Shown here: piece after piece, positions 1 to 64,000 of the stretch | Layout of the letters: each line of letters begins with the position of its first letter | Numbering within the stretch: position 1 is the first letter of the stretch | NCBI RefSeq assembly: GCF_021631985.1 | Contig: NZ_CP070225.1 | Location: forward strand, 6,634,001 to 6,698,000 | Length of the DNA stretch: 64,000 nucleotides | Origin: Sandaracinus amylolyticus | Lineage (GTDB): Bacteria; Myxococcota_A; Polyangia; Polyangiales; Sandaracinaceae | Direction of reading: 5' to 3' | Made by a program: the position numbers and the translations under genes | Notes under the pieces: generated by a model | Database searches by the model: none | Seen by the model: only the letters and a program-made list of their open reading frames with translations | Told to the model about the DNA's origin: nothing

Positions 1-2200
1 ACCGCACGTCGGACGCGCGCGGCACCATCACGGCGATGCCGCGCGGCAGGTGCGCGCCGCTGCGCTCGAACACCGACCACGTGCCGGTGAACGACGTGTC
101 TCCAGGGCAGCCCGGGCCCCCGTCGCACACGCGCCACTCGGTCCACGCGCTGCCGATCTGCGCGTCGAGGAGCCCGAGCGTCGCCTCGGCGGTGCTGCGC
201 AGCGACGGATCGGCCGGCATCGTGGTCACGAGCTGGAGCCGCAGGATCTGCGCCGCGCCCGCTGCGCCGACCGCCGCGAGCTGCGAGCGCGACGGCGTGT
301 ACCACGACGGATCCTTCGAGCCCGCCTCGCCGCCGCCGCCGGCGCGCGCGAGCGAGGCCTGGAGCGCGAGCAGGCTGCGCTGTCGCAGCGCGGGGGTGCC
401 CTGCACGATCGAGCGCGACGGACACGCGCTTCCGCGCGCCGGCGCGATCACGACGCCCTCGAGCACCGCTTCGCCGTCGCGCAGGAGCTCGACCGCGGCC
501 GCGACGTCGCTCGATCGCACGCCGTGCACCTCGTCGGTGAGAGCGCGCTCGCCCGCCGCGCGCGCCGGTCGTCCGAGCGCGGTGCGCAGCGCGGCCTCCA
601 GCGCGTCGTACATCCGCGTGGTCTCGGCCGCGTCCGCCGCGAGCCATTGCGGCTGCGTGATCTCGCCGGTCGTCGCGTCGACGCAGGCGGTGTGGCTCAG
701 CGGGACGGCGTGCTGGCGGAGCAGCTCGAGCGCGCGGGCGACGCGGACGTCGGAGTACGAGCGCGTCGCGTAGGGCAGCTCACCGCCGCGCGGGACGGAG
801 AGCACCTGCTCGGGCTGATCCGGCGTCGCGAGGGTCACGATGCGCACTTCGTCGATCAGGCCGGGCGTGACCGCGAGATCGAGCGTCAGCTCGTGGCGCA
901 GGAGCGTCATGCGGTCGTCGGTCGAGCCGCTGCCGAGATCGATGCCGCGCCCTGGCGACGTCGAGTACATCGTGCCGGCGCGACCGACGATCGCATCGCT
1001 CGCGAGGAGCGCCGCGTGGTCCGAGATCACGCCGAGGATGCGGCGATCGAACACGAACAGACTGCCCGCGCGGCGCGCCGGCTGGTTCGGGTACTCGAAG
1101 TGCACGAGGTAGACGTTCACCCGCGTCCCGGCGGGGATGGGCGACGCGCTGCCGCTCACCGTGAGCGGGCTCGGCAGCGGGAAGTCGGCGCGCTCCTGGA
1201 GCACGCGGATCTGCGTGCCGCGGAACGCGAGCGGCCGGAGGTCGGGCGGGAACCCGAAGTAGTAGACCTCGAGCGCGCCGCCGACGCTCATCGGCATCGA
1301 CGGCCCCGGCACGGTGCGCTGCGCTGCGAACGGCGTCGCGCCGTAGAGCTGCGATGCGAGCGCGGCGCGACGCGAGCGCGGCCCGAACACCGCCTCGGAG
1401 AACGTGCCGCCTTCGACCTCGGCAGGGCTCGTCGCATCGGCCGCGGCGCGCGACGCGAGCACCATCGTCTCGTCGAGCTCGGTCGCGGTGCTCACCGCGT
1501 CGTCGGCGCGCAGGTGCAGCGTGCGCTCGTAGCCGTTCGCGATGCGCAGGCAGTCGGCGTCGGTGGTGCCGGTCGGGCACACGCCCGCGGTGCGCAGCCG
1601 CGTGAGCTCGGCGAGCCCGCGCGCCGCGCTCGCGCGCGATCGCTGCGATGCCTCGGCGAGCACCGCGGCGCGCACCGGACCCTCGAGGCGATGCGTCGTC
1701 GACTCCGCGGCGAGGCGCAGCTCGAGCCCGAGGCAGTGATCGAATTCCGCCTGACAGAACACGTGCGAGATCGACGCGCTCGGCCAGCCCGCGCACGCGT
1801 TCACCGCGGCATCGCCGGGCGCCCACTGGCGTCGCGAGAGCGACGCGCGCGCCGCGTCCTCGCCGAGCGCGCAGTACGGAGGCGCGGTGATCTCGCCGGT
1901 GCGCGCGCCCGCGGTGCGCTGGACGAACGTCGTGAGCCGTCCGTCGCCGAGGAGACCGACGGTCGCGGGCCGCAGGATGTCGGTCCGCACGTCGGCGGTG
2001 GCCGAGATGTTCGGCCAGAGCAGGTGCGACTCGCAGTAGCAGGCCGCATCGTCGAAGACGCGTTGCACCTCGCGCTCGACGGCGCTCGGATCGTAGGTCG
2101 TCTCGAGCGAGTCGTCGGTGCTGCTCGGTGCGCACCCCGCGACGACGAGCGCGCTCAGCGCGAGCTGCACGACTCTGGACCAAGATGAAGCCCGCCTCAC
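1..2200 (-). CDS. Large secreted lipoprotein, function unknown (3' end outside window)
   Basis: The minus frame is open from a GTG at 2200 to the window edge, giving 733 visible codons without a stop. A strong ribosome site (GGGAGGG) lies about 6 bases before the GTG. The N-terminus has Arg residues, a hydrophobic stretch and the lipobox VAGC (Cys23), so it should be lipidated and sit in the cell envelope. Pieces such as DDAACYCESHLLWPN and LPRGIAVMVPRASDVR read as ordinary protein, whereas the long plus-strand frames here are Arg-rich shadows. I do not recognise a domain. The gene is truncated by the window, so its full length is unknown. Confidence 0.8.
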   Translation of the reverse strand, partial: MRRASSWSRVVQLALSALVVAGCAPSSTDDSLETTYDPSAVEREVQRVFDDAACYCESHLLWPNISATADVRTDILRPATVGLLGDGRLTTFVQRTAGARTGEITAPPYCALGEDAARASLSRRQWAPGDAAVNACAGWPSASISHVFCQAEFDHCLGLELRLAAESTTHRLEGPVRAAVLAEASQRSRASAARGLAELTRLRTAGVCPTGTTDADCLRIANGYERTLHLRADDAVSTATELDETMVLASRAAADATSPAEVEGGTFSEAVFGPRSRRAALASQLYGATPFAAQRTVPGPSMPMSVGGALEVYYFGFPPDLRPLAFRGTQIRVLQERADFPLPSPLTVSGSASPIPAGTRVNVYLVHFEYPNQPARRAGSLFVFDRRILGVISDHAALLASDAIVGRAGTMYSTSPGRGIDLGSGSTDDRMTLLRHELTLDLAVTPGLIDEVRIVTLATPDQPEQVLSVPRGGELPYATRSYSDVRVARALELLRQHAVPLSHTACVDATTGEITQPQWLAADAAETTRMYDALEAALRTALGRPARAAGERALTDEVHGVRSSDVAAAVELLRDGEAVLEGVVIAPARGSACPSRSIVQGTPALRQRSLLALQASLARAGGGGEAGSKDPSWYTPSRSQLAAVGAAGAAQILRLQLVTTMPADPSLRSTAEATLGLLDAQIGSAWTEWRVCDGGPGCPGDTSFTGTWSVFERSGAHLPRGIAVMVPRASDVR

Positions 2201-2341
2201 GTTCCGCCCTCCCAGCGGTCCCCTCGACCGCGGGCGGCGCCTCGGCAACGCGTGTGCCTGGCGAGAACGCGTGGGCTCGCGCGTCGGGGTGGCGAACGCG
2301 CGCGTGCGCGCCCACGGGCGGCCCGCGTGCGCACGAAACGA

Positions 2342-2375
2342 AGAGAGCCGCCCGACGTGCGTCGAGCGGCTCTCT
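2342..2375 (-). terminator. Hairpin terminator after the TSP3/VWA lipoprotein gene
   Basis: A perfect 10-bp stem, AGAGAGCCGC with GCGGCTCTCT, lies 27 bases past the stop of the gene ending at 2402. On the minus strand it is followed by TCGTTTCG, a weak T-rich stretch. It separates this gene from the next lipoprotein gene on the same strand. Confidence 0.65.
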
Positions 2376-2401
2376 CGGTGTGCGAGGTCGCGAGCGCGAG
2401 C

Positions 2402-4453
2402 TCAGCCCGGGCCCTCGATCTCCGGCGGGCGCGGCGGGACGAGGAAGTAGACGATGCGCGAGTCGAGCGGCGAGCCGTCACCACGCACCGTGAGGCGCGC
2501 ACGGAAGACCTGCGGCGTGAGCGCGGGCATCACGGTGTCGTTCTGGCGCGGCACGACGTCCCAGCAGACGCGGTTGCCCGCGGTCACCGACGGGAACGTC
2601 TCGTGGACTCCATCGGGCGGTCCCGAGGGGAACGCCGACGCGTCCTCGGTCGTGATCGCGGAGCAGCCCGCGGTCGTCGTGTTCGTCTCGAGGTGCTGGA
2701 TGAACTGCAGCGCGTCACCCGCGTCCTCGGGCTCGTCGCTCGCCTCGATGGTCACGCGCAGCGGCACGCCGCGGACGATGTCGCGGACCGCCTGCACCGT
2801 GGACGTCACGACCGCCGAGTCGACCGCGCGGTAGACGAAGGGCTGACCGCTCGCGTCCAGCGTGCCCGACGCGGTGCCGATCGCGCGTGCGACCGACTCG
2901 GGCGTGCCCGTTCCGTCGTCGTCGTCGGTGCCGACGAGGCTGATGAAGCGGATGTTCTGCCCGCGCAGCGCGGCGCCGGCGCCCGCCGCGTTGTAGGTCG
3001 AGCACGCGCTACCGCTGCACTGCTGGTCGGCATCGGTGATCTGGATGTAGATGCGGATCGCCTCGGGGCGGTACCCACCGCAGCCGATGCCGGTCGTCGC
3101 GCAGTTCGCGCAGCCGGTCGTCGCGCGGTCCGCGACGCAATACGGCGGATGGTACGGCGCCTCGCTGCCGCCGCCGCCGGTGCCGGGGATCGCCGCCGCG
3201 GTCGCCGCGGGATCCGCCTGCAGCCCGACGCGGTTGCGGAACGTGTGGAGATCGTCCCACGTCGCCACGCCGGTCCACATGTCCGGCAGGCACCCGTCGC
3301 CCGCGTTGGGATCGGTGATGCACGCGCCGGCGAAGCAGACGCCCGCAGCGCAGTCGCTGTCGTTCGCGCACGCGCCACCGGTCGGCGCGCAGCGGAGCGC
3401 GTTGATGATCGCGGGCACGCCGGTCGTCGCGTTCCGCATCGCGTCGAGCTCGGCGCGCATCGAGCCGGTCGTGTCGAAGCTGAAGTACACGTCGGCGAAC
3501 TGCACGTTCGTGCGGAACGAGAGCGTGTCGCGCGTCGGATCGGGCGGCATCATGTAGGGGACGACGAATACGAAGTCGCCGCGCGTGCGCGGGTTGTCGG
3601 TGTTCAGCAGCGGATCGGTCCCCGCGGCGACCTCGATCAGATCGCTGATGCCGTCGCCGTCGCTGTCGGCCGCGTTCGGGCGCGTGCCGTGCGTCATCAC
3701 CTCGTCGCGATCGCTGAGACCGTCGGAGTCGGAGTCGGGATCGCGGAAGTCGTCGATGCCGTCCTCGTCGGTGTCGACCGGCGGCGACGTGATGTCCGCA
3801 TCGCCCGCTTCGCCGCTGTCCGGGATCGAGTCCTCGTCGGAGTCGGTGTCGAGGAAGTCCGGCGTGCCGTCGGAGTCGGTGTCGGCGTCGCCCTCGTGGC
3901 CATCGAGGATCGTGTCGTCGTCCGCGTCGGGATCGTGGTAGTCGGCGGTGCCGTCACCGTCGCTGTCGACCGGCGGCAGCGCGCCGCGCAGCTCGCGCGC
4001 GTCGGCGAGGTTGTCGCCGTCGTCGTCCATGTCGGCGTGGTTGGGACGACCGTCGCCGTCGACGTCGCCGGGCGCTTCCTCCGCGTCGGGGATGCCGTTG
4101 TTGTCGGAGTCGTCGTCGACGAAATCGGGGCGCGTGTCGCTGTCGGTGTCGCGCGGCGGCGTGCGCGGGTCGGTGTCGCCGGCCTCGTCGCGATCGAACA
4201 GGCCGTCACCGTCGCTGTCGTCGTCGCGGTAGTCGGGCGTTCCGTCCGAGTCGGTGTCGCGATTGCTCGAGCGACCTTCGTCGGCGTCGGAGATCCCGTC
4301 GCCGTCCTCGTCGGCGACCGCGACGTCACCGTCGCCTCCCACGCTGCCGTCGCGCCGACGATCCGGTGTGGGCTCGTCACATGCGCTGACCGTGCAGAGG
4401 AGCGAGAGGGCGATCAGAGAGCTGAAGAGAAGACGGCGAACGGCGTACGACAT
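2402..4453 (-). CDS. Lipoprotein with thrombospondin type 3-like calcium repeats and a VWA domain
   Basis: 683 aa. The start MSYAVRRLLF gives a signal sequence with lipobox VSAC (Cys25); the open frame runs further upstream but only the start at 4453 yields a signal peptide. Residues of about 40-290 are a run of Asp-rich units of the type DSDGDGxxD and DEDGDGI, as in Ca-binding thrombospondin type 3 repeats. These are followed by a von Willebrand factor A-like fold with the MIDAS sequence DTTGSM (Asp327 to Met332). The C-terminal half has several Cys pairs. It is probably a rigid calcium-stabilised stalk presenting an adhesion or sensing domain at the cell surface. The ligand is unknown. Confidence 0.85.
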   Translation of the reverse strand: MSYAVRRLLFSSLIALSLLCTVSACDEPTPDRRRDGSVGGDGDVAVADEDGDGISDADEGRSSNRDTDSDGTPDYRDDDSDGDGLFDRDEAGDTDPRTPPRDTDSDTRPDFVDDDSDNNGIPDAEEAPGDVDGDGRPNHADMDDDGDNLADARELRGALPPVDSDGDGTADYHDPDADDDTILDGHEGDADTDSDGTPDFLDTDSDEDSIPDSGEAGDADITSPPVDTDEDGIDDFRDPDSDSDGLSDRDEVMTHGTRPNAADSDGDGISDLIEVAAGTDPLLNTDNPRTRGDFVFVVPYMMPPDPTRDTLSFRTNVQFADVYFSFDTTGSMRAELDAMRNATTGVPAIINALRCAPTGGACANDSDCAAGVCFAGACITDPNAGDGCLPDMWTGVATWDDLHTFRNRVGLQADPAATAAAIPGTGGGGSEAPYHPPYCVADRATTGCANCATTGIGCGGYRPEAIRIYIQITDADQQCSGSACSTYNAAGAGAALRGQNIRFISLVGTDDDDGTGTPESVARAIGTASGTLDASGQPFVYRAVDSAVVTSTVQAVRDIVRGVPLRVTIEASDEPEDAGDALQFIQHLETNTTTAGCSAITTEDASAFPSGPPDGVHETFPSVTAGNRVCWDVVPRQNDTVMPALTPQVFRARLTVRGDGSPLDSRIVYFLVPPRPPEIEGPG

Positions 4454-4523
4454 GGTCGCGAGACTACCATCGCCAACCGACGTTGGATCAATCCCGCCCC
4501 CCGGCCTTTTTCGCAAGATCGCA

Positions 4524-4557
4524 CCGAGGGTCCAGGCCCGGGCACCCGGACCCTCGG
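4524..4557 (-). terminator. Hairpin terminator after the SDR gene
   Basis: A perfect 10-bp inverted repeat (CCGAGGGTCC with GGACCCTCGG, 14-base loop) begins 9 bases past the stop of the SDR gene on the minus strand. There is no clear T run after it. Confidence 0.6.
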
Positions 4558-4566
4558 CCCCCACGC

Positions 4567-5313
4567 TCACATCGACAGGCCGCCGTCGACGTCGATGCAG
4601 TAGCCGTTGAAGTACTCGCACTCGATCGAGAATTTCACGGCCTTCCAGAGGTCCTCGGGCTCACCGATGCGGCCGACCGGGATCGACGCGACGAGCGCCT
4701 CGCGCGCCTTCGGGTTCATGCCGCGCGTCATCGGCGTCTCGACCATGCCCGGCGCGATCGCGACCGCGCGGATGCCGAACGCCGCGAACTCGCGGCACCA
4801 CGTCACCGCGTTCGCGGCGAGCGCGGCCTTCGCGCTCACGTAGTTGCTCTGCCCGCGGTTGCCGTGGCGCGCGACCGACGACATCGAGATCACGACGCCC
4901 GGGCGCTGATCGCGACGCACCATCTCCGCGACCGTCTCGCGCACCATCACCGTCGCGCCGGTCAGGTTCACCGCGATGACCGCGTTCCACTGATCGTCGG
5001 AGAGCGTGACGACCTCGCCGGTCGCCTTGTCCTTCTTCACCAGGAGGCCGTCGCGCAGGATGCCCGCGTTGTTCACGAGCACGTTCACGCCGCCCATCGC
5101 GTCGGCCGCCCACTTCACGAACGCGGCGCAGTCCTTGGTGTCGCTCACGTCGAGGCGACGGCGGTGGATCCCCGGCGGCAGCTCCGCGAGCGCCTGCTCG
5201 TTCACGTCGCCGGCCGCGACCTGCGCGCCCGCCTCCGCGAGACGCTTCGCGAAGTGCGCGCCCATGCCCTGCGCGCCACCGGTGACGATCGCCTTGACGT
5301 CCTTGAGCTCCAT
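4567..5313 (-). CDS. SDR-family NAD(P)-dependent oxidoreductase (FabG/3-hydroxyacyl dehydrogenase type)
   Basis: 248 aa, the usual length of a classical short-chain dehydrogenase/reductase. The start MELKDVKAIV follows an AGGAG site. The Rossmann motif TGGAQGMG is at residues 11-18, NNAG follows near residue 88, the catalytic region includes ISMSSVARHG, and YVSAK supplies the Tyr and Lys. The C-terminus NGYCIDVDGGLSM is typical of FabG-like enzymes. It probably reduces a 3-oxoacyl thioester or oxidises a 3-hydroxyacyl group; the substrate cannot be told. It stands alone, divergent from the DUF2378 gene. Confidence 0.9.
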   Translation of the reverse strand: MELKDVKAIVTGGAQGMGAHFAKRLAEAGAQVAAGDVNEQALAELPPGIHRRRLDVSDTKDCAAFVKWAADAMGGVNVLVNNAGILRDGLLVKKDKATGEVVTLSDDQWNAVIAVNLTGATVMVRETVAEMVRRDQRPGVVISMSSVARHGNRGQSNYVSAKAALAANAVTWCREFAAFGIRAVAIAPGMVETPMTRGMNPKAREALVASIPVGRIGEPEDLWKAVKFSIECEYFNGYCIDVDGGLSM

Positions 5314-5414
5314 CTCGGTCTCCTGTTTGGGGCGCGCATCGTATCGCCGCGCGTCGATCCGTCGCGTGAAGATCCACACGCCCTCGCCGCCGCGATCTAC
5401 GATCTCGCGGTCGC

Positions 5415-6017
5415 ATGACCCATCGCGCGCCGCGCTTCGATCGGCCCATCGACGTGGAGGAGCACATCCGTCTCCTCCCTCACGGCGCGTCGTGCAAGGG
5501 GCTCTTCTTCAACGATCCGATCGCGCGACTGCGACGCGTCGATCCGCGCCATCCGATCCTCGCGTCGAACCAGATCGCGGGGCGCCGCTACGTGCCGTTC
5601 TTCGACTATCCGTACTCCGACTTCATGCGCTTGCTCGTCGCGACCGCGCGCGCGGTGTATCCGTCGGCGCCGCTCGGAGAGGGCCTGCGACGTCTCGGTG
5701 GCGCGGGCTATCAGGCGCTGCTCGAGAGCCAGGTCGGCAAGGTGCTCTTCGGCGTGTTCGGATCGAGCTTCGCGCAGGTCGCGCGCGTCGGCGCGCGCGG
5801 CTGGGCGGTGTCGGTGAGCTTCGGTCGCGTCGAGCTCGAAGACGTCGGCGAGCGACACATCCGATATCACTTCCACGAGCTGCCGGCGTTCCTCGAGACC
5901 TATCAGGTCGGCGCGGTCGAGGGAGCAATGAGCGCGTGTGGCGTCGAGGGCGAGGTGCGCGTGGACCTGCGCGATCTCGGCAGCGGCAGCTTCGACGTGC
6001 AGTGGTCCGCGGATTGA
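5415..6017 (+). CDS. DUF2378 family protein (myxobacterial)
   Basis: 200 aa, matching the usual size of the DUF2378/TIGR02265 family, which is nearly restricted to myxobacteria and has no known function. Diagnostic blocks are KGLFFNDPIARL near residue 28, RRYVPFFDYPYSDFMRL in the middle and FLETYQVGAVEG towards the end. The same blocks occur in a paralogue at 51646-52269. No signal peptide or membrane segment is visible, so it should be cytoplasmic. It is divergent from the SDR gene with 101 bases between them. Confidence 0.85.
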   Translation: MTHRAPRFDRPIDVEEHIRLLPHGASCKGLFFNDPIARLRRVDPRHPILASNQIAGRRYVPFFDYPYSDFMRLLVATARAVYPSAPLGEGLRRLGGAGYQALLESQVGKVLFGVFGSSFAQVARVGARGWAVSVSFGRVELEDVGERHIRYHFHELPAFLETYQVGAVEGAMSACGVEGEVRVDLRDLGSGSFDVQWSAD

Positions 6018-6132
6018 GCGCACGCTGCGTCGTGCCGCGCGTGTCCCGGCGCGCGATGTCGCAAGGTTTCTCGGCGTTTTCCCGGTGACGAACACACGCG
6101 AGTGGCCCGCGCGCTGCACTGCGGGTGCGGCC

Positions 6133-7323
6133 ATGAAGATCACGTTCGTCCTACCGGTGTTCGATCTCTCGGGCGGCGTACGCGTCGTCGCGCAGTACGC
6201 GCAGCGGCTCCACGAGCGAGGGCACGAGGTGCTCGTCGTCGGATGCCCGCCCGTGTCGCCCAGGCTGCGCACGCGGCTCCGCAGCTGGGCTCGTGGACGC
6301 GGCGCGGGACCGCATCCCACGCAGGGAGCGTCGCACCTCGACGGCCTCGACGTGCCGCATCGACTGCTCGACCGCGCGAGGCCGGTGCGCGCATCCGATC
6401 TGCCCGACGCCGACGTCGTCGTCGCGACGTGGTGGGAGACGGCGGAGTGGGTCGCGGCGCTCCCGCCGCGCAAAGGCGTGAAGGTGCACTTCGTCCAGAA
6501 CGACGAGGCGCACCCCGAGTGGCTCGCGCCTTCGCAGCGCGCGCGCGCCGTGTCCGCGATGCGCCTTCCGCTCGCGAAGATCACGATCTCGCGATCGCTC
6601 GATCGCATGCTGCGCGAGGCCCACGGCGCGAAGGACGTGGCGGTCGTGCCGAACGCGGTCGAGCTCGACGTCTTCCACGCGCGCCCGCGCGGCAAACGAG
6701 CGCGACCGACCGTCGGTCTGCTCTACTCGGACAACCCGCTGAAGGGCGTCGACGTGAGCCTGCGCGCGCTCGAGCTCGTGAAGCGCGCGGTGCCCGAGCT
6801 GCAGATCGTCGCGTTCGGCGTGCACGCGCCGGTGCCTGCGCTGCCGCTGCCTCCGGGCACGCGCTTCGAGCAGCGACCGCCGCAGCACCTCATCCGCACG
6901 CTCTACGCGTCGTGCGACGTGTGGCTGTGCGGCAGCCGATGCGAGGGCTATCACCTGCCGCCGCTCGAAGCGATGGCGTGCCGGGTGCCCGTGGTGTCGA
7001 CGCGCGTCGGCGGCCCCGACGACAACGTGATCGACGGCGAGAACGGATACCTCGTGGCGATCGAGGACGCGGAAGCGCTCGCGGCGCGCACGATCGGCGT
7101 GCTCTGCGCGAGCCCCGAGCAGTGGCGCGAGATGTCGGACGCGGCCCATCGCACCGCGACGTCGTGGACCTACGACGACGCGACGCGCGCGCTCGAGCAC
7201 GCGCTCGAGCGATGCATCGCTCGCTCGCCCGTGCGCGCGCTGCACCGCCCTGCCCCGCCGCCGCGCGTCACGCGTTTCGCGAGCGAGCTCGCGATGCGGG
7301 TGCGCGCCGCGATGGGCGCGTGA
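6133..7323 (+). CDS. Glycosyltransferase family 4 (GT-B fold)
   Basis: 396 aa. The start MKITFVLPVFDLSGGVRVVAQYAQRLHERGHEVLVVG is the typical N-terminal beta-alpha unit of GT4 enzymes, with the Gly-rich loop LSGGV. The C-terminal nucleotide-sugar site shows CEGYHLPPLEAMACRVPVVST, the E-x7-E motif, followed by GENGYLV. It should transfer a sugar from an activated donor to a polysaccharide, lipid or protein; donor and acceptor are unknown. Its stop codon directly abuts that of glgX on the other strand (sequence TGATCA). Both act on carbohydrate, but convergent orientation argues against an operon. Confidence 0.88.
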   Translation: MKITFVLPVFDLSGGVRVVAQYAQRLHERGHEVLVVGCPPVSPRLRTRLRSWARGRGAGPHPTQGASHLDGLDVPHRLLDRARPVRASDLPDADVVVATWWETAEWVAALPPRKGVKVHFVQNDEAHPEWLAPSQRARAVSAMRLPLAKITISRSLDRMLREAHGAKDVAVVPNAVELDVFHARPRGKRARPTVGLLYSDNPLKGVDVSLRALELVKRAVPELQIVAFGVHAPVPALPLPPGTRFEQRPPQHLIRTLYASCDVWLCGSRCEGYHLPPLEAMACRVPVVSTRVGGPDDNVIDGENGYLVAIEDAEALAARTIGVLCASPEQWREMSDAAHRTATSWTYDDATRALEHALERCIARSPVRALHRPAPPPRVTRFASELAMRVRAAMGA

Positions 7324-9438
7324 TCACGGCACGAGCGACGAGCGGGGCCGCACCTGCTGCAGCACCAGCACGAGCGGCCCTTCGAGGGCGAGCGGTCCGT
7401 GCACCGCGCCGCCCTCCTCGCGCGCCCCGCTCGAGTCGAGCGCCACGAACCACTCGTCGCCCGCGAGCGCGCGCGGCAGCCGCAGCTCGATCGGACCGCG
7501 CTGCGCGCAGAAGAAGACGTAGAACGAGTCGCCCACGAGCGGCGCGCCGCTCGCGTCGCGCGCTCCGATCCGCATGCCGTCGAGGTGCATCCCGAGGCTG
7601 CGCACGTGCGGCGTCGTCCACTCGCGCTCGGACATCGGCGCGCCGTCGTGACGGTACCAAGCGACGTCTCCGTCGCCACGGAAGAACGTGTGCCGGCGGA
7701 ACACCGGATGCGCGCGCCGCAGCGCGAGCAGCGCGCGCGTGTGCTCGAGCAGCGCGCGATCGCGACCGTTCCAGTCGACCCAGCTCGTCTCGTCGTCGAG
7801 GCAGTACGCGTTGTTGTTGCCGAGCTGGCTGCGGCCCATCTCGTCGCCCGCGAGCAGCAGCGGCACGCCCTGCGAGAGGAAGATCGTCGCGAGGAAGTTG
7901 CGCTGCTGTCGTGCGCGCAGCGCGTTGATCGTCGGGTCGTCGGTCGGGCCCTCGACGCCGTGGTTGTCGCTGCGGTTGTCGCTAGTGCCGTCGCGGTTGT
8001 CCTCGCCGTTGCGCTCGTTGTGCTTGCGCTCGTAGCTCACGAGATCGCGCAGCGTGAAGCCGTCGTGCGCGGTCACGAAGTTCACGCTCGCGAAGGGTCG
8101 ACGGCCGTTGTTCGCGTAGAGATCGGCACTGCCCGCGACGCGCGTCGCGAGCTCACCGACGCTGCCGGGATCGGCGCGCCAGAAGCGACGCACCGCGTCG
8201 CGGTACTTGCCGTTCCACTCGCTCCAGTGCGGAGGGAAGCGCCCGACGTGATAGCCGTCCCACCCGATGTCCCAGGGCTCCGCGATCAGCTTCACGCGGC
8301 TGACGATCGGGTCCTGCTGCACGACGTCGAGGAACGACGAGAGGCCCGCCGCGCCGTGCTCTCCGCGCGCGAGCGCGGCCGCGAGATCGAAGCGGAACCC
8401 GTCGACGTGGAACTCCTCCACCCAGTGGCGGAGCGAGTCCATGATGAGCTGCAGCACGTGCGGCTGCGTCGCGTCGAGCGTGTTGCCGCAGCCCGTGAAG
8501 TCCTGATAGCGGCTCGGATTCTGCGGATCCAAGCGGTAGTACGACGCATTGTCGAGCCCGCGGAAGCACAGCGTCGGGCCTCGGTGATCGCCCTCGCCGG
8601 TGTGGTTGTAGACGACGTCGAGCAGCACCTCGATGCGCGCTTCGTGCATCGCCTTGATCGCGCTCTTGAGCTCGCTGATCGGATCGGCGCCGCGACGTGC
8701 ATAGCCCGCGTGGGGCGCGAAGTAGCCGATCGTGTTGTAGCCCCAGTAGTTCACGAGCCCGCGTCGCACGAGGTGCGGCTCGCTCGCGAACGTGTGGATC
8801 GGCATGAGCTCGACGCTCGTCACGCCGAGGCGCACGAGGTGATCGATCGCCGCGGGGTGCGCGAGGCCCGCGTAGGTGCCGCGCAGCGCGGGCGGGATCG
8901 CGGGGTGCCGCGCGGTGAAGCCCTTCACGTGCAGCTCGTAGAGCACGGTGTCGTGCCACGGCACGCGCGGCGGACGATCGTGGCCCCAGTCGAAGAACGG
9001 ATGGGTCACGACCGAGCGCGGCACGAAGGGCGCGCTGTCGCGATCGTCGCGCACGTTCTCGTCGCTCTCGCGATGACCGAGGGTCTCGGGCGCGGCCGAG
9101 ACGTCGCCGACGATCGACTTCGCGTAGGGATCGAGCAGCAGCTTCTGCGGGTTGCAGCGATGCCCGCGCGAAGGATCCCAGGGCCCGTGGACGCGATAGC
9201 CGTAGCGCGTGCCCGGCCCCACGTCGGGCAGGAAGCAGTGCCAGCGATAGCCGGTGCGCTCGAGCATCTCGACGCGCCGCTCGTGGCCCGCGTCGTCGAA
9301 GAGGCAGAGCTCGACACGCTCCGCCACGTCGGAGAAGACGCAGAAGTTCGTGCCGGTGCCGTCCCACGTCGCCCCGAGCGGCTCGGGCTCGCCGGGGCGG
9401 CTCTCGGCAGGTGCGGAGTGGCGCCGCGCGTCGTTCAT
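7324..9438 (-). CDS. glgX: Glycogen debranching enzyme GlgX (GH13 isoamylase type)
   Basis: 704 aa, as expected for GlgX/TreX. An N-terminal CBM48-like domain (TNFCVFSDVAERVELCLFDD) precedes the GH13 barrel. Barrel motifs are DVVYNHTGEGD, GFRFDLA (nucleophile Asp351), LIAEPWD (acid/base Glu387) and VTAHDGFT (Asp459). It hydrolyses alpha-1,6 branch points of glycogen or of limit dextrins in the cytoplasm. The ATG at 9438 has no strong ribosome site. No other glycogen gene is beside it. Confidence 0.95.
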   Translation of the reverse strand: MNDARRHSAPAESRPGEPEPLGATWDGTGTNFCVFSDVAERVELCLFDDAGHERRVEMLERTGYRWHCFLPDVGPGTRYGYRVHGPWDPSRGHRCNPQKLLLDPYAKSIVGDVSAAPETLGHRESDENVRDDRDSAPFVPRSVVTHPFFDWGHDRPPRVPWHDTVLYELHVKGFTARHPAIPPALRGTYAGLAHPAAIDHLVRLGVTSVELMPIHTFASEPHLVRRGLVNYWGYNTIGYFAPHAGYARRGADPISELKSAIKAMHEARIEVLLDVVYNHTGEGDHRGPTLCFRGLDNASYYRLDPQNPSRYQDFTGCGNTLDATQPHVLQLIMDSLRHWVEEFHVDGFRFDLAAALARGEHGAAGLSSFLDVVQQDPIVSRVKLIAEPWDIGWDGYHVGRFPPHWSEWNGKYRDAVRRFWRADPGSVGELATRVAGSADLYANNGRRPFASVNFVTAHDGFTLRDLVSYERKHNERNGEDNRDGTSDNRSDNHGVEGPTDDPTINALRARQQRNFLATIFLSQGVPLLLAGDEMGRSQLGNNNAYCLDDETSWVDWNGRDRALLEHTRALLALRRAHPVFRRHTFFRGDGDVAWYRHDGAPMSEREWTTPHVRSLGMHLDGMRIGARDASGAPLVGDSFYVFFCAQRGPIELRLPRALAGDEWFVALDSSGAREEGGAVHGPLALEGPLVLVLQQVRPRSSLVP

Positions 9439-9525
9439 CGCGGCGCGATCGTACGGACAGGAGGGCCTCGTGTCGCGTTCGTTCGTCTCGGGCCCCCGCG
9501 CGATCGGGCAGTGCGCGTGTGGGCA

Positions 9526-11097
9526 TCACATCGAGCACACCGCGGGCACGGCGAGCGTGAGGTCGGCGATCGTGGCCGCGCCCGCCGACGCGGCGAGGCG
9601 CGGCGCGGAGGCCGCCGGAAAGGGCGTGTCGAGCCCGATGGCGGTGTTCGTCGTCACGTACGCCGGCTCGGCGCTGCACGGTCCTCCGTCGAGCGCGCGA
9701 TCCTCGAGGCGCACCACGAGCCCGCTCGCGTGCTCCCCTCCGCTCGGCGCGTACGTGACCCCGACCGCGACGAGCTCTCCGCTCGCTGACACCGCGCCCG
9801 CGGTGAGCCACTGCGAGCCCTCGTCACTCGAGTAGGTCCGCTGCCACGTCACGTTGCCCGACGCGTTCAGCCCGAGGATCCACCCGCGCCAGCGCGACGC
9901 GTCGCCGAACGCGCTGGTGCGACCGAGCACGACGTAGCCGCCGTCGATCGCGACGACGTCGAATCCCTCGCTCGCGCCCGCACCGCCGAACGTGCGCTGC
10001 CATCGGATGGTCCCGTCCTCCGCGACCGAGATCGCCCAGATGCGGCGGCGTTGGTTGCCGAACCGGAGGCTCGCGGTGCCGACCGCGACCACACCTCCGT
10101 CGTGCGCGGGGACGAGGGCGCGGAGCACGTTCGCCTCGTCGGTCGCGTTCTGGTTCTCGTGGATGCGCCACACGTCGCGACCGTCGGCCGCGACACGCGC
10201 GAGGTCGGCGTAGTACGCGCCGATCGTGTCGGTGCGCGTCTGCCCGGCCACCACGACGCTTCCGTCTCCGAGGCGCAGCGCGTCGAGCACCGCGCCGCCC
10301 CCCGCGCCGCGCTGCGCGACGATCGCGCCGCTGCCGTCGATCGTGGTCACGACGATGCGCTGATCGTCCGCGAGGGCGAGCCCGGAGATCAGATACCGAT
10401 CGCCCCCGAGCGCGCGGATCGACGCCGCGTCGTAGTTGTACGAGGCCGAGGCGATCGCGCGCTGCCATCGCACCGTGCCGTCGCGCGCGAAGCGCACCAC
10501 GAACGCCGCCCACAGGCGCGGCCCGAAGCTGCCGGTCTGACCCGCGGCGATCACCTCGCCGTCGTCGGTGAGCGCGACCGAGGTGAAGCGATCGTAGCTC
10601 GCGCCTCCGAGGGTCCGCGCCCAGATGACCGTTCCATCACGATCGATGCGCGCCGCGATCGCCTCGTCGCTGCCCGCGCCGTAGACCGGCGACTCGCCGA
10701 CGACGACGAAGCTGCCGTCGTCGAGCAGCACGACGTCGCGGAAGTTGTGGGCGCCGCCGAGGCCGTACGCGCGCGCCCACGACGTGGGCATCGGCGGGCC
10801 GGCGTCGGGCGTCGACGCGTCGTGCCCGGCATCGGGCACGGGAGGCGCGGCGTCGGGCTCGGGAGACGCGGCGTCGAGCTCGCTCCCCGCGTCGACCGCG
10901 GCGTCGCCGGGGTCGACGAGCGCAGCGTCCATCGCCTCGCCCGCGTCGGGATCGCTCGCAGCGTCGGGCTCGGCCACACCGGCGTCGGGCTCGACCGCCT
11001 GCGCAGCGTCCGGGTCGGTGTCGGAGCTCGCGTCACACGCGGTGAGCGCGAGGAGCGTGGAGACGATCGTGAGGGCTCGAAGCGCGCGGGTGAGCAC
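9526..11097 (-). CDS. Lipoprotein with beta-propeller-like repeats and a long Asp/Ala/Pro linker
   Basis: 523 aa from a GTG start. The signal sequence ends in lipobox LTAC (Cys21). Residues of about 22-105 are a low-complexity linker rich in PDA and DAG. The rest contains repeats of about 50 residues of the form 'DGTVIWARTLGGASYDRFTS...LTDDGEVIAAGQT', resembling bacterial delta-60/beta-propeller lipoproteins. It is likely surface exposed with no enzymatic motif. No ribosome site is evident at the GTG. It is divergent from the STAS-like gene. Confidence 0.8.
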   Translation of the reverse strand: MLTRALRALTIVSTLLALTACDASSDTDPDAAQAVEPDAGVAEPDAASDPDAGEAMDAALVDPGDAAVDAGSELDAASPEPDAAPPVPDAGHDASTPDAGPPMPTSWARAYGLGGAHNFRDVVLLDDGSFVVVGESPVYGAGSDEAIAARIDRDGTVIWARTLGGASYDRFTSVALTDDGEVIAAGQTGSFGPRLWAAFVVRFARDGTVRWQRAIASASYNYDAASIRALGGDRYLISGLALADDQRIVVTTIDGSGAIVAQRGAGGGAVLDALRLGDGSVVVAGQTRTDTIGAYYADLARVAADGRDVWRIHENQNATDEANVLRALVPAHDGGVVAVGTASLRFGNQRRRIWAISVAEDGTIRWQRTFGGAGASEGFDVVAIDGGYVVLGRTSAFGDASRWRGWILGLNASGNVTWQRTYSSDEGSQWLTAGAVSASGELVAVGVTYAPSGGEHASGLVVRLEDRALDGGPCSAEPAYVTTNTAIGLDTPFPAASAPRLAASAGAATIADLTLAVPAVCSM

Positions 11098-11225
11098 GGC
11101 GCGATGGTGCGTCGCGCGGCCCCCGCGCTCCCACCGATGGCGTGAAGTGCGAATCCGGTGGCGCGCTCGATGGTCGGCGGAGGTGCGCGTGCGCGGCGTC
11201 CCCGGACGTGGGATCTAGACCCGCG

Positions 11226-11612
11226 ATGCGCCAGACGATCCGGGCTGGATCCTTCGTGGCGCGCGTGGAGAAGCGCGCGTCGTACCTGCTCGTCGTGGAG
11301 GGCGACGACGACATCACGGCCGAGCAGATGCGCGAGTACCTCGACGAGGTGGACCGCGCGGCCGAGCGCGCCGGCACCAAGAGCGTGATGTTCGACGCGC
11401 GCGGCAACCACGGCCCCTACGTCGCCGACGTGCACGCCGAGCGCTGGGCGTTCCTCACCGTGCGCACGAAGCTCGAGCGCGTGGCGGTGCTCCTGCCGCG
11501 CGAGCTCGACGTGTCGCGCGTCAACATGACGGCGATCGCCAAGCGCGGGAAGGCGCGCGTGCGCGCGTTCGCCGACGAGGCCTCCGCCGAGAAGTGGCTC
11601 GCGAGCGGCTGA
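11226..11612 (+). CDS. STAS/SpoIIAA-like domain protein
   Basis: 128 aa starting MRQTIRAGSF. The pattern of short beta strands and helices (YLLVVEGDDDITAEQMREYLDEVDRAA, then KSVMFDARGNHGP, then RVAVLLPRELDVSR) fits the single-domain STAS/SEC14-like proteins related to SpoIIAA. In such proteins the fold binds partner proteins or small ligands. No phosphorylatable Ser in the classical DxSG context is visible. It is predicted to be cytoplasmic. A 93-bp tandem repeat begins right after its stop codon. A second protein of this kind is at 46247-46675. Confidence 0.6.
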   Translation: MRQTIRAGSFVARVEKRASYLLVVEGDDDITAEQMREYLDEVDRAAERAGTKSVMFDARGNHGPYVADVHAERWAFLTVRTKLERVAVLLPRELDVSRVNMTAIAKRGKARVRAFADEASAEKWLASG

Positions 11613-11852
11613 GCCCCCGGCGGAGTGCTCGTCCCGCAGGTCCCGGACGGGAGCGCGCGAAGCGCGCGGACGGGAGGGACCGGCGGGCGAGCCGATGTTT
11701 CGACAGCCCCCGGCGGAGTGCTCGTCCCGCAGCTCCCGGACGGGAGCGCGCGAAGCGCGCGGACGGGAGGGACCGGCGGGCGAGCCGATGTTTCGACAGC
11801 CCCCGGCGGAGTGCTCGTCCCGCACGGGAGCGCGCGGGCGAGCCGATGTTTC
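11613..11852 (+). repeat. Tandem 93-bp repeat (two full units and one deleted unit)
   Basis: Units start at 11613, 11706 and 11799, an exact 93-base period. The first two differ at very few positions. The third has lost most of its middle. Each unit carries GGAGTGCTCGTCCCGC at its 5' side, an internal hairpin GCGCGC-GAA-GCGCGC, and GGCGGGCGAGCCGAT at its 3' side. Nested complementary arms (CTCGTCCCGC with GCGGGCGAG, GGTCCC with GGGACC) should fold into one long stem. Related single copies occur at 22810, 43998 (inverted) and 55903. The array fills the gap between two convergent genes. Confidence 0.9.
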
Positions 11853-11861
11853 TTCGAGCGC

Positions 11862-12863
11862 TCACACCGCGAGCGGGTGCTCGCGGTACCACGCCACGAC
11901 GTCGCGCGCGGTCTCGTCGAAGCTCCGGAAGCGCACGCCGAGATCGCGCTCGGCGCGCGCCGAGCTCACGAGGTGCCCGTCGCGCATGGTCTTCACGCCG
12001 ACGCGGGTGATCGTCACCGAGCGTCCGGTGGCCCGCGACCAGAGCTCGGCGAGCGTCGCGTAGATCATCAAGAACCAGAACGGGATGCGCAGCCGCGGCG
12101 CGGCGATCCCGCTCGCGCGCTCGAGCGACCCGACGATCTGCGCGAGCGTGAGCGGCCGACCGCCGACGATGTAGCGCGCGCCATGGGCGCCTCGCTGCGC
12201 CGCGGCGACGGTCGCGCTCGCCACGTCGCGCGCGTCGACCACCGAGGTGCCTCCCGGCGGCACACCGGGCAGCCGGCGCGCGAGGAAGTCGAGCGCGAGG
12301 CGGCCCGCGTTCGTCGGGCCCTCGTCGCCCGGTCCCCACATCCAGCCGGGCAGGATCTCGATCACGCGCATCCCGCTCGCCGGCGTGAACGCGCGGATCT
12401 TCGCGTCGCCCTCGACCTTGCTGCGGAAGTAGAGGTTCTCCTGCGCGATCGCGGGCGGCGGCGTGTCCTCGTCGCCCGGCGATCCATCGGGCTTCGCGCC
12501 GATCGTGCCGCTCGAGCTCGTGTGCACGAAGCGCGCGACGCCGCGCGCGTCGGCCTCGCGCATCAGCGCGAGCGTCGCCTTCACGTTCACGTCCTCGAGC
12601 AGCATCGCGTGATCGCCGGGCTGGTAGTACTCGCGGAAGTACGCCGCGGTGTGCACCACCGCGTCGCAGCCCTCGAGCTCGTGTGCGAACGCGCCGACGT
12701 CGCGCACGTCGCCCACGACCCAGCGCGCGCCGGTCGCGCCGATCATGCGGCGTGCCTTGGCGTCGGAGCGCACGAGGCCGATCACCTCGTGCCCGGCCCC
12801 GCGCAGCTGGTGCACCACGTGGTGCCCGAGGAGCCCGGTCGCTCCCGTGACGAAGATCTTCAT
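11862..12863 (-). CDS. NAD-dependent epimerase/dehydratase (extended SDR)
   Basis: 333 aa. The N-terminal MKIFVTGATGLLGHHVV holds the extended-SDR motif TGxxGxxG. VHTAA follows, then a Ser-rich SSSG loop and YFRSKVEGD, where the usual YxxxK appears as YFRSK. It resembles dihydroflavonol-reductase/HpnA-like proteins that act on sugar nucleotides, sterols or aldehydes; the substrate is unknown. The ribosome site AGGAGG is clear. It diverges from a TetR gene across 93 bases containing two palindromes, so the TetR protein probably controls it. Confidence 0.85.
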   Translation of the reverse strand: MKIFVTGATGLLGHHVVHQLRGAGHEVIGLVRSDAKARRMIGATGARWVVGDVRDVGAFAHELEGCDAVVHTAAYFREYYQPGDHAMLLEDVNVKATLALMREADARGVARFVHTSSSGTIGAKPDGSPGDEDTPPPAIAQENLYFRSKVEGDAKIRAFTPASGMRVIEILPGWMWGPGDEGPTNAGRLALDFLARRLPGVPPGGTSVVDARDVASATVAAAQRGAHGARYIVGGRPLTLAQIVGSLERASGIAAPRLRIPFWFLMIYATLAELWSRATGRSVTITRVGVKTMRDGHLVSSARAERDLGVRFRSFDETARDVVAWYREHPLAV

Positions 12864-12880
12864 CGCGTGTGCCTCCTGGA

Positions 12881-12922
12881 ATCCGAACGATCCTTCGGAT
12901 ATGAAGATGTGAAGGATCCTTC
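12881..12922. promoter_or_regulatory. Probable TetR operators between epimerase and TetR genes
   Basis: Two symmetrical sites lie in the 93-base divergent gap. One is ATCCGAA-CGATCC-TTCGGAT (12881-12900). The other is the perfect 12-bp palindrome GAAGGATCCTTC (12911-12922). They share the core GATCCTTCGG as a direct repeat. This is the usual arrangement for a TetR protein repressing both itself and its neighbour. Confidence 0.65.
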
Positions 12923-12956
12923 GGGTTCACCATTCGCATTCCGCGAGGAGCACGAG

Positions 12957-13595
12957 ATGACCGCGATCGCGCCGAGAAAGCGGCCCGTCCAGGCGAGGTC
13001 GAAGGCGACCGTCGAGGCCATCCTCGAGGCGAGCGCTCGGGTTCTGGTCGCGGGCGGCTACGCCGAGCTCACCACGACGCGCGTCGCGGCGGCGGCCGGC
13101 GTGGGGATCGGCACGCTCTACCAGTACTTCCCGTCGAAGGAGGCGCTGGTCGTCGCGCTGCTCGAGCGGAGCATGAGCGACCTCGAGCGCGCGATCGGCG
13201 CCGCGATGGGGGCGCTCGAGGAGCCGACGCTCGACGACACGATCGAGGCGATGATCGACGGGCTCCTCGCCGCGAAGCGGGCGCGGCCGGAGCTCAAGGC
13301 CGCGCTGCGCAGACAGCTCCCGAAGGTCGAGGGCGAGGCGCTGGTGCGCACCACGATGCGGAAGCTGCAGTCGCTGGTGCGTGCCGCGCTCGACGCGCAC
13401 GCCGACGAGCTGCCCGGTGTGGATCGCGAGCTCGCGGCGGCGGTGCTCACGACCGCGGTCGAGGGCGCGGTGTCGTCGGCGCTCGACTTCGCGCCACGGC
13501 TCCTGAAGTCGCGCGAGTTCCGCGACGCGATGGTCGATCTCGTGCGCGGTTATCTGCGCGAGGCGATGAGGAAGGCGAAGAAGCGCGCTCGCTGA
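12957..13595 (+). CDS. TetR/AcrR family transcriptional regulator
   Basis: 212 aa starting [26 protein letters not shown] after a good AGGAG site. The helix-turn-helix is [28 protein letters not shown] at about residues 35-62, a classic TetR signature. The C-terminal ligand domain has no recognised ligand. The open frame upstream through the tandem repeat is not coding. It probably represses the divergent epimerase gene and itself through the palindromes at 12881-12922. Confidence 0.92.
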
Positions 13596-13630
13596 CGAGC
13601 GACGTGCTCGGCCGGCTATCCTCTGCGCGC

Positions 13631-15610
13631 ATGCGCGCCCTCCTCTCTCTCGCGCTGCTCGCGCTCCTCACGAGCTGCGGCGCTCGCACCACCACGATGA
13701 CGACACCTCCTCCCGAGCCCACCACGACTCCACCGACCACCGAGATCGCCGCGGGCCCACCGCGCCCCGAAGACGTGCCCCAGGTCGGCTCGGTGCAGGT
13801 CGGCCTCGCGGGCGCGACCGAGCCCGACGTCGTTCGTTATCTGCTGGTCCGCACTGCGTACGCGGGACGCCTCGCGCCCGACGGATCGTGGCTCTCGTTC
13901 CGCAGCTCGATCACCGGCGAGCCGCAGCTCTGGACCGTCTCGTCGGAAGGCGGCTGGCCCGAGCAGCGCACGTTCGGACAGTCGGTCACGTTCCACGACG
14001 TCTCGCCCGCGGGTGATTGGATCGCGTACGGCACCGATCGCGCCGGCAACGAGCGCGAGGGCTTCTACCTCGTGCGCCCCGACGGAACACACGAGCGCGA
14101 GCTGCTCCCGCCGAGCGAGTCGTTCCGCGCGTTCGGCGGCTTCTCGCGCGACGGATCGAAGATCGCGTACGCGACGACCGACGGCTCGAGCGATCGCTTC
14201 GTGATCCACGTCGTCGATCTCGCGAGCGGCCAGGACCGCGAGGTGCACGCGGGCGGCGTCGGCTACTACGTCGCGGCGTGGCGTCCCGACGGCGGCGCGC
14301 TGGTGATCGGCGAGATCCGCGGGGAGGACGCGAACGATCTGCACCTGCTCGATCTCGCGAGCGGCGAGCTCACCACGCTCTTCGCGCCGCGCGAGGAGCC
14401 CTCGACGTACTCGTCGATCGAGTGGCTGCCCGACTCGAGCGGGTTCTATCTCGTCAGCGACCAAGGTCGGGACTTCGCCGCGCTCGCGTTCGTCGACGCG
14501 CGGACGCGCGCGCTCTCGTTCGTCGAGACCCCCGCGCACGACGTCGAGCAGGTCGCGGTCTCGCACGACGGGCGCGTGCTCGCGTGGACCGAGAACACCG
14601 GCGGTCGCTCCACGCTGCAGGTGCGCGATCGCCGCACGAACCGTGCGATGCCGATCCCCGCGGACCTGCCGCCCGGCACCTATCGCATCGCGTTCGCGGA
14701 GCACGCCGACGTGATGTCGATCGACGTGTCGAGCCCGCGCGTGCCCGGCGACGTGTGGATCTGGGATCTGCGCGATCGCTCGCTGCGTCGCGCGACACGC
14801 TCGACGCTCGCGGGCATCGATGCGACGGCGCTCGTCGAGCCCGAGCACGTCGACTTCCCGGCGCGCGACGGCGAGACGATCCACGGCCTGCTCTATCTGC
14901 CGCCCGGTGAGCGCACGTCGTTGCCGCCGGTGCTGCTCAACGTGCACGGAGGGCCGACCGCGCAGGCGCGCCCGGCGTTCTCCGCGGTGCAGCAATATCT
15001 GCTCGCGCGTGGGATCGCGATCTTCGATCTCAACTTCCGCGGATCGACGGGATATGGAAAGCGCTATGCGCGCCTCGACAACCAGCGATCGCGACCGAAC
15101 GCAGTGAACGACATGGCGGACGCGCTCGACTGGCTCGCTGGAAGCGGGAGAGTCGACGCGTCACGCGCCGCGGTGATGGGCGGCAGCTACGGCGGATTCA
15201 TGACGTTCGCCGCACTGGTGCACTTCCCCGATCGATTCCGCGCCGGCGTCTCGTTCGTCGGAGTCAGCGACTGGGTCACTGCGCTCGAGGGTGCCAGTCC
15301 GCAACTGCGCGCCTCGGATCGACTGGAGTACGGCGACATCGACGATCCGGGAGATCGCGAGTTCTTCGTGCAGCTCTCGCCGATCACGCACATCGAGCGG
15401 ATGCGCGCGCCGCTCCTCGTCGAGCACGGCGCGAACGATCCGCGCGATCCGGTGAGCGAGTCCGATCGCTTCGTGCGCGCGGCGCGCGCGCAGGGGGTCG
15501 AGGTCGAGTACCTGCGCTTCCCCGACGAAGGTCACGGGGTGCGTCAGCTCCGCAATCGCGTGCACATGTATCGGCAGATCGCCGCGTTCCTCGAGCGGCA
15601 TCTCCGCTAG
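13631..15610 (+). CDS. S9 family serine peptidase (prolyl oligopeptidase/acylaminoacyl-peptidase type) lipoprotein
   Basis: 659 aa. The start at 13631 gives a signal with lipobox LTSC (Cys16) and then a Thr/Pro-rich linker. The middle is a WD40/TolB-like beta-propeller with units such as [10 protein letters not shown] and [10 protein letters not shown]. The C-terminal alpha/beta hydrolase has the nucleophile motif GGSYGG (Ser519), the acid in GANDPRDP (Asp603) and DEGHG (His635). It should cleave short peptides in the periplasm or at the outer membrane. CTATCCT at 13616-13622 may be its -10 box. Its stop overlaps that of the convergent PAP2 gene in the sequence CTAG. Confidence 0.92.
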
Positions 15611-16527
15611 AACGTCCCGAACACACTGGCGCCGACGGTCTGGCCGCTGGTGCTCGACGTCGACGTCGAGAGCAGCGGCGCGACGGCCCACGTCACGTCG
15701 GGCGCCTCGCGGTGACCGGCGTGCTGCTCGCCGCGCTCGGGCACGATCGCGAGCGGCACGAGATAGCCGACCAGGAATCCGGTGAGCGCGCCGACGAGCA
15801 CGTCGGACAGATAGTGTCGATCGGACAGCACGCGCAGCATGCCGGTCGTCGCCGCCATCGCGACGGAGACCGCGCACGACGCGCCGTCCGCCGCGGCATC
15901 GCCGTAGAGCCCGCGCGACGCGTGCATCGCGCACGAGAAGCCCGCCGACGTGAACGCGACGCCGGTGTGCAGGCTGTAGAACGACTGGTACGTGTCCTGA
16001 CCGTCGGTGCACCCCGGTCGCGACGGGTCCTCCGTGCACTCGCGCGAGTACGGTCGGGCGCGCCCCGCGCCGAGCTTGATCACCTGTCCCACGCTCAGCG
16101 TGAGGCCGAGCGCGAGCGCGTACGCCGCGCTCGCCTGCCACGCGAGATCGGGATCGCCCTGCACCAGCGGCACGAGCGTGGCGTCGATCGCCGCAGCCTG
16201 GAACACGGTCACCATCAGCGAGACGTCGCTGATCACGCGCGCGATCTCCTGCGCGTCGACGCCGCGCAGCCGGAACGCACCGCGGAATGGCTCGTCGAGG
16301 AGCACGCCGCCGCGCCACGTGCCCGCGACCATGCGCTGCTCGATGGTCGGCGTGAAGAGGAAGAGCCGCACGCCCGAGCCGAGCGTGACGAGGCTCCCGG
16401 TGAGCGCCGAGCCGGCGTACGGCACGACGGGCGTGCGTCGCGCGTCGACCGATTGTGCGGACGCGACGCGATGCGACAGCGCGACGCCCACGACCGCGAG
16501 CGAGACCAGGACCAGCCTTCTCCTCAC
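15607..16527 (-). CDS. PAP2 superfamily phosphatase, exported
   Basis: 306 aa from the GTG at 16527, which follows GGGAGGG; an ATG eight codons upstream at 16551 lacks a ribosome site. A signal peptide ends near ASAQ. The three PAP2 motifs are present: [15 protein letters not shown] and a terminal SDRHYLSD. Several membrane segments flank them. The family removes phosphate from lipid phosphates or isoprenyl pyrophosphates on the outer face of the membrane; the substrate here is not known. It ends in a Ser/Thr-rich tail. Confidence 0.85.
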
Positions 16528-16701
16528 GCGCCCTCCCAACGTATTCGACATACGCGCGCTCGCGCGGCTGGCGAGAGCGATCGTCGGCGACGGCGAGCCA
16601 AGCTAAGTCGCGCGCTCGAATGCGCCAGCCCCGAGATCGCACGTGCGGGGCGCACGAGCGCGCGCCGGTCCCGTGTGTACCTGCGCGCGCTCGTCGATCC
16701 G

Positions 16702-17085
16702 TCAGAGGATGTCGTCCTCGGTGCCCGGCTGACCGTCGGCGCCCATCGAGCGCACCCAGACGTCGCCGCCCTCGCACTCGATCACGAACTCGTGGTCCCA
16801 GGGATCGCGCGCGCGGCCTTGCCCGTTGAGCATGCGCGACTCCATCAGCTCGCTCGTGGTCGGGCAGTCGCGCGAGCCCGTGCTCGCGAGGTACGCGACT
16901 GCCGCGCTCTGCATCGTCGCGGCGTCGGCGCGCGCCTGCCGCTCGCGCGAGTCGATCAACGCGGGCAGCACGGCCATGCCGACCGCGGTCGCGATCATCG
17001 CCATGATGATCACGACGATCATCACCTCGACCAACGTCATGCCGGCGCGACGCCTCCGCCGCGCTGCTCTCTTCGTCGGGCTCAT
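16702..17085 (-). CDS. Type II secretion GspG-like major pseudopilin
   Basis: 127 aa. The start MSPTKRAARRRRRAG follows an AGGAGGAG site. A prepilin peptidase site G15|M16 TLVEV, with Glu at mature position 5, leads into the hydrophobic N-terminal helix. The end, MGADGQPGTEDDIL, matches the conserved C-terminus of GspG proteins, which bind calcium there. The mature protein is short and carries one Cys pair (DCPTT and IECEGG). No other gsp gene is next to it, so it may serve a dispersed type II secretion system. Confidence 0.85.
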   Translation of the reverse strand: MSPTKRAARRRRRAGMTLVEVMIVVIIMAMIATAVGMAVLPALIDSRERQARADAATMQSAAVAYLASTGSRDCPTTSELMESRMLNGQGRARDPWDHEFVIECEGGDVWVRSMGADGQPGTEDDIL

Positions 17086-17247
17086 CGGACTCCTCCTCGG
17101 CTCGCATCGGACGCGCGAGCGCGACGAGGCGCAGAGCACGCGAGGTGCCACGCGAATTCGCGCGTTCCTCGCGCGATCGCGGCACTCCGCGTGACATCGT
17201 GACGAGGGCCGCGCGCGGTCGCGCGACCCGCTGTCACTCCGCGTCGA

Positions 17248-18810
17248 TCACTCCGGGCAGACGGCCGCCGCCGGGCACGCGCCCGTCGCGCAGCGGTTCT
17301 GCACGCCCGCGGGATCGCACGCCGCGCCGGCGCCGAGCACCGGGCGCAGCGTGACCTGGAGCGCGTGGGGCGCGGTCCCACTGCCGATGCCGCCGAACAT
17401 CTCGACCATCAGGAAGTACGTCCCGCCCGCCAGGTCGCGCTCTTCGATCGTGCTCTGGAGGTTCGACATCGCCGCGTCGTCGTTGCACGCGAGCTCGGTG
17501 CCCGAGTCGGGGCACACCGCGCGCAACGCGAGGATCGTGTCGGTGCTGCCGGTGCCCGGCAGGTCGGTCGTCGCGATCAGATCGAACGTGCCCTCGGGCA
17601 CCACGACCGAGTACGCGCGCTCCGCGCCGCGGCTGCCGGTGCCGACCGCGCAGCCCTGCTCGTAGTGGCCGTAGCCCGCGCCCGTCGTGCCCGTGACCGT
17701 CGCGGTCGTCGCGGTGGTCGTCGGCGCCTCGATCGCGATCACCGTCGCGCCCGTGCACACCGCCGCCGCGGGGCCGGTCACGGTGCAGGTGCCGTCGCCG
17801 CCGCACGTCATCGGGAGCCGGCACACGTGCTCGTCGTCGCACGCCTCGCCGAGGCCCACGAGCTCGGCCTCCTCGACCTCGACCTCGAGCGGCGCGCTCG
17901 TCGCGAACGCCGAGTCGAACGCGCGCAGCACGACGCGGCTCACCATCGCCGAGCGCATGAACGCCGCGAGCGTCACCTCGCTGCCGAGCACGAGCGCGCG
18001 CCCGTCGTACGCCGCGGTCGTCGGCCGCTCGTCGAAGAACACGGTGAACACGTCGCCGTCCATCGTCGCCGCGCCGTCGCCGTAGATGTCGAGCAGCTCG
18101 CCCGTCGGCCCGAGGAAGTTCATCGCGACACCGACCGCGTCGGCCTCCGCGTCCTCGCCCACCGCGCCGACCAGCACGTCCTGGTTGGCGAGCCGCACGA
18201 AGCCCGACGTCAGCGTGGGCGCGGTGTCGGGGCGCGCCGTGATGTCGAGCCGCACGACGCCGCGATCGACGGTGCCCTGCTCGGCCGGCGGCGAGCTGTA
18301 GCCGGTCACGACGATGTACAGGACCTCGCCGCCCGTCGCGGTGAACGCGCCGCGGCTGCGGAACTCGACCGCATCGACGTCGTCGAAGCAGGTCGGCGGG
18401 AAGATCCCCTGCGGCACGTCCTCACACGTGCGCCGGACCTGCAGAACCGTGTTGAACGTGTCGGAGGTCCCGGCGAGCGTGTCGAGCTCGATCGCGACGA
18501 GGCCCGAGCCCGGCACGTGGAGCTCGACGACCTCCTGCGGCGCCCAGCGGAGCTCGGCCGCGGGGTTGCCGCAGCTCAGCCCGAGATCGCGCGGTCGCTC
18601 CTCCGTCATCGCCGTGTCGAAAGTCACACTGCTCGGGGTGCCCATGACCGGCTCGACGACGGTCGTGGTCGCGCACGAGAGCGGCGGACCGGCGTCCGGC
18701 GTCGACCCCGCGTCCGCGTCGGATCCCCCGTCGGGCCTTGGGTTCTCGTCGCATGCAGCGAGGACGAGCGAGAGGGCGAGGAGGGACGAGCGAGCGATGC
18801 CGCGATGCAT
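17248..18810 (-). CDS. Lipoprotein with pre-peptidase-like beta domains, function unknown
   Basis: 520 aa. MHRGIARSSLLALSLVLAAC gives lipobox LAAC (Cys20), followed by a DGGSDADAGSTPDAGPP spacer. Two regions (about residues 75-210 and 380-490) resemble each other. They have blocks such as FNTVLQVRRTC and TDTILALRAVC followed by LACNDDA and GGTYFLMVE, which recalls the bacterial pre-peptidase C-terminal type of beta-sandwich. The C-terminus is Cys-rich. A possible -10 box CTATCC lies just before the start. It is divergent from the redox operon at 18893. Confidence 0.75.
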   Translation of the reverse strand: MHRGIARSSLLALSLVLAACDENPRPDGGSDADAGSTPDAGPPLSCATTTVVEPVMGTPSSVTFDTAMTEERPRDLGLSCGNPAAELRWAPQEVVELHVPGSGLVAIELDTLAGTSDTFNTVLQVRRTCEDVPQGIFPPTCFDDVDAVEFRSRGAFTATGGEVLYIVVTGYSSPPAEQGTVDRGVVRLDITARPDTAPTLTSGFVRLANQDVLVGAVGEDAEADAVGVAMNFLGPTGELLDIYGDGAATMDGDVFTVFFDERPTTAAYDGRALVLGSEVTLAAFMRSAMVSRVVLRAFDSAFATSAPLEVEVEEAELVGLGEACDDEHVCRLPMTCGGDGTCTVTGPAAAVCTGATVIAIEAPTTTATTATVTGTTGAGYGHYEQGCAVGTGSRGAERAYSVVVPEGTFDLIATTDLPGTGSTDTILALRAVCPDSGTELACNDDAAMSNLQSTIEERDLAGGTYFLMVEMFGGIGSGTAPHALQVTLRPVLGAGAACDPAGVQNRCATGACPAAAVCPE

Positions 18811-18892
18811 GGCGCGACTGGATAGCAGAGCGCTGGTGAACGCGACACAGGCTTTGACATGCACGACGCCGACACGAATGCTCGGCGCCTCG

Positions 18893-19816
18893 ATGAGCCG
18901 ATCTCGATTCTTCGTCGCACTTCACTGCGTGCTCGTTCTCACCGCGTGCAACGAGAGCTCGCCCCCAGCCGACGACGCCGGCACCGACGCGCTCGTCGCC
19001 AGCGAGCTCTTCGGGCCCTGCGTGGAGGACTCGCAATGCCCCGGCGAGGGCGCGGTCTGCCGCCGTGACGACCACGGGTTCCCCGGCGGCCACTGCTCGG
19101 TCCCGTGCGACGATCGCACGCCCTGCGACGCCTTCGGCTCGTACCACCACTGCGTGCGCCGCGAGGGCGAGACCCAGTCGTACTGCGAGCAGAGGTGCCG
19201 CAACGGGCTCGACTGCGGGCGCGTGGCCTACACGTGCGCGGGCGAGCTCCCGCCGTCGGGCGGCGTGTGCATCGGCGTGTGCTCGAGCGATGCCGAGTGC
19301 AGCACGGGCTACACGTGCGAGCGCAACTCCGCGCAGTGCGTGCCCGCGGGCACCAGCGAGCCGAGCGGCGCCGCGGTCGGCGAGCCCTGCGGCGGTGACG
19401 ACGAGTGCCGCAGCGCGGCCTGCCTGCTCGAGGCGAACGGCGGCACGCCGAGCGGCTTCGTCGGTGGCTCGTGCATCGGCCGCTGCATCCTGCCGGCCGG
19501 CTACAACAGCAACTTCTTCTTCTCGGGCCCGGTCCTGCCGCGCGCGGGCTGCGCGGGCGAGACCGACGTGTGCTTCCCCGACGGCAGCCTCACCGAGGGC
19601 GACCTCGGCGTGTGCCTCGACGGCTGCACGTCGTCCGCCGACTGCCGCCCCGGCTACGCGTGCCGCCAGACGTTCCAGACGGCGAGCTCGAGCGCGTCGT
19701 TCGAGAACGGCGTGTGTCTGCCGATCGACTGCGCGAGCACCGCGTGCCCGACCGGTTACCAGTGTCGCCAAGTCCCCCGCAGTGACGGCAGCGTCAGCAA
19801 CGTCTGCGGCCGATGA
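18893..19816 (+). CDS. Cysteine-rich lipoprotein, first gene of an envelope redox operon
   Basis: 307 aa. MSRSRFFVALHCVLVLTAC gives lipobox LTAC (Cys19). The mature part has roughly 35-40 Cys in repeated short modules such as CVEDSQCPGEGAVC, CSSDAECSTGYTC and CTSSADCRPGYAC, a pattern common in myxobacterial surface lipoproteins. The many disulphides fit its position before two thioredoxin-fold genes. An alternative ATG lies at 18878; neither start has a clear ribosome site. The next gene begins 17 bases after the stop. Confidence 0.78.
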   Translation: MSRSRFFVALHCVLVLTACNESSPPADDAGTDALVASELFGPCVEDSQCPGEGAVCRRDDHGFPGGHCSVPCDDRTPCDAFGSYHHCVRREGETQSYCEQRCRNGLDCGRVAYTCAGELPPSGGVCIGVCSSDAECSTGYTCERNSAQCVPAGTSEPSGAAVGEPCGGDDECRSAACLLEANGGTPSGFVGGSCIGRCILPAGYNSNFFFSGPVLPRAGCAGETDVCFPDGSLTEGDLGVCLDGCTSSADCRPGYACRQTFQTASSSASFENGVCLPIDCASTACPTGYQCRQVPRSDGSVSNVCGR

Positions 19817-19833
19817 GCTCAGGAGATTCTCCG

Positions 19834-20448
19834 ATGCGCACCGTTCGTCTCGTCATCTCGTTCGCTCTCCTCGTCGTCCAGCTCGCGGGCTGCGGCTCGA
19901 ACGACGCGGGAGATCCCGACGCCGGCTCGACCACGGCGGACTCCGGCGACCCCGCGCAGTGCGCGCCCCCCGAGGGTCCGTACGGCACGAGCGAAGGGCG
20001 CACGCTGCGCCCGTTCACGCTGAACCGCTGCGACGGCACGCCGTTCGAGTTCTATGGCGCCGCCGAGGGTTATTGCGACGCGACCTTCACGGTCCTGACG
20101 ATCGCGGCCGGCTGGTGCCAACCCTGTCACATGGAAGCCGCGCTCATCCAGTCGAACATCGCGGAGGCGTACGCCGATCGCGGTGTCCGCGTGGTCCAGG
20201 TCCTGATCCAGGATCCCGGGCCCGCGCCTCCGACGCCCGCGTACTGCCAGCAGTGGGTCGAGAACTACGGGATCACGTTCCCCGAGCTGACCGATCCCAA
20301 CCAGCTCACCCAGATCTACTTCCCCGACAACGCGCTGCCCGCCACGCTGATCGTCGACTCGAACGGCGTGATCGTGCACCACGAGGTCGGCGTCTCGAAC
20401 GAGCTCGAGACGATCACCGCCGCGCTCGATCGACTGCTCGGCGAGTGA
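19834..20448 (+). CDS. Redoxin/TlpA-like lipoprotein
   Basis: 204 aa. AGGAG precedes the ATG, and lipobox LAGC gives Cys20. After a DAG-rich spacer comes a thioredoxin fold with the active site GWCQPCHME (Cys95 and Cys98), followed by VRVVQVLIQDPG and the cis-Pro region ALPATLIVD. It should act as a thiol:disulphide oxidoreductase facing the periplasm or cell surface. Its TGA overlaps the GTG start of the next gene (GTGA), so translation is probably coupled to the beta-barrel protein. Confidence 0.85.
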   Translation: MRTVRLVISFALLVVQLAGCGSNDAGDPDAGSTTADSGDPAQCAPPEGPYGTSEGRTLRPFTLNRCDGTPFEFYGAAEGYCDATFTVLTIAAGWCQPCHMEAALIQSNIAEAYADRGVRVVQVLIQDPGPAPPTPAYCQQWVENYGITFPELTDPNQLTQIYFPDNALPATLIVDSNGVIVHHEVGVSNELETITAALDRLLGE

Positions 20449-22172
20449 CGCGCCTCCGCGCCACGCGTGCGATCCAGGGCGCCCTCGCCCTGGCGCTCGC
20501 AGCTTTCGCGTTGGTCTCGCCAGCGCCGGCACACGCCGACGATCTCTCGTTCGAGCTGCCTTTCATCGGGACGACGACGTTCTCGATGACCAGCACGACG
20601 ACGCTGCGCTACCGCGGCAACAACTACGACTTCAATCGTTACGACGACGACTTCGGATCGCTCTACCAGCGCTTCGATCTCGCGCTCCAGAGCGACGAGC
20701 TGCGCCTCGAGGTCCGCCTCGACGCGTTCCTGCCCACGACGATCTTCGAGCAGACGCGCTGCCCGCCGGGCGACGAGGTGCTCTGCTACGTCACGTGGGA
20801 CGTGCGTCCCGAGCGCATCGCGCTGCGCTGGGAGCACGACGAGTGGCTCGTCGAGGCGGGCGACTCGCAGCTCGTGCTCGGGCGCGGCATCGCGCTCGCG
20901 TTCCGGAAGGTCGATCTGCTCGCGGTCGACAACGCGCTCCGCGGCGGGCACGTGCGCTACGACGGATCGCACGTCGACGCGCGCCTCCACGTCGGCCTCG
21001 CGAACCCGCAGAACCAGGATCCGATCACGCTGGGCATCGTCGCCGAGCCCGAGGATCTGGTGATCGCGGGCGAGGTCGAGCTGACGGTGCCGAGCGACGT
21101 CCCGCTGACGATCGGCCTCCACGGCGATCGCGTGTGGTTCATGGACGACCCGCTCGTCGCGTTCGAGCACCGCACGGTCGACGTCGCGGGCTGGAGCGTC
21201 GAGGCGCCCGCGCTCTTCGACGGGCGTCTCGCCATCTACGGCGAGGCGAACGGGCTGCGCCGCACGTACACGTTCGACGGGCGCGACGAGCAGGAATTCG
21301 GTCGCGCGGTGTACGCGAGCGCGCAGGTGCAGGGCGACGAGCTCACCGTGCTCGTCGAGTGGGCGGACTACGAGAACTACCTCGTCGCGCCGAGCACGAC
21401 CGAGGCCCAGGCGTCGCGCATCTACAGCGCCGCGCCGACGCTCGAGTACGAAGGGCCACAGCTCCTGCGCGGCGTCGGCAATCGACGCGGTGGCGCGGTG
21501 CGCATCGACTACGCGTTCCTGCCCGGGCCGTGGAGCTTCTCGGTGAACGAGGCGCTCTACGGCTTCGGCGAGCACGGGCGCGATCCCTGGGACGGCACCT
21601 TGGTCAGCCACACCTGGGGCTCGCTCGCGCGTCGCCAGGAGTTCGGCGAAGAGTTCGTGTGGTCGACGAACGTGGTGCTCGGCTATCGCCACGAGCAGTT
21701 CCTCCACGATCCCGACGAGAGCTCCGCGCAGACCGGCATCGGCTCGCTCGATCGCCGCATGGTGCACGGGCAGGTCGAGGTGACGGTCGGCAGCGGCGAG
21801 CACTCGTTCGACGTGTCGGTCGACCACCGCGTCGAGACGTGGTTCCTCGGGTTCGACGACTACCGCGACTTCCAGGTCGGCGGCGCGTCGATCACGTACT
21901 CGTGGGGCGTTCCGCTCGCGCTCACGGTCGCGCTGCGGTGGAGCGACTTCCGCCTCGACGAGCTGATGCGTCGCGAGCAGCCCGAGTACGACTACAACGT
22001 GCTCGGCGGCGCGTGGTACCCGTCGATCGAGGCGCGCTGGAGCTTCGACCCGGGAACGTTCCTGAAGGCGTTCGTCGGTCAGACCCCGGGCGGGCAGATC
22101 TGCTCCGGTGGCGTGTGCCGCACGGTCCCTGCGTTCGAGGGATTCATGCTGCAGTTCGTCGGTCGCCTGTGA
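20445..22172 (+). CDS. Predicted outer-membrane beta-barrel protein
   Basis: 575 aa from a GTG that overlaps the stop of the redoxin gene. The signal peptide is VTRLRATRAIQGALALALAAFALVSPAPAHA. The rest alternates aromatic and charged residues in strands of 8-12 residues (LYQRFDLALQSDELRLEVRLDAF, DARLHVGLANPQ), and ends FEGFMLQFVGRL, with the terminal aromatic-rich strand expected for insertion by the Bam machinery. The N-terminal TTTLRYRGNNYDFNRYDDDFGSLYQRF recalls DUF6029-type barrels, but I cannot confirm the family. Role inferred: outer-membrane partner of the redox proteins. Confidence 0.75.
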   Translation: MTRLRATRAIQGALALALAAFALVSPAPAHADDLSFELPFIGTTTFSMTSTTTLRYRGNNYDFNRYDDDFGSLYQRFDLALQSDELRLEVRLDAFLPTTIFEQTRCPPGDEVLCYVTWDVRPERIALRWEHDEWLVEAGDSQLVLGRGIALAFRKVDLLAVDNALRGGHVRYDGSHVDARLHVGLANPQNQDPITLGIVAEPEDLVIAGEVELTVPSDVPLTIGLHGDRVWFMDDPLVAFEHRTVDVAGWSVEAPALFDGRLAIYGEANGLRRTYTFDGRDEQEFGRAVYASAQVQGDELTVLVEWADYENYLVAPSTTEAQASRIYSAAPTLEYEGPQLLRGVGNRRGGAVRIDYAFLPGPWSFSVNEALYGFGEHGRDPWDGTLVSHTWGSLARRQEFGEEFVWSTNVVLGYRHEQFLHDPDESSAQTGIGSLDRRMVHGQVEVTVGSGEHSFDVSVDHRVETWFLGFDDYRDFQVGGASITYSWGVPLALTVALRWSDFRLDELMRREQPEYDYNVLGGAWYPSIEARWSFDPGTFLKAFVGQTPGGQICSGGVCRTVPAFEGFMLQFVGRL

Positions 22173-22215
22173 CGGCGATGAAGTCTCGCGACCAAGGTTG
22201 CGTCGGAGGATGTCG

Positions 22216-22809
22216 ATGGCAGTGCTTGTTGGTTCGCGGACTCACCGCCGCGAAATCTCGCGACTCTCGCTCGTGCTCGCGCTCGGCGCGACGATCACCG
22301 CCGCGTCGATGGCCGCGGTCCCGGCCAGCACGCCCGTCCTCGGCGCGTCGAGCGCGCTCGCGCGCGTGGGTGGCCGACCCCCGCCGTTCACGCTCCCTGC
22401 GGCGACCGGTGGCCCGTCGCGCGGTGAGTTCCGCATGGCCGATCACCTCGGGCAGCACCCCGTCGTGATCCTCTTCTGGGCGACGTGGTGCGTGCCCTGC
22501 CAGCAGGAGCTGCCCTTCTACCAGTCGCTCTACGAGCGCTATCGCGAGCGCGGGCTGCGCGTCGTCGGCATCAGCATGGACGACGCGCGCACCGTGATGC
22601 GCGCGGGCCCCGCCGCACGCCGGCTCGGCGTGACCTTCGACGTCGTCACCGACCTCGACACCCGCATCACCACGCAGATCAACCCGCGCCGCAGCGCGCC
22701 GTTCAGCATCTGGGTGGATCGCGACGGGCGCATCGTGTGGGAGCGCGAAGGCTTCGCGCCCGCCGAGCAGCAGGCGATCAGCGAGGGCGTCGCGCGTCTC
22801 GTGCAGTGA
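22216..22809 (+). CDS. TlpA-like thiol:disulphide oxidoreductase
   Basis: 197 aa. The second ATG (22216) is placed 6 bases after GGAGG and is preferred over that at 22210. A signal-anchor (about residues 14-38) is followed by the thioredoxin fold with ILFWATWCVPCQQELPFY (Cys92 and Cys95) and APFSIWVDRDGRIV. It should reduce or exchange disulphides outside the cytoplasm. It is the last gene of the 18893-22809 operon and ends in the stop-anchored repeat. Confidence 0.88.
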   Translation: MAVLVGSRTHRREISRLSLVLALGATITAASMAAVPASTPVLGASSALARVGGRPPPFTLPAATGGPSRGEFRMADHLGQHPVVILFWATWCVPCQQELPFYQSLYERYRERGLRVVGISMDDARTVMRAGPAARRLGVTFDVVTDLDTRITTQINPRRSAPFSIWVDRDGRIVWEREGFAPAEQQAISEGVARLVQ

Positions 22810-22894
22810 GTCCTTGCCGGAGTGCTCGTCCCGCAGATCCCGGACGGGAGCGCGCGAAGCGCGCCGACGCCAGGGACCGGCGGGCGAGCCGATT
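22810..22894 (+). repeat. Stop-anchored dispersed repeat, copy B
   Basis: The GGAGTGCTCGTCCCGC motif starts at 22819, exactly 10 bases after the last base of the TlpA-like gene's stop. The hairpin GCGCGC-GAA-GCGCGC and the 3' end GGCGGGCGAGCCGAT match the tandem array at 11613. At 22895 the opening TGAGTCCT recurs, as if a second unit had started and been lost. It fills most of the gap between two convergent genes. Confidence 0.85.
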
Positions 22895-22916
22895 TGAGTC
22901 CTCGGCGAATGATCGA

Positions 22917-23798
22917 TCACTCGGCGACGACGAACGCGTAGTCGCAGAGCTCGGCCGCGCCCTCGAGCTCTTCCTCGAGCAGCGGCATCACCACGCGGTA
23001 CGGCTCCGCGCCCCGACGCGCTGCACGCTGCGGGATGCCGAGCCCGCCCTGCACGTGCACGCGCCCCGCGAGCACCACCATGCGCGCCGGGGCGCCTTCG
23101 CTCGCGAGCGTCGACGCGACGCGCTCGGCCATCGTCTCGTCCCACACGAGCTGCGCGAGATAGAAGCGCTCGAGCACCGCCGGCTCCATGCCAGGGTGCT
23201 CGCCGAACGCCTCCATGATCATCGCGCGATGGGCCGCGTCGTCGGTGACCATCTCCGCGGGGAGCTCGGCGCGCAGCTCGGGCGTGAGCGCGGCATCGCC
23301 CTGGCGCGCGATGGTGCGCGTCAGCTCGCGACGCGCGTTGAGCGCGACCACCGGCGCGCCCGCATCCCGCGCGAGCTCGAGGATCGGACGATAGAGCGCG
23401 AAGTCCATGTTCCAGCGCTCCTGCCACTCGGTCGCGCGGAGCATCTCGGCCTCGTCGATCGAGCGCGCGACGTACGCGTCGAGCGGCGCCTGGAACGGAC
23501 GCTGGAACATCTCCATCCCGATCGCGAGCGAGCCACCGCGCGCGAGCAACGCCGCGATCACCGCGCGCTGGGCCTCGTGATCGGCCGCCGCATCGTGTCG
23601 CTCGCCGACGTAGACGACGCGCGCGACGTCGAGCGCGATCGCGAGCTCCTCGAGCGTCATCCGCGCGCCGGTGCGCACGTCGACGATCGGCGTCGACGGA
23701 GACGAGCGCGGCGTCGTGCGCTCGGTCGCCGCCGGCGCGCCCCCGCACGCCGCGATCACGAGCGCGGCCGACGCCGCGAAGAGAGCACGCGCGATCAA
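22917..23798 (-). CDS. ChaN family (DUF399) lipoprotein
   Basis: 293 aa with lipobox IAAC (Cys18). VVYVGERHDAAADHEAQ and the later HVQGGLGIPQRAARR match the ChaN family of haem-binding, iron-uptake-linked lipoproteins, in which the GExHD segment is conserved. It is likely in the outer or cytoplasmic membrane facing the periplasm. Its ATG overlaps the TGA of the upstream lipoprotein gene (ATGA), so the two are probably translated together. Confidence 0.82.
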   Translation of the reverse strand: MIARALFAASAALVIAACGGAPAATERTTPRSSPSTPIVDVRTGARMTLEELAIALDVARVVYVGERHDAAADHEAQRAVIAALLARGGSLAIGMEMFQRPFQAPLDAYVARSIDEAEMLRATEWQERWNMDFALYRPILELARDAGAPVVALNARRELTRTIARQGDAALTPELRAELPAEMVTDDAAHRAMIMEAFGEHPGMEPAVLERFYLAQLVWDETMAERVASTLASEGAPARMVVLAGRVHVQGGLGIPQRAARRGAEPYRVVMPLLEEELEGAAELCDYAFVVAE

Positions 23799-24376
23799 TC
23801 GGGCTGGTAGCCGGGGCAGTCGTAGATGTTGAACGTGAGGGGCGTCGTGCGCGCGGTCGGGCCCGGCGCGGTGAGCTCGCGATCGATGTTCGGCGCCGCC
23901 TCGGGCGAGATGCCGACGCAGAAGATCTGACCCGAGATCAGCGCGCGCCCTTCGTCGTCACGGCCGAACGAGACGCCGCTGACCTGACAGGGCTGGGCGG
24001 CGCTCGGCGGGTTGCCGCCGCAGCCGCCGACGTACTGGTTGTCGTCGAGCACGCGCACCTGGCAGCCCGCGGGCGCCGGCGTCGCGCCGCCGAGCGGGAA
24101 CGTCGCGTTCTGCACCTGGATGCCGAAGTCGTCGGCGAACGCGCTGAAGTTGAGCGTGCGCGCGTCGGAGGTCTCGGTGACGTTGCACGAGATGCGCGCG
24201 CCCTCGCCGTCGAATCCGTCGACGAAGCGATCGGGGTACGCCGTGCAGCCGAGCATCTCGTCGCAGCGCAGCCGCCACTCGATGTAGGCGTACACACCGG
24301 CCGGGCCGGAGTCGGTGCAGCTGGTGAGCGAGGCCGCGATCGTGGCCGCGAGGAAGACGAAGCGTGCGTGGCGCAT
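23795..24376 (-). CDS. Small lipoprotein, function unknown
   Basis: 193 aa. AGGAG precedes the ATG. MRHARFVFLAATIAASLTSC gives lipobox LTSC (Cys20). The mature part has several Cys (RCDEMLGCTAYP, CNVTE, CQVRVLD, GGCGGNPP) and probably forms a disulphide-bonded beta-sandwich. It recalls small lipoproteins common in myxobacteria, but no family is certain. It is coupled to the ChaN-like gene by a 4-base overlap. A GCTAGCCT sequence upstream may be a -10 box. Confidence 0.75.
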   Translation of the reverse strand: MRHARFVFLAATIAASLTSCTDSGPAGVYAYIEWRLRCDEMLGCTAYPDRFVDGFDGEGARISCNVTETSDARTLNFSAFADDFGIQVQNATFPLGGATPAPAGCQVRVLDDNQYVGGCGGNPPSAAQPCQVSGVSFGRDDEGRALISGQIFCVGISPEAAPNIDRELTAPGPTARTTPLTFNIYDCPGYQPD

Positions 24377-24428
24377 GGGTTCTCCTGGGCAGAGGCTAGC
24401 AAAAGCCCCGTCGCGACCGCTACTTGCA

Positions 24429-24458
24429 GCGCGGAGCCCCGGGCCCGGAGCTCCGCGC
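24429..24458 (-). terminator. Hairpin terminator after the cystathionine gamma-synthase gene
   Basis: A perfect 9-bp stem GCGCGGAGC with GCTCCGCGC, enclosing the palindrome CCGGGCCCGG, lies 10 bases past the stop at 24469 on the minus strand. There is no T run. Confidence 0.65.
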
Positions 24459-24468
24459 GCCCGTCCTC

Positions 24469-25641
24469 TCAGCTCGCGCGGCGCGCCGCGTCGAGCGCGC
24501 GCTCGAGGTCGCCGTGGAGATCGTCGTGCGCCTCGACACCGCACGAGATGCGGATGAGCCCGTCGTGGATGCCGAGCGCGGCGCGCTGGGCCGCGGGGAT
24601 CGAGCCGTGCGTCATGATCGCGGGCAGCTCGATCAGCGACTCGACGCCGCCGAGGCTCTCGGCGCACACGAAGATCTCGACGGTCTCGAGCAGCGCGCGC
24701 GCCGCGGGCATGCCGCCCTTCACGACGAACGAGATCATCCCGCCGGGGCCCTTCATCTGGCGGTTCGCGAGCGCGTGCTGGGGGTGCGACGCGAGCCCCG
24801 GGTAGTGCACCTTCTCGACCTGCGGGTGCGCCTCGAGCCACGCCGCGATCGAGCGCGCGCTCTCGACGTGGCGCTGCATGCGCAGGTGCAGCGTCTTCAC
24901 GCCGCGCAGCACCATGTAGCAGTCGAAGGGACCGGGGACGCCGCCCATCGCGTTCTGCAGGAAGCCGACGCGCTGCGCGAGCTCGTCGTCGCTCGTGATG
25001 ACCACGCCGCCGACCACGTCGCTGTGGCCGTTGAGGTACTTCGTCGTCGAGTGCACGACCGCGTGCGCGCCGAGCTCGAGCGGGCGCTGGAGCACCGGCG
25101 TCGCGAACGTGTTGTCGACGATCACGAGACACCCGCGCTTGCGCGCGATCTCCGACACCGCCGCGATGTCGACGAGCTTGAGCATCGGGTTCGTCGGCGT
25201 CTCGAGCCAGACGATCTTCGTCTCGGGGCGCAGCGCGCTCTCGAACGCGCGGAGATCGCCGAGGTCGACCTGGGTGTGGGTGATGCCGAGCGGCTTCATC
25301 ACCTTGTCGAGGATGCGGAACGAGCCGCCGTACACGTCGTCGCCCGCGACGATGTGATCGCCGGGCTTCAGCACGTGCAGCAGCGTCGTCATCGCGGCGC
25401 AGCCCGAGCCGAACGCCATGCCGTGCTTGCCGCCCTCGAGCGCGGCGAGACAACGCTCGAGCGCCTGCCGCGTCGGGTTCCCGCTGCGCGAGTAGTCGAA
25501 GCCCTTGTGCTGACCGGGGCTCGGCTGCGCGAACGTGCTCGCGAGCACGATGGGCTGCATCACCGCGCCCGAGACCGGATCGGGCTCCTGGCCTGCGTGA
25601 ACGGCGAGGGTGTCGATGTGGTGGCGACGATCGCTCTGCAT
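24469..25641 (-). CDS. Cystathionine gamma-synthase/lyase family PLP enzyme
   Basis: 390 aa, the family's normal length. MQSDRRHHIDTLAVHAGQEPDPVSGAVMQPIVLASTFAQ is a typical start. YSRSGNPTRQALE, the cofactor Lys in STTKYLNGHSDVVGG (Lys201) and SLGGVESLIELPAIMTH are all present. It makes or splits cystathionine in methionine/cysteine metabolism. Sequence alone does not separate MetB from MetC or gamma-lyase; SLGGVESL is found in each. It is flanked by lipoprotein genes and is probably transcribed alone. Confidence 0.93.
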   Translation of the reverse strand: MQSDRRHHIDTLAVHAGQEPDPVSGAVMQPIVLASTFAQPSPGQHKGFDYSRSGNPTRQALERCLAALEGGKHGMAFGSGCAAMTTLLHVLKPGDHIVAGDDVYGGSFRILDKVMKPLGITHTQVDLGDLRAFESALRPETKIVWLETPTNPMLKLVDIAAVSEIARKRGCLVIVDNTFATPVLQRPLELGAHAVVHSTTKYLNGHSDVVGGVVITSDDELAQRVGFLQNAMGGVPGPFDCYMVLRGVKTLHLRMQRHVESARSIAAWLEAHPQVEKVHYPGLASHPQHALANRQMKGPGGMISFVVKGGMPAARALLETVEIFVCAESLGGVESLIELPAIMTHGSIPAAQRAALGIHDGLIRISCGVEAHDDLHGDLERALDAARRAS

Positions 25642-25690
25642 GGTCGCGGCGGCGTAGCGCGAGGCCGCGACGGGAGGCAAGAGCGCGCGC

Positions 25691-26281
25691 TCACGGGGCC
25701 TGCTCGCCCTCTCCTTCGGAGCCGCGCGCTTCGCGCAGCTGGGCGGCGATCCGGTCGACGCGGGCACGCGCGTCACCCTCGGCGGCATCGAGCCCCTCGA
25801 GCTCGCGACGCATCGCGGCGAGCCCCGACTCGTCGCCGTCGCGCTCGCGCTCCTCGATGCGCCGCCGCAGGTCGGCGCGCCGGACCACGATGTAGTCGTA
25901 CAAGCGCGAGGCGTGCTCGAGATCGTCCTCGAGCGTCATCGGGCGCGCGAAGCGCACCAGCTCGCGCGGCGGCGGCGCGGGCTCCCTCGGAGGCGGCGCC
26001 GCCGCCGGGGTCGGTGCGGCCTGCTCGACGATCGCGATCGCTTCGGTGCCGGCATCGGGTCGTCCCGCGTCGAGCACCGGCGCGTGCGGCGCGGCGACCG
26101 CCGGCGATCCCAGCCCCGACGACGACGACGACGAGCTCGATCGCGCCTCGACCTCGCGGGGCTCGCTGGAGCGGGGCTCCGCGTCGTCGTGCGATCCGCT
26201 CGTCGCGACCGCGATCGCGATCGCGGCGATCGCGACGACGGCTGCGCCCATCACGAGCGATCTGCGCGTGCGCTCGTCCAT
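25691..26281 (-). CDS. Membrane-anchored coiled-coil protein
   Basis: 196 aa starting MDERTRRSLVMGAAVVAIAAIAIAVATSG, a short cytoplasmic tail and one membrane helix. A Ser run (eight in a row near residue 52) and a Pro/Ala linker lead to a highly charged helix (LRRRIEERERDGDESGLAAMRRELEGLDAAEGDAR) likely to form a coiled coil. There is no enzyme motif. It begins 4 bases after the stop of the upstream lipoprotein gene, so the two form an operon. Confidence 0.7.
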   Translation of the reverse strand: MDERTRRSLVMGAAVVAIAAIAIAVATSGSHDDAEPRSSEPREVEARSSSSSSSSGLGSPAVAAPHAPVLDAGRPDAGTEAIAIVEQAAPTPAAAPPPREPAPPPRELVRFARPMTLEDDLEHASRLYDYIVVRRADLRRRIEERERDGDESGLAAMRRELEGLDAAEGDARARVDRIAAQLREARGSEGEGEQAP

Positions 26282-26285
26282 CACG

Positions 26286-26798
26286 TCATCTCGCCACGGC
26301 GACCGAGGCGGTCCCGATGCACGCCGCCGCGCACCCGTGCTGACCGGGGTCGGGCTCCTCGCGGTACTCGTACGCGAGCACACCGCTGCCGAGCGCGCCG
26401 CGGATCGATTGTTTGGTGGTCCAATGACATCGATCGCTGAAGTCGAAGCCGGTCTGGAGATCGAGCGTGACCTCGCCGCTCGCGCTCACGGTGCCCTGGA
26501 ACACCGACGGGCCGAACGTCGCGCTCGCCGCCCCGCCTTCGCACGCATACGAGAGCGACCCCGGCGCGCTGGTCACTCGCTCGTCGATCACGCAGCCCTG
26601 TCGCACCGTCACGCCGTAGACGCGCAACGTCGTGGTGCAGCTTCCCGAGCTCGTCGCGATCTCCGCCGGCGGCATCTCGCTCGCCTCGACGACGACCACG
26701 CCGCCGCTCGAGCTCGCCTGCACCGGCTCCTCGGCGCGACCTCCACCGCCACACGACGCGAGCAGCACGCACGCGATCCCGACCACGATCCTGCGCAT
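26286..26798 (-). CDS. Small lipoprotein, function unknown
   Basis: 170 aa. MRRIVVGIACVLLASC gives lipobox LASC (Cys16), then a GGGG and SSS linker. Six or so mature Cys (GSCTTTLR, QGCVIDE, YACEGG, RCHWTT, HGCAAACIG) suggest disulphide bonding. I do not recognise the family. It is the first gene of a two-gene operon with the coiled-coil membrane protein. Confidence 0.7.
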   Translation of the reverse strand: MRRIVVGIACVLLASCGGGGRAEEPVQASSSGGVVVVEASEMPPAEIATSSGSCTTTLRVYGVTVRQGCVIDERVTSAPGSLSYACEGGAASATFGPSVFQGTVSASGEVTLDLQTGFDFSDRCHWTTKQSIRGALGSGVLAYEYREEPDPGQHGCAAACIGTASVAVAR

Positions 26799-26828
26799 CG
26801 CGGCCGAAGGTAGCGCGGCTCGGGTACG

Positions 26829-27398
26829 ATGGCGCGGCGCATGACGACGACGCTCGAGCACGTGTACGAAGCGATGCGCCGGCTCCGCCCCGACTTCGTC
26901 GTCGCGGGCTCGCAGCATCCGCCCGACGACGCCGCGCTCGACGCGCTCGCGGCGCGGCTCGGCGTCGTGCTCCCGACGATCTACCGCGAGCTCGCGCGCA
27001 ACCTCGGCCCCTTCGTCGTCGAGGCGCGGCCCGAGGTGTGGCCGGAGCCCGAGGAGCACGACGCGAGCCCGCACTGGAGCGACTTCCGCGGCATCGAGCT
27101 CTACGCCATCGCCGGCGACGCACCGCCCGAGCTCGACGTCGAAGAGGTCCGCAAGCGTCTCACCGCGCGCACCGGCATCGCGCGCGTCGTGGTGTTGCGG
27201 CGCGTCGGCGATCCGCTGCGCTGGACGCTCGATCCCGACGGCCTCGCGCGCTCGTTCGATCCGCGCGACGGAGCGCTGGGCGCGCCCGAGGAGCTCGCCG
27301 ACGTGATCGTCACCTGCCTCGAGGACCTCCGGCAGCGATGTGATCGCGTGAAGCGCGCGCTCGAAGCGCACGGCGAGAGCTGGCGCGCGCGCACCTGA
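26829..27398 (+). CDS. SMI1/KNR4 (SUKH)-like protein, tentative
   Basis: 189 aa. The block LDALAARLGVVLPTIYRELARNLGPF resembles the opening of SUKH proteins, where an acidic helix and 'LP..Y..f' precede a beta domain. SUKH proteins act as immunity proteins or regulators, but no toxin gene is nearby, so that role is not supported here. Soluble, no signal peptide. A second in-frame ATG at 26841 could be the start; neither has a good ribosome site. Two identical-stem hairpins follow its stop. Confidence 0.55.
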   Translation: MARRMTTTLEHVYEAMRRLRPDFVVAGSQHPPDDAALDALAARLGVVLPTIYRELARNLGPFVVEARPEVWPEPEEHDASPHWSDFRGIELYAIAGDAPPELDVEEVRKRLTARTGIARVVVLRRVGDPLRWTLDPDGLARSFDPRDGALGAPEELADVIVTCLEDLRQRCDRVKRALEAHGESWRART

Positions 27399-27399
27399 C

Positions 27400-27451
27400 G
27401 CGATGCGCGAAACGCATCGCTCACCGCCCGGCGATGCGTGGCGCGCATCGC
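27400..27451 (+). terminator. Twin hairpins with identical stems
   Basis: The stem GCGATGCG/CGCATCGC occurs twice, at 27400-27420 (loop CGAAA) and 27431-27451 (loop TGGCG), just after the stop at 27398. They probably end transcription of the SUKH-like gene. I see nothing else between here and 27629. Confidence 0.6.
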
Positions 27452-27629
27452 GGGATCGCGGCGCTCTTGTGGCGCCGCGCCTCGAGCCCACGTGCTGTCC
27501 GGATGCCGGAGCGCCGGGCCGAGGTGTGGCGAGGCGGCGCGAACCGGGTGGCGACGACGATCGTGTGGGCACCGCGCGGTGATGCGCGGCGCGCGCAGCG
27601 GTCGATCCATGTGACCACGGGGGTGGGCA

Positions 27630-28076
27630 GTGACGAACGCGATCGGACGAGGCGTGGTGGTGGTGGCGCTGGTCGGTGCATGCGGAGCGTGCGAGAGCGC
27701 GGGCGAGAGCGCCTCGCTCGTGCACCGCGAGGCGCTCCTGGACGTGCACGAGTACGGCGTGACCGAGTGCCCGCAGGATCTCGGAGAGCTCGAGGTCGAG
27801 CTCGGCGCGGACGCGAGCGGGCCGGTCACGCTGTCGATCGCGGAGGACATCATCGCGGTCGACGTGCTCGAGCCCGAGCTCTTCTGGCCGATCAACGACG
27901 ACTGGTCGATCACCATCGAGCCCGGCGACGTGATGGTGTTCGCGGTGGAGTTCAACTGCGGCTCGATCGAGGACGTCGCGGGATCGATCGAGCTCGTGCT
28001 CACGCCGCTCCGTGGAGGAGCGCCCCTCGACAGCGCGTCGATCCCGATCGCCGTCGATGTGCAGGGAGCACCGTAG
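27630..28076 (+). CDS. Small secreted lipoprotein, function unknown
   Basis: 148 aa from a GTG. MTNAIGRGVVVVALVGAC gives a probable lipobox VGAC (Cys18) with a second Cys at 21. The mature part is acidic and likely all-beta (VTLSIAEDIIAVDVLEPELFWPIND, WSITIEPGDVMVFAVEFNC). No family recognised. Upstream bases are GGGGGTGGGCA, a weak ribosome site. It precedes another small lipoprotein gene by 110 bases. Confidence 0.65.
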   Translation: MTNAIGRGVVVVALVGACGACESAGESASLVHREALLDVHEYGVTECPQDLGELEVELGADASGPVTLSIAEDIIAVDVLEPELFWPINDDWSITIEPGDVMVFAVEFNCGSIEDVAGSIELVLTPLRGGAPLDSASIPIAVDVQGAP

Positions 28077-28186
28077 GACGCGACACGCGATGTGGGCCGC
28101 GGCCCTCGAGTGTGGTTCGCTCGAAGTGGAGGTTTTCACTACCGCGCCAGCACCTACCTGCATGTCAGCGCGGGAGGCGCGACGAC

Positions 28187-28765
28187 ATGAAGCGAATGAT
28201 CGGTGTGATGGCCGGAGTGATCGCTCTCGTGGGTTGTACCAGCGACCCGGACACCGGAAGAGTGGGCGCGGCCCACCTGCAAGTCGACGCCGGGCAGAAA
28301 GAAGAGGACGCAGGGCGGCGAGAGGACGCAGGCCCCCCGCCGGGTCTCTGCCGCATGACCGGCGGCGGACAGATCGACGTGGGCGAGGACCCCGATTCGT
28401 TCGGTGGCAACGCGGCGCCTCGGCGCGGCGACTTCACCGGAGAGTGGAACCACGTGACCCACGAGGGGCAGCACTTCCACGGGCACACGATCAACTTCGT
28501 CGCGTGCTTCGTGAACGCGAACGACGAGGAGCCGCCGGAGGCCGGGTTCGCCGAGATCGTCTTCCGCGGTGAAGGCACGTTCGAGGGGGAGGACTGCACG
28601 TTCGAGGTCGAGGCGGAGGACCACGGCGAGGGCGCGAACGCGCCGGCTCGTGACGAGTACACGATCCGGATCGACTGCCCCACGACGGACTACGAGACGC
28701 CCGACGAGGAGGAGATCCTCCACGGCAACATCCAGATCCACCCGCTGCCGCCCGGCTTCCTGTGA
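28187..28765 (+). CDS. Lipoprotein with a TGGG/post-COAP-1-like domain
   Basis: 192 aa. GGGAGG lies about 10 bases before the ATG. MKRMIGVMAGVIALVGC gives lipobox LVGC (Cys17), followed by an EEDAGRREDAG spacer. The mature part begins CRMTGGGQIDVGEDPDSFGGN and continues with many His/Asp residues (THEGQHFHGHTINF) and RIDCPTTDYE. The opening TGGG motif and layout recall the post-COAP-1 domain; that assignment is tentative. It is convergent with the kinase gene. Confidence 0.7.
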   Translation: MKRMIGVMAGVIALVGCTSDPDTGRVGAAHLQVDAGQKEEDAGRREDAGPPPGLCRMTGGGQIDVGEDPDSFGGNAAPRRGDFTGEWNHVTHEGQHFHGHTINFVACFVNANDEEPPEAGFAEIVFRGEGTFEGEDCTFEVEAEDHGEGANAPARDEYTIRIDCPTTDYETPDEEEILHGNIQIHPLPPGFL

Positions 28766-28806
28766 TCGGATGCGCGTGAGGGCGGCGCCTCGCCCTCGAT
28801 CGTGAT

Positions 28807-28834
28807 CGGCCGTGCTCCTCGCGGAGCGCGGCCG
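28807..28834. terminator. Bidirectional hairpin between convergent genes
   Basis: CGGCCGTGCTCC pairs with GGAGCGCGGCCG (one mismatch) around a TCGC loop. It sits between the stops at 28765 and 28843 and can serve both genes. Confidence 0.6.
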
Positions 28835-28842
28835 TCACTCCT

Positions 28843-30603
28843 TCAGCCGATCGAGCCCGGACGCTGCAGCCCGCTCGCCGGCGTTCCTTCTTGCTCGAGG
28901 CGCTGCATCAGATCGCCGAGCTCGCGCCGCGCGCGCAGCGGCGTCAGGAAGCGCGTCGCGAGCTCCATGAGTCGCTTGTCGAGCGCGTCGATCTCCCGCC
29001 CGGCGTGCTCCAGCGCCTGCTCGAGCGACTTGCGATCCTGCTCGAAGCTCGACTCGAGACGATCGAGCTGACCGCGGATCGCCTCGGTCTGGAACTGGAG
29101 GTCCTTCACCTCGCGCTGCTTGCTCTCGACCCACTCTCGCGCTCGCTGCGCGGTGCCATGCGCGAGCAGCCATCGATCGAGCGCGTCGGCGAGCTCGCGG
29201 TGCGCGACGACCAGCGCCTGCGAGGGCGCGCTCGCCTCGTTCAGCCCGAAGCTCGCCGCGAGCTTGCGATGCGCGTCGCGATACACGCGCTCGGCGCTGC
29301 GCTCCGCGTCGAAGTACGGCGAGACCTCCTGGTGCGCGGTCCGCGCGGCCTCGCGCGCCGACGAGAGATCGGTGCCGAGCACGTTCATCGCGTGGCCGAG
29401 GCGCTGGCGTCCTTCGCGCGCCATCGCCTCCATCGACTCGAGCTTGCGCTGCTCCTTGAGGCCCGCCGATCGCAGCTCGTGCATGCGCCGGATCACCTCG
29501 CGGATCTCGCCCAACGATTGGCGCACATCGGGCGGCGCATCGCCGCGCGGATAGGCGCGCTCGAGCATCTGATCGAAGAGCGCGGTGCGCGCGGCCCAGC
29601 GCTCGAGCGTGGTCGGCGGCAGCGTCGGCGCCGCGGGACGCGGCAGCACGGACTGGTGCTCGGTGGGGAGCTCCGCAGCCTCCGCGGGCGCCATCGCCGC
29701 GAGCTCCTTCTCGACCTGGTGCGCGTCGACCGGGCGATCCTCGGGACGCTTCGCGAGCATCCGGAGGATCAGCTCCTCGAGACGTCGCGGCACGTTGGGC
29801 ACGAGCTCGCTCGGCTTCGGCGGCGTGGCCTGGAGGTGCAGGATCAGGAACGCGGGGATGTCGTCGGCCTGGAAGGGCAGGCGACCGGTGAGCATCTCGA
29901 AGAGCATCACGCCGAGCGCGTAGAGATCGGCGGAGGGCCCGGAGTCGATCGAGGTCACGCGCTCGGGCGCCATGTACTGCGGCGTGCCGAAGATCTGACC
30001 GGCGCTCGTGAGCCGCTGATCGTGCATCGAGCGCGCGATGCCGAAGTCGAGGATCTTCGCGACCGGCTTGCCACCGGCGCCGCGCGAGACGAACACGTTC
30101 TCGGGCTTGAGGTCGCGGTGCAGCACGCCGAAGTCGTGGGCACGCGCGAGGCCGCGCGCGATCTGCAGGCCGAGCGTGCACACCTGCGGCGCGGCCATCG
30201 GCCCGTTCGCGATCATCCGATCGAGCGGCGCACCGTCGAGCAGCTCCATCACGAGATACGACGTGCCGTCGTCGGTCTCGCCGTAGTCGTGGATCTCGAT
30301 GATGTTCGGGTGCGCGATCGCCGCCGCGTTCTTCGCCTCGCGGCGGAAGCGCTCCTTGAGCGCCGCGTCGCGCGAGAGCTGCGGGTTCATGATCTTCACC
30401 GCGACCGGGCGATCGACGAGCGCGTTGCGCGCGCGATAGACGACCGCCATCCCGCCTTCGCCGAGCGCCTTCTCGATGTGATAGCGGCCGCCGAGCAGCG
30501 TCCCGATGCGCTCGTCGGCGAGCGTCTCGAGCACGGTGTTGTCGACGAGGCAGCGCGAGTCGGCGTCGGTGTACTTGAGCTGACAGGCAGGGCAGATCTT
30601 CAT
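28843..30603 (-). CDS. Hanks-type Ser/Thr protein kinase with zinc-ribbon N-terminus and coiled-coil C-terminus
   Basis: 586 aa. The start MKICPACQLKYTDADSRCLVD looks like a partial zinc ribbon (CPAC plus a later Cys). The kinase domain (about residues 38-300) has GEGGMAVVY, the ATP Lys70 in VAVKIM, HRDLKPEN (Asp164), DFG (Asp186) and YMAPERV, so it should be active. Residues of about 350-570 are long charged helices predicted to form coiled coils, replacing the membrane helix of many such kinases. It is probably a soluble signalling kinase. It diverges from the CY-repeat lipoprotein gene. Confidence 0.93.
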   Translation of the reverse strand: MKICPACQLKYTDADSRCLVDNTVLETLADERIGTLLGGRYHIEKALGEGGMAVVYRARNALVDRPVAVKIMNPQLSRDAALKERFRREAKNAAAIAHPNIIEIHDYGETDDGTSYLVMELLDGAPLDRMIANGPMAAPQVCTLGLQIARGLARAHDFGVLHRDLKPENVFVSRGAGGKPVAKILDFGIARSMHDQRLTSAGQIFGTPQYMAPERVTSIDSGPSADLYALGVMLFEMLTGRLPFQADDIPAFLILHLQATPPKPSELVPNVPRRLEELILRMLAKRPEDRPVDAHQVEKELAAMAPAEAAELPTEHQSVLPRPAAPTLPPTTLERWAARTALFDQMLERAYPRGDAPPDVRQSLGEIREVIRRMHELRSAGLKEQRKLESMEAMAREGRQRLGHAMNVLGTDLSSAREAARTAHQEVSPYFDAERSAERVYRDAHRKLAASFGLNEASAPSQALVVAHRELADALDRWLLAHGTAQRAREWVESKQREVKDLQFQTEAIRGQLDRLESSFEQDRKSLEQALEHAGREIDALDKRLMELATRFLTPLRARRELGDLMQRLEQEGTPASGLQRPGSIG

Positions 30604-30760
30604 CGCGCTTCCCTCGCCGCGCGATTGTACCGGAGCAGCGCGTCTCGAGCGCGCAGGCCACGACGCGGCGATCGCGGCGCCGCGCCACGCACGAACACCA
30701 GCGATCCTCGGAGTTTCGCGATGTACGTGGCTGGCGGGCCCGTTGCTTGTTGGTGACCTC

Positions 30761-31282
30761 ATGACCTCTCGCGCACCGCTCGCGATCGCGCTCGCGCTCG
30801 TCGTCGTGCCCGGGGCGATCTCGCTGTCCGGCTGCTCGGCTTGTGGGCCGCCGCAGTCGGCCGCGGCGCAGGACGAGGTGGTCGCGGAGCTCGACGGCGG
30901 CGTCGTGCAGCGCACGGTGATCGTGCCGATCCCGGTGCCGGCGCCGGAGGAGCGCCCTGCGCCCGAGCCGGACGCGCCGGCCAACTGTTACGAGGTCGCG
31001 GCGAGCCGCACGAGCCTCACCGACCAGCAGATCGCGCAGCTCTGCGGCGGCGCGTGGTCGTCGGCGCCGATCGAGTGCTACCTCGAAGCGCGAGACCGGC
31101 TGACGATCACCGATCCCCAGCGCATCGGCCTGTGTCGCTGCGCGGAGTCGACCGCGCCGGTCGACTGCTACCGCCGGCTGCAGCGCTCGCGCGCGCTCAC
31201 CGACGTCCAGGTCGAAGCGCTGTGCGCCCCGGTGATCGCGCTCGGCCTCCTCGACAACTGCCGCCCGGTCGGCGGCTTCTGA
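30761..31282 (+). CDS. Lipoprotein with three Cys-Tyr repeats
   Basis: 173 aa. MTSRAPLAIALALVVVPGAISLSGC gives lipobox LSGC (Cys25). After a Pro-rich linker there are three related units of about 38 residues: CYEVAASRTSLTDQQIAQLC, CYLEARDRLTITDPQRIGLC and CYRRLQRSRALTDVQVEALC. Each has CY at the start, an LT(D) turn and a closing Cys, so each is probably a small disulphide-closed helical module. I know of no assigned function. The stop codon lies in the loop of a terminator hairpin. Confidence 0.75.
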   Translation: MTSRAPLAIALALVVVPGAISLSGCSACGPPQSAAAQDEVVAELDGGVVQRTVIVPIPVPAPEERPAPEPDAPANCYEVAASRTSLTDQQIAQLCGGAWSSAPIECYLEARDRLTITDPQRIGLCRCAESTAPVDCYRRLQRSRALTDVQVEALCAPVIALGLLDNCRPVGGF

Positions 31283-31292
31283 AGAAGCCTCC
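31271..31292 (+). terminator. Terminator whose loop contains the stop codon
   Basis: GGCTTC (31274-31279) pairs with GAAGCC (31284-31289) and the stem extends by two more pairs after one mismatch. The TGAA loop holds the stop codon of the lipoprotein gene. The following bases are unusually T-rich for this genome (CTTCCTAACTTCCTGCTC). Confidence 0.55.
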
Positions 31293-31355
31293 TGCCTTCC
31301 TAACTTCCTGCTCTCCTTAGAAATTCCCGGATCTCTCGAGGGTCATCCTCCAGAA

Positions 31356-31388
31356 AGAAAGTGACCGCTCACTTTCTTCTGCTAGCCT
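31356..31388 (+). promoter_or_regulatory. TetR operator and promoter
   Basis: AGAAAGTGA-CCGC-TCACTTTCT (31356-31377) is a perfect inverted repeat with 9-base arms. TAGCCT at 31383-31388 may be the -10 box, and GTGACC at 31361-31366 with a 16-base spacer a -35-like element inside the operator. Binding there would block transcription of the TetR gene and of the hydroxylase gene behind it. Confidence 0.65.
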
Positions 31389-31394
31389 GACGGC

Positions 31395-32045
31395 GTGCTC
31401 CAAGCGCCGCAGCAGGCCCGTGCGATCGCCACCCGTGCTCGCCTGATCGAGGCGGCGAGCACGCTCCTCGTCGAAGAAGGTCTGCGCGGCACCACCACGT
31501 CTGCCGTCGCGGCGCGCGCGCAGGTCTCGCAGGGCGCGCTCTTCAAGCACTTCCCCACCAAGCTCGATCTGCTCGCGGCGTGCGTCGAAGCGGTGCTCGC
31601 CTCGCTGGTCGACGCGTTCCGCGACGCGCTCCCCGGGCGCACCCCCGCCGATCTCGACGCGCGCCTCCGCGTCGGCGTCGCCGCGCTCTGGAAGGTGTTC
31701 CGCCTGCCCGCGATGCAGGGCCTCTTCGAGGTCTATCTCGCGGCGCGCACCGATCCCGAGCTCGGCCGCGCGCTCGAGCCGCTGCTCGCCGCGCACAACG
31801 CGAACATCCAGCGCGAGGCGCGCGAGCTCCTGCCCGAGCTCGCGTCGCACCCGGGGCTCGCGAGCGGTGTCGACGCGGTCGTCTACGCGATGCAGGGCGT
31901 CGCGCTCGGCGTGTTCTCGAACGACGAGCGGCGCGAGCGCGAGCACCTCGCGTTCTTCGAGCGCCTCGCGGTGCACGAGCTCGCGGCGGCGGTCGAGCCG
32001 GAAGCGCAGTCGAAGACGGGCTCGCGAGCCCGGCGGAGGGGGTGA
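31395..32045 (+). CDS. TetR/AcrR family transcriptional regulator
   Basis: 216 aa from a GTG start 17 bases after the operator. The N-terminal helix-turn-helix is GTTTSAVAARAQVSQGALFKHFPTKLDLL. The C-terminal domain contains WKVFRLPAMQGLFEVYLAARTDPEL, like TetR proteins that sense lipids or hydrophobic ligands. It overlaps the next gene by one base (TGATG). It probably represses itself and the hydroxylase, and its ligand may be the hydroxylase substrate. Confidence 0.9.
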   Translation: MLQAPQQARAIATRARLIEAASTLLVEEGLRGTTTSAVAARAQVSQGALFKHFPTKLDLLAACVEAVLASLVDAFRDALPGRTPADLDARLRVGVAALWKVFRLPAMQGLFEVYLAARTDPELGRALEPLLAAHNANIQREARELLPELASHPGLASGVDAVVYAMQGVALGVFSNDERREREHLAFFERLAVHELAAAVEPEAQSKTGSRARRRG

Positions 32046-32923
32046 TGTCGACGCTCATCTACTACGCGATCCCCGCGTTCATCCTCACGGTCGCGCTCGA
32101 GTGGGTCTACGCGCGCAAGCTCGTCCGCGAGGGCGCGAGCGTCCGCGGCTACGAGACGAAGGACACGTTCGCGAGCCTCACGATGGGCGTCGGCAACGTG
32201 CTCATCGCGGGCGTCGTGAAGATCGGCGTGATCGCGCTCTGGCTCTTCCTCTACGAGCACCGGATCTTCGATCTGCCGATCGACGCGTGGTGGGTCTGGC
32301 TGCTGCTCTTCGTGAGCGAGGACTTCTGTTACTACTGGTTCCATCGAGTGAGCCACGAGTCGCGCTTCTTCTGGGCGGCGCACGTCAATCATCACTCGAG
32401 CACGCACTACAACCTCTCGACCGCGCTGCGGCAGTCGTGGACGACGCCGTTCACCGGGATCGTGTTCTGGCTCCCGCTTCCGCTGCTCGGGTTCCACCCC
32501 GGGATGATCCTGGTGCAGCAGGCGATCTCGCTGCTCTACCAGTACTGGCTGCACGTCGAGTGGCTGCCCAAGCTCGGGCCCTTCGAGTGGATCTTCAACT
32601 CGCCCTCGCACCATCGCGTGCACCACGGGCGCAACGTGAAGTACCTCGACCGCAACCACGGCGGGATCCTGATCATCTGGGATCGTCTGTTCGGCACGTT
32701 CGAGCCCGAGGCCGAGACGCCGGACTACGGGCTCACCAAGAACCTCGAGACGTTCCACCCGGTGAAGATCGCGTTCCACGAGTGGCTCGCGATCGCGCGC
32801 GACGTGGTCCGCGCACGCTCGCTGCGGGACGCGCTCGGCTACGTGTTCGGCCCGCCGGGTTGGGCGCCCGGTGGACGCGGCGAGACCAGCGCCGTGCTGC
32901 GCGCGCGACTGGCGCGCTCGTAG
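32045..32923 (+). CDS. Fatty acid hydroxylase/sterol desaturase family membrane enzyme
   Basis: 292 aa. Several membrane helices carry the di-iron His boxes HRVSHE, HVNHHSS and HHRVHHG, the signature of the fatty acid hydroxylase superfamily. The sequence SSTHYNLSTALRQSW resembles the alkylglycerol-monooxygenase/carotenoid-hydroxylase-like branch. It should insert oxygen into a lipid in the membrane. It is translated with the TetR gene. Its TAG is followed without gap by the stop of the convergent gene. Confidence 0.9.
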   Translation: MSTLIYYAIPAFILTVALEWVYARKLVREGASVRGYETKDTFASLTMGVGNVLIAGVVKIGVIALWLFLYEHRIFDLPIDAWWVWLLLFVSEDFCYYWFHRVSHESRFFWAAHVNHHSSTHYNLSTALRQSWTTPFTGIVFWLPLPLLGFHPGMILVQQAISLLYQYWLHVEWLPKLGPFEWIFNSPSHHRVHHGRNVKYLDRNHGGILIIWDRLFGTFEPEAETPDYGLTKNLETFHPVKIAFHEWLAIARDVVRARSLRDALGYVFGPPGWAPGGRGETSAVLRARLARS

Positions 32924-33601
32924 TCAGAACACCATCACCGCGCCCTGCGCGGAGAGCGACACGATCGCGGCGACGCCGAGGAAGAGGTGCGTCGCGCTGA
33001 GCGCCTGCATCGCATCGAAATGCTGGCTCCGCTCGATGCCGAACCAGTCGTCGGCGTTCGAGATGAAGAGCCTGAGGAGCGCCTGCGCGATGATCAACGA
33101 CGTCGTCGCGATGCGCAGCGTGCGATGGACGCGGATGCGCCGGCCGCGTGCGTCGTCCTGATCGCCGAGGTGCAGCGGGTCGGGCATGAACATCCCGAGC
33201 ATCGACGTGGTCACGTAGAGCGTCGTCGTGATGCCGCCCGCGATCGCGTGGGGCCACACCGTGCCCTCGCAGTAGCCGTTCCACACCGCGGTGCCCTGCG
33301 CGCACGGCGTGTCCTCGTAGGACGCCGCGAACCCGTAGCGATCGTGGAAGCTGATCGCGCCGAGGATGGCGGTGGTCGTGAGCGACAACCACGCGGCGAT
33401 GCCGAGCCCGGTCATCCAGTCGGCCATCGTCTCGCGCACGCCGAGCAGATGACGGAGCCGCTGCGCGTCCTGATCGGCGCTCGCGACGGCCTCGATGGCC
33501 GGCGCTGGATCCTGCGCGGCGGCAGCGGGCGTCGCGAGGACGATCGAGAGCGCCATGACGAGCGCGGTACAATTCGTGGAGCGCACGATGAACAGAGTCA
33601 T
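32924..33601 (-). CDS. Membrane protein with signal peptide, function unknown
   Basis: 225 aa. The signal peptide ends near ATPAAAAQ, followed by a short polar region and about four membrane helices (GLGIAAWLSLTTTAILGAI, AIAGGITTTLYVTTSMLGMF, TLRIATTSLIIAQALLRLF, ATHLFLGVAAIVSLSAQG). Conserved His residues in the helices might bind haem, which is speculation. No family recognised. Its stop abuts that of the hydroxylase gene. Confidence 0.65.
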   Translation of the reverse strand: MTLFIVRSTNCTALVMALSIVLATPAAAAQDPAPAIEAVASADQDAQRLRHLLGVRETMADWMTGLGIAAWLSLTTTAILGAISFHDRYGFAASYEDTPCAQGTAVWNGYCEGTVWPHAIAGGITTTLYVTTSMLGMFMPDPLHLGDQDDARGRRIRVHRTLRIATTSLIIAQALLRLFISNADDWFGIERSQHFDAMQALSATHLFLGVAAIVSLSAQGAVMVF

Positions 33602-33693
33602 CGCCGCGTCGGATCCATCCGCAACTGAGGCGCATGCGTGCGACCGGAGCCACGGACGTGCGCGCGTCTCGCGTCGCGTACCGAGGCGATCGA

Positions 33694-34173
33694 TCACGCG
33701 CTGCCGGGATGCTCGATGGACGGCCTCGGGATGTGCGGGATCGGCTCGGGCCAGAGGCGCCGCAGCTCTTCGGGCAAGAGGTGCCGCACCTTGCGGACCT
33801 CGCCCTCGTCGATGCGATCGTTGAGGAGCTCGAACGCGGCGAGCATCACGTCGCGGGGCGCGGCCGCGAGCCCGCTGCTCAGCTCCTTGCTCACGTGATC
33901 GTAGAGCTCGTCGGGCGTGCGCATCGCGTGGGGCGTGTGGCTCGGCACCCAGCCCTCGTAGTACGCGCCGCGCAGCAACATCGGCAGCTGCGCCGCGAGC
34001 GCGACCGCCTCGGCGACCGGGAGGCGATCCCGAATCGCGTGCAAGGCCGCGCGCAAGCAGCGATACGCGAGCGGCGGGTGCAGCTGTCCGAGGTAGTCGG
34101 CGTACTCGTTGATCCACTGGTGGGTCGCCTGGATCGTGGTCTCGAACGCGTCGATCGTGCGGTTCGTCTGCAT
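33694..34173 (-). CDS. DUF2267 family protein
   Basis: 159 aa. The block LAYRCLRAALHAIRDRLPVAEAVALAAQLPMLLRGAYYEGW is the hallmark of DUF2267 (COG5502), small soluble helical proteins of unknown function. A C-terminal extension (VRKVRHLLPEELRRLWPEP) is longer than the minimal domain. No signal peptide. It stands alone between two minus-strand genes. Confidence 0.85.
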   Translation of the reverse strand: MQTNRTIDAFETTIQATHQWINEYADYLGQLHPPLAYRCLRAALHAIRDRLPVAEAVALAAQLPMLLRGAYYEGWVPSHTPHAMRTPDELYDHVSKELSSGLAAAPRDVMLAAFELLNDRIDEGEVRKVRHLLPEELRRLWPEPIPHIPRPSIEHPGSA

Positions 34174-34287
34174 GGCGCATCCCTCGTAGCGCGACGGAGC
34201 AAGCGGCGTGCGCTCTCGTCGCTGCGAAGGGGTCGCGCGAGGGAGCGTGAGGCGACGTCGCCGTGCGCCACGACGCGCGCACCGACG

Positions 34288-35367
34288 TCACGGCGAGGGC
34301 GTGACCACGCGGAAGATGCGGAACGGATCGGGCGGCGCGTCGCCGAGGTGGATCTGCGCGGTCGTGAAGTACATCTGGCCCTGGGGGCCGATCGCGAACG
34401 AGTCGGGCCACGCGATGCGCGGGTCCTGCACGACGATCTCGGGCGAGCCCTGGCCCGGCACGAAGGTGCGGATCGCGTCGTGCTCGAGCGACGTCAGCCA
34501 CACGCGTCCGTCGTGGAACTCGAGCCCGTCGGACGCGCCGGTCTCGCCCAGCACCTGGATGCGGCTCGCGATCGCCGCATCGTCGGCGTCGGGATCGCGC
34601 AGCACCTCGGTAGGCACGCGATAGAGCGTGCGCCCGCGCAGCGCCTGGAAGTAGAGCCAGCCTCCGTCCTCGTCGAGCGCGATGCCGTCCGCGTTCACCT
34701 CGCGCGAGAACGGGCGACCACCGATGCGCAGCGTGATGTCCTCGGCGTGCGTGCTCGGATGTCCGTCGAGCACGCGGCGCGTCAGGCCGCTCTCGAGATC
34801 GACGATCACCAGCGCGCCGTCGCCGGAGTCCGTGAGGTACGCGTGGTGGTGCGAGACGTCGATGCGCACGTCGTTGAGGTACGAGCTCGCGCTGACGATC
34901 GGCGGCGCGAACGAGTAGGTGCGCGGTGCCTCGTCGGTGTCCTCGGGGTCGTCGAACACGACGAGCTTGGGCGCACCCTCGATCACGCCCGCGAACCGCG
35001 GATTGCCGGGATCGAGCACCCAGAGCCGCCGCTCGCGATCGACGGTCACGCTCTGCACCGCGACCCAGTGGGTGCGCGGATCTTCACCGGGCTGCCACGC
35101 GTTCCAGCGCTCGTCGGGGTACGGGATCGGCGCGCCGCTCGGATCGAGCATCGCGACCGAGATCGGCACGTCGTCGCTCCACCGCGGATAGCTCACGTAG
35201 ACGCGACCCTCGGGGCGGATCGCGATGCCGGTCCAGCGCCGCGGCGACTCGGCGACGAGCTCGATCGTCGATTCCCGAGGTGGACGCGTCGGAGGCGGCG
35301 GGCTCGCGCCGCAGCCGGTGAGCGAGAGCGCGATCGAGACGGCGAGGGACCTTCGCATGCGGATCAT
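34288..35367 (-). CDS. Major royal jelly protein family lipoprotein (beta-propeller)
   Basis: 359 aa. MIRMRRSLAVSIALSLTGC gives lipobox LTGC (Cys19). Six-bladed-propeller motifs of the MRJP/yellow family are seen in WVAVQSVTVDRERRLWVLDPGNP, YLNDVRIDVSHHHAYLTDSG and WPDSFAIGPQGQMYFTTAQIH. Bacterial members have no firm function; binding of small molecules or lactonase-like activity is possible. The start overlaps the stop of the upstream gene by one base (TGATG), so the two are co-translated. Confidence 0.82.
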   Translation of the reverse strand: MIRMRRSLAVSIALSLTGCGASPPPPTRPPRESTIELVAESPRRWTGIAIRPEGRVYVSYPRWSDDVPISVAMLDPSGAPIPYPDERWNAWQPGEDPRTHWVAVQSVTVDRERRLWVLDPGNPRFAGVIEGAPKLVVFDDPEDTDEAPRTYSFAPPIVSASSYLNDVRIDVSHHHAYLTDSGDGALVIVDLESGLTRRVLDGHPSTHAEDITLRIGGRPFSREVNADGIALDEDGGWLYFQALRGRTLYRVPTEVLRDPDADDAAIASRIQVLGETGASDGLEFHDGRVWLTSLEHDAIRTFVPGQGSPEIVVQDPRIAWPDSFAIGPQGQMYFTTAQIHLGDAPPDPFRIFRVVTPSP

Positions 35368-35861
35368 CACTCCGTGACGTCGTGCGCCTTCTTCTTTTTG
35401 CGCTTCTTCTTGCGCCGATAAGGCGACGGATTGCCGAGATAGCTCCGGCCCGGGTCCACGAGAAGGTGCCCGCGCATCGCCTCGCGCCCGAGCAGCATGC
35501 GGAAGCCCATCACGTCGCGCCGCGTGAGCGTGACCTCGATCTCCCAGAGCACCCCGCGGATCTCGATCGGCGTGCGGATCACCGGGCGGAGCTGCTGATC
35601 GCCGTGGCTCGAGCGGATCAAGCGCTCGTCGATCATCTCCGCCTCGCAGCGCACCTCGAGCCCACGATCGCGCTGCAGCGGGTGCACGACGAACGTGAGC
35701 ATCGGACGTCCGCGCGAGGTGAAGCGCTCGACGTCGTCGGCGTGCAGCGCGGAAGTGCGCGCACCGGTGTCGGTCTTGACCTTGATCGACTCGATGCCGA
35801 GCAAGGGCAGCGCGATCCACTCGCGCCAGCCGATCACCTGCACGCTCGCTCGATCGCTCAT
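35367..35861 (-). CDS. Retropepsin-like 'ATP-dependent zinc protease' family protein
   Basis: 164 aa starting MSDRASVQVIGWREWIALPLLGIESIKVKTDTGARTSALHA. KTDTGA is the aspartic-protease-like D-T-G motif of the COG4067 family, often found near RimK. RxxxLLGREAM in the C-terminal half also fits. The very basic tail (RRKKKRKKKKAHD) is unusual. A GGAGCG site precedes the ATG. It is the first gene of an operon with the MRJP lipoprotein. Confidence 0.82.
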   Translation of the reverse strand: MSDRASVQVIGWREWIALPLLGIESIKVKTDTGARTSALHADDVERFTSRGRPMLTFVVHPLQRDRGLEVRCEAEMIDERLIRSSHGDQQLRPVIRTPIEIRGVLWEIEVTLTRRDVMGFRMLLGREAMRGHLLVDPGRSYLGNPSPYRRKKKRKKKKAHDVTE

Positions 35862-35910
35862 CGACGCTCCGGAGCGAATACCACATCGCGCATCGAGTAC
35901 GCTCGCGCGC

Positions 35911-36363
35911 ATGAAGCGGGGCAGCACGATCGTCCTGGTCGCCGCGACGGTGCTCGCGGCGCCGATCGCGCTCGCGTTCGAGAGCGTCCTGCGCTGGCTG
36001 CTGTTCCCACCCGATTTCGAGACGGTGCGCGCGTTCCTCGAGCCCTTCCTGACCCCGCTCGCCTGGCTGCTGGTGGGGATCTCGGCGCTCGCAGGGATCG
36101 CGGGGACCTTCGCGCAGCGCGCGATGGCGGCGCGGCGCATCGCGCGGCTCGGGCCCAGCGCGGCGCCGGTGCAGATCGACGCGGTCCGCAACCAGGTCTT
36201 CCTGATCACCGCGTCGATCCCGCAGCTGCCGACGATCGCGTCGACGTTCGCGTTCATGTTCGGCGCATCGCTGGTGCCTACCCTCGTCGGGGTGGCGATC
36301 GGAACGCTCTCGGTGCTCGCGCAGGGCGTGGTGCTGGTGAAGAGCGGAGGAGACGGGTCATGA
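35911..36363 (+). CDS. Small integral membrane protein, function unknown
   Basis: 150 aa with three or four hydrophobic segments (IVLVAATVLAAPIALAF, PLAWLLVGISALAGIAG, QLPTIASTFAFMFGASLVP and LVGVAIGTLSVLAQGVVLV). No family recognised. Its TGA overlaps the ATG of gloB (ATGA), so they are probably translated together. It is divergent from the protease-like gene with 49 bases between. Confidence 0.65.
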   Translation: MKRGSTIVLVAATVLAAPIALAFESVLRWLLFPPDFETVRAFLEPFLTPLAWLLVGISALAGIAGTFAQRAMAARRIARLGPSAAPVQIDAVRNQVFLITASIPQLPTIASTFAFMFGASLVPTLVGVAIGTLSVLAQGVVLVKSGGDGS

Positions 36364-37136
36364 CGCTCGAGGTGCTCACGGTCCCGCTGCTGCGCGACAA
36401 CTACGGCTACCTGCTGGTCGATCGCGACGCGGGGCGCGCGGTGGCGGTCGATCCTTCGACGCACGAGGCGGTGCTCGAGCTGCTCGATCGCGAGCGGCTC
36501 GCGCTCGATGCGATCTGGTGCACGCACCACCACTGGGATCACGTCGGAGGCATCCCGGGCCTGCTCGCGCGCTTTCCCGATGCCGCGGTGCTGGGCAGCG
36601 CCCACGACGCGACGAACGCGAACATCGGACAGCAGACGCGCGGGCTCGCCGACGGAGAGATCGTCGAGCACGGCGCGGTGCGCTTCGAGGTGCTCGCGAT
36701 CCCCGGGCACACGCTGGGCGCGATCGCGTACGCCGGCGGCGGGATGGTCTTCACCGGAGACACGCTCTTCCTCGGCGGATGCGGGCGCGTCTTCGAGGGG
36801 ACGATGCCGATGATGCGCGCATCGCTGGCGCGGCTGCGCGCCCTTCCGCCCGAGACGCGCGTCTACTGCGGGCACGAGTACACCAAGCGCAACCTCGAGT
36901 TCGCGCGCGTGATCGAGCCCAACGACGCGGCGATCGCGGCGCGGCTCGAGGCGGTGACCGCCACGCGCGAGGAAGGGCGGGTCACGGTGCCCGCGACGAT
37001 CGCGGACGAGCTCGCGACCAACCCGTTCTTGCGGTGGGACTCGAACGCGGTGCGCACCTACGCGAAGTCGCGCGGTGAGGCCGATACCGACGACGAGGTG
37101 TTCGCGCGCCTCCGCCAGGCGAAGGACGCGTTCTGA
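36360..37136 (+). CDS. gloB: Hydroxyacylglutathione hydrolase (glyoxalase II)
   Basis: 258 aa, normal for GloB. The metallo-beta-lactamase metal motif THHHWDH is followed by IPGHTLG, GDTLFLGGCGRVFEG and YCGHEYTKRNLEFA, and NPFLRWD near the C-terminus. It hydrolyses S-lactoylglutathione to lactate and glutathione in methylglyoxal detoxification. It overlaps the preceding membrane protein gene by 4 bases. A 22-bp palindrome begins 2 bases after its stop. Confidence 0.93.
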   Translation: MTLEVLTVPLLRDNYGYLLVDRDAGRAVAVDPSTHEAVLELLDRERLALDAIWCTHHHWDHVGGIPGLLARFPDAAVLGSAHDATNANIGQQTRGLADGEIVEHGAVRFEVLAIPGHTLGAIAYAGGGMVFTGDTLFLGGCGRVFEGTMPMMRASLARLRALPPETRVYCGHEYTKRNLEFARVIEPNDAAIAARLEAVTATREEGRVTVPATIADELATNPFLRWDSNAVRTYAKSRGEADTDDEVFARLRQAKDAF

Positions 37137-37138
37137 GA

Positions 37139-37174
37139 GATCGTTGGGGCCCCAACGATCGCGTCTGGTATGAT
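37139..37174 (+). promoter_or_regulatory. 22-bp perfect palindrome and candidate -10 box
   Basis: GATCGTTGGGG/CCCCAACGATC (37139-37160) is perfectly symmetrical with no spacer. TATGAT at 37169-37174 could be the -10 box for the antiporter gene starting at 37222. The palindrome may be the gloB terminator, an operator for the antiporter gene, or both. Confidence 0.5.
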
Positions 37175-37221
37175 CGCGCGGTGAGTCGGTCCCGAGGTCG
37201 CGCCCCAGCGCTCGTCACGCA

Positions 37222-38535
37222 GTGAAGGTCCTGCGCCACATCGCGACGATCGCAGCCGTCGCGGGTCTGATGGAGGCTGCGCGCGCGACCGGCGAGCTCG
37301 ATCCGCGCCACCTGCCCGCCGCGGTGCTGCTCGCGATCGGGATGATCCTCCTGGCCTCGTGGCACATGGGGAAGCTCTTCGCGGCGGCCAAATTGCCCAA
37401 GCTCACCGGGTACCTCGCGGCGGGGATCGTCGCCGGGCCCGCCGTGCTCGCGTACCTCGATCACCAGGTCGTCTCCGCGCTGACGATCGTGAACGGGATG
37501 GCGACCGCGCTGATCGCGCTCACCGCGGGCAGCGAGATGGACTTCCGCGCGATGCGCCCGCTGATGCGCTCGATCGGGTGGATCAGCGTCATCGCGGTGA
37601 TCGGCACCGCGATCGTGCTCGGCGTGACCGTGTTCGTGATGCGCGATCAGCTCTCGTTCCTCGCGGATCGCCCGCTGCTCGAGGCGATCGCGATCGCGGC
37701 GACGCTCGGCGTCGTGATCGTCGCGCAGTCGCCCGCGGTGGTGGTCGCGATCCGCGCCGAGACCGGGGCCGACGGAGCGGTCGCGCGCACCGCGCTCGGC
37801 GTGGTCGTGGTCGCGGATCTCGTGGTGATCGTGCTCTTCGCGCTCGCGTCGTCGGTCACGCACGCGGCGCTCGCGGGGAGCATGGACGTCGAGGGCACGC
37901 TGCGCGCGCTCGCGTGGGAGCTCTTCGGATCGCTGGGCCTCGGCGTGGTGATCGGCGTGCTGCTCGCGGTCTACCACCGCGTGGTGCGGGTGCGCGTCGA
38001 TCTCTTCGTGCTCGTGGTGTGCTTCCTCGCGGCGGAGATCGGACGGCGGCTCCACCTCGATCCGCTCTTGTTGATGCTCGCAGCGGGGATGTTCGTGGAG
38101 AACGTCGCGCACGCCGGGCACGCGCTGCGCGCGGGGTTCGAGGACGCGTCGCTGCCGGTCTACATCCTCTTCTTCACGGTCGCGGGCGCGTCGATCCACC
38201 TCGATCTGATCCCGCTGGTCGCGGTGCCGGCGACGGTGCTCGTGGTGGTGCGCGCGTGTGGGCTCTACGCGGGCACCTACGCGGCGGCGCGGCTCGCGGA
38301 TGCGCCGCCCTCGGTGGCGAAGTGGGGCGGGTTCGGGCTGCTCCCGCAGGCCGGCCTCGCGATCGCGCTCTCGATGCTCTTCGCGCGCACGTTCCCGGAG
38401 TTCGGCGATGCCGCGGGCGTGCTGACGCTCGGCATCGTGTCGATCAACGAGCTGATCGCGCCCGCGCTCTTCCGCTTCGCCCTCGCGCGCGCGGGCGAAG
38501 CGGTCGAGGGCAACGGGACCAGCGCCGATCACTGA
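37222..38535 (+). CDS. CPA2-type cation/proton antiporter
   Basis: 437 aa from a GTG. Twelve or so membrane helices include LFAAAKLPKLTGYLAAGIVAGP, the conserved opening of monovalent cation:proton antiporter-2 proteins, and a core with TAGSEMDF and an intramembrane VVADLVVIV. There is no C-terminal TrkA/RCK domain, so it is a short KefB-like or NapA-like form. It exchanges Na+ or K+ for protons across the cytoplasmic membrane. Confidence 0.88.
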   Translation: MKVLRHIATIAAVAGLMEAARATGELDPRHLPAAVLLAIGMILLASWHMGKLFAAAKLPKLTGYLAAGIVAGPAVLAYLDHQVVSALTIVNGMATALIALTAGSEMDFRAMRPLMRSIGWISVIAVIGTAIVLGVTVFVMRDQLSFLADRPLLEAIAIAATLGVVIVAQSPAVVVAIRAETGADGAVARTALGVVVVADLVVIVLFALASSVTHAALAGSMDVEGTLRALAWELFGSLGLGVVIGVLLAVYHRVVRVRVDLFVLVVCFLAAEIGRRLHLDPLLLMLAAGMFVENVAHAGHALRAGFEDASLPVYILFFTVAGASIHLDLIPLVAVPATVLVVVRACGLYAGTYAAARLADAPPSVAKWGGFGLLPQAGLAIALSMLFARTFPEFGDAAGVLTLGIVSINELIAPALFRFALARAGEAVEGNGTSADH

Positions 38536-38547
38536 GCGCGACGAAGC

Positions 38548-39576
38548 TCACTCGGGGACGCAGCACACCGTGCGCACTCCGGTCGGCGTCGCCGTGCCGG
38601 TCGGGGTCGGGTCGCTCGGAGGACAGCTCCCGCTCGGCGAGAAGCTCGCGAGCGCGTACGGGCTCGTGATCGAGCTCGCAGGCGTGCACGAATTCACGCC
38701 GATGCGCTCGTACGCGATCGTGGTCGCGCCCGCCGGGCACTGGCTGATGATGTCGACGTGACCTCCGCACGAGCCGGTGAGCGCGCCGCACGTGCACTCG
38801 GAGCATCCGCGCTCGTCGTCCGCGCCGGCCGCGGTGGTGAGCTGCTCGGAGAAGACGGCCGGGCACGTCGCGTCTCCGTCGGCCCACACGCACAGGCGCT
38901 CGCCGGTCCCGCGCGACGGCGCGCACACGCGCGCGTCCCCGCACGACACCGGTGAGCCGAACCCGCAGCCTCGATGCGAAGCGCCCCACGCGATCGGCGG
39001 CACGTCGGTCGACGGCGCCGGCGTGCATCCCGCGCTCGACGAGAACATCGGCGCGGTGACCGACCAACGGCCGGTGCTCGGCAGCGTCGGGATCGAGCGG
39101 CACTGGCCGTCCGAGATCGTCGCGTGGTTCGTCGGGATCGTGATGCACATCGTGTTGCCGGTCGTCGTGATCGTCCCGACGCCGCAGCTCAGCGCGCCCG
39201 CGGCGGGCGGCGTGCACGCGCAGTCGCACGTCGCGGCAGGCGCGCTCAGCTCGCTCCGCGCCATGAACGCGGTCGAGGGCGCGCTCGCAGGGCACGCGGG
39301 CGGCTCGGCGTCGGCACCGGTGACGAGGACGATCGGTCCGTTCCATCCCAGGGGCGCGGCAGGCTCGCACACGCCTCCGCCCGCGCACTCACCGCCGCCA
39401 CCCGAGTCCTCGTCGCCCTGCGCGGCGTCGCGCGGACCACCATCGCTCGTGGCCGCGTCGGGCTCCGAGCCCGCATCGTCGTCGACGGCGCCCTGATGGC
39501 GGCCGGGGTCGAGCGCGATCGTGCAGCCGGTCGCGAGCATCGAGGCGAGGAGGAGCGTCGATCCGGAGCGCAACAT
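38548..39576 (-). CDS. Cys-rich lipoprotein, function unknown
   Basis: 342 aa. MLRSGSTLLLASMLATGC gives lipobox ATGC (Cys18), followed by a DDDAGSEPDAATSDGGPRDAA spacer and a GGGG stretch. The mature part has over 20 Cys in a Ser/Thr/Pro background (CDCACTPPAAGALSCG, CSECTCGALTGSCGG) and ends TVCCVPE. No recognised domain. GGGAGG precedes the ATG, which overlaps the stop of the TPR gene by one base. Confidence 0.75.
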   Translation of the reverse strand: MLRSGSTLLLASMLATGCTIALDPGRHQGAVDDDAGSEPDAATSDGGPRDAAQGDEDSGGGGECAGGGVCEPAAPLGWNGPIVLVTGADAEPPACPASAPSTAFMARSELSAPAATCDCACTPPAAGALSCGVGTITTTGNTMCITIPTNHATISDGQCRSIPTLPSTGRWSVTAPMFSSSAGCTPAPSTDVPPIAWGASHRGCGFGSPVSCGDARVCAPSRGTGERLCVWADGDATCPAVFSEQLTTAAGADDERGCSECTCGALTGSCGGHVDIISQCPAGATTIAYERIGVNSCTPASSITSPYALASFSPSGSCPPSDPTPTGTATPTGVRTVCCVPE

Positions 39577-40331
39577 CAGAACCTCCCCTGCACGACGACG
39601 CCGCCGCTTCCATCCGGCGTGACGAATGGCGCGATCGACGCGGTCTCCGTCTCGTTCGAGGGCAATCCGAGCGTCACGAGCAGCACCACGCCCGCGCTCG
39701 CCGCCACTGCCGCCGTGATCCAGCTGACGTCGGCCGCGACGACGAGCGCGGACAGTGTCGACACCTCGTCGTCGGTGCAGCGGTCGGTCGCGCCGCATCC
39801 GTTCGAGAGCGCGTCGTCCTCGGCGAGCGCGAGCCCACCGGTGATGGCGAACGAGACGAGCGCCGCGCCGGCCACGCCGAACGCGACGAGCGCGGGGACG
39901 AGATCGCCCTCGCGACGCGCCGGCGCGGGAGGCGGCGTCGGCTCCGGCTCGGGCTCCGGCTCGGCGCCCGAGCGGATGCGCTCGCGTCGAGTGCGCAGGT
40001 TCTCGAGCCGCGGCTCGAGCTGCGCGCGCTGCTCGTCGGAGGGCGATCCTTCGGCGAGGAATCGCTCGAGGTGCGCGATCGCGGTGTCGAAATCGCCGAG
40101 ACGCTCGGCCGTGAGATAGAGGTTGTAGAGCAGCGCGGGTCGCCCGCTGAGCTCGTACGCGGCCTCGAACTCCTGCTGCGCCGCCTCGTACGCGCCGCGA
40201 TCGAAGTGCAGACGTCCCGCCTCGAAGTGGGCGCGCGCGGCGTCGTCGCCTCCGCTCTCCTGTGCGCCCGCTCGTGGAGCGACCGCGAGGACGATGCCCA
40301 TGATCACGATCGCGGCGATCCCGAGTCGCAT
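39576..40331 (-). CDS. TPR protein with signal peptide and C-terminal membrane helices
   Basis: 251 aa. The signal peptide ends AGAQ. Two to three TPR units follow (AARAHFEAGRLHFDRGAYEAAQQEFEAAYEL, ALLYNLYLTAERLGDFDTAIAHLERFL). A PEPEPEP linker leads to two membrane helices. The partial gene at 63528 has the same linker-plus-two-helix architecture. It probably gathers a protein complex in the periplasm. A candidate -10 box (CTATCCT) lies 38 bases upstream. Operon with the Cys-rich lipoprotein. Confidence 0.8.
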   Translation of the reverse strand: MRLGIAAIVIMGIVLAVAPRAGAQESGGDDAARAHFEAGRLHFDRGAYEAAQQEFEAAYELSGRPALLYNLYLTAERLGDFDTAIAHLERFLAEGSPSDEQRAQLEPRLENLRTRRERIRSGAEPEPEPEPTPPPAPARREGDLVPALVAFGVAGAALVSFAITGGLALAEDDALSNGCGATDRCTDDEVSTLSALVVAADVSWITAAVAASAGVVLLVTLGLPSNETETASIAPFVTPDGSGGVVVQGRF

Positions 40332-40404
40332 CCACTTCCCCCTTCGCGCGAACGCCTTCGCGCGCGACGAGGATAGTCGGTGTGGACGCGTCTCGGGAAC
40401 CCGC

Positions 40405-41154
40405 TCAGCGACGGCGCCAGGTGATCTCGACGTCCTGCGTCGCTGCGTAGCGCTGCTGCACGCGCAGCAGATCGCCGTAGCGCTCGGGCATCTTCGCGGC
40501 GAGCGCGAGGAGCACGCGGCCCGCCGCTTCCGCGTCGTGGTTCGCGCGGTGCGCGGTCTCGAGCGACACGCCGAGCCGAGCGCACACGTCGCCGAGCTTG
40601 TGGCCCTTCTCTTCCTTCTGGATCTCGCGCGCCCACACCAGCGGGTCGATCCACACGCCGTCGTCGCAGCACGCGGGCGGCAGCTCCGCGCCGCGCGGCG
40701 GGAGCCCCAGCCGGCGGCACTCCGCCCACAGGAACTTGCTGTCGAACGCGTGGTTGTACGCGACCGGGATGCGCCCGCTCAGCACGTCGCGCACCTCGTC
40801 CCAGACCCCCGCGAAGCCCGGCGCGTCGGCGACCATCTCGTCGGTGATGCCGGTGATCGCCTTGCTCTCCTCGCCGATCGGCATGCCCGGGTTCACCAGC
40901 CAGTTGCGCGTCTCGACGAGCTCGCCGCCCTCGAAGCACGCCACGCCGATCTCGATCACGCGATCGGCCTCGGGATCGAGGCCGGTGGTCTCGAAGTCGA
41001 GCACCGCGAAGCGCGCCGCGGCCCACACGGTCGCGGGCTCGAACCCCTCGGCCATGCCGCGCACGCGCGTCGTCAGGCGCGCCATGCGCTCGGCGATGCC
41101 TGGATAGTGTTTGCCGGTGGGGAAGCAGCCGCAGACGTCGATCGAGGCGCGCAT
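40405..41154 (-). CDS. DnaQ-like 3'-5' exonuclease (DEDDh)
   Basis: 249 aa. Exonuclease motif I is FAVLDFETTGLD, motif II includes YNHAFDSKFL and motif III is HRANHDAEA, giving the DEDDh set of metal ligands. It resembles free-standing epsilon-like exonucleases or RNase T rather than a polymerase subunit. The N-terminus is uncertain: 41154 is the first ATG, but the domain really begins after an ATG at 41085. Role: trimming or proofreading of DNA or RNA ends. Confidence 0.85.
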   Translation of the reverse strand: MRASIDVCGCFPTGKHYPGIAERMARLTTRVRGMAEGFEPATVWAAARFAVLDFETTGLDPEADRVIEIGVACFEGGELVETRNWLVNPGMPIGEESKAITGITDEMVADAPGFAGVWDEVRDVLSGRIPVAYNHAFDSKFLWAECRRLGLPPRGAELPPACCDDGVWIDPLVWAREIQKEEKGHKLGDVCARLGVSLETAHRANHDAEAAGRVLLALAAKMPERYGDLLRVQQRYAATQDVEITWRRR

Positions 41155-41168
41155 CGGAGGGCCCGACC

Positions 41169-41849
41169 ATGCCTGCACGCGATCCCGGTCGCAAGCCTCG
41201 CCCCGACCGCCCGCCGCTGCTACATGTCGAGGGCTCGCTCGTGCGACGCGAGCCCCCTTCGGAAGTGCCCTCGCCCGACGTTCCCGCCCACGATGCCGCA
41301 GGCCAGGAGGCGCCCCTCGAGCGTCGCGCCGCGCGATCGCCGGCACGTGCGACGCGGGTGGGGCTCGAGGCCGCTCGCGTGCTCCTCGTAGGCGCGCTGC
41401 TCGGCGCGGCGATCGCAGTCGTGCGCGGCGTGCCCGACGTCGAAGCGATGCGCGCCGAGGCGCCCGCATCGTGCGCGGCGCCGGTCGAGGCGCGCCCCGA
41501 GGTGCGCTGGATCGAGCAGGCCGACGCGCACCGCATGGTCGAGGACGCCGCGGTGACCTTCGTCGACGCGCGACCGCGCGAGGCCTACGAGTCGGGCCAC
41601 GTCGCCGGCGCGCTCAACGTCCCGATGGAGACCGGCGCGATCGACGAGCGCTCGACCTCGCTCGTGCGCGGATCGCGCGTGGTGATCACGTACTGCGACA
41701 CCAGCGGTGACTGCGCGAGCAGCAAGCGGCTCGCGGGGCTGCTCGCCGAGGCGGGCCTCCCCGACGTGCGCGTGCTGCGCGGCGGCATGCCGGGCTGGCT
41801 CGAGAACGGATATGCCGCGGAGGCCGGGCCGTGCCGGGTGTGCCCGTGA
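41169..41849 (+). CDS. Membrane-anchored rhodanese-like protein
   Basis: 226 aa. A polar N-terminus of about 65 residues precedes one membrane helix ([20 protein letters not shown]). The rhodanese fold follows with FVDARPREAYESGHVAGALNVP and the active loop TYCDTSGDCASS, then RVLRGGMPGWLENGY. The Cys in YCD is the expected sulphur carrier. It probably handles persulphide outside the cytoplasm. Its TGA overlaps the GTG of the MauE-like gene. Confidence 0.85.
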   Translation: MPARDPGRKPRPDRPPLLHVEGSLVRREPPSEVPSPDVPAHDAAGQEAPLERRAARSPARATRVGLEAARVLLVGALLGAAIAVVRGVPDVEAMRAEAPASCAAPVEARPEVRWIEQADAHRMVEDAAVTFVDARPREAYESGHVAGALNVPMETGAIDERSTSLVRGSRVVITYCDTSGDCASSKRLAGLLAEAGLPDVRVLRGGMPGWLENGYAAEAGPCRVCP

Positions 41850-42301
41850 TCGCGCGCCTCTCGCCTCGCACCCGCAAGGTCGCGGTCGTCGTGCTGCGGC
41901 TCGCGATCGCCGCGGTGTTCGTGGGCGCCGCGATCCCGAAGCTGATGGACCCCACGTCGTTCGCGCGCGACGTCGACAACTACCACCTGCTGCCCCCGGC
42001 GCTGGTGGGCCCGGTCGCGGTGGCGCTGCCGATGATCGAGCTCGTCGTCGCGGCGGCGCTCGTGAGCGGCGTGCACGCCGCGGGCGCGGCGCTGATCGCG
42101 ATGGGCATGCTCGTGGTGTTCGCGCTCGGCATGGCGCAGGCGATCGCGCGCGGGATCGATCTCGACTGCGGCTGCTTCGGCAGCGCGATGGAGGCGCGCG
42201 TCAGTGGCGCGACGGTCGCGCGCAACGTGATCCTCGCGCTCGCGTGCCTGCCGATCGTGCTCGCTCGTGAGCCGGCGCGCGCCCCCGAAGCGTCTTCCTG
42301 A
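41846..42301 (+). CDS. MauE/DoxX-like membrane protein
   Basis: 151 aa from the GTG that overlaps the preceding stop (GTGA). Four membrane helices and the motif DLDCGCFGS are typical of the MauE branch of the DoxX family, thought to help form disulphides in methylamine dehydrogenase and related proteins. Coupled to a rhodanese, it suggests an envelope sulphur or disulphide function. Confidence 0.8.
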   Translation: MIARLSPRTRKVAVVVLRLAIAAVFVGAAIPKLMDPTSFARDVDNYHLLPPALVGPVAVALPMIELVVAAALVSGVHAAGAALIAMGMLVVFALGMAQAIARGIDLDCGCFGSAMEARVSGATVARNVILALACLPIVLAREPARAPEASS

Positions 42302-42377
42302 TGCGCTCGGAATCCGGCGCGCCACCGAGCGACGAACGGAGCGGCGGACGTCGCGCGGTGGTGAGTGAGTGCCCGAA

Positions 42378-42446
42378 ATCGGCTCGCCCGCTCCGGGCGC
42401 TCCCGTGCGAGCCCTGCGCTGGCGAGCACTCCCGCGGGACCGAGTG
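42378..42446 (-). repeat. Possible degenerate copy of the dispersed repeat
   Basis: ATCGGCTCGCCCG, GCGCTCCCGT and GCGAGCACTCCCGCGGGAC echo the inverted form of the dispersed repeat, but in broken order and without the GCGCGC hairpin. This copy is not next to a stop codon. It lies in the gap before the gene at 42488. Confidence 0.35.
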
Positions 42447-42487
42447 CTGATTGCGGCGGGCCCTCGCGGTCCGCATGCTCGGGGAAC

Positions 42488-43093
42488 ATGAAAGCTCGTG
42501 TGCGCTCCTTTCTTCGCCAGCGCCCCCTCGCGATGGTGATCGCGCTCGTGGCCTCGCTCCTGTCTGCGAGCGTGGCGCACGCGACCTCGACCGAAGCGAT
42601 GGACCTCCGCGCGCTCGTGCGCGGCGCGGATCACGTGGTGGTCGGCACCGTGGTCTCGCAGGAGGCGCACTACGATCACCTCGATCGCATCGTCACCGAC
42701 GTGACGATCCGGGTCGACGAGCGCATGCACGGTGCGGCGGGCGAAGGCACCACGGTCGTGGTGCGGCGCCTCGGCGGTGTGATCGGCGACGTCGGCCTGC
42801 GCATCGAGGGCGAGCCGAGCTTCGTCGAGGGCGAGCGCGTCGTGCTCTTCGCGCGCATGGTCGCGGCCGATCGCGTGTTGCGGCCGATCGGGATGTCGCA
42901 GGGCGTGCTCCCGATCGCGCGTGACGGCGGCGTCGAGCTGGTCATGCCGGGCGGCGAGGGGCTCGCGCTCGTGCAGCGCGGCAGCGATGGCCGGCTGCGC
43001 GAGGCGCCGGGCGCGCTGATGACGCCCGAGCCGGTCGACGCGCTGCTCGCGCGCGTCCGGGATCTCGTCGCGGAGATCCATGGTGCGCACTGA
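42488..43093 (+). CDS. Secreted protein paired with a matrixin protease
   Basis: 201 aa. The signal peptide ends ASVAHA. The mature part is a small beta domain (MDLRALVRGADHVVVGTVVSQEAHYD, VDERMHGAAGEGTTVVVRRLGG, FVEGERVVLFA) of a kind often encoded just before myxobacterial metalloproteases. Its function is unknown; an inhibitor or chaperone for the next gene's product is possible. It overlaps that gene by 14 bases. Confidence 0.75.
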   Translation: MKARVRSFLRQRPLAMVIALVASLLSASVAHATSTEAMDLRALVRGADHVVVGTVVSQEAHYDHLDRIVTDVTIRVDERMHGAAGEGTTVVVRRLGGVIGDVGLRIEGEPSFVEGERVVLFARMVAADRVLRPIGMSQGVLPIARDGGVELVMPGGEGLALVQRGSDGRLREAPGALMTPEPVDALLARVRDLVAEIHGAH

Positions 43094-43979
43094 CGTCCTG
43101 TTCGCTGCGGCGCTGCTCGTGACGTTCGCCCTCGGCCCGACCGAGGCGCGCGCATGGTGCCAGATGACGACCGGCGGTCGTCGCCCCGGGCCCGGCGAGA
43201 CCTGCGTGATCGCGACGCCACCGGACTCGTTCCCGCTCGCGTGGCGGCGCCGCTGCACCTCGATGTCGCTGAGCACGTTCGGCAGCTCGACGCTCTCGCC
43301 CGGCGAAGTGGCGGACGTGCTGCGCGGCGCGATCACGACGTGGGAGGGCGTGCGGTGCGACGGCCAGCCGACCGGCCTGCACGTCGAGGTGCTCGCCGAG
43401 CCGAACGAGTGCGAGACGGCGTCGCACCTCACCGGCGATCGCAACGTGCACTCGGTGATCTTCGTCCAGGACGGCTGGGTCGAGGAGCGCATGCACGACG
43501 CGCGGGCGTTCGCGGTCACGCTCGTGTGGCACGACCCGCAGAGCGGTGAGATCTGGGACGCCGACATGGAGATCAACGAGCAGCGCGGCCCCTTCGTCGT
43601 GTGCCCGGCCGAGGGCTGCAACGACGGCGAGGTCGATCTGCCGAACGTCATCACGCACGAGATGGGTCACTACTTCGGCCTCGCGCACACGCCGGACGAC
43701 GCGCTCGCGACGATGTGGGCGTCGGCCGAGCCCGCGGAGACGCTCAAGCGAGATCTGCAGCCCGACGACGTCGCCGGGCTCTGCGCGATCTATCCGCCGG
43801 GCACGCTCCCCGAGGAGTGCGACCCGACGCCGCGCGGCGGGCTCGGACTGAATTGCCAGCGCGAAGAGGGCTGCAGCTGCAGCGTGCCCGGCCTGCCGGG
43901 ACGCGGGAGCGCGGCCGGCGCGATGGGTGCGATCGCGATCGTCGCGATGATGGTCGCGGCGCGTCGCCGGCGGCAGTGA
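43080..43979 (+). CDS. Matrixin-family zinc metalloprotease with MYXO-CTERM-like tail
   Basis: 299 aa. A signal peptide is followed by the catalytic domain with ITHEMGHYFGLAHT, the HExxHxxGxxH motif of matrixins and other metzincins (His193, Glu194, His197, His203), and an upstream VWHDPQSGEIWDADMEIN. The C-terminus GCSCSVPG, then a helix AMGAIAIVAMMVAA and RRRRQ, resembles the MYXO-CTERM sorting signal, which anchors proteins at the surface before processing. It should degrade protein outside the cell. Confidence 0.92.
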   Translation: MVRTDVLFAAALLVTFALGPTEARAWCQMTTGGRRPGPGETCVIATPPDSFPLAWRRRCTSMSLSTFGSSTLSPGEVADVLRGAITTWEGVRCDGQPTGLHVEVLAEPNECETASHLTGDRNVHSVIFVQDGWVEERMHDARAFAVTLVWHDPQSGEIWDADMEINEQRGPFVVCPAEGCNDGEVDLPNVITHEMGHYFGLAHTPDDALATMWASAEPAETLKRDLQPDDVAGLCAIYPPGTLPEECDPTPRGGLGLNCQREEGCSCSVPGLPGRGSAAGAMGAIAIVAMMVAARRRRQ

Positions 43980-43997
43980 TCGCTGGCGCGCGGGCTC

Positions 43998-44080
43998 AAT
44001 CGGCTCGCCCGCAGGTCCCTACCGTCCGCGCGCTTCGCGCGCTCCCGTTCGGGACCCGCGGGACGAGCACTCCGGCAAGG
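43998..44080 (-). repeat. Stop-anchored dispersed repeat, copy C
   Basis: Read on the minus strand it begins TGAGTCCTTGCC, taking in the stop of the gene ending at 44083. GGAGTGCTCGTCCCGC starts at 44073, 10 bases from the stop's last base (44083). The hairpin GCGCGC-GAA-GCGCGC and the 3' end GCGGGCGAGCCGAT are intact. It fills the gap between two convergent genes. Confidence 0.85.
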
Positions 44081-44082
44081 AC

Positions 44083-44967
44083 TCAGATCGGGAGCGCGGC
44101 CGGCGCGCTCCAGATCTCGCCGACGCCGTAGCGGCCCGCGTCGTCGCGCGTGACGCGGCCCATCGCGGTCTCGGGGTCGTGGGTGAAGAAGAGGCGCCCT
44201 CCGCGCGCGACGAGGTCGCGGAGGAGCGCCTCCTTCTCGTCGATCAGCTTCTCGGGCCAGCGGTCGTAGCCCATCGTGATCGGCAGGTGCACCCAGGGGC
44301 GGCCCGGGATGAGATCGGCGGCGAACACGATCGGGCCGGCATCGCTCGGCACCTCGGCGAGCACGAGGCCCGGCGTGTGGCCCTCGGAGCGGTGCAGCAC
44401 GTAGTCCGGCCCGAGCGCGCGCGAGCGATCTCCGTCGGCGATCTCGAGCCGCCCGCTCGCCTCGAGCAGCGCGATCAGCTCGGGCACGAACGACGCGCGA
44501 TCGCGCGGATGCGGATGCTTCGCGCGCTCCCACGCCTCGCGGCCGACCACGAACGTCGCGTTCGGGAAGAGCAGGCGCGGCGGCTGGCCTTCTTCGTACG
44601 CGGCGAGCAGGCCGCCCGCGTGATCGAAGTGCAGATGCGAGAGCACGACGACGTCGAACTGGTCGTGCGTGGTGCCCGCGCGCGCGAGGCTCTCGAGCAG
44701 GACGTGCTCGCTCTCGACCACGCCGTAGCGATCGCGGAGCTTGGGCGAGAAGAACGCGCCGATCCCGGTCTCGAAGAGCACGCGCCGGACGCGCCCGTCG
44801 TCGTGCGTCTCCTCGACCAGCATCGCGCGGCACGCGAGCGGAATGCGGTGACGCTCGTCGGGCGCGATCCAGCGCTCCCACACCGGGCGCGGTGCGTTGC
44901 CGAACATCGCGCCTCCATCGAGGCGCTGCGAGTTGCCGAGGATCGACCAGAGGCGGCGGCGAGTCAT
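44083..44967 (-). CDS. MBL-fold metallo-hydrolase
   Basis: 294 aa. [33 protein letters not shown] matches the start of a family of MBL-fold hydrolases (N-acyl homoserine lactonase/quinolone-hydrolase-like). The metal site is [12 protein letters not shown], followed by SEGHTPG and FAADLIPG. It is likely a cytoplasmic lactonase- or esterase-like enzyme; the substrate is unknown. Divergent from the terpene synthase across 209 bases that hold short hairpins (CGGGA-ATCA-TCCCG) but no clear promoter. Confidence 0.85.
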
Positions 44968-45176
44968 ACGACGGACCACTACTCGAAAACACGACGAGCG
45001 TGCCGTGAGCGTCCGCGCGTCACGCGGGGAGATCCCCGACTCTGGTGGAGGACTGGAATCCACTCTCCAGCGCAGGACGGGAATCATCCCGAGCCCGAAT
45101 GAATATCCTCGTCTCGCGATCTTTACGGCCTCCGCGAGACGCCGGACGATGCTGGATAGGAGTTGGAGGGGAAGAC

Positions 45177-46250
45177 ATGCGCGCGATCGGATCCGATCTG
45201 GTGGTCCTTCCCGAGCCGGAGGCCGAGCTCTACGGGCGCGACGAATCGCCGCGATTTCGACTACGAGCTCCCGCGCATTGGCGATCACCGATTGCCATCA
45301 ACCCGCATGCGCGAGAGGCGGAGCGAGTCGTGATTCGATGGCTCGAGCATCTCGGATGCACGAACGACGAAATCCATCGAGCGCGCCAGTTCGACGTCGC
45401 GGGTTACGTCGGAATTCCCTTCCCGCGCGTCTCGTGCGAGACGACGATCCGAATCGCAAAACATCTCTCGCTGTGGTTGCTCTGGGACGACGTTCACGTC
45501 GAGTCACTGGAGCACGGTTGGCGGATCGAGCCCGCGCACGTGCTCGAGTCCCGACGTCCCGAAGGGCTCACGCGCTTCGACGAAGGCTGGTGGGAGCTCT
45601 TCTCGGAGCTCGCCGCGCGGCGGAGCGCGCGTTGGCTGCGAGACCTGTGCGACGCGATGATCGCGTGGAGCGACTCGGCACGAGCGGAGGCGATCGCCAT
45701 CGATGCGTGGCACCGGACCGGCGTGCTCCCGACGTTCGAAGAGCAGCTCGAGACGCGCATCGTCACGATCGGCATGTACCCGACGCTCCATCTGCTCGAG
45801 GACGCGCTCGATCACGAGCTCCCGCGCGAGCTCCACGAAGACCCGGTGGTGGCGCAGCTCGCGAGGACGTCCGGCGAGATCGTCGGGCTCGGCAACGAGA
45901 TCTTCAGCTTCGGGAAGGACTTCGCGCTCGGGCGGCTCAATCTCGTCTCGACGCTCATGCACGAGGCCGATCTCTCGGGCGGCGAAGCGCTCGAGGAGAT
46001 CGTGCGGATGCACGATCGCGCGCTCGAGAGATACGACCGGCTCGCAGCGTCCCTCGGCAGCTGGGGCGCGGCGGAAGATCCGTGGGTCGCGCGGTGGCTC
46101 GAGGACATCCGCCATGCGTCGCTCGGATTCAGCCTCTGGGAAGCGCGCGCTCCGCGTTACGCGGCGCACAAGGTCGTCGTGCACGGGCTCGTCGTCGAGC
46201 CGTCGTTCGTCACCGTGGAGGACGCCGACATCGGCAGGAGGTTCGGATGA
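45177..46250 (+). CDS. Class I terpene synthase
   Basis: 357 aa; GGAGGGG precedes the ATG. Signature residues are all found: the metal motif in [10 protein letters not shown] (Asp104, Asp105, Glu109), the pyrophosphate-sensor Arg194, the NSE triad NEIFSFGKD (Asn240, Ser244, Asp248, with Asp in place of the usual Glu) and Arg327-Tyr328. Arg194 is exactly 46 residues before Asn240, as is usual for bacterial terpene cyclases. It cyclises a prenyl diphosphate, most likely a sesquiterpene precursor given the size; the product is unknown. It overlaps a STAS-like gene by 4 bases. Confidence 0.9.
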
Positions 46251-46675
46251 CCCTGAGTGTCTCGACCAGTGGGCCATTCATCGACGTCGTGGTCACGAAT
46301 GCGCTCGAGCCGGCGGATCTCGCTGCGCTGGTGGATGCGATCGAGAGGGCCCGTCGGATGGGGCCTTTCGTCGTGCTCACCGACACGCTCGCGATGAGCT
46401 CGGTGTCGCCTCAGGTCGCATCGGACTTCGCGGACGCGCTGAAGCGGATGCCGCCGCTGAAAGACGTATGGATCGGTGATGCGGTGGTCGTCAGCTCGGC
46501 AGTCGCGCGATTCGTGCTCTCGCGCCTGATCATCGTCGCTCCGCTCCCGACCGAGGTGAAGGTCTTCGACTCCCGCGCTCCGGCGCGGCAGTGGCTCGCA
46601 TCGGTGCTCGACCGCAACGGCGTGCGTGTCCCGAGCTCGCTCAGGGGGCTCGAGAACACCTCCAAGACCGCATGA
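46247..46675 (+). CDS. STAS/SpoIIAA-like protein coupled to the terpene synthase
   Basis: 142 aa, starting in the ATGA overlap with the synthase stop. [47 protein letters not shown] and VWIGDAVVVSSAVARFVLSRLII have the strand-helix order of single STAS/SEC14-like domains, also seen at 11226-11612. Such domains bind proteins or hydrophobic ligands, so a partner or product-binding role for the synthase is conceivable. There is no membrane segment. Confidence 0.65.
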   Translation: MTLSVSTSGPFIDVVVTNALEPADLAALVDAIERARRMGPFVVLTDTLAMSSVSPQVASDFADALKRMPPLKDVWIGDAVVVSSAVARFVLSRLIIVAPLPTEVKVFDSRAPARQWLASVLDRNGVRVPSSLRGLENTSKTA

Positions 46676-46683
46676 GACGACGA

Positions 46684-46713
46684 AGCCGCGGCCGACCGAG
46701 GTCGACCGCGGCT
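46684..46713. terminator. Bidirectional hairpin between convergent genes
   Basis: AGCCGCGG pairs with CCGCGGCT; after one mismatch CGACC pairs with GGTCG around a GA centre. It lies between the stops at 46675 and 46738. Confidence 0.65.
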
Positions 46714-46737
46714 CCATTCGCTACCGAGCCCTTCGGA

Positions 46738-47598
46738 TCAGCGGCACACGCGGCGCGTCGCGCCCGCCTGCCCCATCCACGGCTCGTGCGCCCAGTCCTC
46801 GTAGGGCGCGTCGAGGCGCCAGACGATCTTGTCGTCCTCGTACATCTCGACGTCGGTGTTGTCGGCGCTCGCGTAGAGGCCCCAGTGCCACTGGCACATC
46901 GTCGTGAGGCGACGGTGGAGGCCCTCGACGTGCAGGACGCTCTCGCCGTTCTGCCAGACGTGCATGTCGCCGGTGTACAGGTTCATGTAGACCGTGACGC
47001 GCACCCACTGGCGCAGCGGCATCGCGGGCGCGCCCGGCTCGATCGTCTGCGTCGCCTCGGGCCAGTAGTGCGCGGCGCGCATCACGCCGTCGCGCTGATC
47101 GAGGCCGAGCGTGACGACGCGATCGGTGTAGTCGCACGACGGATTGATCGTGAAGAGCGACATCCAGCGCCCGTTCTCGAACGCATAGCCGGCGTCGAGC
47201 CAGGTCCAGAACGTCGTCACGATGCCGTGCGGAGCGTCGAGGCCGGCGCCGCTGTTGGTGTGCGCCGGGAGGACGCGGCCGCGCGGGTCGACCTGCAGAC
47301 CGCCGTAGCCGCGGTGCACGCCCTCGGGCGAGCTCGACTCGCAGACGATCTCGCTGCGCTGGGCGTAGCGCCCGGAGTGACGGCGCGCGGTGGTGATCCC
47401 CGTGCTCTGGCACTGGTCACCCCAGTCCTCCGAGTACGAGCGACCGGTCCAGCGGCGATGATCGCCGGTCTCGAAGTCGTCGCTCCACAGCTGCGTCGCG
47501 CGGAGGCACTGCGCGCTCGACTGAGCGCTCGCGAGCGCAGGAACGAGGGTCGAAGAAAGGGCGATCACGATCGCCGCCGAAAGGCCCAACTGCTTCAT
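46738..47598 (-). CDS. Secreted concanavalin-like/polysaccharide-lyase-like protein
   Basis: 286 aa. The signal peptide ends LASAQ. SDDFETGDHRRWTGRSYSEDW, YAQRSEIVCESSSPEG, VTTFWTWLDAGY and WVRVTVYMNLYTGDMHVWQNGE follow the order of jelly-roll domains of polysaccharide lyases (such as alginate- or heparin-lyase-like families) and related lectins. I cannot assign catalytic residues. It ends in a Cys. Extracellular carbohydrate binding or cleavage is the best guess. Confidence 0.7.
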   Translation of the reverse strand: MKQLGLSAAIVIALSSTLVPALASAQSSAQCLRATQLWSDDFETGDHRRWTGRSYSEDWGDQCQSTGITTARRHSGRYAQRSEIVCESSSPEGVHRGYGGLQVDPRGRVLPAHTNSGAGLDAPHGIVTTFWTWLDAGYAFENGRWMSLFTINPSCDYTDRVVTLGLDQRDGVMRAAHYWPEATQTIEPGAPAMPLRQWVRVTVYMNLYTGDMHVWQNGESVLHVEGLHRRLTTMCQWHWGLYASADNTDVEMYEDDKIVWRLDAPYEDWAHEPWMGQAGATRRVCR

Positions 47599-47643
47599 GT
47601 GGGCCCCCTGGTAGCGCGGTATCATTCGCGAGACAAAGGTTAC

Positions 47644-48312
47644 ATGTGGGTGAGTTGGAGCACGCCGCGGGGCACACGGATCATCGAGATGGGCCAGCAT
47701 CGCGCGATGTCGATGACCTTCACGCTCGCGACTTTTCGTCGTCCCCTCGCGCCCGAGCTCGGCAACCTCGCCGCCGCGGGGTTCGGGCTGCTCGTCGCGG
47801 GGTTCGTCGCGGCGTATCCACTGATCGCCTTCGTCGGGCTCGCGCCGTGGCTCGCGATCGCGATCTCCGAGGGCATCGCGATCGCGGCGCTCGTCGTGAT
47901 CGCGCGGAACGATCACGCGGCGCAGCCCGCGGGGCAGCTTCGCATCGAAGAAGGACGCCTGCGCTTCGACGCATGGCGACGCGCGGCGATCGACGTGCCG
48001 ATCACCGACGTGCACAAGGCGATGATCCTGCAGTACGGCGACGCGCGTCCCGACGTGCTCGTCGTCACGCTCGCCTCGGAGGCGCGCCTCTTCGTGCACG
48101 CACCGAGGCTCGAGCCCGGCGTGAGCCTCGAGCACGTGCTGCACGCGATCGACGCCGCGCTGCAGAGCGCGGGCACCGCGCCCGACGTGCGCGAGGCCTC
48201 CGAGCGCGCCGCACAGGCCCAGAACAAGCGGCAGCGCATCGCGGCGATCGCAGGCGTCGTGCTCGTCGCGGTCATGATCCTCCGCGTCCTCGCCGTCGCG
48301 CTCTCGGAGTGA
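47644..48312 (+). CDS. Membrane protein with PH-like central domain, function unknown
   Basis: 222 aa from the ATG at 47644, which follows AAAGG; later in-frame ATGs at 47689 and 47707 are possible. Two helices (LGNLAAAGFGLLVAGFVAAYPLIAF and LAPWLAIAISEGIAIAALVVIA) form a hairpin. A beta-rich region (GQLRIEEGRLRFDAWRRAAIDVPITDV) resembles PH-like membrane-associated domains. A third helix closes the C-terminus. Divergent from the lyase-like gene with 45 bases between. Confidence 0.65.
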   Translation: MWVSWSTPRGTRIIEMGQHRAMSMTFTLATFRRPLAPELGNLAAAGFGLLVAGFVAAYPLIAFVGLAPWLAIAISEGIAIAALVVIARNDHAAQPAGQLRIEEGRLRFDAWRRAAIDVPITDVHKAMILQYGDARPDVLVVTLASEARLFVHAPRLEPGVSLEHVLHAIDAALQSAGTAPDVREASERAAQAQNKRQRIAAIAGVVLVAVMILRVLAVALSE

Positions 48313-48314
48313 CG

Positions 48315-48407
48315 GTCGCGCGAACCGCGCTGCTCCTCACCTTCGGCTCCAGTCGCGCGAAGCGCGCTGCTACCCGCGAACGTCGGAGACGCGCGAACAG
48401 CGCGGCT
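48315..48407 (+). repeat. Three imperfect 36-37-bp repeats with short hairpins
   Basis: TCGCGCGAACCGCGCTGCT, TCGCGCGAAGCGCGCTGCT and ACGCGCGAACAGCGCGGCTG start near 48316, 48353 and 48389. Each can form a GCGCG stem with a 3-4 base loop. They follow the stop at 48312 and may terminate transcription. From here to 48508 I see only this and a C-rich leader. Confidence 0.5.
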
Positions 48408-48508
48408 GCGCCGTGAGCTCTCCTCACCCTCACCCAGGAAGACGGCAGAACCGCCGTACCTACCACCCGCCGCCGCACGCCGAAGCCTTTCCGTGTTACC
48501 CACCCCAC

Positions 48509-50542
48509 ATGTCGCTCGGCCCGCACCCGGACCCAGTCTTCCGCCAAGCCCAGGCGCAGGGTCTCACCCACGTCTATCACGGTGAGATCAACGACCGCGT
48601 CGCGCGCTACGTCGCGAGCGCGCCCTTGCCGGCCGAGCTGTCGGGCCGCGTGCTCTTCACGGTCTTTCCGTACGAGGCCGTGTTCGACGAGCACACCGCG
48701 CGCTTCGCGCATCCACACATGCTCACTGCGCCGGGTCGCGTGCTCGCGATCGATCTCGATCCCGACGGCGCCGGAGAGCATCGCCTCACGCTGCGCGCGC
48801 TCGACGTGCAGTCGCAGCACCTGCGTGCGATCGCGCCGCAGGCCACCGTGCGCACCGACTTCGCGGAGGTGAGCTGGCTCGGCCTCGCGAACCTCGCGAA
48901 CACCACGCCGGTCCCCACGTTCGAGATCGGCAGCGGCGGACGTCGCCTCGTCGTCTCGTACGACGCCGGTCGTCCCACCGAGATCGATCCGCGCGGGCTC
49001 TGTCACGTCAGCCCGATCGGCAGCGCGCGCGACTACGAGTCCGCGGTGGGCAGCTCGTTCTCGCCGATGATCATGACGAGCGGCCATCCCGTGTACGACC
49101 CCGCGTTCGACTCGGGCCGTCCCGCGCTGCTCTTCACCAACGTCGTTCCGCGCGTGCTCGACTTCGTCACGCCGTTCTCGCAGCGCATCGTGCGCGGCGA
49201 GCTCTTCGTGACCTCGTGGGACGGCAGCTCGCGCGGCCCGGCGCGCCCGATCCGCGTCTACGTCGACGGCGATCCCGTGACGATGGAGCAGGCCTCGGCA
49301 CACCAGATCTGTCTCACCAAGGATCATCTCCTCGTCTTCAACGCGAACCTCGTGCTCAACACGTCGGCGCTCGCGGAGCCGATCCTCGGGCTGCTCACCG
49401 AGGAGGTGCGGCGCAAGCTCCCGTCGTTCGCGCGGCCCGCGCTCGACGCGATGTGGCGGCCGATCGAGAAGTTCCTGCGCGCGCCCGTGCCCGGCACCGC
49501 GTGCGACCTCTACATCATCCCGAAGGAAGCGCTGCGCCGCGCGCTCGACGACGACGAGAGCCGCCGCGTCGATGCGATGCGGGTGCGCCTGCCCGGCGAG
49601 CTCAGCCACGCGATCGCCGACTGGGACGACTCGAGCGGGCACATCACGTTCTACGCGCAGCACAACATCGGCGCCGATCCCGCGGATCAGATCCACGAGA
49701 ACGACGAGCTCGCGACCGGCGATCGCGTCGACGATCGTTATCGCGGGCTCTTCACGCACGCGACCGATCTGAACCAGGTGCGCAAGCACGTGGTGCACGT
49801 GACCTCGAGCACCGCGACGTTGCTCTCGACGACGTCGTTCCCCGATCCTGCGAGCCCGAGCGCGTTCAAGTACGGCGTGAACCTGCTCCCGCCGTGTCAG
49901 CCGCTGCCCTACGAGCTCGCGGGCGGGACGAGCGCAGCGAGCAGCCTCGCGACGCAGCTCCGCACGCAGACGCACACGTACTGGATCGCCGGCGGGTACC
50001 TCCCCGAGATCATGGCGGTGCGCACGTTCGACGACTTCCGCGCGGCGCGCACGCCGAGCCAGCGGTTGATCCCGGAGGCGCAGTTCCTCTCGAAGCTCGT
50101 CGATCCCGCGAACACGACGCAGCTCTTCCGGCTCGACGCGGATCTGAATCTCGAGAGCGCGCACTCGTTCCCGCCGGGATGGCTGATGAGCGCGCCGATC
50201 TACGTGCCGCGCGCGGGCGGGACGACCACGAAGGACGGATGGCTCGTCGGCTGCGTGACGGCCCCGACGCACCCGCACGCCGAGATCTGGATCTTCGACG
50301 CACAGCAGTCGCTCGCCACGGGACCGATCGCGAAGCTCACGCCCGCGCCCGACGAGATCGGCCTGCGTCCCGGCTTTCCGCTGCACGGGTCGTGGATCGA
50401 TCGCCAGGGGATCGAGGGCTGGGAGCGCCCCGACCTGCGCGCCGCGATCGTCGACCTGCCTCGCTACGTGAAGGTCGTCGAGACCGCGGTGATGGCCGGA
50501 GGCTTCGCCCGCCGCGCGCTGTCGCAGCTCCTCACGGGATGA
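48509..50542 (+). CDS. Carotenoid oxygenase (RPE65/CCD family)
   Basis: 677 aa from the ATG at 48509, longer than the usual 480-550. Family blocks are present: LANTTPVPTFEIGSGGRRLVVSYDAGRPTEIDPRGL, AHQICLTKDHLLVFNANLVLN, WLMSAPIYVPRAGG, DGWLVGCVTAPTHPHAEIWIFD and FPLHGSWID with its iron-ligand His. It should cleave a carotenoid or apocarotenoid double bond using non-haem iron. The N-terminal half is more divergent and the other His ligands need alignment. The 3' end carries a tandem palindrome. Confidence 0.85.
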   Translation: MSLGPHPDPVFRQAQAQGLTHVYHGEINDRVARYVASAPLPAELSGRVLFTVFPYEAVFDEHTARFAHPHMLTAPGRVLAIDLDPDGAGEHRLTLRALDVQSQHLRAIAPQATVRTDFAEVSWLGLANLANTTPVPTFEIGSGGRRLVVSYDAGRPTEIDPRGLCHVSPIGSARDYESAVGSSFSPMIMTSGHPVYDPAFDSGRPALLFTNVVPRVLDFVTPFSQRIVRGELFVTSWDGSSRGPARPIRVYVDGDPVTMEQASAHQICLTKDHLLVFNANLVLNTSALAEPILGLLTEEVRRKLPSFARPALDAMWRPIEKFLRAPVPGTACDLYIIPKEALRRALDDDESRRVDAMRVRLPGELSHAIADWDDSSGHITFYAQHNIGADPADQIHENDELATGDRVDDRYRGLFTHATDLNQVRKHVVHVTSSTATLLSTTSFPDPASPSAFKYGVNLLPPCQPLPYELAGGTSAASSLATQLRTQTHTYWIAGGYLPEIMAVRTFDDFRAARTPSQRLIPEAQFLSKLVDPANTTQLFRLDADLNLESAHSFPPGWLMSAPIYVPRAGGTTTKDGWLVGCVTAPTHPHAEIWIFDAQQSLATGPIAKLTPAPDEIGLRPGFPLHGSWIDRQGIEGWERPDLRAAIVDLPRYVKVVETAVMAGGFARRALSQLLTG

Positions 50543-50547
50543 GCGAC

Positions 50548-50581
50548 GCTACGGAATCCGTAGCGCTACGGATTCCGTAGC
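50548..50581. promoter_or_regulatory. 34-bp tandem palindrome
   Basis: GCTACGGAATCCGTAGC (50548-50564) is followed at once by GCTACGGATTCCGTAGC (50565-50581). Each 17-mer is a palindrome around a single central base (A or T), and the two together form a perfect 34-bp palindrome. It starts 5 bases after the stop at 50542. It may be a terminator or a double binding site. Confidence 0.7.
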
Positions 50582-50678
50582 ACCATTCGGCGAACGTCTG
50601 CGAAGAAGCGTGAAGCCCGAGGGACTCCTCGGCCTCGCTCGTTGCGCTCTCGCACCGAGATGAGCGACACATGCGCGC

Positions 50679-51632
50679 ATGGCTTCGCTCACTCCGTTCA
50701 AGCAGGGTCGCTTCGAAGAGCTCCCCGACGTGCCTCGCATCGCGCACGGCTTCTTCGAGCGCGAGACGATCGACGTCGACGTCGCGTGGGGACCGCGCCG
50801 CCGCGCGCGCGTGCACGTGCGCAAGCACGGCAGCGGACCGCCGCTGCTCCTGCTGCACGGCCTGATGACGTCGAGCTACTCGTGGCGCTACGTGCTCGCG
50901 CCGCTCGGCGAGCGCTTCACGTGTTACGCGCCCGATCTGCCGGGCAACGGCAAGAGCGAGCCCTGCCTCGACGGGTCGTACTCGCCGGCGTCGTTCGTCG
51001 AGTGGATCGCCGCGCTGCAAGACGCGCTCGGCATCGGCGCGGCGCCGTGCATCGCGAACTCGATGGCGGGTTATCTCGCGATGCACGCGGCGCTCGAGGG
51101 TGTGGGCTTCGAGAAGCTGATCCAGGTGCATGGCCCCGGTCTTCCCGAGGCGCGATTCGCCGCGCTCGGCATCGCGCTCTCGCTCCCGTTCGCGCACGAC
51201 GTGCTCGGTGCGGTGATCGCGCGCGACCCCGAGCGCTGGTGCCACCGCAACGTGCACTACTACGACGAGACGCTGAAGTCGCGCGAAGAGGCGCGCGAGT
51301 ACGCGGAGCCGCTGCGCACGCCCGAGGGACGGCGCGCGCTGAGCAAGTACCTGCAGGAGACGATGTCGATCGGCCCGATGCGCGCGCTGCGCGATCGACT
51401 GAGCGCGCGGCGTGATCGCGGCGAGCCGTTCCCGGTTCCGCTGATGTTCCTCTATGCGCGACGCGACCCGATGGTCCCGGCGCGCATCGGCACCGAGTAC
51501 GCGAAGCTCGTCCCCGACGCGCGCTTCGAGTGGGTCGAGGACGCGTCGCACTTCGCGCACGTCGATGCACCGGAGCGATTCCTGCCGCCGGTGACGTCGT
51601 TCTTGAACGATCGTTCAAGACGCGCGGCGTGA
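50679..51632 (+). CDS. Alpha/beta hydrolase
   Basis: 317 aa. The oxyanion segment is LLLLHGLMTSSYSWRYVL, the nucleophile lies in ANSMAGYLA (Ser128; elbow N-S-M-A-G rather than G-x-S-x-G), the acid is in ARRDPMVP (Asp263) and the base in DASHFAHVD (His291). The fold resembles haloalkane dehalogenase- or MhpC-like hydrolases. Substrate unknown. It follows the carotenoid oxygenase by 136 bases and could act on the same pathway, but the palindrome between them makes an operon uncertain. Confidence 0.88.
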   Translation: MASLTPFKQGRFEELPDVPRIAHGFFERETIDVDVAWGPRRRARVHVRKHGSGPPLLLLHGLMTSSYSWRYVLAPLGERFTCYAPDLPGNGKSEPCLDGSYSPASFVEWIAALQDALGIGAAPCIANSMAGYLAMHAALEGVGFEKLIQVHGPGLPEARFAALGIALSLPFAHDVLGAVIARDPERWCHRNVHYYDETLKSREEAREYAEPLRTPEGRRALSKYLQETMSIGPMRALRDRLSARRDRGEPFPVPLMFLYARRDPMVPARIGTEYAKLVPDARFEWVEDASHFAHVDAPERFLPPVTSFLNDRSRRAA

Positions 51633-51645
51633 GGCGGAGCGCGGC

Positions 51646-52269
51646 CTACCAGCGAACGCGAATCGATCCGTCTCCGATCGACTCCAGCGCGATCTCGATG
51701 CGCGCCCCGCCGCCGTAGTGCGCGCACACGCCCTCGACGATCCCGACCTGATAGCTCTCGAGGAAGCCCGGGAAGCCCATGAACACGATGTCCGCGGTGC
51801 GGGCGCCCGAGCGCATGTACTCGACGGTCCCGGCGTTCGAGATCACCGCGTAGGCCTGGGGCGCGCGAGAGAGCGCGTCCTCGAGGCGCGGCGCGGCGAG
51901 CTCGAACATCAAGCGCCCGGCGCGCGACTGCATGAACGCGGGGAACGCCATCCGCCCCAGCCTGCGCAGCGCCTGTCCGCGCGAGATCCGCGGGTGCAGC
52001 ACCTCCGCCGCCGCGATCTTCAGGCGCAGCCAGTCCGCGCACGGATAGTCGAAGAACGGCAGATAGCGCCGCGCCGGAAGCCCCGCGTGCGCCGCCACGT
52101 CGAGCCCGGGCACACGCCCCGACACCGTCGCGATCAGATCCGCGAAGAAGAGCCCCTTCACCGTCGCGCGGGGATGCAGCCGCGACAGGTGCGCCTCGAG
52201 GTCGACCGGCGCGTCCTCGCGGGGCGTGCGGAACAACAGGTCCGTCGAGCGCGAGGGGGAGACGGTCAT
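51646..52269 (-). CDS. DUF2378 family protein (second copy)
   Basis: 207 aa. KGLFFADLIATVSG, RRYLPFFDYPCADWLRL, QALRRLGRMAFPAFM and FLESYQVGIVEGVCAHYGGGA align with the copy at 5415-6017. The family is almost confined to myxobacteria and lacks a known function. This copy has a longer N-terminus (MTVSPSRSTDLLFRTPRED). Convergent with the hydrolase gene (13 bases apart) and divergent from lipA. Confidence 0.85.
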   Translation of the reverse strand: MTVSPSRSTDLLFRTPREDAPVDLEAHLSRLHPRATVKGLFFADLIATVSGRVPGLDVAAHAGLPARRYLPFFDYPCADWLRLKIAAAEVLHPRISRGQALRRLGRMAFPAFMQSRAGRLMFELAAPRLEDALSRAPQAYAVISNAGTVEYMRSGARTADIVFMGFPGFLESYQVGIVEGVCAHYGGGARIEIALESIGDGSIRVRW

Positions 52270-52343
52270 CTACGGCTGGCTGCTTGTGACAGCCCGCGGT
52301 GCAATCGTCGAGCGCCTCCACGCACGGCTCGCCCCCGGGAGCG

Positions 52344-52353
52344 CGTGTTATAG
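52344..52353 (+). promoter_or_regulatory. CGTGTTATAG motif upstream of lipA
   Basis: The same 10 bases stand upstream of the E1alpha gene (56033-56042). TTATAG could be a -10 box, 21 bases before the lipA ATG. No good -35 box is seen. Confidence 0.4.
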
Positions 52354-52374
52354 ACGCGCCACCCCGAGAGCCCC

Positions 52375-53325
52375 ATGAAGCCTCCGATGCAGCAGCAGAA
52401 GAAGCCCGACTGGCTGCGCGTGCGCCTCCCCGGCGGCGAGCGCTATCTGGAGATCAAGGAGCGCCTCCGGCGCCTCGATCTCCACACGGTCTGCGAAGAG
52501 GCGCGCTGTCCGAACGTCGGTGAGTGCTGGGGCGAAGGCACCGCGACGATCATGATCCTCGGCGAGACGTGCACCCGCGGGTGCCGTTTCTGCGCGGTGA
52601 ACACCGGCGATCCGGGCGGTGTCACCGATCCGCGCGAGCCCGAGAACACCGGGCGTGCGCTCGGTGAGATGGGCCTCGCGTACGTCGTGCTGACGATGGT
52701 CGATCGCGACGATCTGCTCGACGGCGGCGCGGACCACGTCGCGCGCACCGTGCAGCGCATCAAGCACCACTCGCCCGAGATGCTCGTCGAGACGCTGGTC
52801 GGCGACTTCCAGGGCGTGCGCGCCGACGTCGCGACGGTGGTGACCGAAGGACGTCCCGACGTGTTCGCGCACAACGTCGAGGTGGTGCCCGAGCTGCAGC
52901 GCGCGATGCGCGACGCGCGGTGCTCGTGGCAGCGCTCGGTCGACGTGCTGCGCTGGGCCAAGGAAGAGGGCGCGAACGTCACGAAGACGTCACTGATGGT
53001 CGGCTGCGGCGAGACCGAGCAGCAGGTGCTCGACGCGATGAGGTCGCTGCGCGACGCGCAGGTCGACGTGCTCACGATCGGCCAGTACCTGCGCCCCTCG
53101 CCGAAGCACGCGGAGCTGAAGCGCTACGTCGAGCCCGCGGAGTTCGATCGGTATCGCGACGCGGGGCTCGAGATGGGCTTCCGCTTCGTCGCGAGCGGCC
53201 CGCTCGTGCGCTCGAGCTATCGCGCGGCGGAGGCGTTCCTCAAGGGGATCCTCAAGGGCGTGCCGACCAGCGCGGCGTTCGAGGATCGCTACGGCAAGAA
53301 GACGCGCCTCAACGTCATCTCGTGA
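52375..53325 (+). CDS. lipA: Lipoyl synthase
   Basis: 316 aa. The auxiliary cluster cysteines are Cys40, Cys45 and Cys51 (CEEARCPNVGEC). The radical-SAM CxxxCxxC is CTRGCRFC (Cys66, Cys70, Cys73). The C-terminal RSSY supplies the Ser ligand of the auxiliary cluster. It inserts two sulphur atoms into protein-bound octanoyl groups. The lipoyl-carrying E2 gene lies 5 kb downstream on the same strand. No lipB is adjacent. Confidence 0.97.
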   Translation: MKPPMQQQKKPDWLRVRLPGGERYLEIKERLRRLDLHTVCEEARCPNVGECWGEGTATIMILGETCTRGCRFCAVNTGDPGGVTDPREPENTGRALGEMGLAYVVLTMVDRDDLLDGGADHVARTVQRIKHHSPEMLVETLVGDFQGVRADVATVVTEGRPDVFAHNVEVVPELQRAMRDARCSWQRSVDVLRWAKEEGANVTKTSLMVGCGETEQQVLDAMRSLRDAQVDVLTIGQYLRPSPKHAELKRYVEPAEFDRYRDAGLEMGFRFVASGPLVRSSYRAAEAFLKGILKGVPTSAAFEDRYGKKTRLNVIS

Positions 53326-53382
53326 CGTGCGCGATCGCCCCGCGCCGGCTCGTCGGCAGCCGCGGGAACGCTCGATGGCCAG

Positions 53383-53817
53383 TCACGGCCGAGCAGCACC
53401 CTCGGCGCTCTGCGCTCGTGACCATCGGAACCGCGCCTCGCGCGCTCGCACGCGAGCGGTGATCGCGCGCAGCAACGCCGGCGACGTCTCGCCGCTCGTC
53501 GGCACGAGGACGAACTGCTCGGTGCGCGCCGCGCCCGAGCCGAGCTCGGGATGGCGCAGCTCGATCGCGACGCCGCCCGTCGCACAGGCGAACCGCGCGA
53601 CCACACGATCGTGATCGATCGCAGCTCCGTCCCACGTGCACCCATCGGGAAGCGGAGCGCCCTCCCCGAGCATCGCCGCGACGGTCGTCTCCTGCCCCGG
53701 CGCGATCACGTGAGGCGCTCCGGAGCTCCCGTCGCTGCATGCGCTCGCGAGCGCGAGCAGCAGGAGCGTGATCCCCGAGCGTGTCAGCGAGCCGATCTCT
53801 TCGTTCAAGTGCCGCAC
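53383..53817 (-). CDS. Small lipoprotein, function unknown
   Basis: 144 aa from a GTG preceded by GAGG. VRHLNEEIGSLTRSGITLLLLALASAC gives a lipobox ASAC (Cys27). The mature part is short (HVIAPGQETTVAAMLGEGAPLPDGCTWDGAAIDHDRVVARFAC) with one likely Cys pair. No family recognised. The frame stays open upstream, so a start further up cannot be ruled out, but only the GTG gives a lipoprotein signal. Confidence 0.65.
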   Translation of the reverse strand: MRHLNEEIGSLTRSGITLLLLALASACSDGSSGAPHVIAPGQETTVAAMLGEGAPLPDGCTWDGAAIDHDRVVARFACATGGVAIELRHPELGSGAARTEQFVLVPTSGETSPALLRAITARVRAREARFRWSRAQSAEGAARP

Positions 53818-53918
53818 CGTCGTCCTCGCGCTCGTGCGCCGCGAGCCCGACGGCATTCTACGCGGTGTCGAGCGCGCGGGGCGCGGTCGTCGCGACCGGC
53901 CCGCGCGCCGATCCGCGA

Positions 53919-54581
53919 TCACGCCTCGCGCGGATGGATCCCCACGATCGGCGGGACCTCGTCGCGATAGCCGATGCGCGGCACGACCAGGCGCCGGCGG
54001 TTGAAGCGCGCGCCCACGATGCCGCCGATCGTGCCCGATGCCGCCGCGAGCAGCAGCGTCCCGAACGCGATCCACGCCGCGATCGTCGACGCCGTGGCGA
54101 CGTCGCGCGCCTCGCGCCGCGAGAGGCCGCCGCCCATGTCCTCCAGGCCCTGCGGCATCTGCATGCCCGACGGCTCCGACATGATCATCCCGCTCGCCTG
54201 ACCGATCAGCGACTGCACGCCGCCGGTCACGAACATGATGAAGAGCAGCAGCGAGAGGGCCCACACGACCATGCCCTCGATCGCGCCGAGCGTGCGCGTC
54301 GTCTCCCGCGCGCTGATGCCCGCGACGAGGCCGCCGCAGAACACCGAGATCAGGTTGCTCACGAGGTACCAGATGCCGACGCCGATCCCCGCGTCGCGCG
54401 CGGTGCCCGCGTCGGTGCTCGCGCCGACCGTCGTCGCGCCGATCGCGAGCCCGAGCGTCGTCAGCAGGATCTGCACGGCGAGCGCGACCACGACCCCGCC
54501 GAGGATCGCGCGCCAGTTGATGGTGGTGAGCGGCGCGGCGCCGCTCGGAACATAGGAGACCGTCTCTTCCACGCGTTCCAT
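53919..54581 (-). CDS. Four-helix membrane protein (YrzE/PhnA-like)
   Basis: 220 aa; GGAGG precedes the ATG at 54581. The start MERVEETVSYVPSGAAPLTTINWRAILGGVVVALAVQILLTTLG, a Gly-rich core (FCGGLVAGISARETTRTLGAIEG) and a last helix TIGGIVGARFNRRR resemble small membrane proteins of the YrzE/PhnA-like group. Function unknown. Divergent from pssA. Confidence 0.75.
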   Translation of the reverse strand: MERVEETVSYVPSGAAPLTTINWRAILGGVVVALAVQILLTTLGLAIGATTVGASTDAGTARDAGIGVGIWYLVSNLISVFCGGLVAGISARETTRTLGAIEGMVVWALSLLLFIMFVTGGVQSLIGQASGMIMSEPSGMQMPQGLEDMGGGLSRREARDVATASTIAAWIAFGTLLLAAASGTIGGIVGARFNRRRLVVPRIGYRDEVPPIVGIHPREA

Positions 54582-54719
54582 TCGCTCGTCCTCCGGACGC
54601 GCACGGTTCAAGGCGCGTGCCGCCACGGGGCGAGCGCACGACGCGGGCTGCCACACGAGATCGCGTGCCCCGGAGCGCGCACGACGGGCCCGCGGGGCCT
54701 ATCCTCGCGAGGAGCACCG

Positions 54720-55358
54720 ATGAACGACTCGCATCGTCAATCTCGGCCCAAGCACTTCTCGATGCTGCGCACGTTCGTGCTCGCCGACCTCGTCACGATG
54801 GCGAACGCGGCGAGCGGCACCGGCGCGATCTTCCTCTGTCTGCGCTACGTCGCGGAGCGTGATCCCACCTACGCGCTCGGCGCGTTCGCGCTGCTCCCGA
54901 TCGCGCTCGTCGCCGACGTGCTCGACGGAGCGGTCGCGCGCTGGCGTCGCAAGCAGTCGCCGCTCGGCGCGGACCTCGACTCGCTCGCCGACGTCGTGAG
55001 CTTCGGCGTCGCGCCCGCCGTGCTCGCGTTCGCGCTCGGGATGGACGGCGGGTGGGACGCGCTGGTGCTGGTCTACTTCGTCGCGTGCGGGATCAGCCGC
55101 CTCGCTCGCTACAACGTCACGGCGAGCGCGCTCTCCGGCGACGACGGCAAGGTGAAGTACTACGAGGGCACGCCGATCCCGACGAGCCTCGGCCTGGTCG
55201 CGGTCCTCGGCGCTGCGTTCTGGGCGGACGCGGTGCACGATCGGCTCTGGCTCGGCGAGCTCGCGATTGGACCGTGGGTGCTGCACCCGTTGGTCCTGAT
55301 CTACGCGGTGAGCGGCTCCGCGATGATCAGCGCTTCGCTGCGCATTCCCAAGCCCTGA
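54720..55358 (+). CDS. pssA: CDP-diacylglycerol-serine O-phosphatidyltransferase
   Basis: 212 aa; AGGAG precedes the ATG and CTATCCT lies 14 bases upstream. The CDP-alcohol phosphotransferase motif is DGAVARWRRKQSPLGADLDSLAD. MLRTFVLADLVTMANAASG at the start and SFGVAPA after the motif fit the PssA subgroup. It makes phosphatidylserine in the cytoplasmic membrane, the precursor of phosphatidylethanolamine. No psd gene is adjacent. Confidence 0.9.
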   Translation: MNDSHRQSRPKHFSMLRTFVLADLVTMANAASGTGAIFLCLRYVAERDPTYALGAFALLPIALVADVLDGAVARWRRKQSPLGADLDSLADVVSFGVAPAVLAFALGMDGGWDALVLVYFVACGISRLARYNVTASALSGDDGKVKYYEGTPIPTSLGLVAVLGAAFWADAVHDRLWLGELAIGPWVLHPLVLIYAVSGSAMISASLRIPKP

Positions 55359-55431
55359 CGTCAATCACCCTTCGCACCCAGGGTTTCCCCGATATGTTCG
55401 AGCGAGGGGCCGTGCCGCATGCTCGACTGTC

Positions 55432-55902
55432 ATGGATCCGCACGACCGCGCCGACCGTTCGCGCACGCGCACGCGGCCCTCGTTGCCGCGGGTCGAGGCG
55501 CCGCGCGCGCACGTGCTGATCGTCGACGACGAAGCCGCGCTGCGCGACGTGCTGCGGACGGTGCTGCGCGCGCGCTTCGACGTGAGCGTCGCGGAGCACG
55601 GCGGCGAAGCGATGCGGGTGATCGAGGCGAACGAGACCGACATCGATCTCGTGCTGAGCGACGTGCGCATGCCGTGGGTGCACGGGGTCGAGCTGCACCG
55701 CGGGCTCGTCGCGCGCCGTCACCCGCTCGCGCAGCGTTTCGTGTGGATGACCGGCGGAGGGCTCTCCGAAGGTCTGCGCCGCTACGTGAGCGCGACCGGT
55801 CTTCCGGTGATCGACAAGCCGTTCCGGCTCGACGAGCTCGAGTCGATGCTCGCGCGGCTCACCGCGCCCGACGCGGCCCCGCCCGGCGCCAACGCCGGTT
55901 GA
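55432..55902 (+). CDS. CheY-like response regulator (receiver only)
   Basis: 156 aa. The receiver domain covers residues 26-145 after a basic tail: acidic pair Asp32-Asp33, phospho-acceptor Asp77 in LVLSDVRMP, Thr in WMTGG and Lys in IDKPFR. There is no output domain and no kinase gene nearby, so it is an orphan regulator. A dispersed repeat copy follows its stop. Confidence 0.92.
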   Translation: MDPHDRADRSRTRTRPSLPRVEAPRAHVLIVDDEAALRDVLRTVLRARFDVSVAEHGGEAMRVIEANETDIDLVLSDVRMPWVHGVELHRGLVARRHPLAQRFVWMTGGGLSEGLRRYVSATGLPVIDKPFRLDELESMLARLTAPDAAPPGANAG

Positions 55903-55960
55903 CTCTTCGCCGGAGTGCTCGTCCCGCAGGTCCCGCGAAGCGCGCGGACGGGAGCGAGAG
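55903..55960 (+). repeat. Stop-anchored dispersed repeat, copy D (shortened)
   Basis: After the stop at 55902, the spacer CTCTTCGCC leads to GGAGTGCTCGTCCCGC at 55912, again 10 bases from the stop. The left hairpin arm is deleted; CGAAGCGCGCGGACGGGAG remains. Unlike copies A to C it lies between genes on the same strand. Confidence 0.75.
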
Positions 55961-56032
55961 GCCGCTGACGCAGCGCGTCGTCTCCGCGCGTGCGGAGGTC
56001 GGTCACAGCGTGCGCGCATCGGGATTGCGCGT

Positions 56033-56042
56033 CGTGTTATAG
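56033..56042 (+). promoter_or_regulatory. CGTGTTATAG motif upstream of the E1alpha gene
   Basis: Identical to the sequence before lipA. It ends 12 bases before the ATG and overlaps the TAGGAG ribosome site. Confidence 0.4.
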
Positions 56043-56054
56043 GAGCCGCCGATC

Positions 56055-56990
56055 ATGGCGGACCTGCTCGCGATCCACCGTCACGCGGTGCGCGCGCGGC
56101 TGCTCGACGAGCGTCTCACCCAGCTCGCGCGCGCCGGTCGCATCGGCTTCCACCCCGACGCGCGTGGCTTCGAGCCCGCGATCGCCGCAGCCGCGCTCGC
56201 GATGCGCACGGAAGACGCGATCTTCCCGAGCGCGCGTGACCACGCGGCGTTCCTCGTGCGCGGGCTCCCGATCGCGCGCTACGTCGCGCACGCGTTCGGC
56301 AGCGTCGAGGATCCGATGCGCGGGCACGCCGCGCCGGGGCACCTCGCGTCGCGCGAGCTGCGGATCGCGTCGGCGTCGGGGTTGGTGTCGAACCACATGA
56401 CGCACGCCGCGGGCTACGCGTGGGCGGCGAAGCTGCGGGGCGAGACCTGCGTGGTGCTCACGATGTTCGCCGACACCGCGGCGGACGCGGGCGACTTCCA
56501 CAGCGCGGTGAACTTCGCGGGCGCGACGAAGGCGCCGGTGATCTTCTTCTGCCGCACCGATCGCGCGCGCAGCGCGCACCCGCCGACGCCGATCGAGCGC
56601 GTGGCCGACAAGGGCATCGCGTACGGCGTCGAGAGCCTCGTGTGCTCGGCCGACGACGCGGGCGCGGTGGCGAGCGCGATGGCGCAGGCGCACGAGCGCG
56701 CGATGGCGGGCGAAGGGCCCACGCTGATCGAGGCGATCCGCGAGAGCGCGAGCGATCCGATCGAGGCGCTCGAGGCGCGGCTCTCGTCGGAGGGTCACTG
56801 GGACGCGCATCGTGCGCTCGAGCTGCGCCGCGAGCTGATGACGGAGATCGAGTCGGCGGTCGCGCACGCGCAGCAGGTCGGCGCGCCGCCCCGCGAGGCG
56901 GTGTTCGAGGACGTGTACGCGACGCTGCCGCGCCACCTCGAGGACCAGCGCACGATCCTGCTCGCGACCGCCAACCACGAAGATCGTTGA
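56055..56990 (+). CDS. 2-oxoacid dehydrogenase E1 alpha subunit with degenerate thiamine-diphosphate motif
   Basis: 311 aa. LLDERLTQLARAGRIGFHPDARGFEPAIAAAALAMRTEDAIFPSARDHAAF and AGYAWAAKLRGE match E1alpha of branched-chain/pyruvate dehydrogenases. The thiamine-diphosphate motif, normally GDG followed about 27 residues later by NN, here reads ADT (Asp140 kept) and TD (Asp169), so the Asn that binds magnesium is Asp. The usual His-Ser phosphorylation-loop region after LIEA is missing. It may be a modified but active subunit. It is the first gene of an E1alpha-E1beta-E2 operon. Confidence 0.85.
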   Translation: MADLLAIHRHAVRARLLDERLTQLARAGRIGFHPDARGFEPAIAAAALAMRTEDAIFPSARDHAAFLVRGLPIARYVAHAFGSVEDPMRGHAAPGHLASRELRIASASGLVSNHMTHAAGYAWAAKLRGETCVVLTMFADTAADAGDFHSAVNFAGATKAPVIFFCRTDRARSAHPPTPIERVADKGIAYGVESLVCSADDAGAVASAMAQAHERAMAGEGPTLIEAIRESASDPIEALEARLSSEGHWDAHRALELRRELMTEIESAVAHAQQVGAPPREAVFEDVYATLPRHLEDQRTILLATANHEDR

Positions 56991-57010
56991 TCGACGGAGC
57001 CGACGAGACG

Positions 57011-57985
57011 ATGACGCAGAAGAACATGGTTCAGGCGATCAACGAGGCGCTCCGCCTCGAGATGCGCCGCGACGAGCGCGTGGTCGTGATGGGCGAGGAC
57101 GTCGGCAAGGTCGGCGGCGTCTTCCGCGTGACGCAGGGCCTCTGGGACGAGTTCGGCGACGGGCGCGTGATCGACACGCCGCTCAACGAAGGCGGGATCA
57201 TCGGCACCGCGATCGGCATGGCGGCGTACGGCATGCGCCCGGTGCCCGAGATCCAGTTCGCGGACTTCATCTATCCCGCGTTCGATCAGATCGTCAGCGA
57301 GGCCGCGAAGTCCCGCTATCGCTCGGGCGGCGAGTATCCGTGCCCGATGGTGATCCGCACGCCGTACGGCGGCGGCATCAAGGGCGGCGCGTACCACTCG
57401 CAGTCGCCCGAGGCGCTCTTCATCCACACCGCGGGCCTGAAGGTCGTGTGCCCGAGCAATCCCTACGACGCCAAGGGCCTGCTCGCGGCGGCGATCCAGG
57501 ACGACGATCCGGTGCTCTTCTTCGAGCCGAAGCGCGTGTATCGCGCGGTGAAGATGGACGTGCCGGACGAGGCGTACACGCTGCCCCTCGGCGAGGCGAA
57601 GGTGGTGCGCGAAGGAGACTCGCTGACGCTCGTCGCGTGGGGCGCGATGCTCTACGAGGCGCTGAGCGCGGCGGAGCAGGTCGCGGAGCAGGGCATCTCG
57701 TGCGAGGTGATCGATCTGCGCACGCTGTGGCCGCTCGACCTCGACACGATCGTGCGCAGCGTCGAGAAGACCGGGCGTATCGTGGTGGTGCACGAGGCGC
57801 CGAAGGCGTGCGGGTTCGGCGCGGAGATCCTGCAGCTCGTGAGCGAGAAGTCGTTCCTGCACTTCCAGGCGCCGCCGGCGCGCGTGACGGGCTGGGACAC
57901 GCCCTTCCCGTACACGCTCGAGAACGAGTACCTGCCGCTCGCGCACCGCATCGTCCCCCAGCTCATCGCCACTGCGAATTACTGA
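57011..57985 (+). CDS. 2-oxoacid dehydrogenase E1 beta subunit
   Basis: 324 aa. MVQAINEALRLEMRRDERVVVMGEDVGKVGGVFRVTQGL, DTPLNEGGIIGTAIGMAAYGMRPVPEIQFADFI and TPYGGGIKGGAYHSQSPEALF are standard for E1beta of branched-chain or pyruvate dehydrogenase complexes. It pairs with E1alpha to decarboxylate a 2-oxoacid using thiamine diphosphate. It begins 20 bases after the E1alpha stop. Confidence 0.95.
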   Translation: MTQKNMVQAINEALRLEMRRDERVVVMGEDVGKVGGVFRVTQGLWDEFGDGRVIDTPLNEGGIIGTAIGMAAYGMRPVPEIQFADFIYPAFDQIVSEAAKSRYRSGGEYPCPMVIRTPYGGGIKGGAYHSQSPEALFIHTAGLKVVCPSNPYDAKGLLAAAIQDDDPVLFFEPKRVYRAVKMDVPDEAYTLPLGEAKVVREGDSLTLVAWGAMLYEALSAAEQVAEQGISCEVIDLRTLWPLDLDTIVRSVEKTGRIVVVHEAPKACGFGAEILQLVSEKSFLHFQAPPARVTGWDTPFPYTLENEYLPLAHRIVPQLIATANY

Positions 57986-57993
57986 GAGGCAAC

Positions 57994-59445
57994 ATGGCTC
58001 GCTTCGAGTTCAAGCTTCCCGACATCGGTGAAGGCGTCGCGGAGGGCGAGATCGTCGCCTGGCACGTCAACACCGGCGATCAGGTCAAGGAAGACCAGGC
58101 GATGGTCGAGGTGATGACCGACAAGGCGACGGTCACCATCGGCGCGCCGAAGAAGGGCACGATCCTCGAGACGTGCGCGACCGTCGGGCAGGTGATGCCG
58201 GTCGGCGCGCTGCTCGTGGTGATCGAGACCGAAGGTGCGGTCGCGGCCGCGCCCGCGAAGGCCGCGCCCGCGCAGCCGCCCGTCGCGGCGAAGCCTGCGC
58301 CGGTGGCGCCGAAGGCCGCGCCCGCGCCTGCTGCGGCGCCGGTGCAGAGCGTCGCCGCGCCGAAGAACGAGCCCGCGGCGACGGCGGTGGGCGACATCAA
58401 GGACACGCTCCCCGGCGCCGGGTTCTTCGACAAGATCGCGACGCCGGCGAAGAGCTCGAACGGCGCGAACGGACACGCGCACTCGGTGGTCAGCGAGCGC
58501 CCGCTCGCGACGCCGGCGACGCGCCAGCTCGCGCGCGAGCTCGAGGTCGATCTGCGCTTCGTGACCGGCACCGGCCCGGGTGGTCGCATCACCAACGAAG
58601 ACGTGCGCGGGTTCGCGGGCGGCGCGCCCACGCGCACCGTCGAGCCGATCTCGACGCCGGCCCCCGCGGCGCCGGCCCCTGCTGCGAGCGCGAAGGCGCG
58701 CGCGCCGATCGCGATCACGCCGCCCGCCGGCACCGAGAAGGCGCTCGAGGAGCGCAAGCCGTTCGTGGGCATGCGCCGGAAGATCGCCGAGCGCATGCAG
58801 ACGTCGAAGAACACCGCGGCGCACTTCACGTTCGTCGAGGAGTGCGACGTCGCGAAGATCAAGGAGCTGCGCGCGCGCCTGAAGCCCGCGGCCGAGAAGG
58901 CGGGCGTGAAGCTCACGTTCCTGCCCTTCATCGTGAAGGCGGTCGTCGCCGCGCTGAAGAAGCACCCCGTGCTCAACAGCGCGCTCGACGAGACCACGAA
59001 CGAGCTCGTCTATCGCAAGTACTTCCACATCGGCATCGCGGCCTCGACCGATCAGGGCCTGATGGTGCCGGTCGTGAAGGACGCGGATCGCAAGTCGATC
59101 CTCGAGATCGCGGCGGAGATCGATCGGCTCGGCGCGGCCGCGAAGAGCGGCGCGATCCAGAGCGCGGATCTGCAGGGCTCGACGTTCACCATCACGTCGC
59201 TCGGCACGCAGGGCGGTCTGTTCGCGACGCCGGTGCTCAACTTCCCCGAGGTCGGCATCCTCGGCGTGCACCAGATCAAGCAGAAGCCGGTCGTGCGCGA
59301 CGGTCAGATCGTGATCGGCGAGATCATGCTGCTCTCGCTCTCGTTCGATCACCGCATCGTCGACGGCCACGTCGGCGCGGCGTTCGCGTACGACATCATC
59401 GGGTACCTCGAAGATCCCGATCGGCTCTTCCTCGAGATGGCGTGA
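57994..59445 (+). CDS. 2-oxoacid dehydrogenase E2 (dihydrolipoyl acyltransferase)
   Basis: 483 aa. One lipoyl domain with the lipoyl-Lys in EVMTDKATV (Lys44) is followed by an Ala/Pro linker. Next come a peripheral-subunit-binding domain (ATPATRQLARELEVDLRFVTGTGPGGRITNEDV), a second linker and the catalytic domain ending with SFDHRIVDG (His453 and Asp457). GAGAGGC precedes the ATG. It carries the acyl group from E1 to CoA. The E3 gene is not in the window. Its stop overlaps the rhomboid gene start (GTGA). Confidence 0.95.
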   Translation: MARFEFKLPDIGEGVAEGEIVAWHVNTGDQVKEDQAMVEVMTDKATVTIGAPKKGTILETCATVGQVMPVGALLVVIETEGAVAAAPAKAAPAQPPVAAKPAPVAPKAAPAPAAAPVQSVAAPKNEPAATAVGDIKDTLPGAGFFDKIATPAKSSNGANGHAHSVVSERPLATPATRQLARELEVDLRFVTGTGPGGRITNEDVRGFAGGAPTRTVEPISTPAPAAPAPAASAKARAPIAITPPAGTEKALEERKPFVGMRRKIAERMQTSKNTAAHFTFVEECDVAKIKELRARLKPAAEKAGVKLTFLPFIVKAVVAALKKHPVLNSALDETTNELVYRKYFHIGIAASTDQGLMVPVVKDADRKSILEIAAEIDRLGAAAKSGAIQSADLQGSTFTITSLGTQGGLFATPVLNFPEVGILGVHQIKQKPVVRDGQIVIGEIMLLSLSFDHRIVDGHVGAAFAYDIIGYLEDPDRLFLEMA

Positions 59446-60506
59446 GCGCGTCGCGCGTCCTGCCGATCGCCGTCCTCGCGAAGCGCCCGATCACGAGCGG
59501 GCTCGCGATCGCGGCGATCGGCGTCACGATCGCGTGGCACGTCGGGGTGCCGATCGACGTCCTCGCGATGACGTCGGACGCGATCGGCCGCGAGCCATGG
59601 CGCCTGCTCACGTCGGCGTTGCCTCACGTCGGCGCGCTGCACCTGATCTTCAACGTCTACTGGTTGCTCGCGCTGGGCAGCGTCATCGAGGGCACGTGCG
59701 GCGCGCGGGTGATGGGCCCGCTCGTGCTCACCGCAGCGATCGGATCGGCGGCGCTCGAGTGGGCGCTCGCGTCGGGAGGCGTCGGGCTCTCGGGCGTGGT
59801 CTACGGGCTCATCGCGTTCGCATGGTTCGCGAGGAGACGTGACGCGTCGCTCGCGGCGGCCGCGGACCCGAGCACGGTGCGGCTCTTCGCGCTGTGGTTC
59901 GTGCTCTGCGTCGTGATGACCGCGACCGGCACGATGCGCGTCGGCAACGCGGCGCACGCGGGCGGCGCGATCCTCGGCGCGCTCGCCGGGGCCGCGTGGG
60001 GCGTGACCGACGCGCGCCGGCGCGTGTGGATCGCGGGCACGGTCGTGACGACGGCGGCGTTCGTGGTGCTCGGATCCCCGCTCGTGCGTCCGCTCGTGAA
60101 CCTCGGAGCGATCGGGTACGAGATCGCGGATCGCGCGTACGCGCTCGTCGAGTCCGACCCGGCGCGCGCGATCGCGCTCTACGACGAGGCGATCGAGCGC
60201 GACGGCTCGATCGCGAACTGGCACTACAACCGCGGTGTCGCGCTCTTCCTCGCGCGGCGCCGCGACGAGGCGCTCCTCGCGATGGAGCGCGCGCACGCGC
60301 TCGACGCGAACGACGAGAGCTTCCGGGCCGGCCTCGCGAGCACGGCGGCGGCGTGCGGGTACGAAGCGGTCGAGCAGGGCCGCACGGCGGAGGCCATCGC
60401 GCGGTTCGAGCGCGCGCTCGCCGTCGCGCCGGAAGCCGCCGAGGCGGACGACTGGCGCCTCATGATCGAGCTCGCGCGCGCGAGCGTCGACGGCGATCCG
60501 CGGTGA
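59442..60506 (+). CDS. Rhomboid-family intramembrane protease with C-terminal TPRs
   Basis: 354 aa from a GTG in the GTGA overlap with the E2 stop. Rhomboid motifs are HLIFNVYWLLALGSVIEG, the nucleophile in GLSGVVYGL (Ser117) and the base in NAAHAGGAILG (His172). Three TPR-like units follow (ARAIALYDEAIERDGSIANWHYNRGVALF, RDEALLAMERAHALD, EAIARFERALAVAPEA). It should cut membrane proteins within the bilayer while the TPRs recruit substrates. Confidence 0.9.
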   Translation: MSASRVLPIAVLAKRPITSGLAIAAIGVTIAWHVGVPIDVLAMTSDAIGREPWRLLTSALPHVGALHLIFNVYWLLALGSVIEGTCGARVMGPLVLTAAIGSAALEWALASGGVGLSGVVYGLIAFAWFARRRDASLAAAADPSTVRLFALWFVLCVVMTATGTMRVGNAAHAGGAILGALAGAAWGVTDARRRVWIAGTVVTTAAFVVLGSPLVRPLVNLGAIGYEIADRAYALVESDPARAIALYDEAIERDGSIANWHYNRGVALFLARRRDEALLAMERAHALDANDESFRAGLASTAAACGYEAVEQGRTAEAIARFERALAVAPEAAEADDWRLMIELARASVDGDPR

Positions 60507-60572
60507 GCGTCGATCGCCGTGACCCGGTTCGCCGGGACGGCGACACGATCACGCGTGGTACGGTCATCGTCG

Positions 60573-62063
60573 ATGACGCTGGCGACGAGCGAGCCGATCG
60601 GGGCGCTGCCCGAGGGCACGCGCTTCGGACGCTACCGCACGGTCGCGCGCATCGGCGGCGGTGGGATGGCGGAGGTGTACCTCGCCAGCCTCGTCGGTGA
60701 GCTCGGGTTCGCGCAATCGTTTGTGCTCAAACGGATTCTCCCGGAGCTCGCGGGAGACGAGCGCTTCGTCGCGATGCTCGCCGACGAGGCACGGCTCGCC
60801 GCGCACGTTCGGCACCGCAGCGTCGCGCAGGTGATCGAGCTCGTCTCGACGCCGGAGCTCGCGATCGTGATGGAGCTCGTCGAGGGCGAGTCGCTCGCGG
60901 GGCTCCTGCGCGCGACCGCCGCCGCGGGCGTGCGGCTGCCGGTCCACGTGGTCGCGTACATCGTGGCGGAGATCGCCGCGGGCCTGCACGCCGCGCACAC
61001 ACTGGTCGACGCAGCGGGCGCGCCGATGAACCTCGTGCATCGCGACGTCTCGCCGTCGAACGTGATGATCGCGATCGACGGCAGCGTGAAGCTGCTCGAC
61101 TTCGGGGTCGCCGCGGCGGAAGGACGGCTCGCGCGCACCCGCACCGGCGAGCTCAAGGGCAAGCTCGCATACACCGCGCCCGAGGCGCTCGACGGCGGGC
61201 GGCCCGATCCGCGGTGGGACGTGTTCTCGCTCGGGTGCGTGCTGTGGGAAGGGCTCACCGGCGAGCGGCTCTTCAAGCGCGAGTCGGAGGCGGCGACGAT
61301 CCGCGCGGTGCTCGATGGCGAGATCCCCGCGCCGGGGATCGCACCGGCGCTCGATCGCGCGTGCCTCGCGGCGCTGGCGCGTGATCCCGCGGCGCGCACC
61401 ACGAGCATGGCGGAGCTGCGCGCGCAGCTGCTGCCCTTCGTCACGTCGAGCAGCGCCGACGACGCGGCCACGCTGCTGCGCGCGCGCTGCCACGCGCGCC
61501 TCGACGCGATGGCGGCGCTGCGGCGCGGCGCGGACACTTCGTTCGCGCCGGTGCTCGCCGAGGGCGAGTCGCGGGTGCGCGTCACGCGATCGATGCGCGG
61601 GCGCTCGAATCGCCCGTGCGTCGTCGCGGGCCTCGCGGTGGTCGCGCTCGCGGCGGTGGGCGGCGTCATCGCAGCGCGCTCGGGCGGCGATGTCGATGAG
61701 CCGATCGCACCGATTGCGACGAGTGTCGTGGTGCCGCCGCCGATCGCGCAGAGCGCCAGTCCGGTGCATGCCAGTCCGCCGGCGGAGCGTGCCAGTCCCG
61801 CGGAACAGCACGAGAGTCCGGCGCCGGTGCGATCGATTCGAGTCAGCAGCACGCCGCGCGCCGAGGTGCGCGAGGGTGACGTCGTGCTCGGACGCACTCC
61901 GCTCTCGCTCGACGTCGCGACCCCGCGCGAGATCACGCTCCACGAGCCGCGCTTCCGGCCGGCGCGCGTGCGGCTCTCGCCGTCGTCGCCGGAGTCCGTG
62001 GAGGTCACGCTCTCGCGCGCCCGTCGTGGCCAATCCCGCGACGACTACGATCTCTGGGACTAG
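60573..62063 (+). CDS. Hanks-type Ser/Thr protein kinase with membrane helix and PEGA domain
   Basis: 496 aa from the ATG at 60573. The kinase domain has GGGGMAEVY, the ATP Lys53 in VLKRI, HRDVSPSN (Asp158), DFG (Asp176) and TAPEAL. One membrane helix (CVVAGLAVVALAAVGGVIAA) is followed by a Pro/Ser-rich linker and a PEGA domain (STPRAEVREGDVVLGRTPLSLDV), so the C-terminus is outside the cytoplasm. It probably senses an envelope signal. Its TAG overlaps the convergent stop in CTAG. Confidence 0.93.
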   Translation: MTLATSEPIGALPEGTRFGRYRTVARIGGGGMAEVYLASLVGELGFAQSFVLKRILPELAGDERFVAMLADEARLAAHVRHRSVAQVIELVSTPELAIVMELVEGESLAGLLRATAAAGVRLPVHVVAYIVAEIAAGLHAAHTLVDAAGAPMNLVHRDVSPSNVMIAIDGSVKLLDFGVAAAEGRLARTRTGELKGKLAYTAPEALDGGRPDPRWDVFSLGCVLWEGLTGERLFKRESEAATIRAVLDGEIPAPGIAPALDRACLAALARDPAARTTSMAELRAQLLPFVTSSSADDAATLLRARCHARLDAMAALRRGADTSFAPVLAEGESRVRVTRSMRGRSNRPCVVAGLAVVALAAVGGVIAARSGGDVDEPIAPIATSVVVPPPIAQSASPVHASPPAERASPAEQHESPAPVRSIRVSSTPRAEVREGDVVLGRTPLSLDVATPREITLHEPRFRPARVRLSPSSPESVEVTLSRARRGQSRDDYDLWD

Positions 62064-63577
62064 AAGAGCACTCGCAGCTCGGTCGCCGCGGGGTCGCTCT
62101 CGCCCTCCGCGTTCTCCTGCACCTCGATCTCGCCGAGCACGTTCAGACCGAGATCCCAGGTCTCTTCGTTCGCGAATCGAATCGCGTACTCCGCACGATC
62201 ACGCACGGTCTCGGAGCGCGACGGCACCCAGAGCGCGACTCGATACGTGCCCGGTGCGATCGACGCGGGCAGTCCGATGCGCGCGTCGAGCATGTGCGTC
62301 TGTCCCGGCACGAAGCGCCGCACGTCGGTGCCCGGCAGCTCGACCTCGTGGCGCACGCCGGGCCCGTCGATCACGAGCCACACCTCGCGACGATTGATCG
62401 GAGCCGCGAACCCCCGGTTCTGGAATTGCGCGCGAAGTCGGAACGAGCCGCCGGGTCGGATCGCGTCGGGGATCTCCGCCGCGTCGAGCACGAATCGATA
62501 TCCGAGCCGCGACTGGATCTCGCCCATGCACCCTTCGGCCTCGAGCGCGTCGAGGACCGCGGTGTTGTAGTCGTCGCTCAGGAACGTGTAGTGGAAGAGC
62601 CCGAGCTCGGAGAGCGCAGTCGTGCAGTTGGTGCGCGCCGAGAGCAGACACATCGAGCCGCCGACCGGCACGAACGGCGACTCCGACTCCATGTAGTCGC
62701 GCCAGCGATCCACCGCGCCGGCGAACGTGCCGAGATCGTCCTCGCTGCCGAGGAAGCACTCGTTGTGGTGCCCCACGCGCGCTGCGTACGTGTCGGACCA
62801 CGCGGCCCCGACCGCGATCGGATCTCCGTACATGTCGCTCTTGAGCTCGGGGCGACGCACCAGCGCGGTGCGCTCTTCGAGCGCGTCGAGCAGCGCCTCG
62901 ACGACCGCGCGCTGCTGCGGCGGGCCCTCGTTGCCGTTGCTCGACTCGCGCCACTCGCCGTAGACGCCGATGAAGCCCGCCTCGATCGTCGCGATCACGT
63001 CGGCGTTGCGCGAGAGCACGCCGCGGAGCTGCTCGATGTGCGAGAGGATCCGCGAGAGCGTGGCGTCGGCGCCGGCATCGCTCTCGTTGTACGCGAAGCG
63101 CAGCACGACCGACGCGCCCGACTCGCGCACCTCGCCGAGCCCGCGCTCGAGCGCATCGAGGAACGTCGTCGGCAGATCGGTCTCGCGATAGGGCTCGAGC
63201 AGGACGAGATCGTAGGTGAGCGTCACGCCGCGCTCGACCGCGAGGAAGTCGGCGTTGGTGAGCGTCGTGAGATCGGCGCCCACGAAGAAGCCGCGCTCGG
63301 GGTTGAGGATCGGGGTCGTGATCTCGGTGAAGCTGCGCGCGCGCGCCGGCGCGTCGCCGGTCACGCCGGCGTCGTCGCTCTGCCCACCGTCCGCGCCCGT
63401 TCGCGCGCACACGTCCGCGATGCACTCGTAGCCGCTCGGACAAGGGCACGAGCGACCTTCGATGCGAGGTGCATCGAAGGTGCACGACGCCGTCGTGCCG
63501 AGCGCGAGGAGGCACGCGACGCGCAGATCAGAAACGAAGCTCGACGCCCTGCTCCGAGATGCGCGCTCGATCGCCAT
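62060..63577 (-). CDS. Lipoprotein with DUF4874/DUF4832-like domains
   Basis: 505 aa; the ATG at 63577 follows GGAGG. The long signal ends in lipobox TASC (Cys32), then a small Cys-rich part (CPCPSGYECIADVC). ILNPERGFFVGADL, ATIEAGFIGVYGEWRESSNG and LGYRFVLDAAEIPDAIRPGGSFRLRAQFQNRGFAAPINRR match the DUF4874 plus DUF4832 pair, thought to be glycoside-hydrolase-like. It may cleave or bind polysaccharide at the surface. Its 5' end overlaps the next minus-strand gene by 50 bases. Confidence 0.8.
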   Translation of the reverse strand: MAIERASRSRASSFVSDLRVACLLALGTTASCTFDAPRIEGRSCPCPSGYECIADVCARTGADGGQSDDAGVTGDAPARARSFTEITTPILNPERGFFVGADLTTLTNADFLAVERGVTLTYDLVLLEPYRETDLPTTFLDALERGLGEVRESGASVVLRFAYNESDAGADATLSRILSHIEQLRGVLSRNADVIATIEAGFIGVYGEWRESSNGNEGPPQQRAVVEALLDALEERTALVRRPELKSDMYGDPIAVGAAWSDTYAARVGHHNECFLGSEDDLGTFAGAVDRWRDYMESESPFVPVGGSMCLLSARTNCTTALSELGLFHYTFLSDDYNTAVLDALEAEGCMGEIQSRLGYRFVLDAAEIPDAIRPGGSFRLRAQFQNRGFAAPINRREVWLVIDGPGVRHEVELPGTDVRRFVPGQTHMLDARIGLPASIAPGTYRVALWVPSRSETVRDRAEYAIRFANEETWDLGLNVLGEIEVQENAEGESDPAATELRVLF

Positions 63578-64000
63578 CGCTCGATCCTCCACTCGAGAGC
63601 TCCACGATCAACCAGATCGTCCCCGTGACGAGGAGCCCGGCGCCCACCGCCCATGCGACCGTCGCGCCGAGCCCGAGATCGTTGGCGCGTGCGTGGGCAT
63701 CGGCGGCATCGCGGCCCGACCTCGTCACGTCCTGCGACTGCGCGTCGGCATCGAAGGCGAGCGCCGTGAGCGCACCGCCCACCGCGAGCCCCGCGATGCC
63801 CACACCGCCGAGGACGAAGGGCACCGGCGTCAGGCTCGGGCCCGATGGCTCCGCGACGATCGGCGCCGGCGCCGGCTCGGGCTCGAGGGGCACCGCGGCG
63901 GCCGCGGCGCGCGCCTCTTCTTCTCTCTGCCGCGCGCGTGCGCTCTCCTCGCGCACCACCGCGAGCCGCTCCTCGACGCGTTGTCGCTGCGCGCGATCGC
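63528..64000 (-). CDS. Envelope protein with Pro/Glu linker and two membrane helices (5' end outside window)
   Basis: The frame is open to the window edge, reading DRAQRQRVEERLAVVREESARARQREEEARAAAAAV, a charged helix or coiled coil. EPEPAPAP and two membrane helices (FVLGGVGIAGLAVGGALTALAF and LGATVAWAVGAGLLVTGTIWLIV) follow. The linker-plus-helix end resembles that of the TPR protein at 39576-40331, so TPRs may lie outside the window. It is upstream of and overlaps the DUF4832-like gene, so the two are likely co-transcribed. Confidence 0.7.
   Translation of the reverse strand, partial: DRAQRQRVEERLAVVREESARARQREEEARAAAAAVPLEPEPAPAPIVAEPSGPSLTPVPFVLGGVGIAGLAVGGALTALAFDADAQSQDVTRSGRDAADAHARANDLGLGATVAWAVGAGLLVTGTIWLIVELSSGGSSDGDRARISEQGVELRF

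Follow-up and report, generated by a model that had tools for sequence, protein, structure and literature searches.

In the 64,000-nucleotide stretch of Sandaracinus amylolyticus DNA analysed here (the window), a gene for a class I terpene synthase (P0001) runs into a gene for a small SpoIIAA-like protein (P0002), and this pair recurs in unrelated gene neighbourhoods of other genomes; it is not a local accident. Such recurrence suggests that terpene synthesis has a helper or controller not described so far.

The synthase and its overlapping partner gene

P0001 is assigned to the class I terpene synthases by profile, motifs and predicted fold, its cyclisation activity being putative. It scores 103.8 bits against PF19086 (cut-off 23.7) and 28.7 bits against PF03936 (cut-off 26.3), and a fold search with its model ranked sesquiterpene synthases first, with 1-epi-cubenol and T-muurolol synthases among the matches. 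We read the protein as a soluble class I enzyme, probably of the sesquiterpene synthase type. The initial annotation had credited the synthase with all class I residues, and the D104/D105/E109, R194, NSE and R327-Y328 positions are indeed all present (Table 1; invariance was judged in an alignment of four family members). We take D104-D105-x-x-x-E109 and N240/S244/K247/D248 to be the metal-binding Asp-rich and NSE motifs and R194 to be a candidate diphosphate sensor; residue 241 is E in P0001 and D in its relatives. Two other assignments were considered and rejected. As a cargo terpene cyclase of family 2 encapsulins, P0001 reaches 53.0 bits against a cut-off of 400 for NF041167 (NCBIfam). As for sandacrabins as the product of the pair, the available text of the Sandaracinus defensii paper invokes a farnesyl transferase, not a cyclase (PMC9306752).

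Table 1. Features of the synthase-partner pair in the window
Feature	Coordinates	Strand	Basis or remark
Intergenic region separating the pair from a divergent metallo-beta-lactamase-fold gene	44971..45176	.	from ORFs
P0001 gene, class I terpene synthase, 357 aa	45177..46250	+	PF19086 E 1.3e-29; model mean pLDDT 86
Asp-rich motif DDVHVE codons, residues 104-109	45486..45503	+	D104, D105, E109 invariant (family alignment)
R194 codon	45756..45758	+	invariant (family alignment); 46 residues before N240
NSE-type motif NEIFSFGKD codons, residues 240-248	45894..45920	+	N240, S244, K247, D248 invariant
RY pair codons, R327-Y328	46155..46160	+	invariant (family alignment)
AGGAGG, ribosome-binding-like, within the synthase 3' end	46236..46241	+	5 bases before partner ATG
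ATGA, partner start overlapping synthase stop	46247..46250	+	exact in sequence
P0002 gene, SpoIIAA-like (STAS/SEC14-fold) partner, 142 aa	46247..46675	+	PF11964 23.8 bits; model mean pLDDT 81

The overlap of the synthase stop with the start of the 142-aa gene was described correctly from the outset, with exact coordinates and strand. The intergenic stretch ahead of the pair is the probable, predicted promoter region. On its far side lies the divergent metallo-beta-lactamase-fold gene (PF00753), on the minus strand from 44083 to about 44970, its start being placed from the copy in a second genome of the genus (G001); it scores 121 bits against the YtnP lactonase model, below the cut-off of 425. 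Downstream of the pair and on the same strand are an RPE65-type carotenoid-oxygenase-like gene (48413-50542) and an alpha/beta hydrolase gene (50679-51632), both kept in G001.

The score of P0002 against PF11964 is slightly below the curated cut-off of 25, as are those of orthologues in G001 (23.4 bits) and in a metagenome-assembled genome, L061 (24.9 bits), while relatives that adjoin synthases elsewhere exceed it (37.9 bits in G183, 34.0 bits in G295). The predicted model has the strand-helix order of a SpoIIAA-like fold, and its top solved folds are the Shewanella proteins 2ook_B (Z 11.2, rmsd 2.5, 110 residues aligned) and 2q3l_A (Z 10.8, rmsd 2.9, 113 residues aligned). Close runners-up are a STAS domain (4xs5, Z 10.2), SpoIIAA (1h4y, Z 10.0) and RsbS (6jhk, Z 9.4), and yeast-type Sfh5 follows at a Z of only 8.0. 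On the model, then, the fold appears nearest to the Shewanella SpoIIAA-like proteins and nearly tied with true STAS regulators, and by itself would not decide between them. A sequence search of the PDB with P0002 gave nothing meaningful (best E 0.079). Assignment to ordinary STAS domains was rejected, as Pfam shows SpoIIAA-like and DUF7793 families and no STAS match. A narrower name than the 'STAS' first given to the partner, that of the SpoIIAA-like (PF11964/DUF3478) branch, fits better.

Recurrence of the pair and of related genes at synthase loci

The initial annotation had asked whether the pair is conserved. It is, in five genomes: that of the window (G000), G001, G257, G275 and L061, a groundwater Deltaproteobacteria MAG counted once, which has two synthases and a P0002 orthologue after each. 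Partner identity to P0002 is 88% in G001, 55% in G257, 47% in G275 and 48 and 46% in L061. The synthase of G001 is 83% identical; conservation there says little because the whole region is syntenic with the window. The remaining cases came from wider searches. A scan of a genome collection gave three synthase relatives with 53-55% identity in the best segment, namely L061, L062 (Enhygromyxa salina) and L063 (a Myxococcaceae MAG whose synthase is cut off at a contig end). When 377 genomes of the phylum were searched with a synthase alignment, 9 of them had a match at E<=1e-20, among them G257, where the partner directly follows the synthase, as it does in G275, found through the class search. 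When the L061 and L206 stretches were compared with the window at E<=1e-8, only antisense frames of the pair were common besides the pair itself, and the L074 stretch shares with it, besides the pair, only one distant kinase-type ORF. First gene calls had missed partner genes (e.g. L061 16287-16700, L074 and L206), which were found by six-frame profile searches. The genome-by-genome search covered the Myxococcota, with one collection scan and plasmids (no P0002 match on the latter) searched elsewhere, and we make no claim that the pair is restricted to this phylum.

The architecture of the pair is also largely kept. The ATGA overlap is present in five of six pairs (the window, G001, G257, G275 and the second L061 pair), the first L061 pair having a 40-base gap instead. 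The AGGAGG sequence 5 bases ahead of the partner ATG occurs in G001 as well and is missing from that place in G257, G275 and L061. Compared with G001, the synthase has a dN/dS of 0.28 and the partner one of 0.27, indicating that both genes are under purifying selection. Enhygromyxa (G171, G592) and G169 have close synthases, yet whole-genome searches at E<=1e-4 found no P0002 orthologue in them, so that the partner is dispensable; the synthase frame of G169 has one in-frame TGA.

Beyond these orthologues, related SpoIIAA-like genes adjoin many other myxobacterial synthases, again in agreement with the idea of a recurrent partner. PF19086 was found in 63 of 317 genomes of the class, and we took a sample of its synthase matches, 100 windows with 1,336,210 bases in total, omitting most two-domain geosmin-type synthases and some weak matches. 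The synthase profile recognised a synthase in 96 of these and failed in four (L142, L218, L221, L222), which are counted among the 100. A first partner profile, built only from the partners in G000, G001, G008 and L061 and applied to windows outside this training set, marked 11 SpoIIAA-like ORFs in 9 genomes of 4 genera, all 11 abutting a synthase; the probability that a random gene of partner size abuts a synthase in the 100 windows is 0.031. With a wider profile, 18 windows were marked at E<1e-4, and all 20 matches lay at most 986 bases from the synthase domain. Among 14 further windows (16 less L267, chosen for its partner, and L268, a repeat), six had a match at E<1e-3, at 248-1,649 bases from the synthase domain and none farther, one of the further windows, L256, having also been found through the partner. 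All of these distances were taken from profile domains or open frames, not from exact gene ends. Synthase-adjacent ORFs made up part of the training set of the later profiles (sp3, sp4), which biases their counts towards the hypothesis; the count of 11 of 11 rests on the first profile only.

Orientation varies among these loci. In genus g78 the partner is upstream of the synthase (7 loci in 6 genomes, with gaps of 18-23 bases at the four loci measured), G167 has two synthases with a convergent partner at each, and at some loci the convergent or divergent arrangement means that the two genes do not form one operon. Partners adjoin unrelated class I synthase subfamilies. A quick tree was made of 102 synthases, with some doubt over several of its long branches; placing the partner label on it takes 13 changes, of which at least 6 are forced by well-supported branches, and 13 of the 15 rows in the window's own clade have a partner. 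As far as sequences tell, the partner is tied to one synthase clade and recurs in others.

Cases at class II, squalene-hopene-cyclase-like genes are suggestive only. The single P0002 match of G005 is divergent from a gene of this type with a fused MpaB/rubber-oxygenase domain; two g30 genomes have a weakly similar ORF ahead of a squalene-hopene-cyclase-like gene. A fusion of this kind (PF13243 + PF09995), with a divergent SpoIIAA-like gene, occupies L024 5430-8441. Elsewhere (L243 1200-1914, in G297) a SpoIIAA-like gene precedes a 91-codon synthase remnant, apparently a duplicated pair with a decayed synthase. Near the synthases of L255, L257, L258, L259, L265, L177 and L216 we noted small ORFs of another, more distant type, whose motif resembles VTD-RL-RG-TAVSWLG and which may represent a further branch of the SpoIIAA-like fold.

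The background frequency of SpoIIAA-like genes was taken from 12 genomes searched at E<=1e-5. Nine hold 1 to 8 copies (G000 and G001, 6 each; G309, 8; G275, 3; G257, G167 and G160, 2 each; G008 and G183, 1 each), and three g78 genomes (G293, G294, G295) hold 36, 37 and 42. Both copies of G167 are at synthase loci, as is the sole copy of G008 and of G183. The five other copies of G000 (L002, L003, L005, L006, L007) adjoin genes unlike terpene genes, and the SpoIIAA-like family as a whole is thus not a terpene family.

Possible roles of the partner

The initial annotation had suggested that the partner could control the synthase or carry its product. Our leading reading, held tentatively, is that synthase and partner form a dedicated pair in which P0002 is most likely a carrier of hydrophobic terpenoids or a product-release helper for the synthase. 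Translation of the partner would be coupled to that of the synthase, and the partner would act with it as a small CRAL-TRIO/SEC14-type carrier. A nonpolar cyclic product or an isoprenoid substrate could enter a nonpolar cavity between partner helices 2 and 3. The partner might thereby help product release from the enzyme and deliver the terpenoid to the membrane or to the next enzyme. Product release is often the slow step in such synthases. We favour this role because the partnered enzymes share a nonpolar product, because the nearest structures have been described as CRAL-TRIO-like carriers and because there is a SEC14-like precedent (discussed below). Several observations weigh against it. 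The fold is undecisive, with 4xs5, 1h4y and 6jhk close behind the Shewanella structures; the hydrophobic moment of P0002 helix 3 is low, which gives no help to the idea of membrane insertion; and stressosome-like genes at three synthase loci (G008, L061, L063) point to regulation instead. The Enhygromyxa and G169 synthases that do without the partner and the varying orientation also weigh against it, and the synteny of G001 takes weight from the conservation there.

It is possible, though we consider it rather unlikely, that the partner is instead a regulatory STAS-type subunit that switches the synthase on or off by direct binding under RsbT/RsbW-like kinases and phosphatases, whose genes would lie nearby or elsewhere in the genome. 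Gene context provides the main argument for such a subunit. In G008, a run of genes for a SpoIIAA-like protein, a HATPase, a SpoIIE-type phosphatase, an RsbS-like STAS protein, an RsbR-like STAS protein and an RsbT-like HATPase lies upstream of the synthase and ends directly at it. The same kinds of genes lie between the two synthase-partner pairs of L061, and in L063 a HATPase, a STAS gene and a small ORF, which we read as SpoIIAA-like without a Pfam match, are divergent from a fusion of HMG-CoA reductase and synthase. In that fusion (L063 2721-4304) the reductase (PF00368, 338.7 bits) continues in frame into the N-terminal part of the synthase, where the contig end cuts it. Five g137 genomes (L187, L190, L191, L192, L198) also have a tandem of two PAS-STAS (RsbR-like) genes immediately ahead of a synthase, which would fit regulation, as would the closeness of the P0002 model to SpoIIAA and RsbS. 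Kinase/STAS and PAS-STAS genes are common in these genomes, and we set aside the large kinase/STAS genes adjoining g82 synthases (L143, L144, L146, L147) and single PAS-STAS neighbours (L195, L217).

The residues expected of a phosphorylated antagonist argue against a regulatory subunit. Across six orthologues including P0002, the position of S52 is S, T, A, A, S and S and that of S54 is S, S, P, P, P and P, so S52 is replaced by T or A in three of five orthologues and S54 by P in four of five; with the equivalent position chosen by eye and phosphosite equivalence our own reading, no phosphorylatable Ser/Thr is conserved among the six where helix 2 begins. G000 has four module-type HATPases, none of them near the pair; a kinase or sigma factor gene to go with the partner is absent from the window and present beside the L061 pairs and in G008 and L063. 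G257, G298 and G295 have both a module and a synthase, on different contigs. HATPases related to these were found in 69 of the 377 genomes. Among 19 loci centred on a module away from synthases (L123-L141), the first SpoIIAA-like profile marks one (L135), which indicates that such modules do not regularly include a SpoIIAA-like gene. A broader proposal, which we think improbable, would make terpene synthases the effector outputs of stressosome-type partner switching, with SpoIIAA-like adaptors gating or localising cyclases, a whole RsbR/S/T/X-like module wired to the synthase in G008, L061 and L063, and stress signals switching terpene production at the protein level. In G008 the synthase would then occupy the position behind the rsbT-like gene that in Bacillus belongs to the phosphatase RsbU.

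We likewise regard it as unlikely that the partner is co-regulated with the synthase and acts elsewhere, for example on membrane effects of the terpene (tolerance) or at a later pathway step. Such a role would suit the variable orientation among loci, the occasional absence of the partner and the SpoIIAA-like genes beside unrelated genes in G000. The ATGA overlap in five of six pairs suggests matched amounts of the two proteins and speaks for closer cooperation, and the partner recurs while other neighbours do not. Finally, a chance join without function, inherited and copied with the synthase, is very improbable in view of the adjacency counts (11 of 11 first-profile matches, 6 of 14 further windows), the several partnered synthase subfamilies and the purifying selection on both genes, even though g78 genomes carry 36 to 42 SpoIIAA-like genes and G001 is wholly syntenic.

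Relation to known systems

Both protein families are known, and their recurrent pairing appears to be undescribed in the searchable literature. Few myxobacterial terpenes have been linked to genes, and work on bacterial terpene synthases usually treats them as lone enzymes. The initial annotation knew of no described STAS partner of a terpene synthase, and nothing in the full-text literature searched, which leaves most subscription papers outside, contradicts this: it holds no description of a terpene synthase or cyclase paired with a STAS, SpoIIAA-like or anti-sigma factor antagonist protein. As to a link between sesquiterpenes and the stressosome, the only mention of a sesquiterpene in the available text of a Streptomyces SigB paper is in the reference list.

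Among characterised proteins, the Shewanella structures 2ook and 2q3l (DUF3478/PF11964) resemble P0002 most, being single-domain proteins of the same length class and the closest solved folds. The available text on them describes these SpoIIAA-like proteins as CRAL-TRIO-like and possible carriers of nonpolar compounds; they differ from P0002 in sequence (14-17% identity), and that text mentions no terpene synthase (PMC2954212). A parallel in mode of action is offered in principle by supernatant protein factor (SEC14L2). Like other SEC14 carriers, this protein is eukaryotic and larger than P0002. It is SEC14-like and, according to the text available, stimulates the conversion of squalene to lanosterol (PMC7385082). 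Family 2 encapsulins and cyclic-nucleotide-binding proteins found with geosmin or 2-methylisoborneol synthases are likewise recurrent non-enzymatic partners, differing from our pair in both fold and synthase type; for encapsulins in geosmin clusters, terpene trafficking has been proposed in the part of the source available (PMC12224551). With the SpoIIAA/RsbV/RsbS antagonists and the RsbRST stressosome P0002 shares the STAS fold, and such genes are present at three synthase loci, whereas P0002 lacks a Pfam STAS match and its orthologues have no conserved Ser where helix 2 begins.

The recurrent partner offers a direct and cheap hypothesis on synthase activity, product release or product identity. 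If true, the partner could explain the poor activity of some synthases when expressed alone, and the SpoIIAA-like gene would serve as a marker for finding terpene loci. The pairing would then provide bacteria with a counterpart of SEC14-type terpenoid carriers, or else stressosome-like signalling with a new output.

Follow-up and report, generated by a model that had tools for sequence, protein, structure and literature searches.

The window analysed here, a stretch of 64,000 nucleotides from Sandaracinus amylolyticus, contains a response-regulator gene whose TGA stop is followed at a short distance by the motif GGAGTGCTCGTCCCGC, and the question is whether this sequence is a mobile repeat that settles at gene ends, an RNA module retained for its effect on the transcript, or the source of the stop codon itself. 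The motif has six exact copies at four loci in this 64-kb window, on the plus strand at 11622, 11715, 11808, 22819 and 55912 and on the minus strand at 44058-44073. The first-pass annotation had described the same element at all four loci, which the exact motif at each confirms. At 4/4 loci the start of the first motif lies 10 bases past the last base of a same-orientation TGA, and three of the four lie in gaps between convergent genes by our own gene calls, both as originally described. Overlooked at that stage was the tandem arrangement at 11612-11824, an array whose copies repeat every 93 bp. The features are collected in the table, together with related subfamilies found elsewhere. The B-like copy in the window has a similar counterpart in syntenic DNA of a congener (L246) and is therefore probably older. 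Another short palindrome, CGCTACGGAATCCGTAG, occurs in tandem at 50547-50581 and in the right flanks of element sites L051 and L218; it may be a second dispersed repeat.

Table. Coordinates of the hairpin elements and their anchoring stop codon (window positions unless a locus identifier is given).
Feature	Position	Strand	Remarks
TGA stop of SpoIIAA-like gene (11256-11612)	11610..11612	+	array anchor
Subfamily A, copy 1 of array	11613..11698	+	full hairpin
Subfamily A, copy 2 of array	11706..11791	+	93-bp period
Subfamily A, copy 3 of array	11799..11852	+	internal deletion (middle and apical helices gone)
Subfamily A copy	22810..22894	+	after TGA (22807-22809) of AhpC/TSA-Redoxin (TlpA-like) gene; second TGAG at 22895-22898
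Subfamily A copy	43999..44082	-	after TGA (44085-44083) of metallo-beta-lactamase-fold gene; second TGAG at 43998-43995
Subfamily A copy, degenerate	55903..55960	+	after TGA (55900-55902) of response-regulator gene; 3' outer arm missing; second TGA at 55966-55968
B-like copy of same hairpin	42367..42440	-	left boundary approximate; not at a called stop
Subfamily B	L043:3299-3377	-	
Subfamily B	L238-L267; plasmid L251		
Subfamily C	L045:210-320 (region 200-400)		tandem
Subfamily C	L192:13234-13340		

The window's genome (G000) comprises a 10.75-Mb chromosome and a second contig of 209,732 bp (plasmid NZ_MW053453.1). It was compared with a congener (G001; 10,327,335 bases, inverse-collinear with G000 at ~90% identity) and with a third congener represented by a 6-Mb draft (G002). 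The first-pass annotation had proposed following the motif through the whole genome and through orthologous genes of related strains. The whole-genome search recovered 180 exact copies of GGAGTGCTCGTCCCGC in G000, against 0 copies of a reversed control pattern, and 65 exact copies in G001. None was found in the G002 draft or in the seven other genomes searched in the family, and elsewhere in the phylum (379 genomes) only two single matches appeared. A covariance model of 86 positions gives at least 150 matches in G000 and at least 149 in G001. The unit is a hairpin of ~86 nt, present singly or in head-to-tail arrays of up to 6 copies with a period of ~74-95 bp, and tandem copies all face the same direction within an array; where arrays are occupied in both genomes, their copy number is frequently unequal. 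No Rfam family matched the window at the gathering score, and a generalised subfamily pattern had no match in viral contigs or in a scan of a contig collection from which the window's own and near genomes may be excluded. A phage or plasmid origin was rejected, as no viral contig matched and the sole plasmid copy, a member of subfamily B, lies on the Sandaracinus sp. plasmid NZ_MW053453.1.

Approximately 100 of the element sites were fetched and read, with genes called by our own codon-usage script. This analysis reveals that the fixed distance from stop codons proposed for the window holds across the genome: in G000, 64/69 arrays begin between -3 and +1 nt relative to the stop codon of a gene in the same orientation, 53 of them at the identical base (offset 0) and the others at -1 (8), +1 (2) and -3 (1). 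A TGA stands exactly at -12 from the motif start in 53/67 array-first copies and at -11 in seven more. For G001 the corresponding figure is 38/52 arrays, at -3 to +5 from a stop codon. Three G001 sites (L118, L121 and L129) carry copies behind T-runs, away from stop codons, and the L129 copy follows a terminator-like hairpin.

The stops at G000 element sites are 63 TGA and 1 TAG, close to the genome's overall usage (91% TGA), so that TGA identity alone says little. The same preponderance of TGA would favor insertion at any TGA-like triplet, with copies surviving mainly at stops because the protein stays whole there; most coding TGA/TCA sites (10,889 in 864 kb) would be costly to hit. However, non-coding TGA/TCA sites that are not stops outnumber stops (1272 vs 683) and hold few copies. 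With our own gene calls and every non-coding TGA/TCA site weighted alike, 93% are observed at stops, compared with the 35% expected were such sites equal targets (p 8e-24). In convergent gaps, where neither kind of site should be harmful to hit, the same procedure places 35/35 at stops against 50% expected (p 3e-11). Indiscriminate insertion followed by selective survival is thus rather unlikely.

Evidence for mobility comes from comparison with one congener, G001, in which stretches were picked by predicted synteny alone; 26 G000 sites were placeable. The element is absent from 21/26 of these, present at 2, and the remaining 3 are otherwise changed; all three single-copy window loci (22811, 43998 and 55905) are empty in G001. 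With its flanking genes also unrelated, the element is supported as mobile, in line with the original suggestion of a mobile 3'-end element. In 17/19 empty orthologues a TGA terminates the gene at the identical codon, which marks the stop as ancestral. The further suggestion that the element itself supplies the stop codon is therefore not supported for subfamily A. The same comparison leaves virtually no room for a single ancestral copy duplicated along with its neighboring genes, a reading refuted by the existence of empty orthologous sites and by hosts as unrelated as SpoIIAA-like, TlpA-like, MBL-fold and response-regulator genes. At the position of the window array (11620-11791), the G001 counterpart (L193) has 464 other bases. 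At two empty G001 sites (L209 ~7718-7750 and L205 ~4359-4388), the stop is immediately followed by a GC-rich inverted repeat of the congener's own, which G000, the occupied genome, does not have.

At the cleaner junctions (L094, L070, W43998, W22811 and L043:3297), the element has TGA(G), YGA or TCA(G) on either side. At L094, the empty G001 site reads GGGTGAGACGCG and the occupied G000 site GGGTGAG[...CTT]GAGACGCG; at L070:2190, G001 reads GGACTGAGCGCG and G000 GGACTGAG[...TTC]GAGCACG; at L043:3297, TCAG flanks the element on both sides. Such flanking triplets would fit either a short target duplication or the cleavage sites of a single-strand system. Read as a duplication, the repeat is imperfect: on the right the triplet is YGA, and much of the flanking sequence there is unlike the empty site.

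The fold of subfamily A is CTCG-T-CCCGC / GGTCCC / CG / GCGCGC; its internal loops are symmetric, and the apical loop is mostly GAA or another GNA triloop. Its consensus in the exact-motif alignment (A1) is GTCCNTGCCGGAGTGCTCG..CGAGCCGATTT, 86 nt in length; the pair count is weak in A1, since the search had fixed the 5' arm. A second alignment (A2; 39 sequences of subfamilies A, B and C) is free of the exact-motif restriction. In A2, 95% of cells are paired and nine pairs are changed on both sides, with 43 double-changed cells vs 16 in shuffles, and 0/500 shuffles reach 43. These compensatory changes support the hairpin structure. For individual copies, the long hairpin predicted by the first-pass annotation is borne out only in part: the copy at 44058 folds better than its shuffles (z -3.75), whereas that at 55912, whose 3' outer arm is absent, does not (z +0.67).

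Subfamily B (GGAGTGCTCGCTGGCG...CCGGCGAGCCGATTTTGGACACTC) retains the architecture of subfamily A with other stem sequences; its 21-base end has 55 matches in G000 at ≤3 mismatches, some of which are A copies. Relative to the stop codon its orientation is reversed in comparison with subfamily A, and in 16/27 copies an antisense TGA stop is found 1-3 nt from the right end. Subfamily C has wholly different stems, with internal loops and ends as in the other subfamilies.

These structural features bear on whether the element is a functional 3'-end RNA module (terminator, stabilizer or translation-termination brake) kept by selection, with mobility secondary. Subfamily A is nearly always in sense orientation, a T-rich tail follows the stem by a few nt in the family consensus, and the compensatory changes maintain the structure. 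Moreover, E. coli REPs located <16 nt from a stop reportedly reduce translation (cited in PMC12306157). The subfamily A stem begins ~15 nt past the stop, a distance close to that of these REPs, and by this analogy an RNA effect may be inferred. However, most sites are empty in a congener of 90% identity, so no such gene needs the element; subfamily B reads in the opposite orientation; and a simple terminator scan of 43900-44200 gave no match at the 44058 copy. Selection for an RNA function as the primary explanation is accordingly unlikely, while a role in the 3'UTR is possible.

The search for a mobilizing enzyme covered several families. PF01797 (Y1_Tnp) has 0 matches in G000, G001 and G002 and is present in five other family genomes and in control genomes; PF01609 (DDE_Tnp_1) is absent from G000; and PF04986 (Y2_Tnp) occurs once, on the plasmid only. 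Reverse transcriptases occur in both carriers, G000 and G001, and no element lies beside their genes at the loci examined. As partners, Y1, Y2, DDE_Tnp_1 and reverse transcriptases were all set aside when the search found no associated gene. Eight reverse-transcriptase matches in G001 (including L272, L274 and L276) have near-equal scores and no equal-scoring counterpart in G000; these loci are probably a multicopy retroelement. Copy pairs 0.9-2.9 kb apart were considered as the ends of an autonomous element and rejected: at the one pair checked (L079), the two scanned proteins are a sigma factor and one without a family, not a transposase. No parent insertion sequence was found in the ~100 sites read.

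Movement of a REP-type element by an IS200/IS605-like Y1 enzyme, with TGAG in the part of the GTAG-like tetranucleotide, would be consistent with the many copies, the subterminal hairpin, the short fixed flank and the insertion 3' of a fixed triplet seen here, and the termini of GTAG REPs frequently provide TAG stops (PMC3733652). However, Y1_Tnp is missing from all three congeners, and the arrays run head-to-tail, not head-to-head. IS200/IS605-type elements are expected to be strand-biased, whereas orientation here is roughly balanced on either side of the GC-skew switch by which the replichores were judged; this speaks against lagging-strand-specific insertion. Mobilization by a Y1 enzyme therefore appears improbable.

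Taken together, the family is probably specific to Sandaracinus and consists of non-autonomous mobile hairpins of ~80-95 bp that insert at the TGA stops of host genes. The best reading is a REP/MITE-like element targeted to stop codons or surviving mainly there. An enzyme encoded elsewhere would recognize the folded hairpin and attach it to a target TGA/TCA, duplicating ~3-4 nt; with the stop triplet either duplicated or kept intact, the reading frame would survive. Head-to-tail arrays could grow by unequal exchange, or by new insertions beside the YGA that ends a resident copy. An inserted hairpin would probably form the beginning of the transcribed 3'UTR, where it may influence termination, decay or the release of ribosomes. 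More tentatively, and with considerable doubt, we suggest that transposition truly targets stops through a TGA in gene-end context, that the subfamilies read the target in opposite directions (A with TGA on the left, B with TCA on the left), and that the mobilizer lies outside Y1 and DDE_Tnp_1. If stop targeting is true, it would represent a natural ‘safe-harbor’ strategy that leaves host proteins intact.

Two closely related soil bacteria carry well over a hundred copies of this element, which has probably jumped repeatedly behind the stops of unrelated genes and left the proteins intact. Almost all lie at one base after a pre-existing stop, without a Y1 enzyme, and the two congeners provide clean occupied/empty pairs. 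The identity of the mobilizer and the effect of the 3' hairpin on expression thereby become directly testable, and the system offers a lead towards gene-end insertion without protein damage.

REP-like repeats cluster near gene ends, but the distance is usually loose, and a Y1 enzyme is often known or suspected. The GTAG and CGTC REP super-families are short, high-copy palindromes, most of which occupy gaps between convergent or co-directional genes, ~20 bp or less from the 3' end of an ORF (PMC3733652). The Sandaracinus element is likewise palindromic, extragenic and high in copy number, and it lies close to the 3' ends of ORFs; like the CGTC REPs (PMC3733652), it has no known transposase. Unlike REPs of 20-40 bp, it spans 86 nt with three helices, forms no head-to-head or tail-to-tail dimers, and inserts directly after an ancestral TGA; unlike GTAG REPs, it lacks a terminal GTAG (A1 consensus), and G000 lacks a RAYT (Y1 transposase) gene. 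Nearness to stops is already known for REPs; anchoring to a single base after an ancestral TGA was not found described in the open-access text. E. coli REPs within 15 nt of stops likewise place a hairpin just downstream with a possible effect on translation (cited in PMC12306157); there a share of copies lies at variable distances from the stop, whereas here nearly all lie at one distance. Compared with an intrinsic terminator, in which a GC-rich hairpin is followed directly by a U-tract, the T-rich tail of the element begins a few nt past the stem. Like bacterial MITEs, as characterized in a review (PMC10969869), the element is small, non-autonomous, mobile and intergenic, with short, imperfect repeats at both ends of the cleaner insertions. 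It differs from them in having internal complementary arms rather than clear terminal inverted repeats, in that the sites read yielded no parent insertion sequence, and in its almost exclusive location at stop codons.
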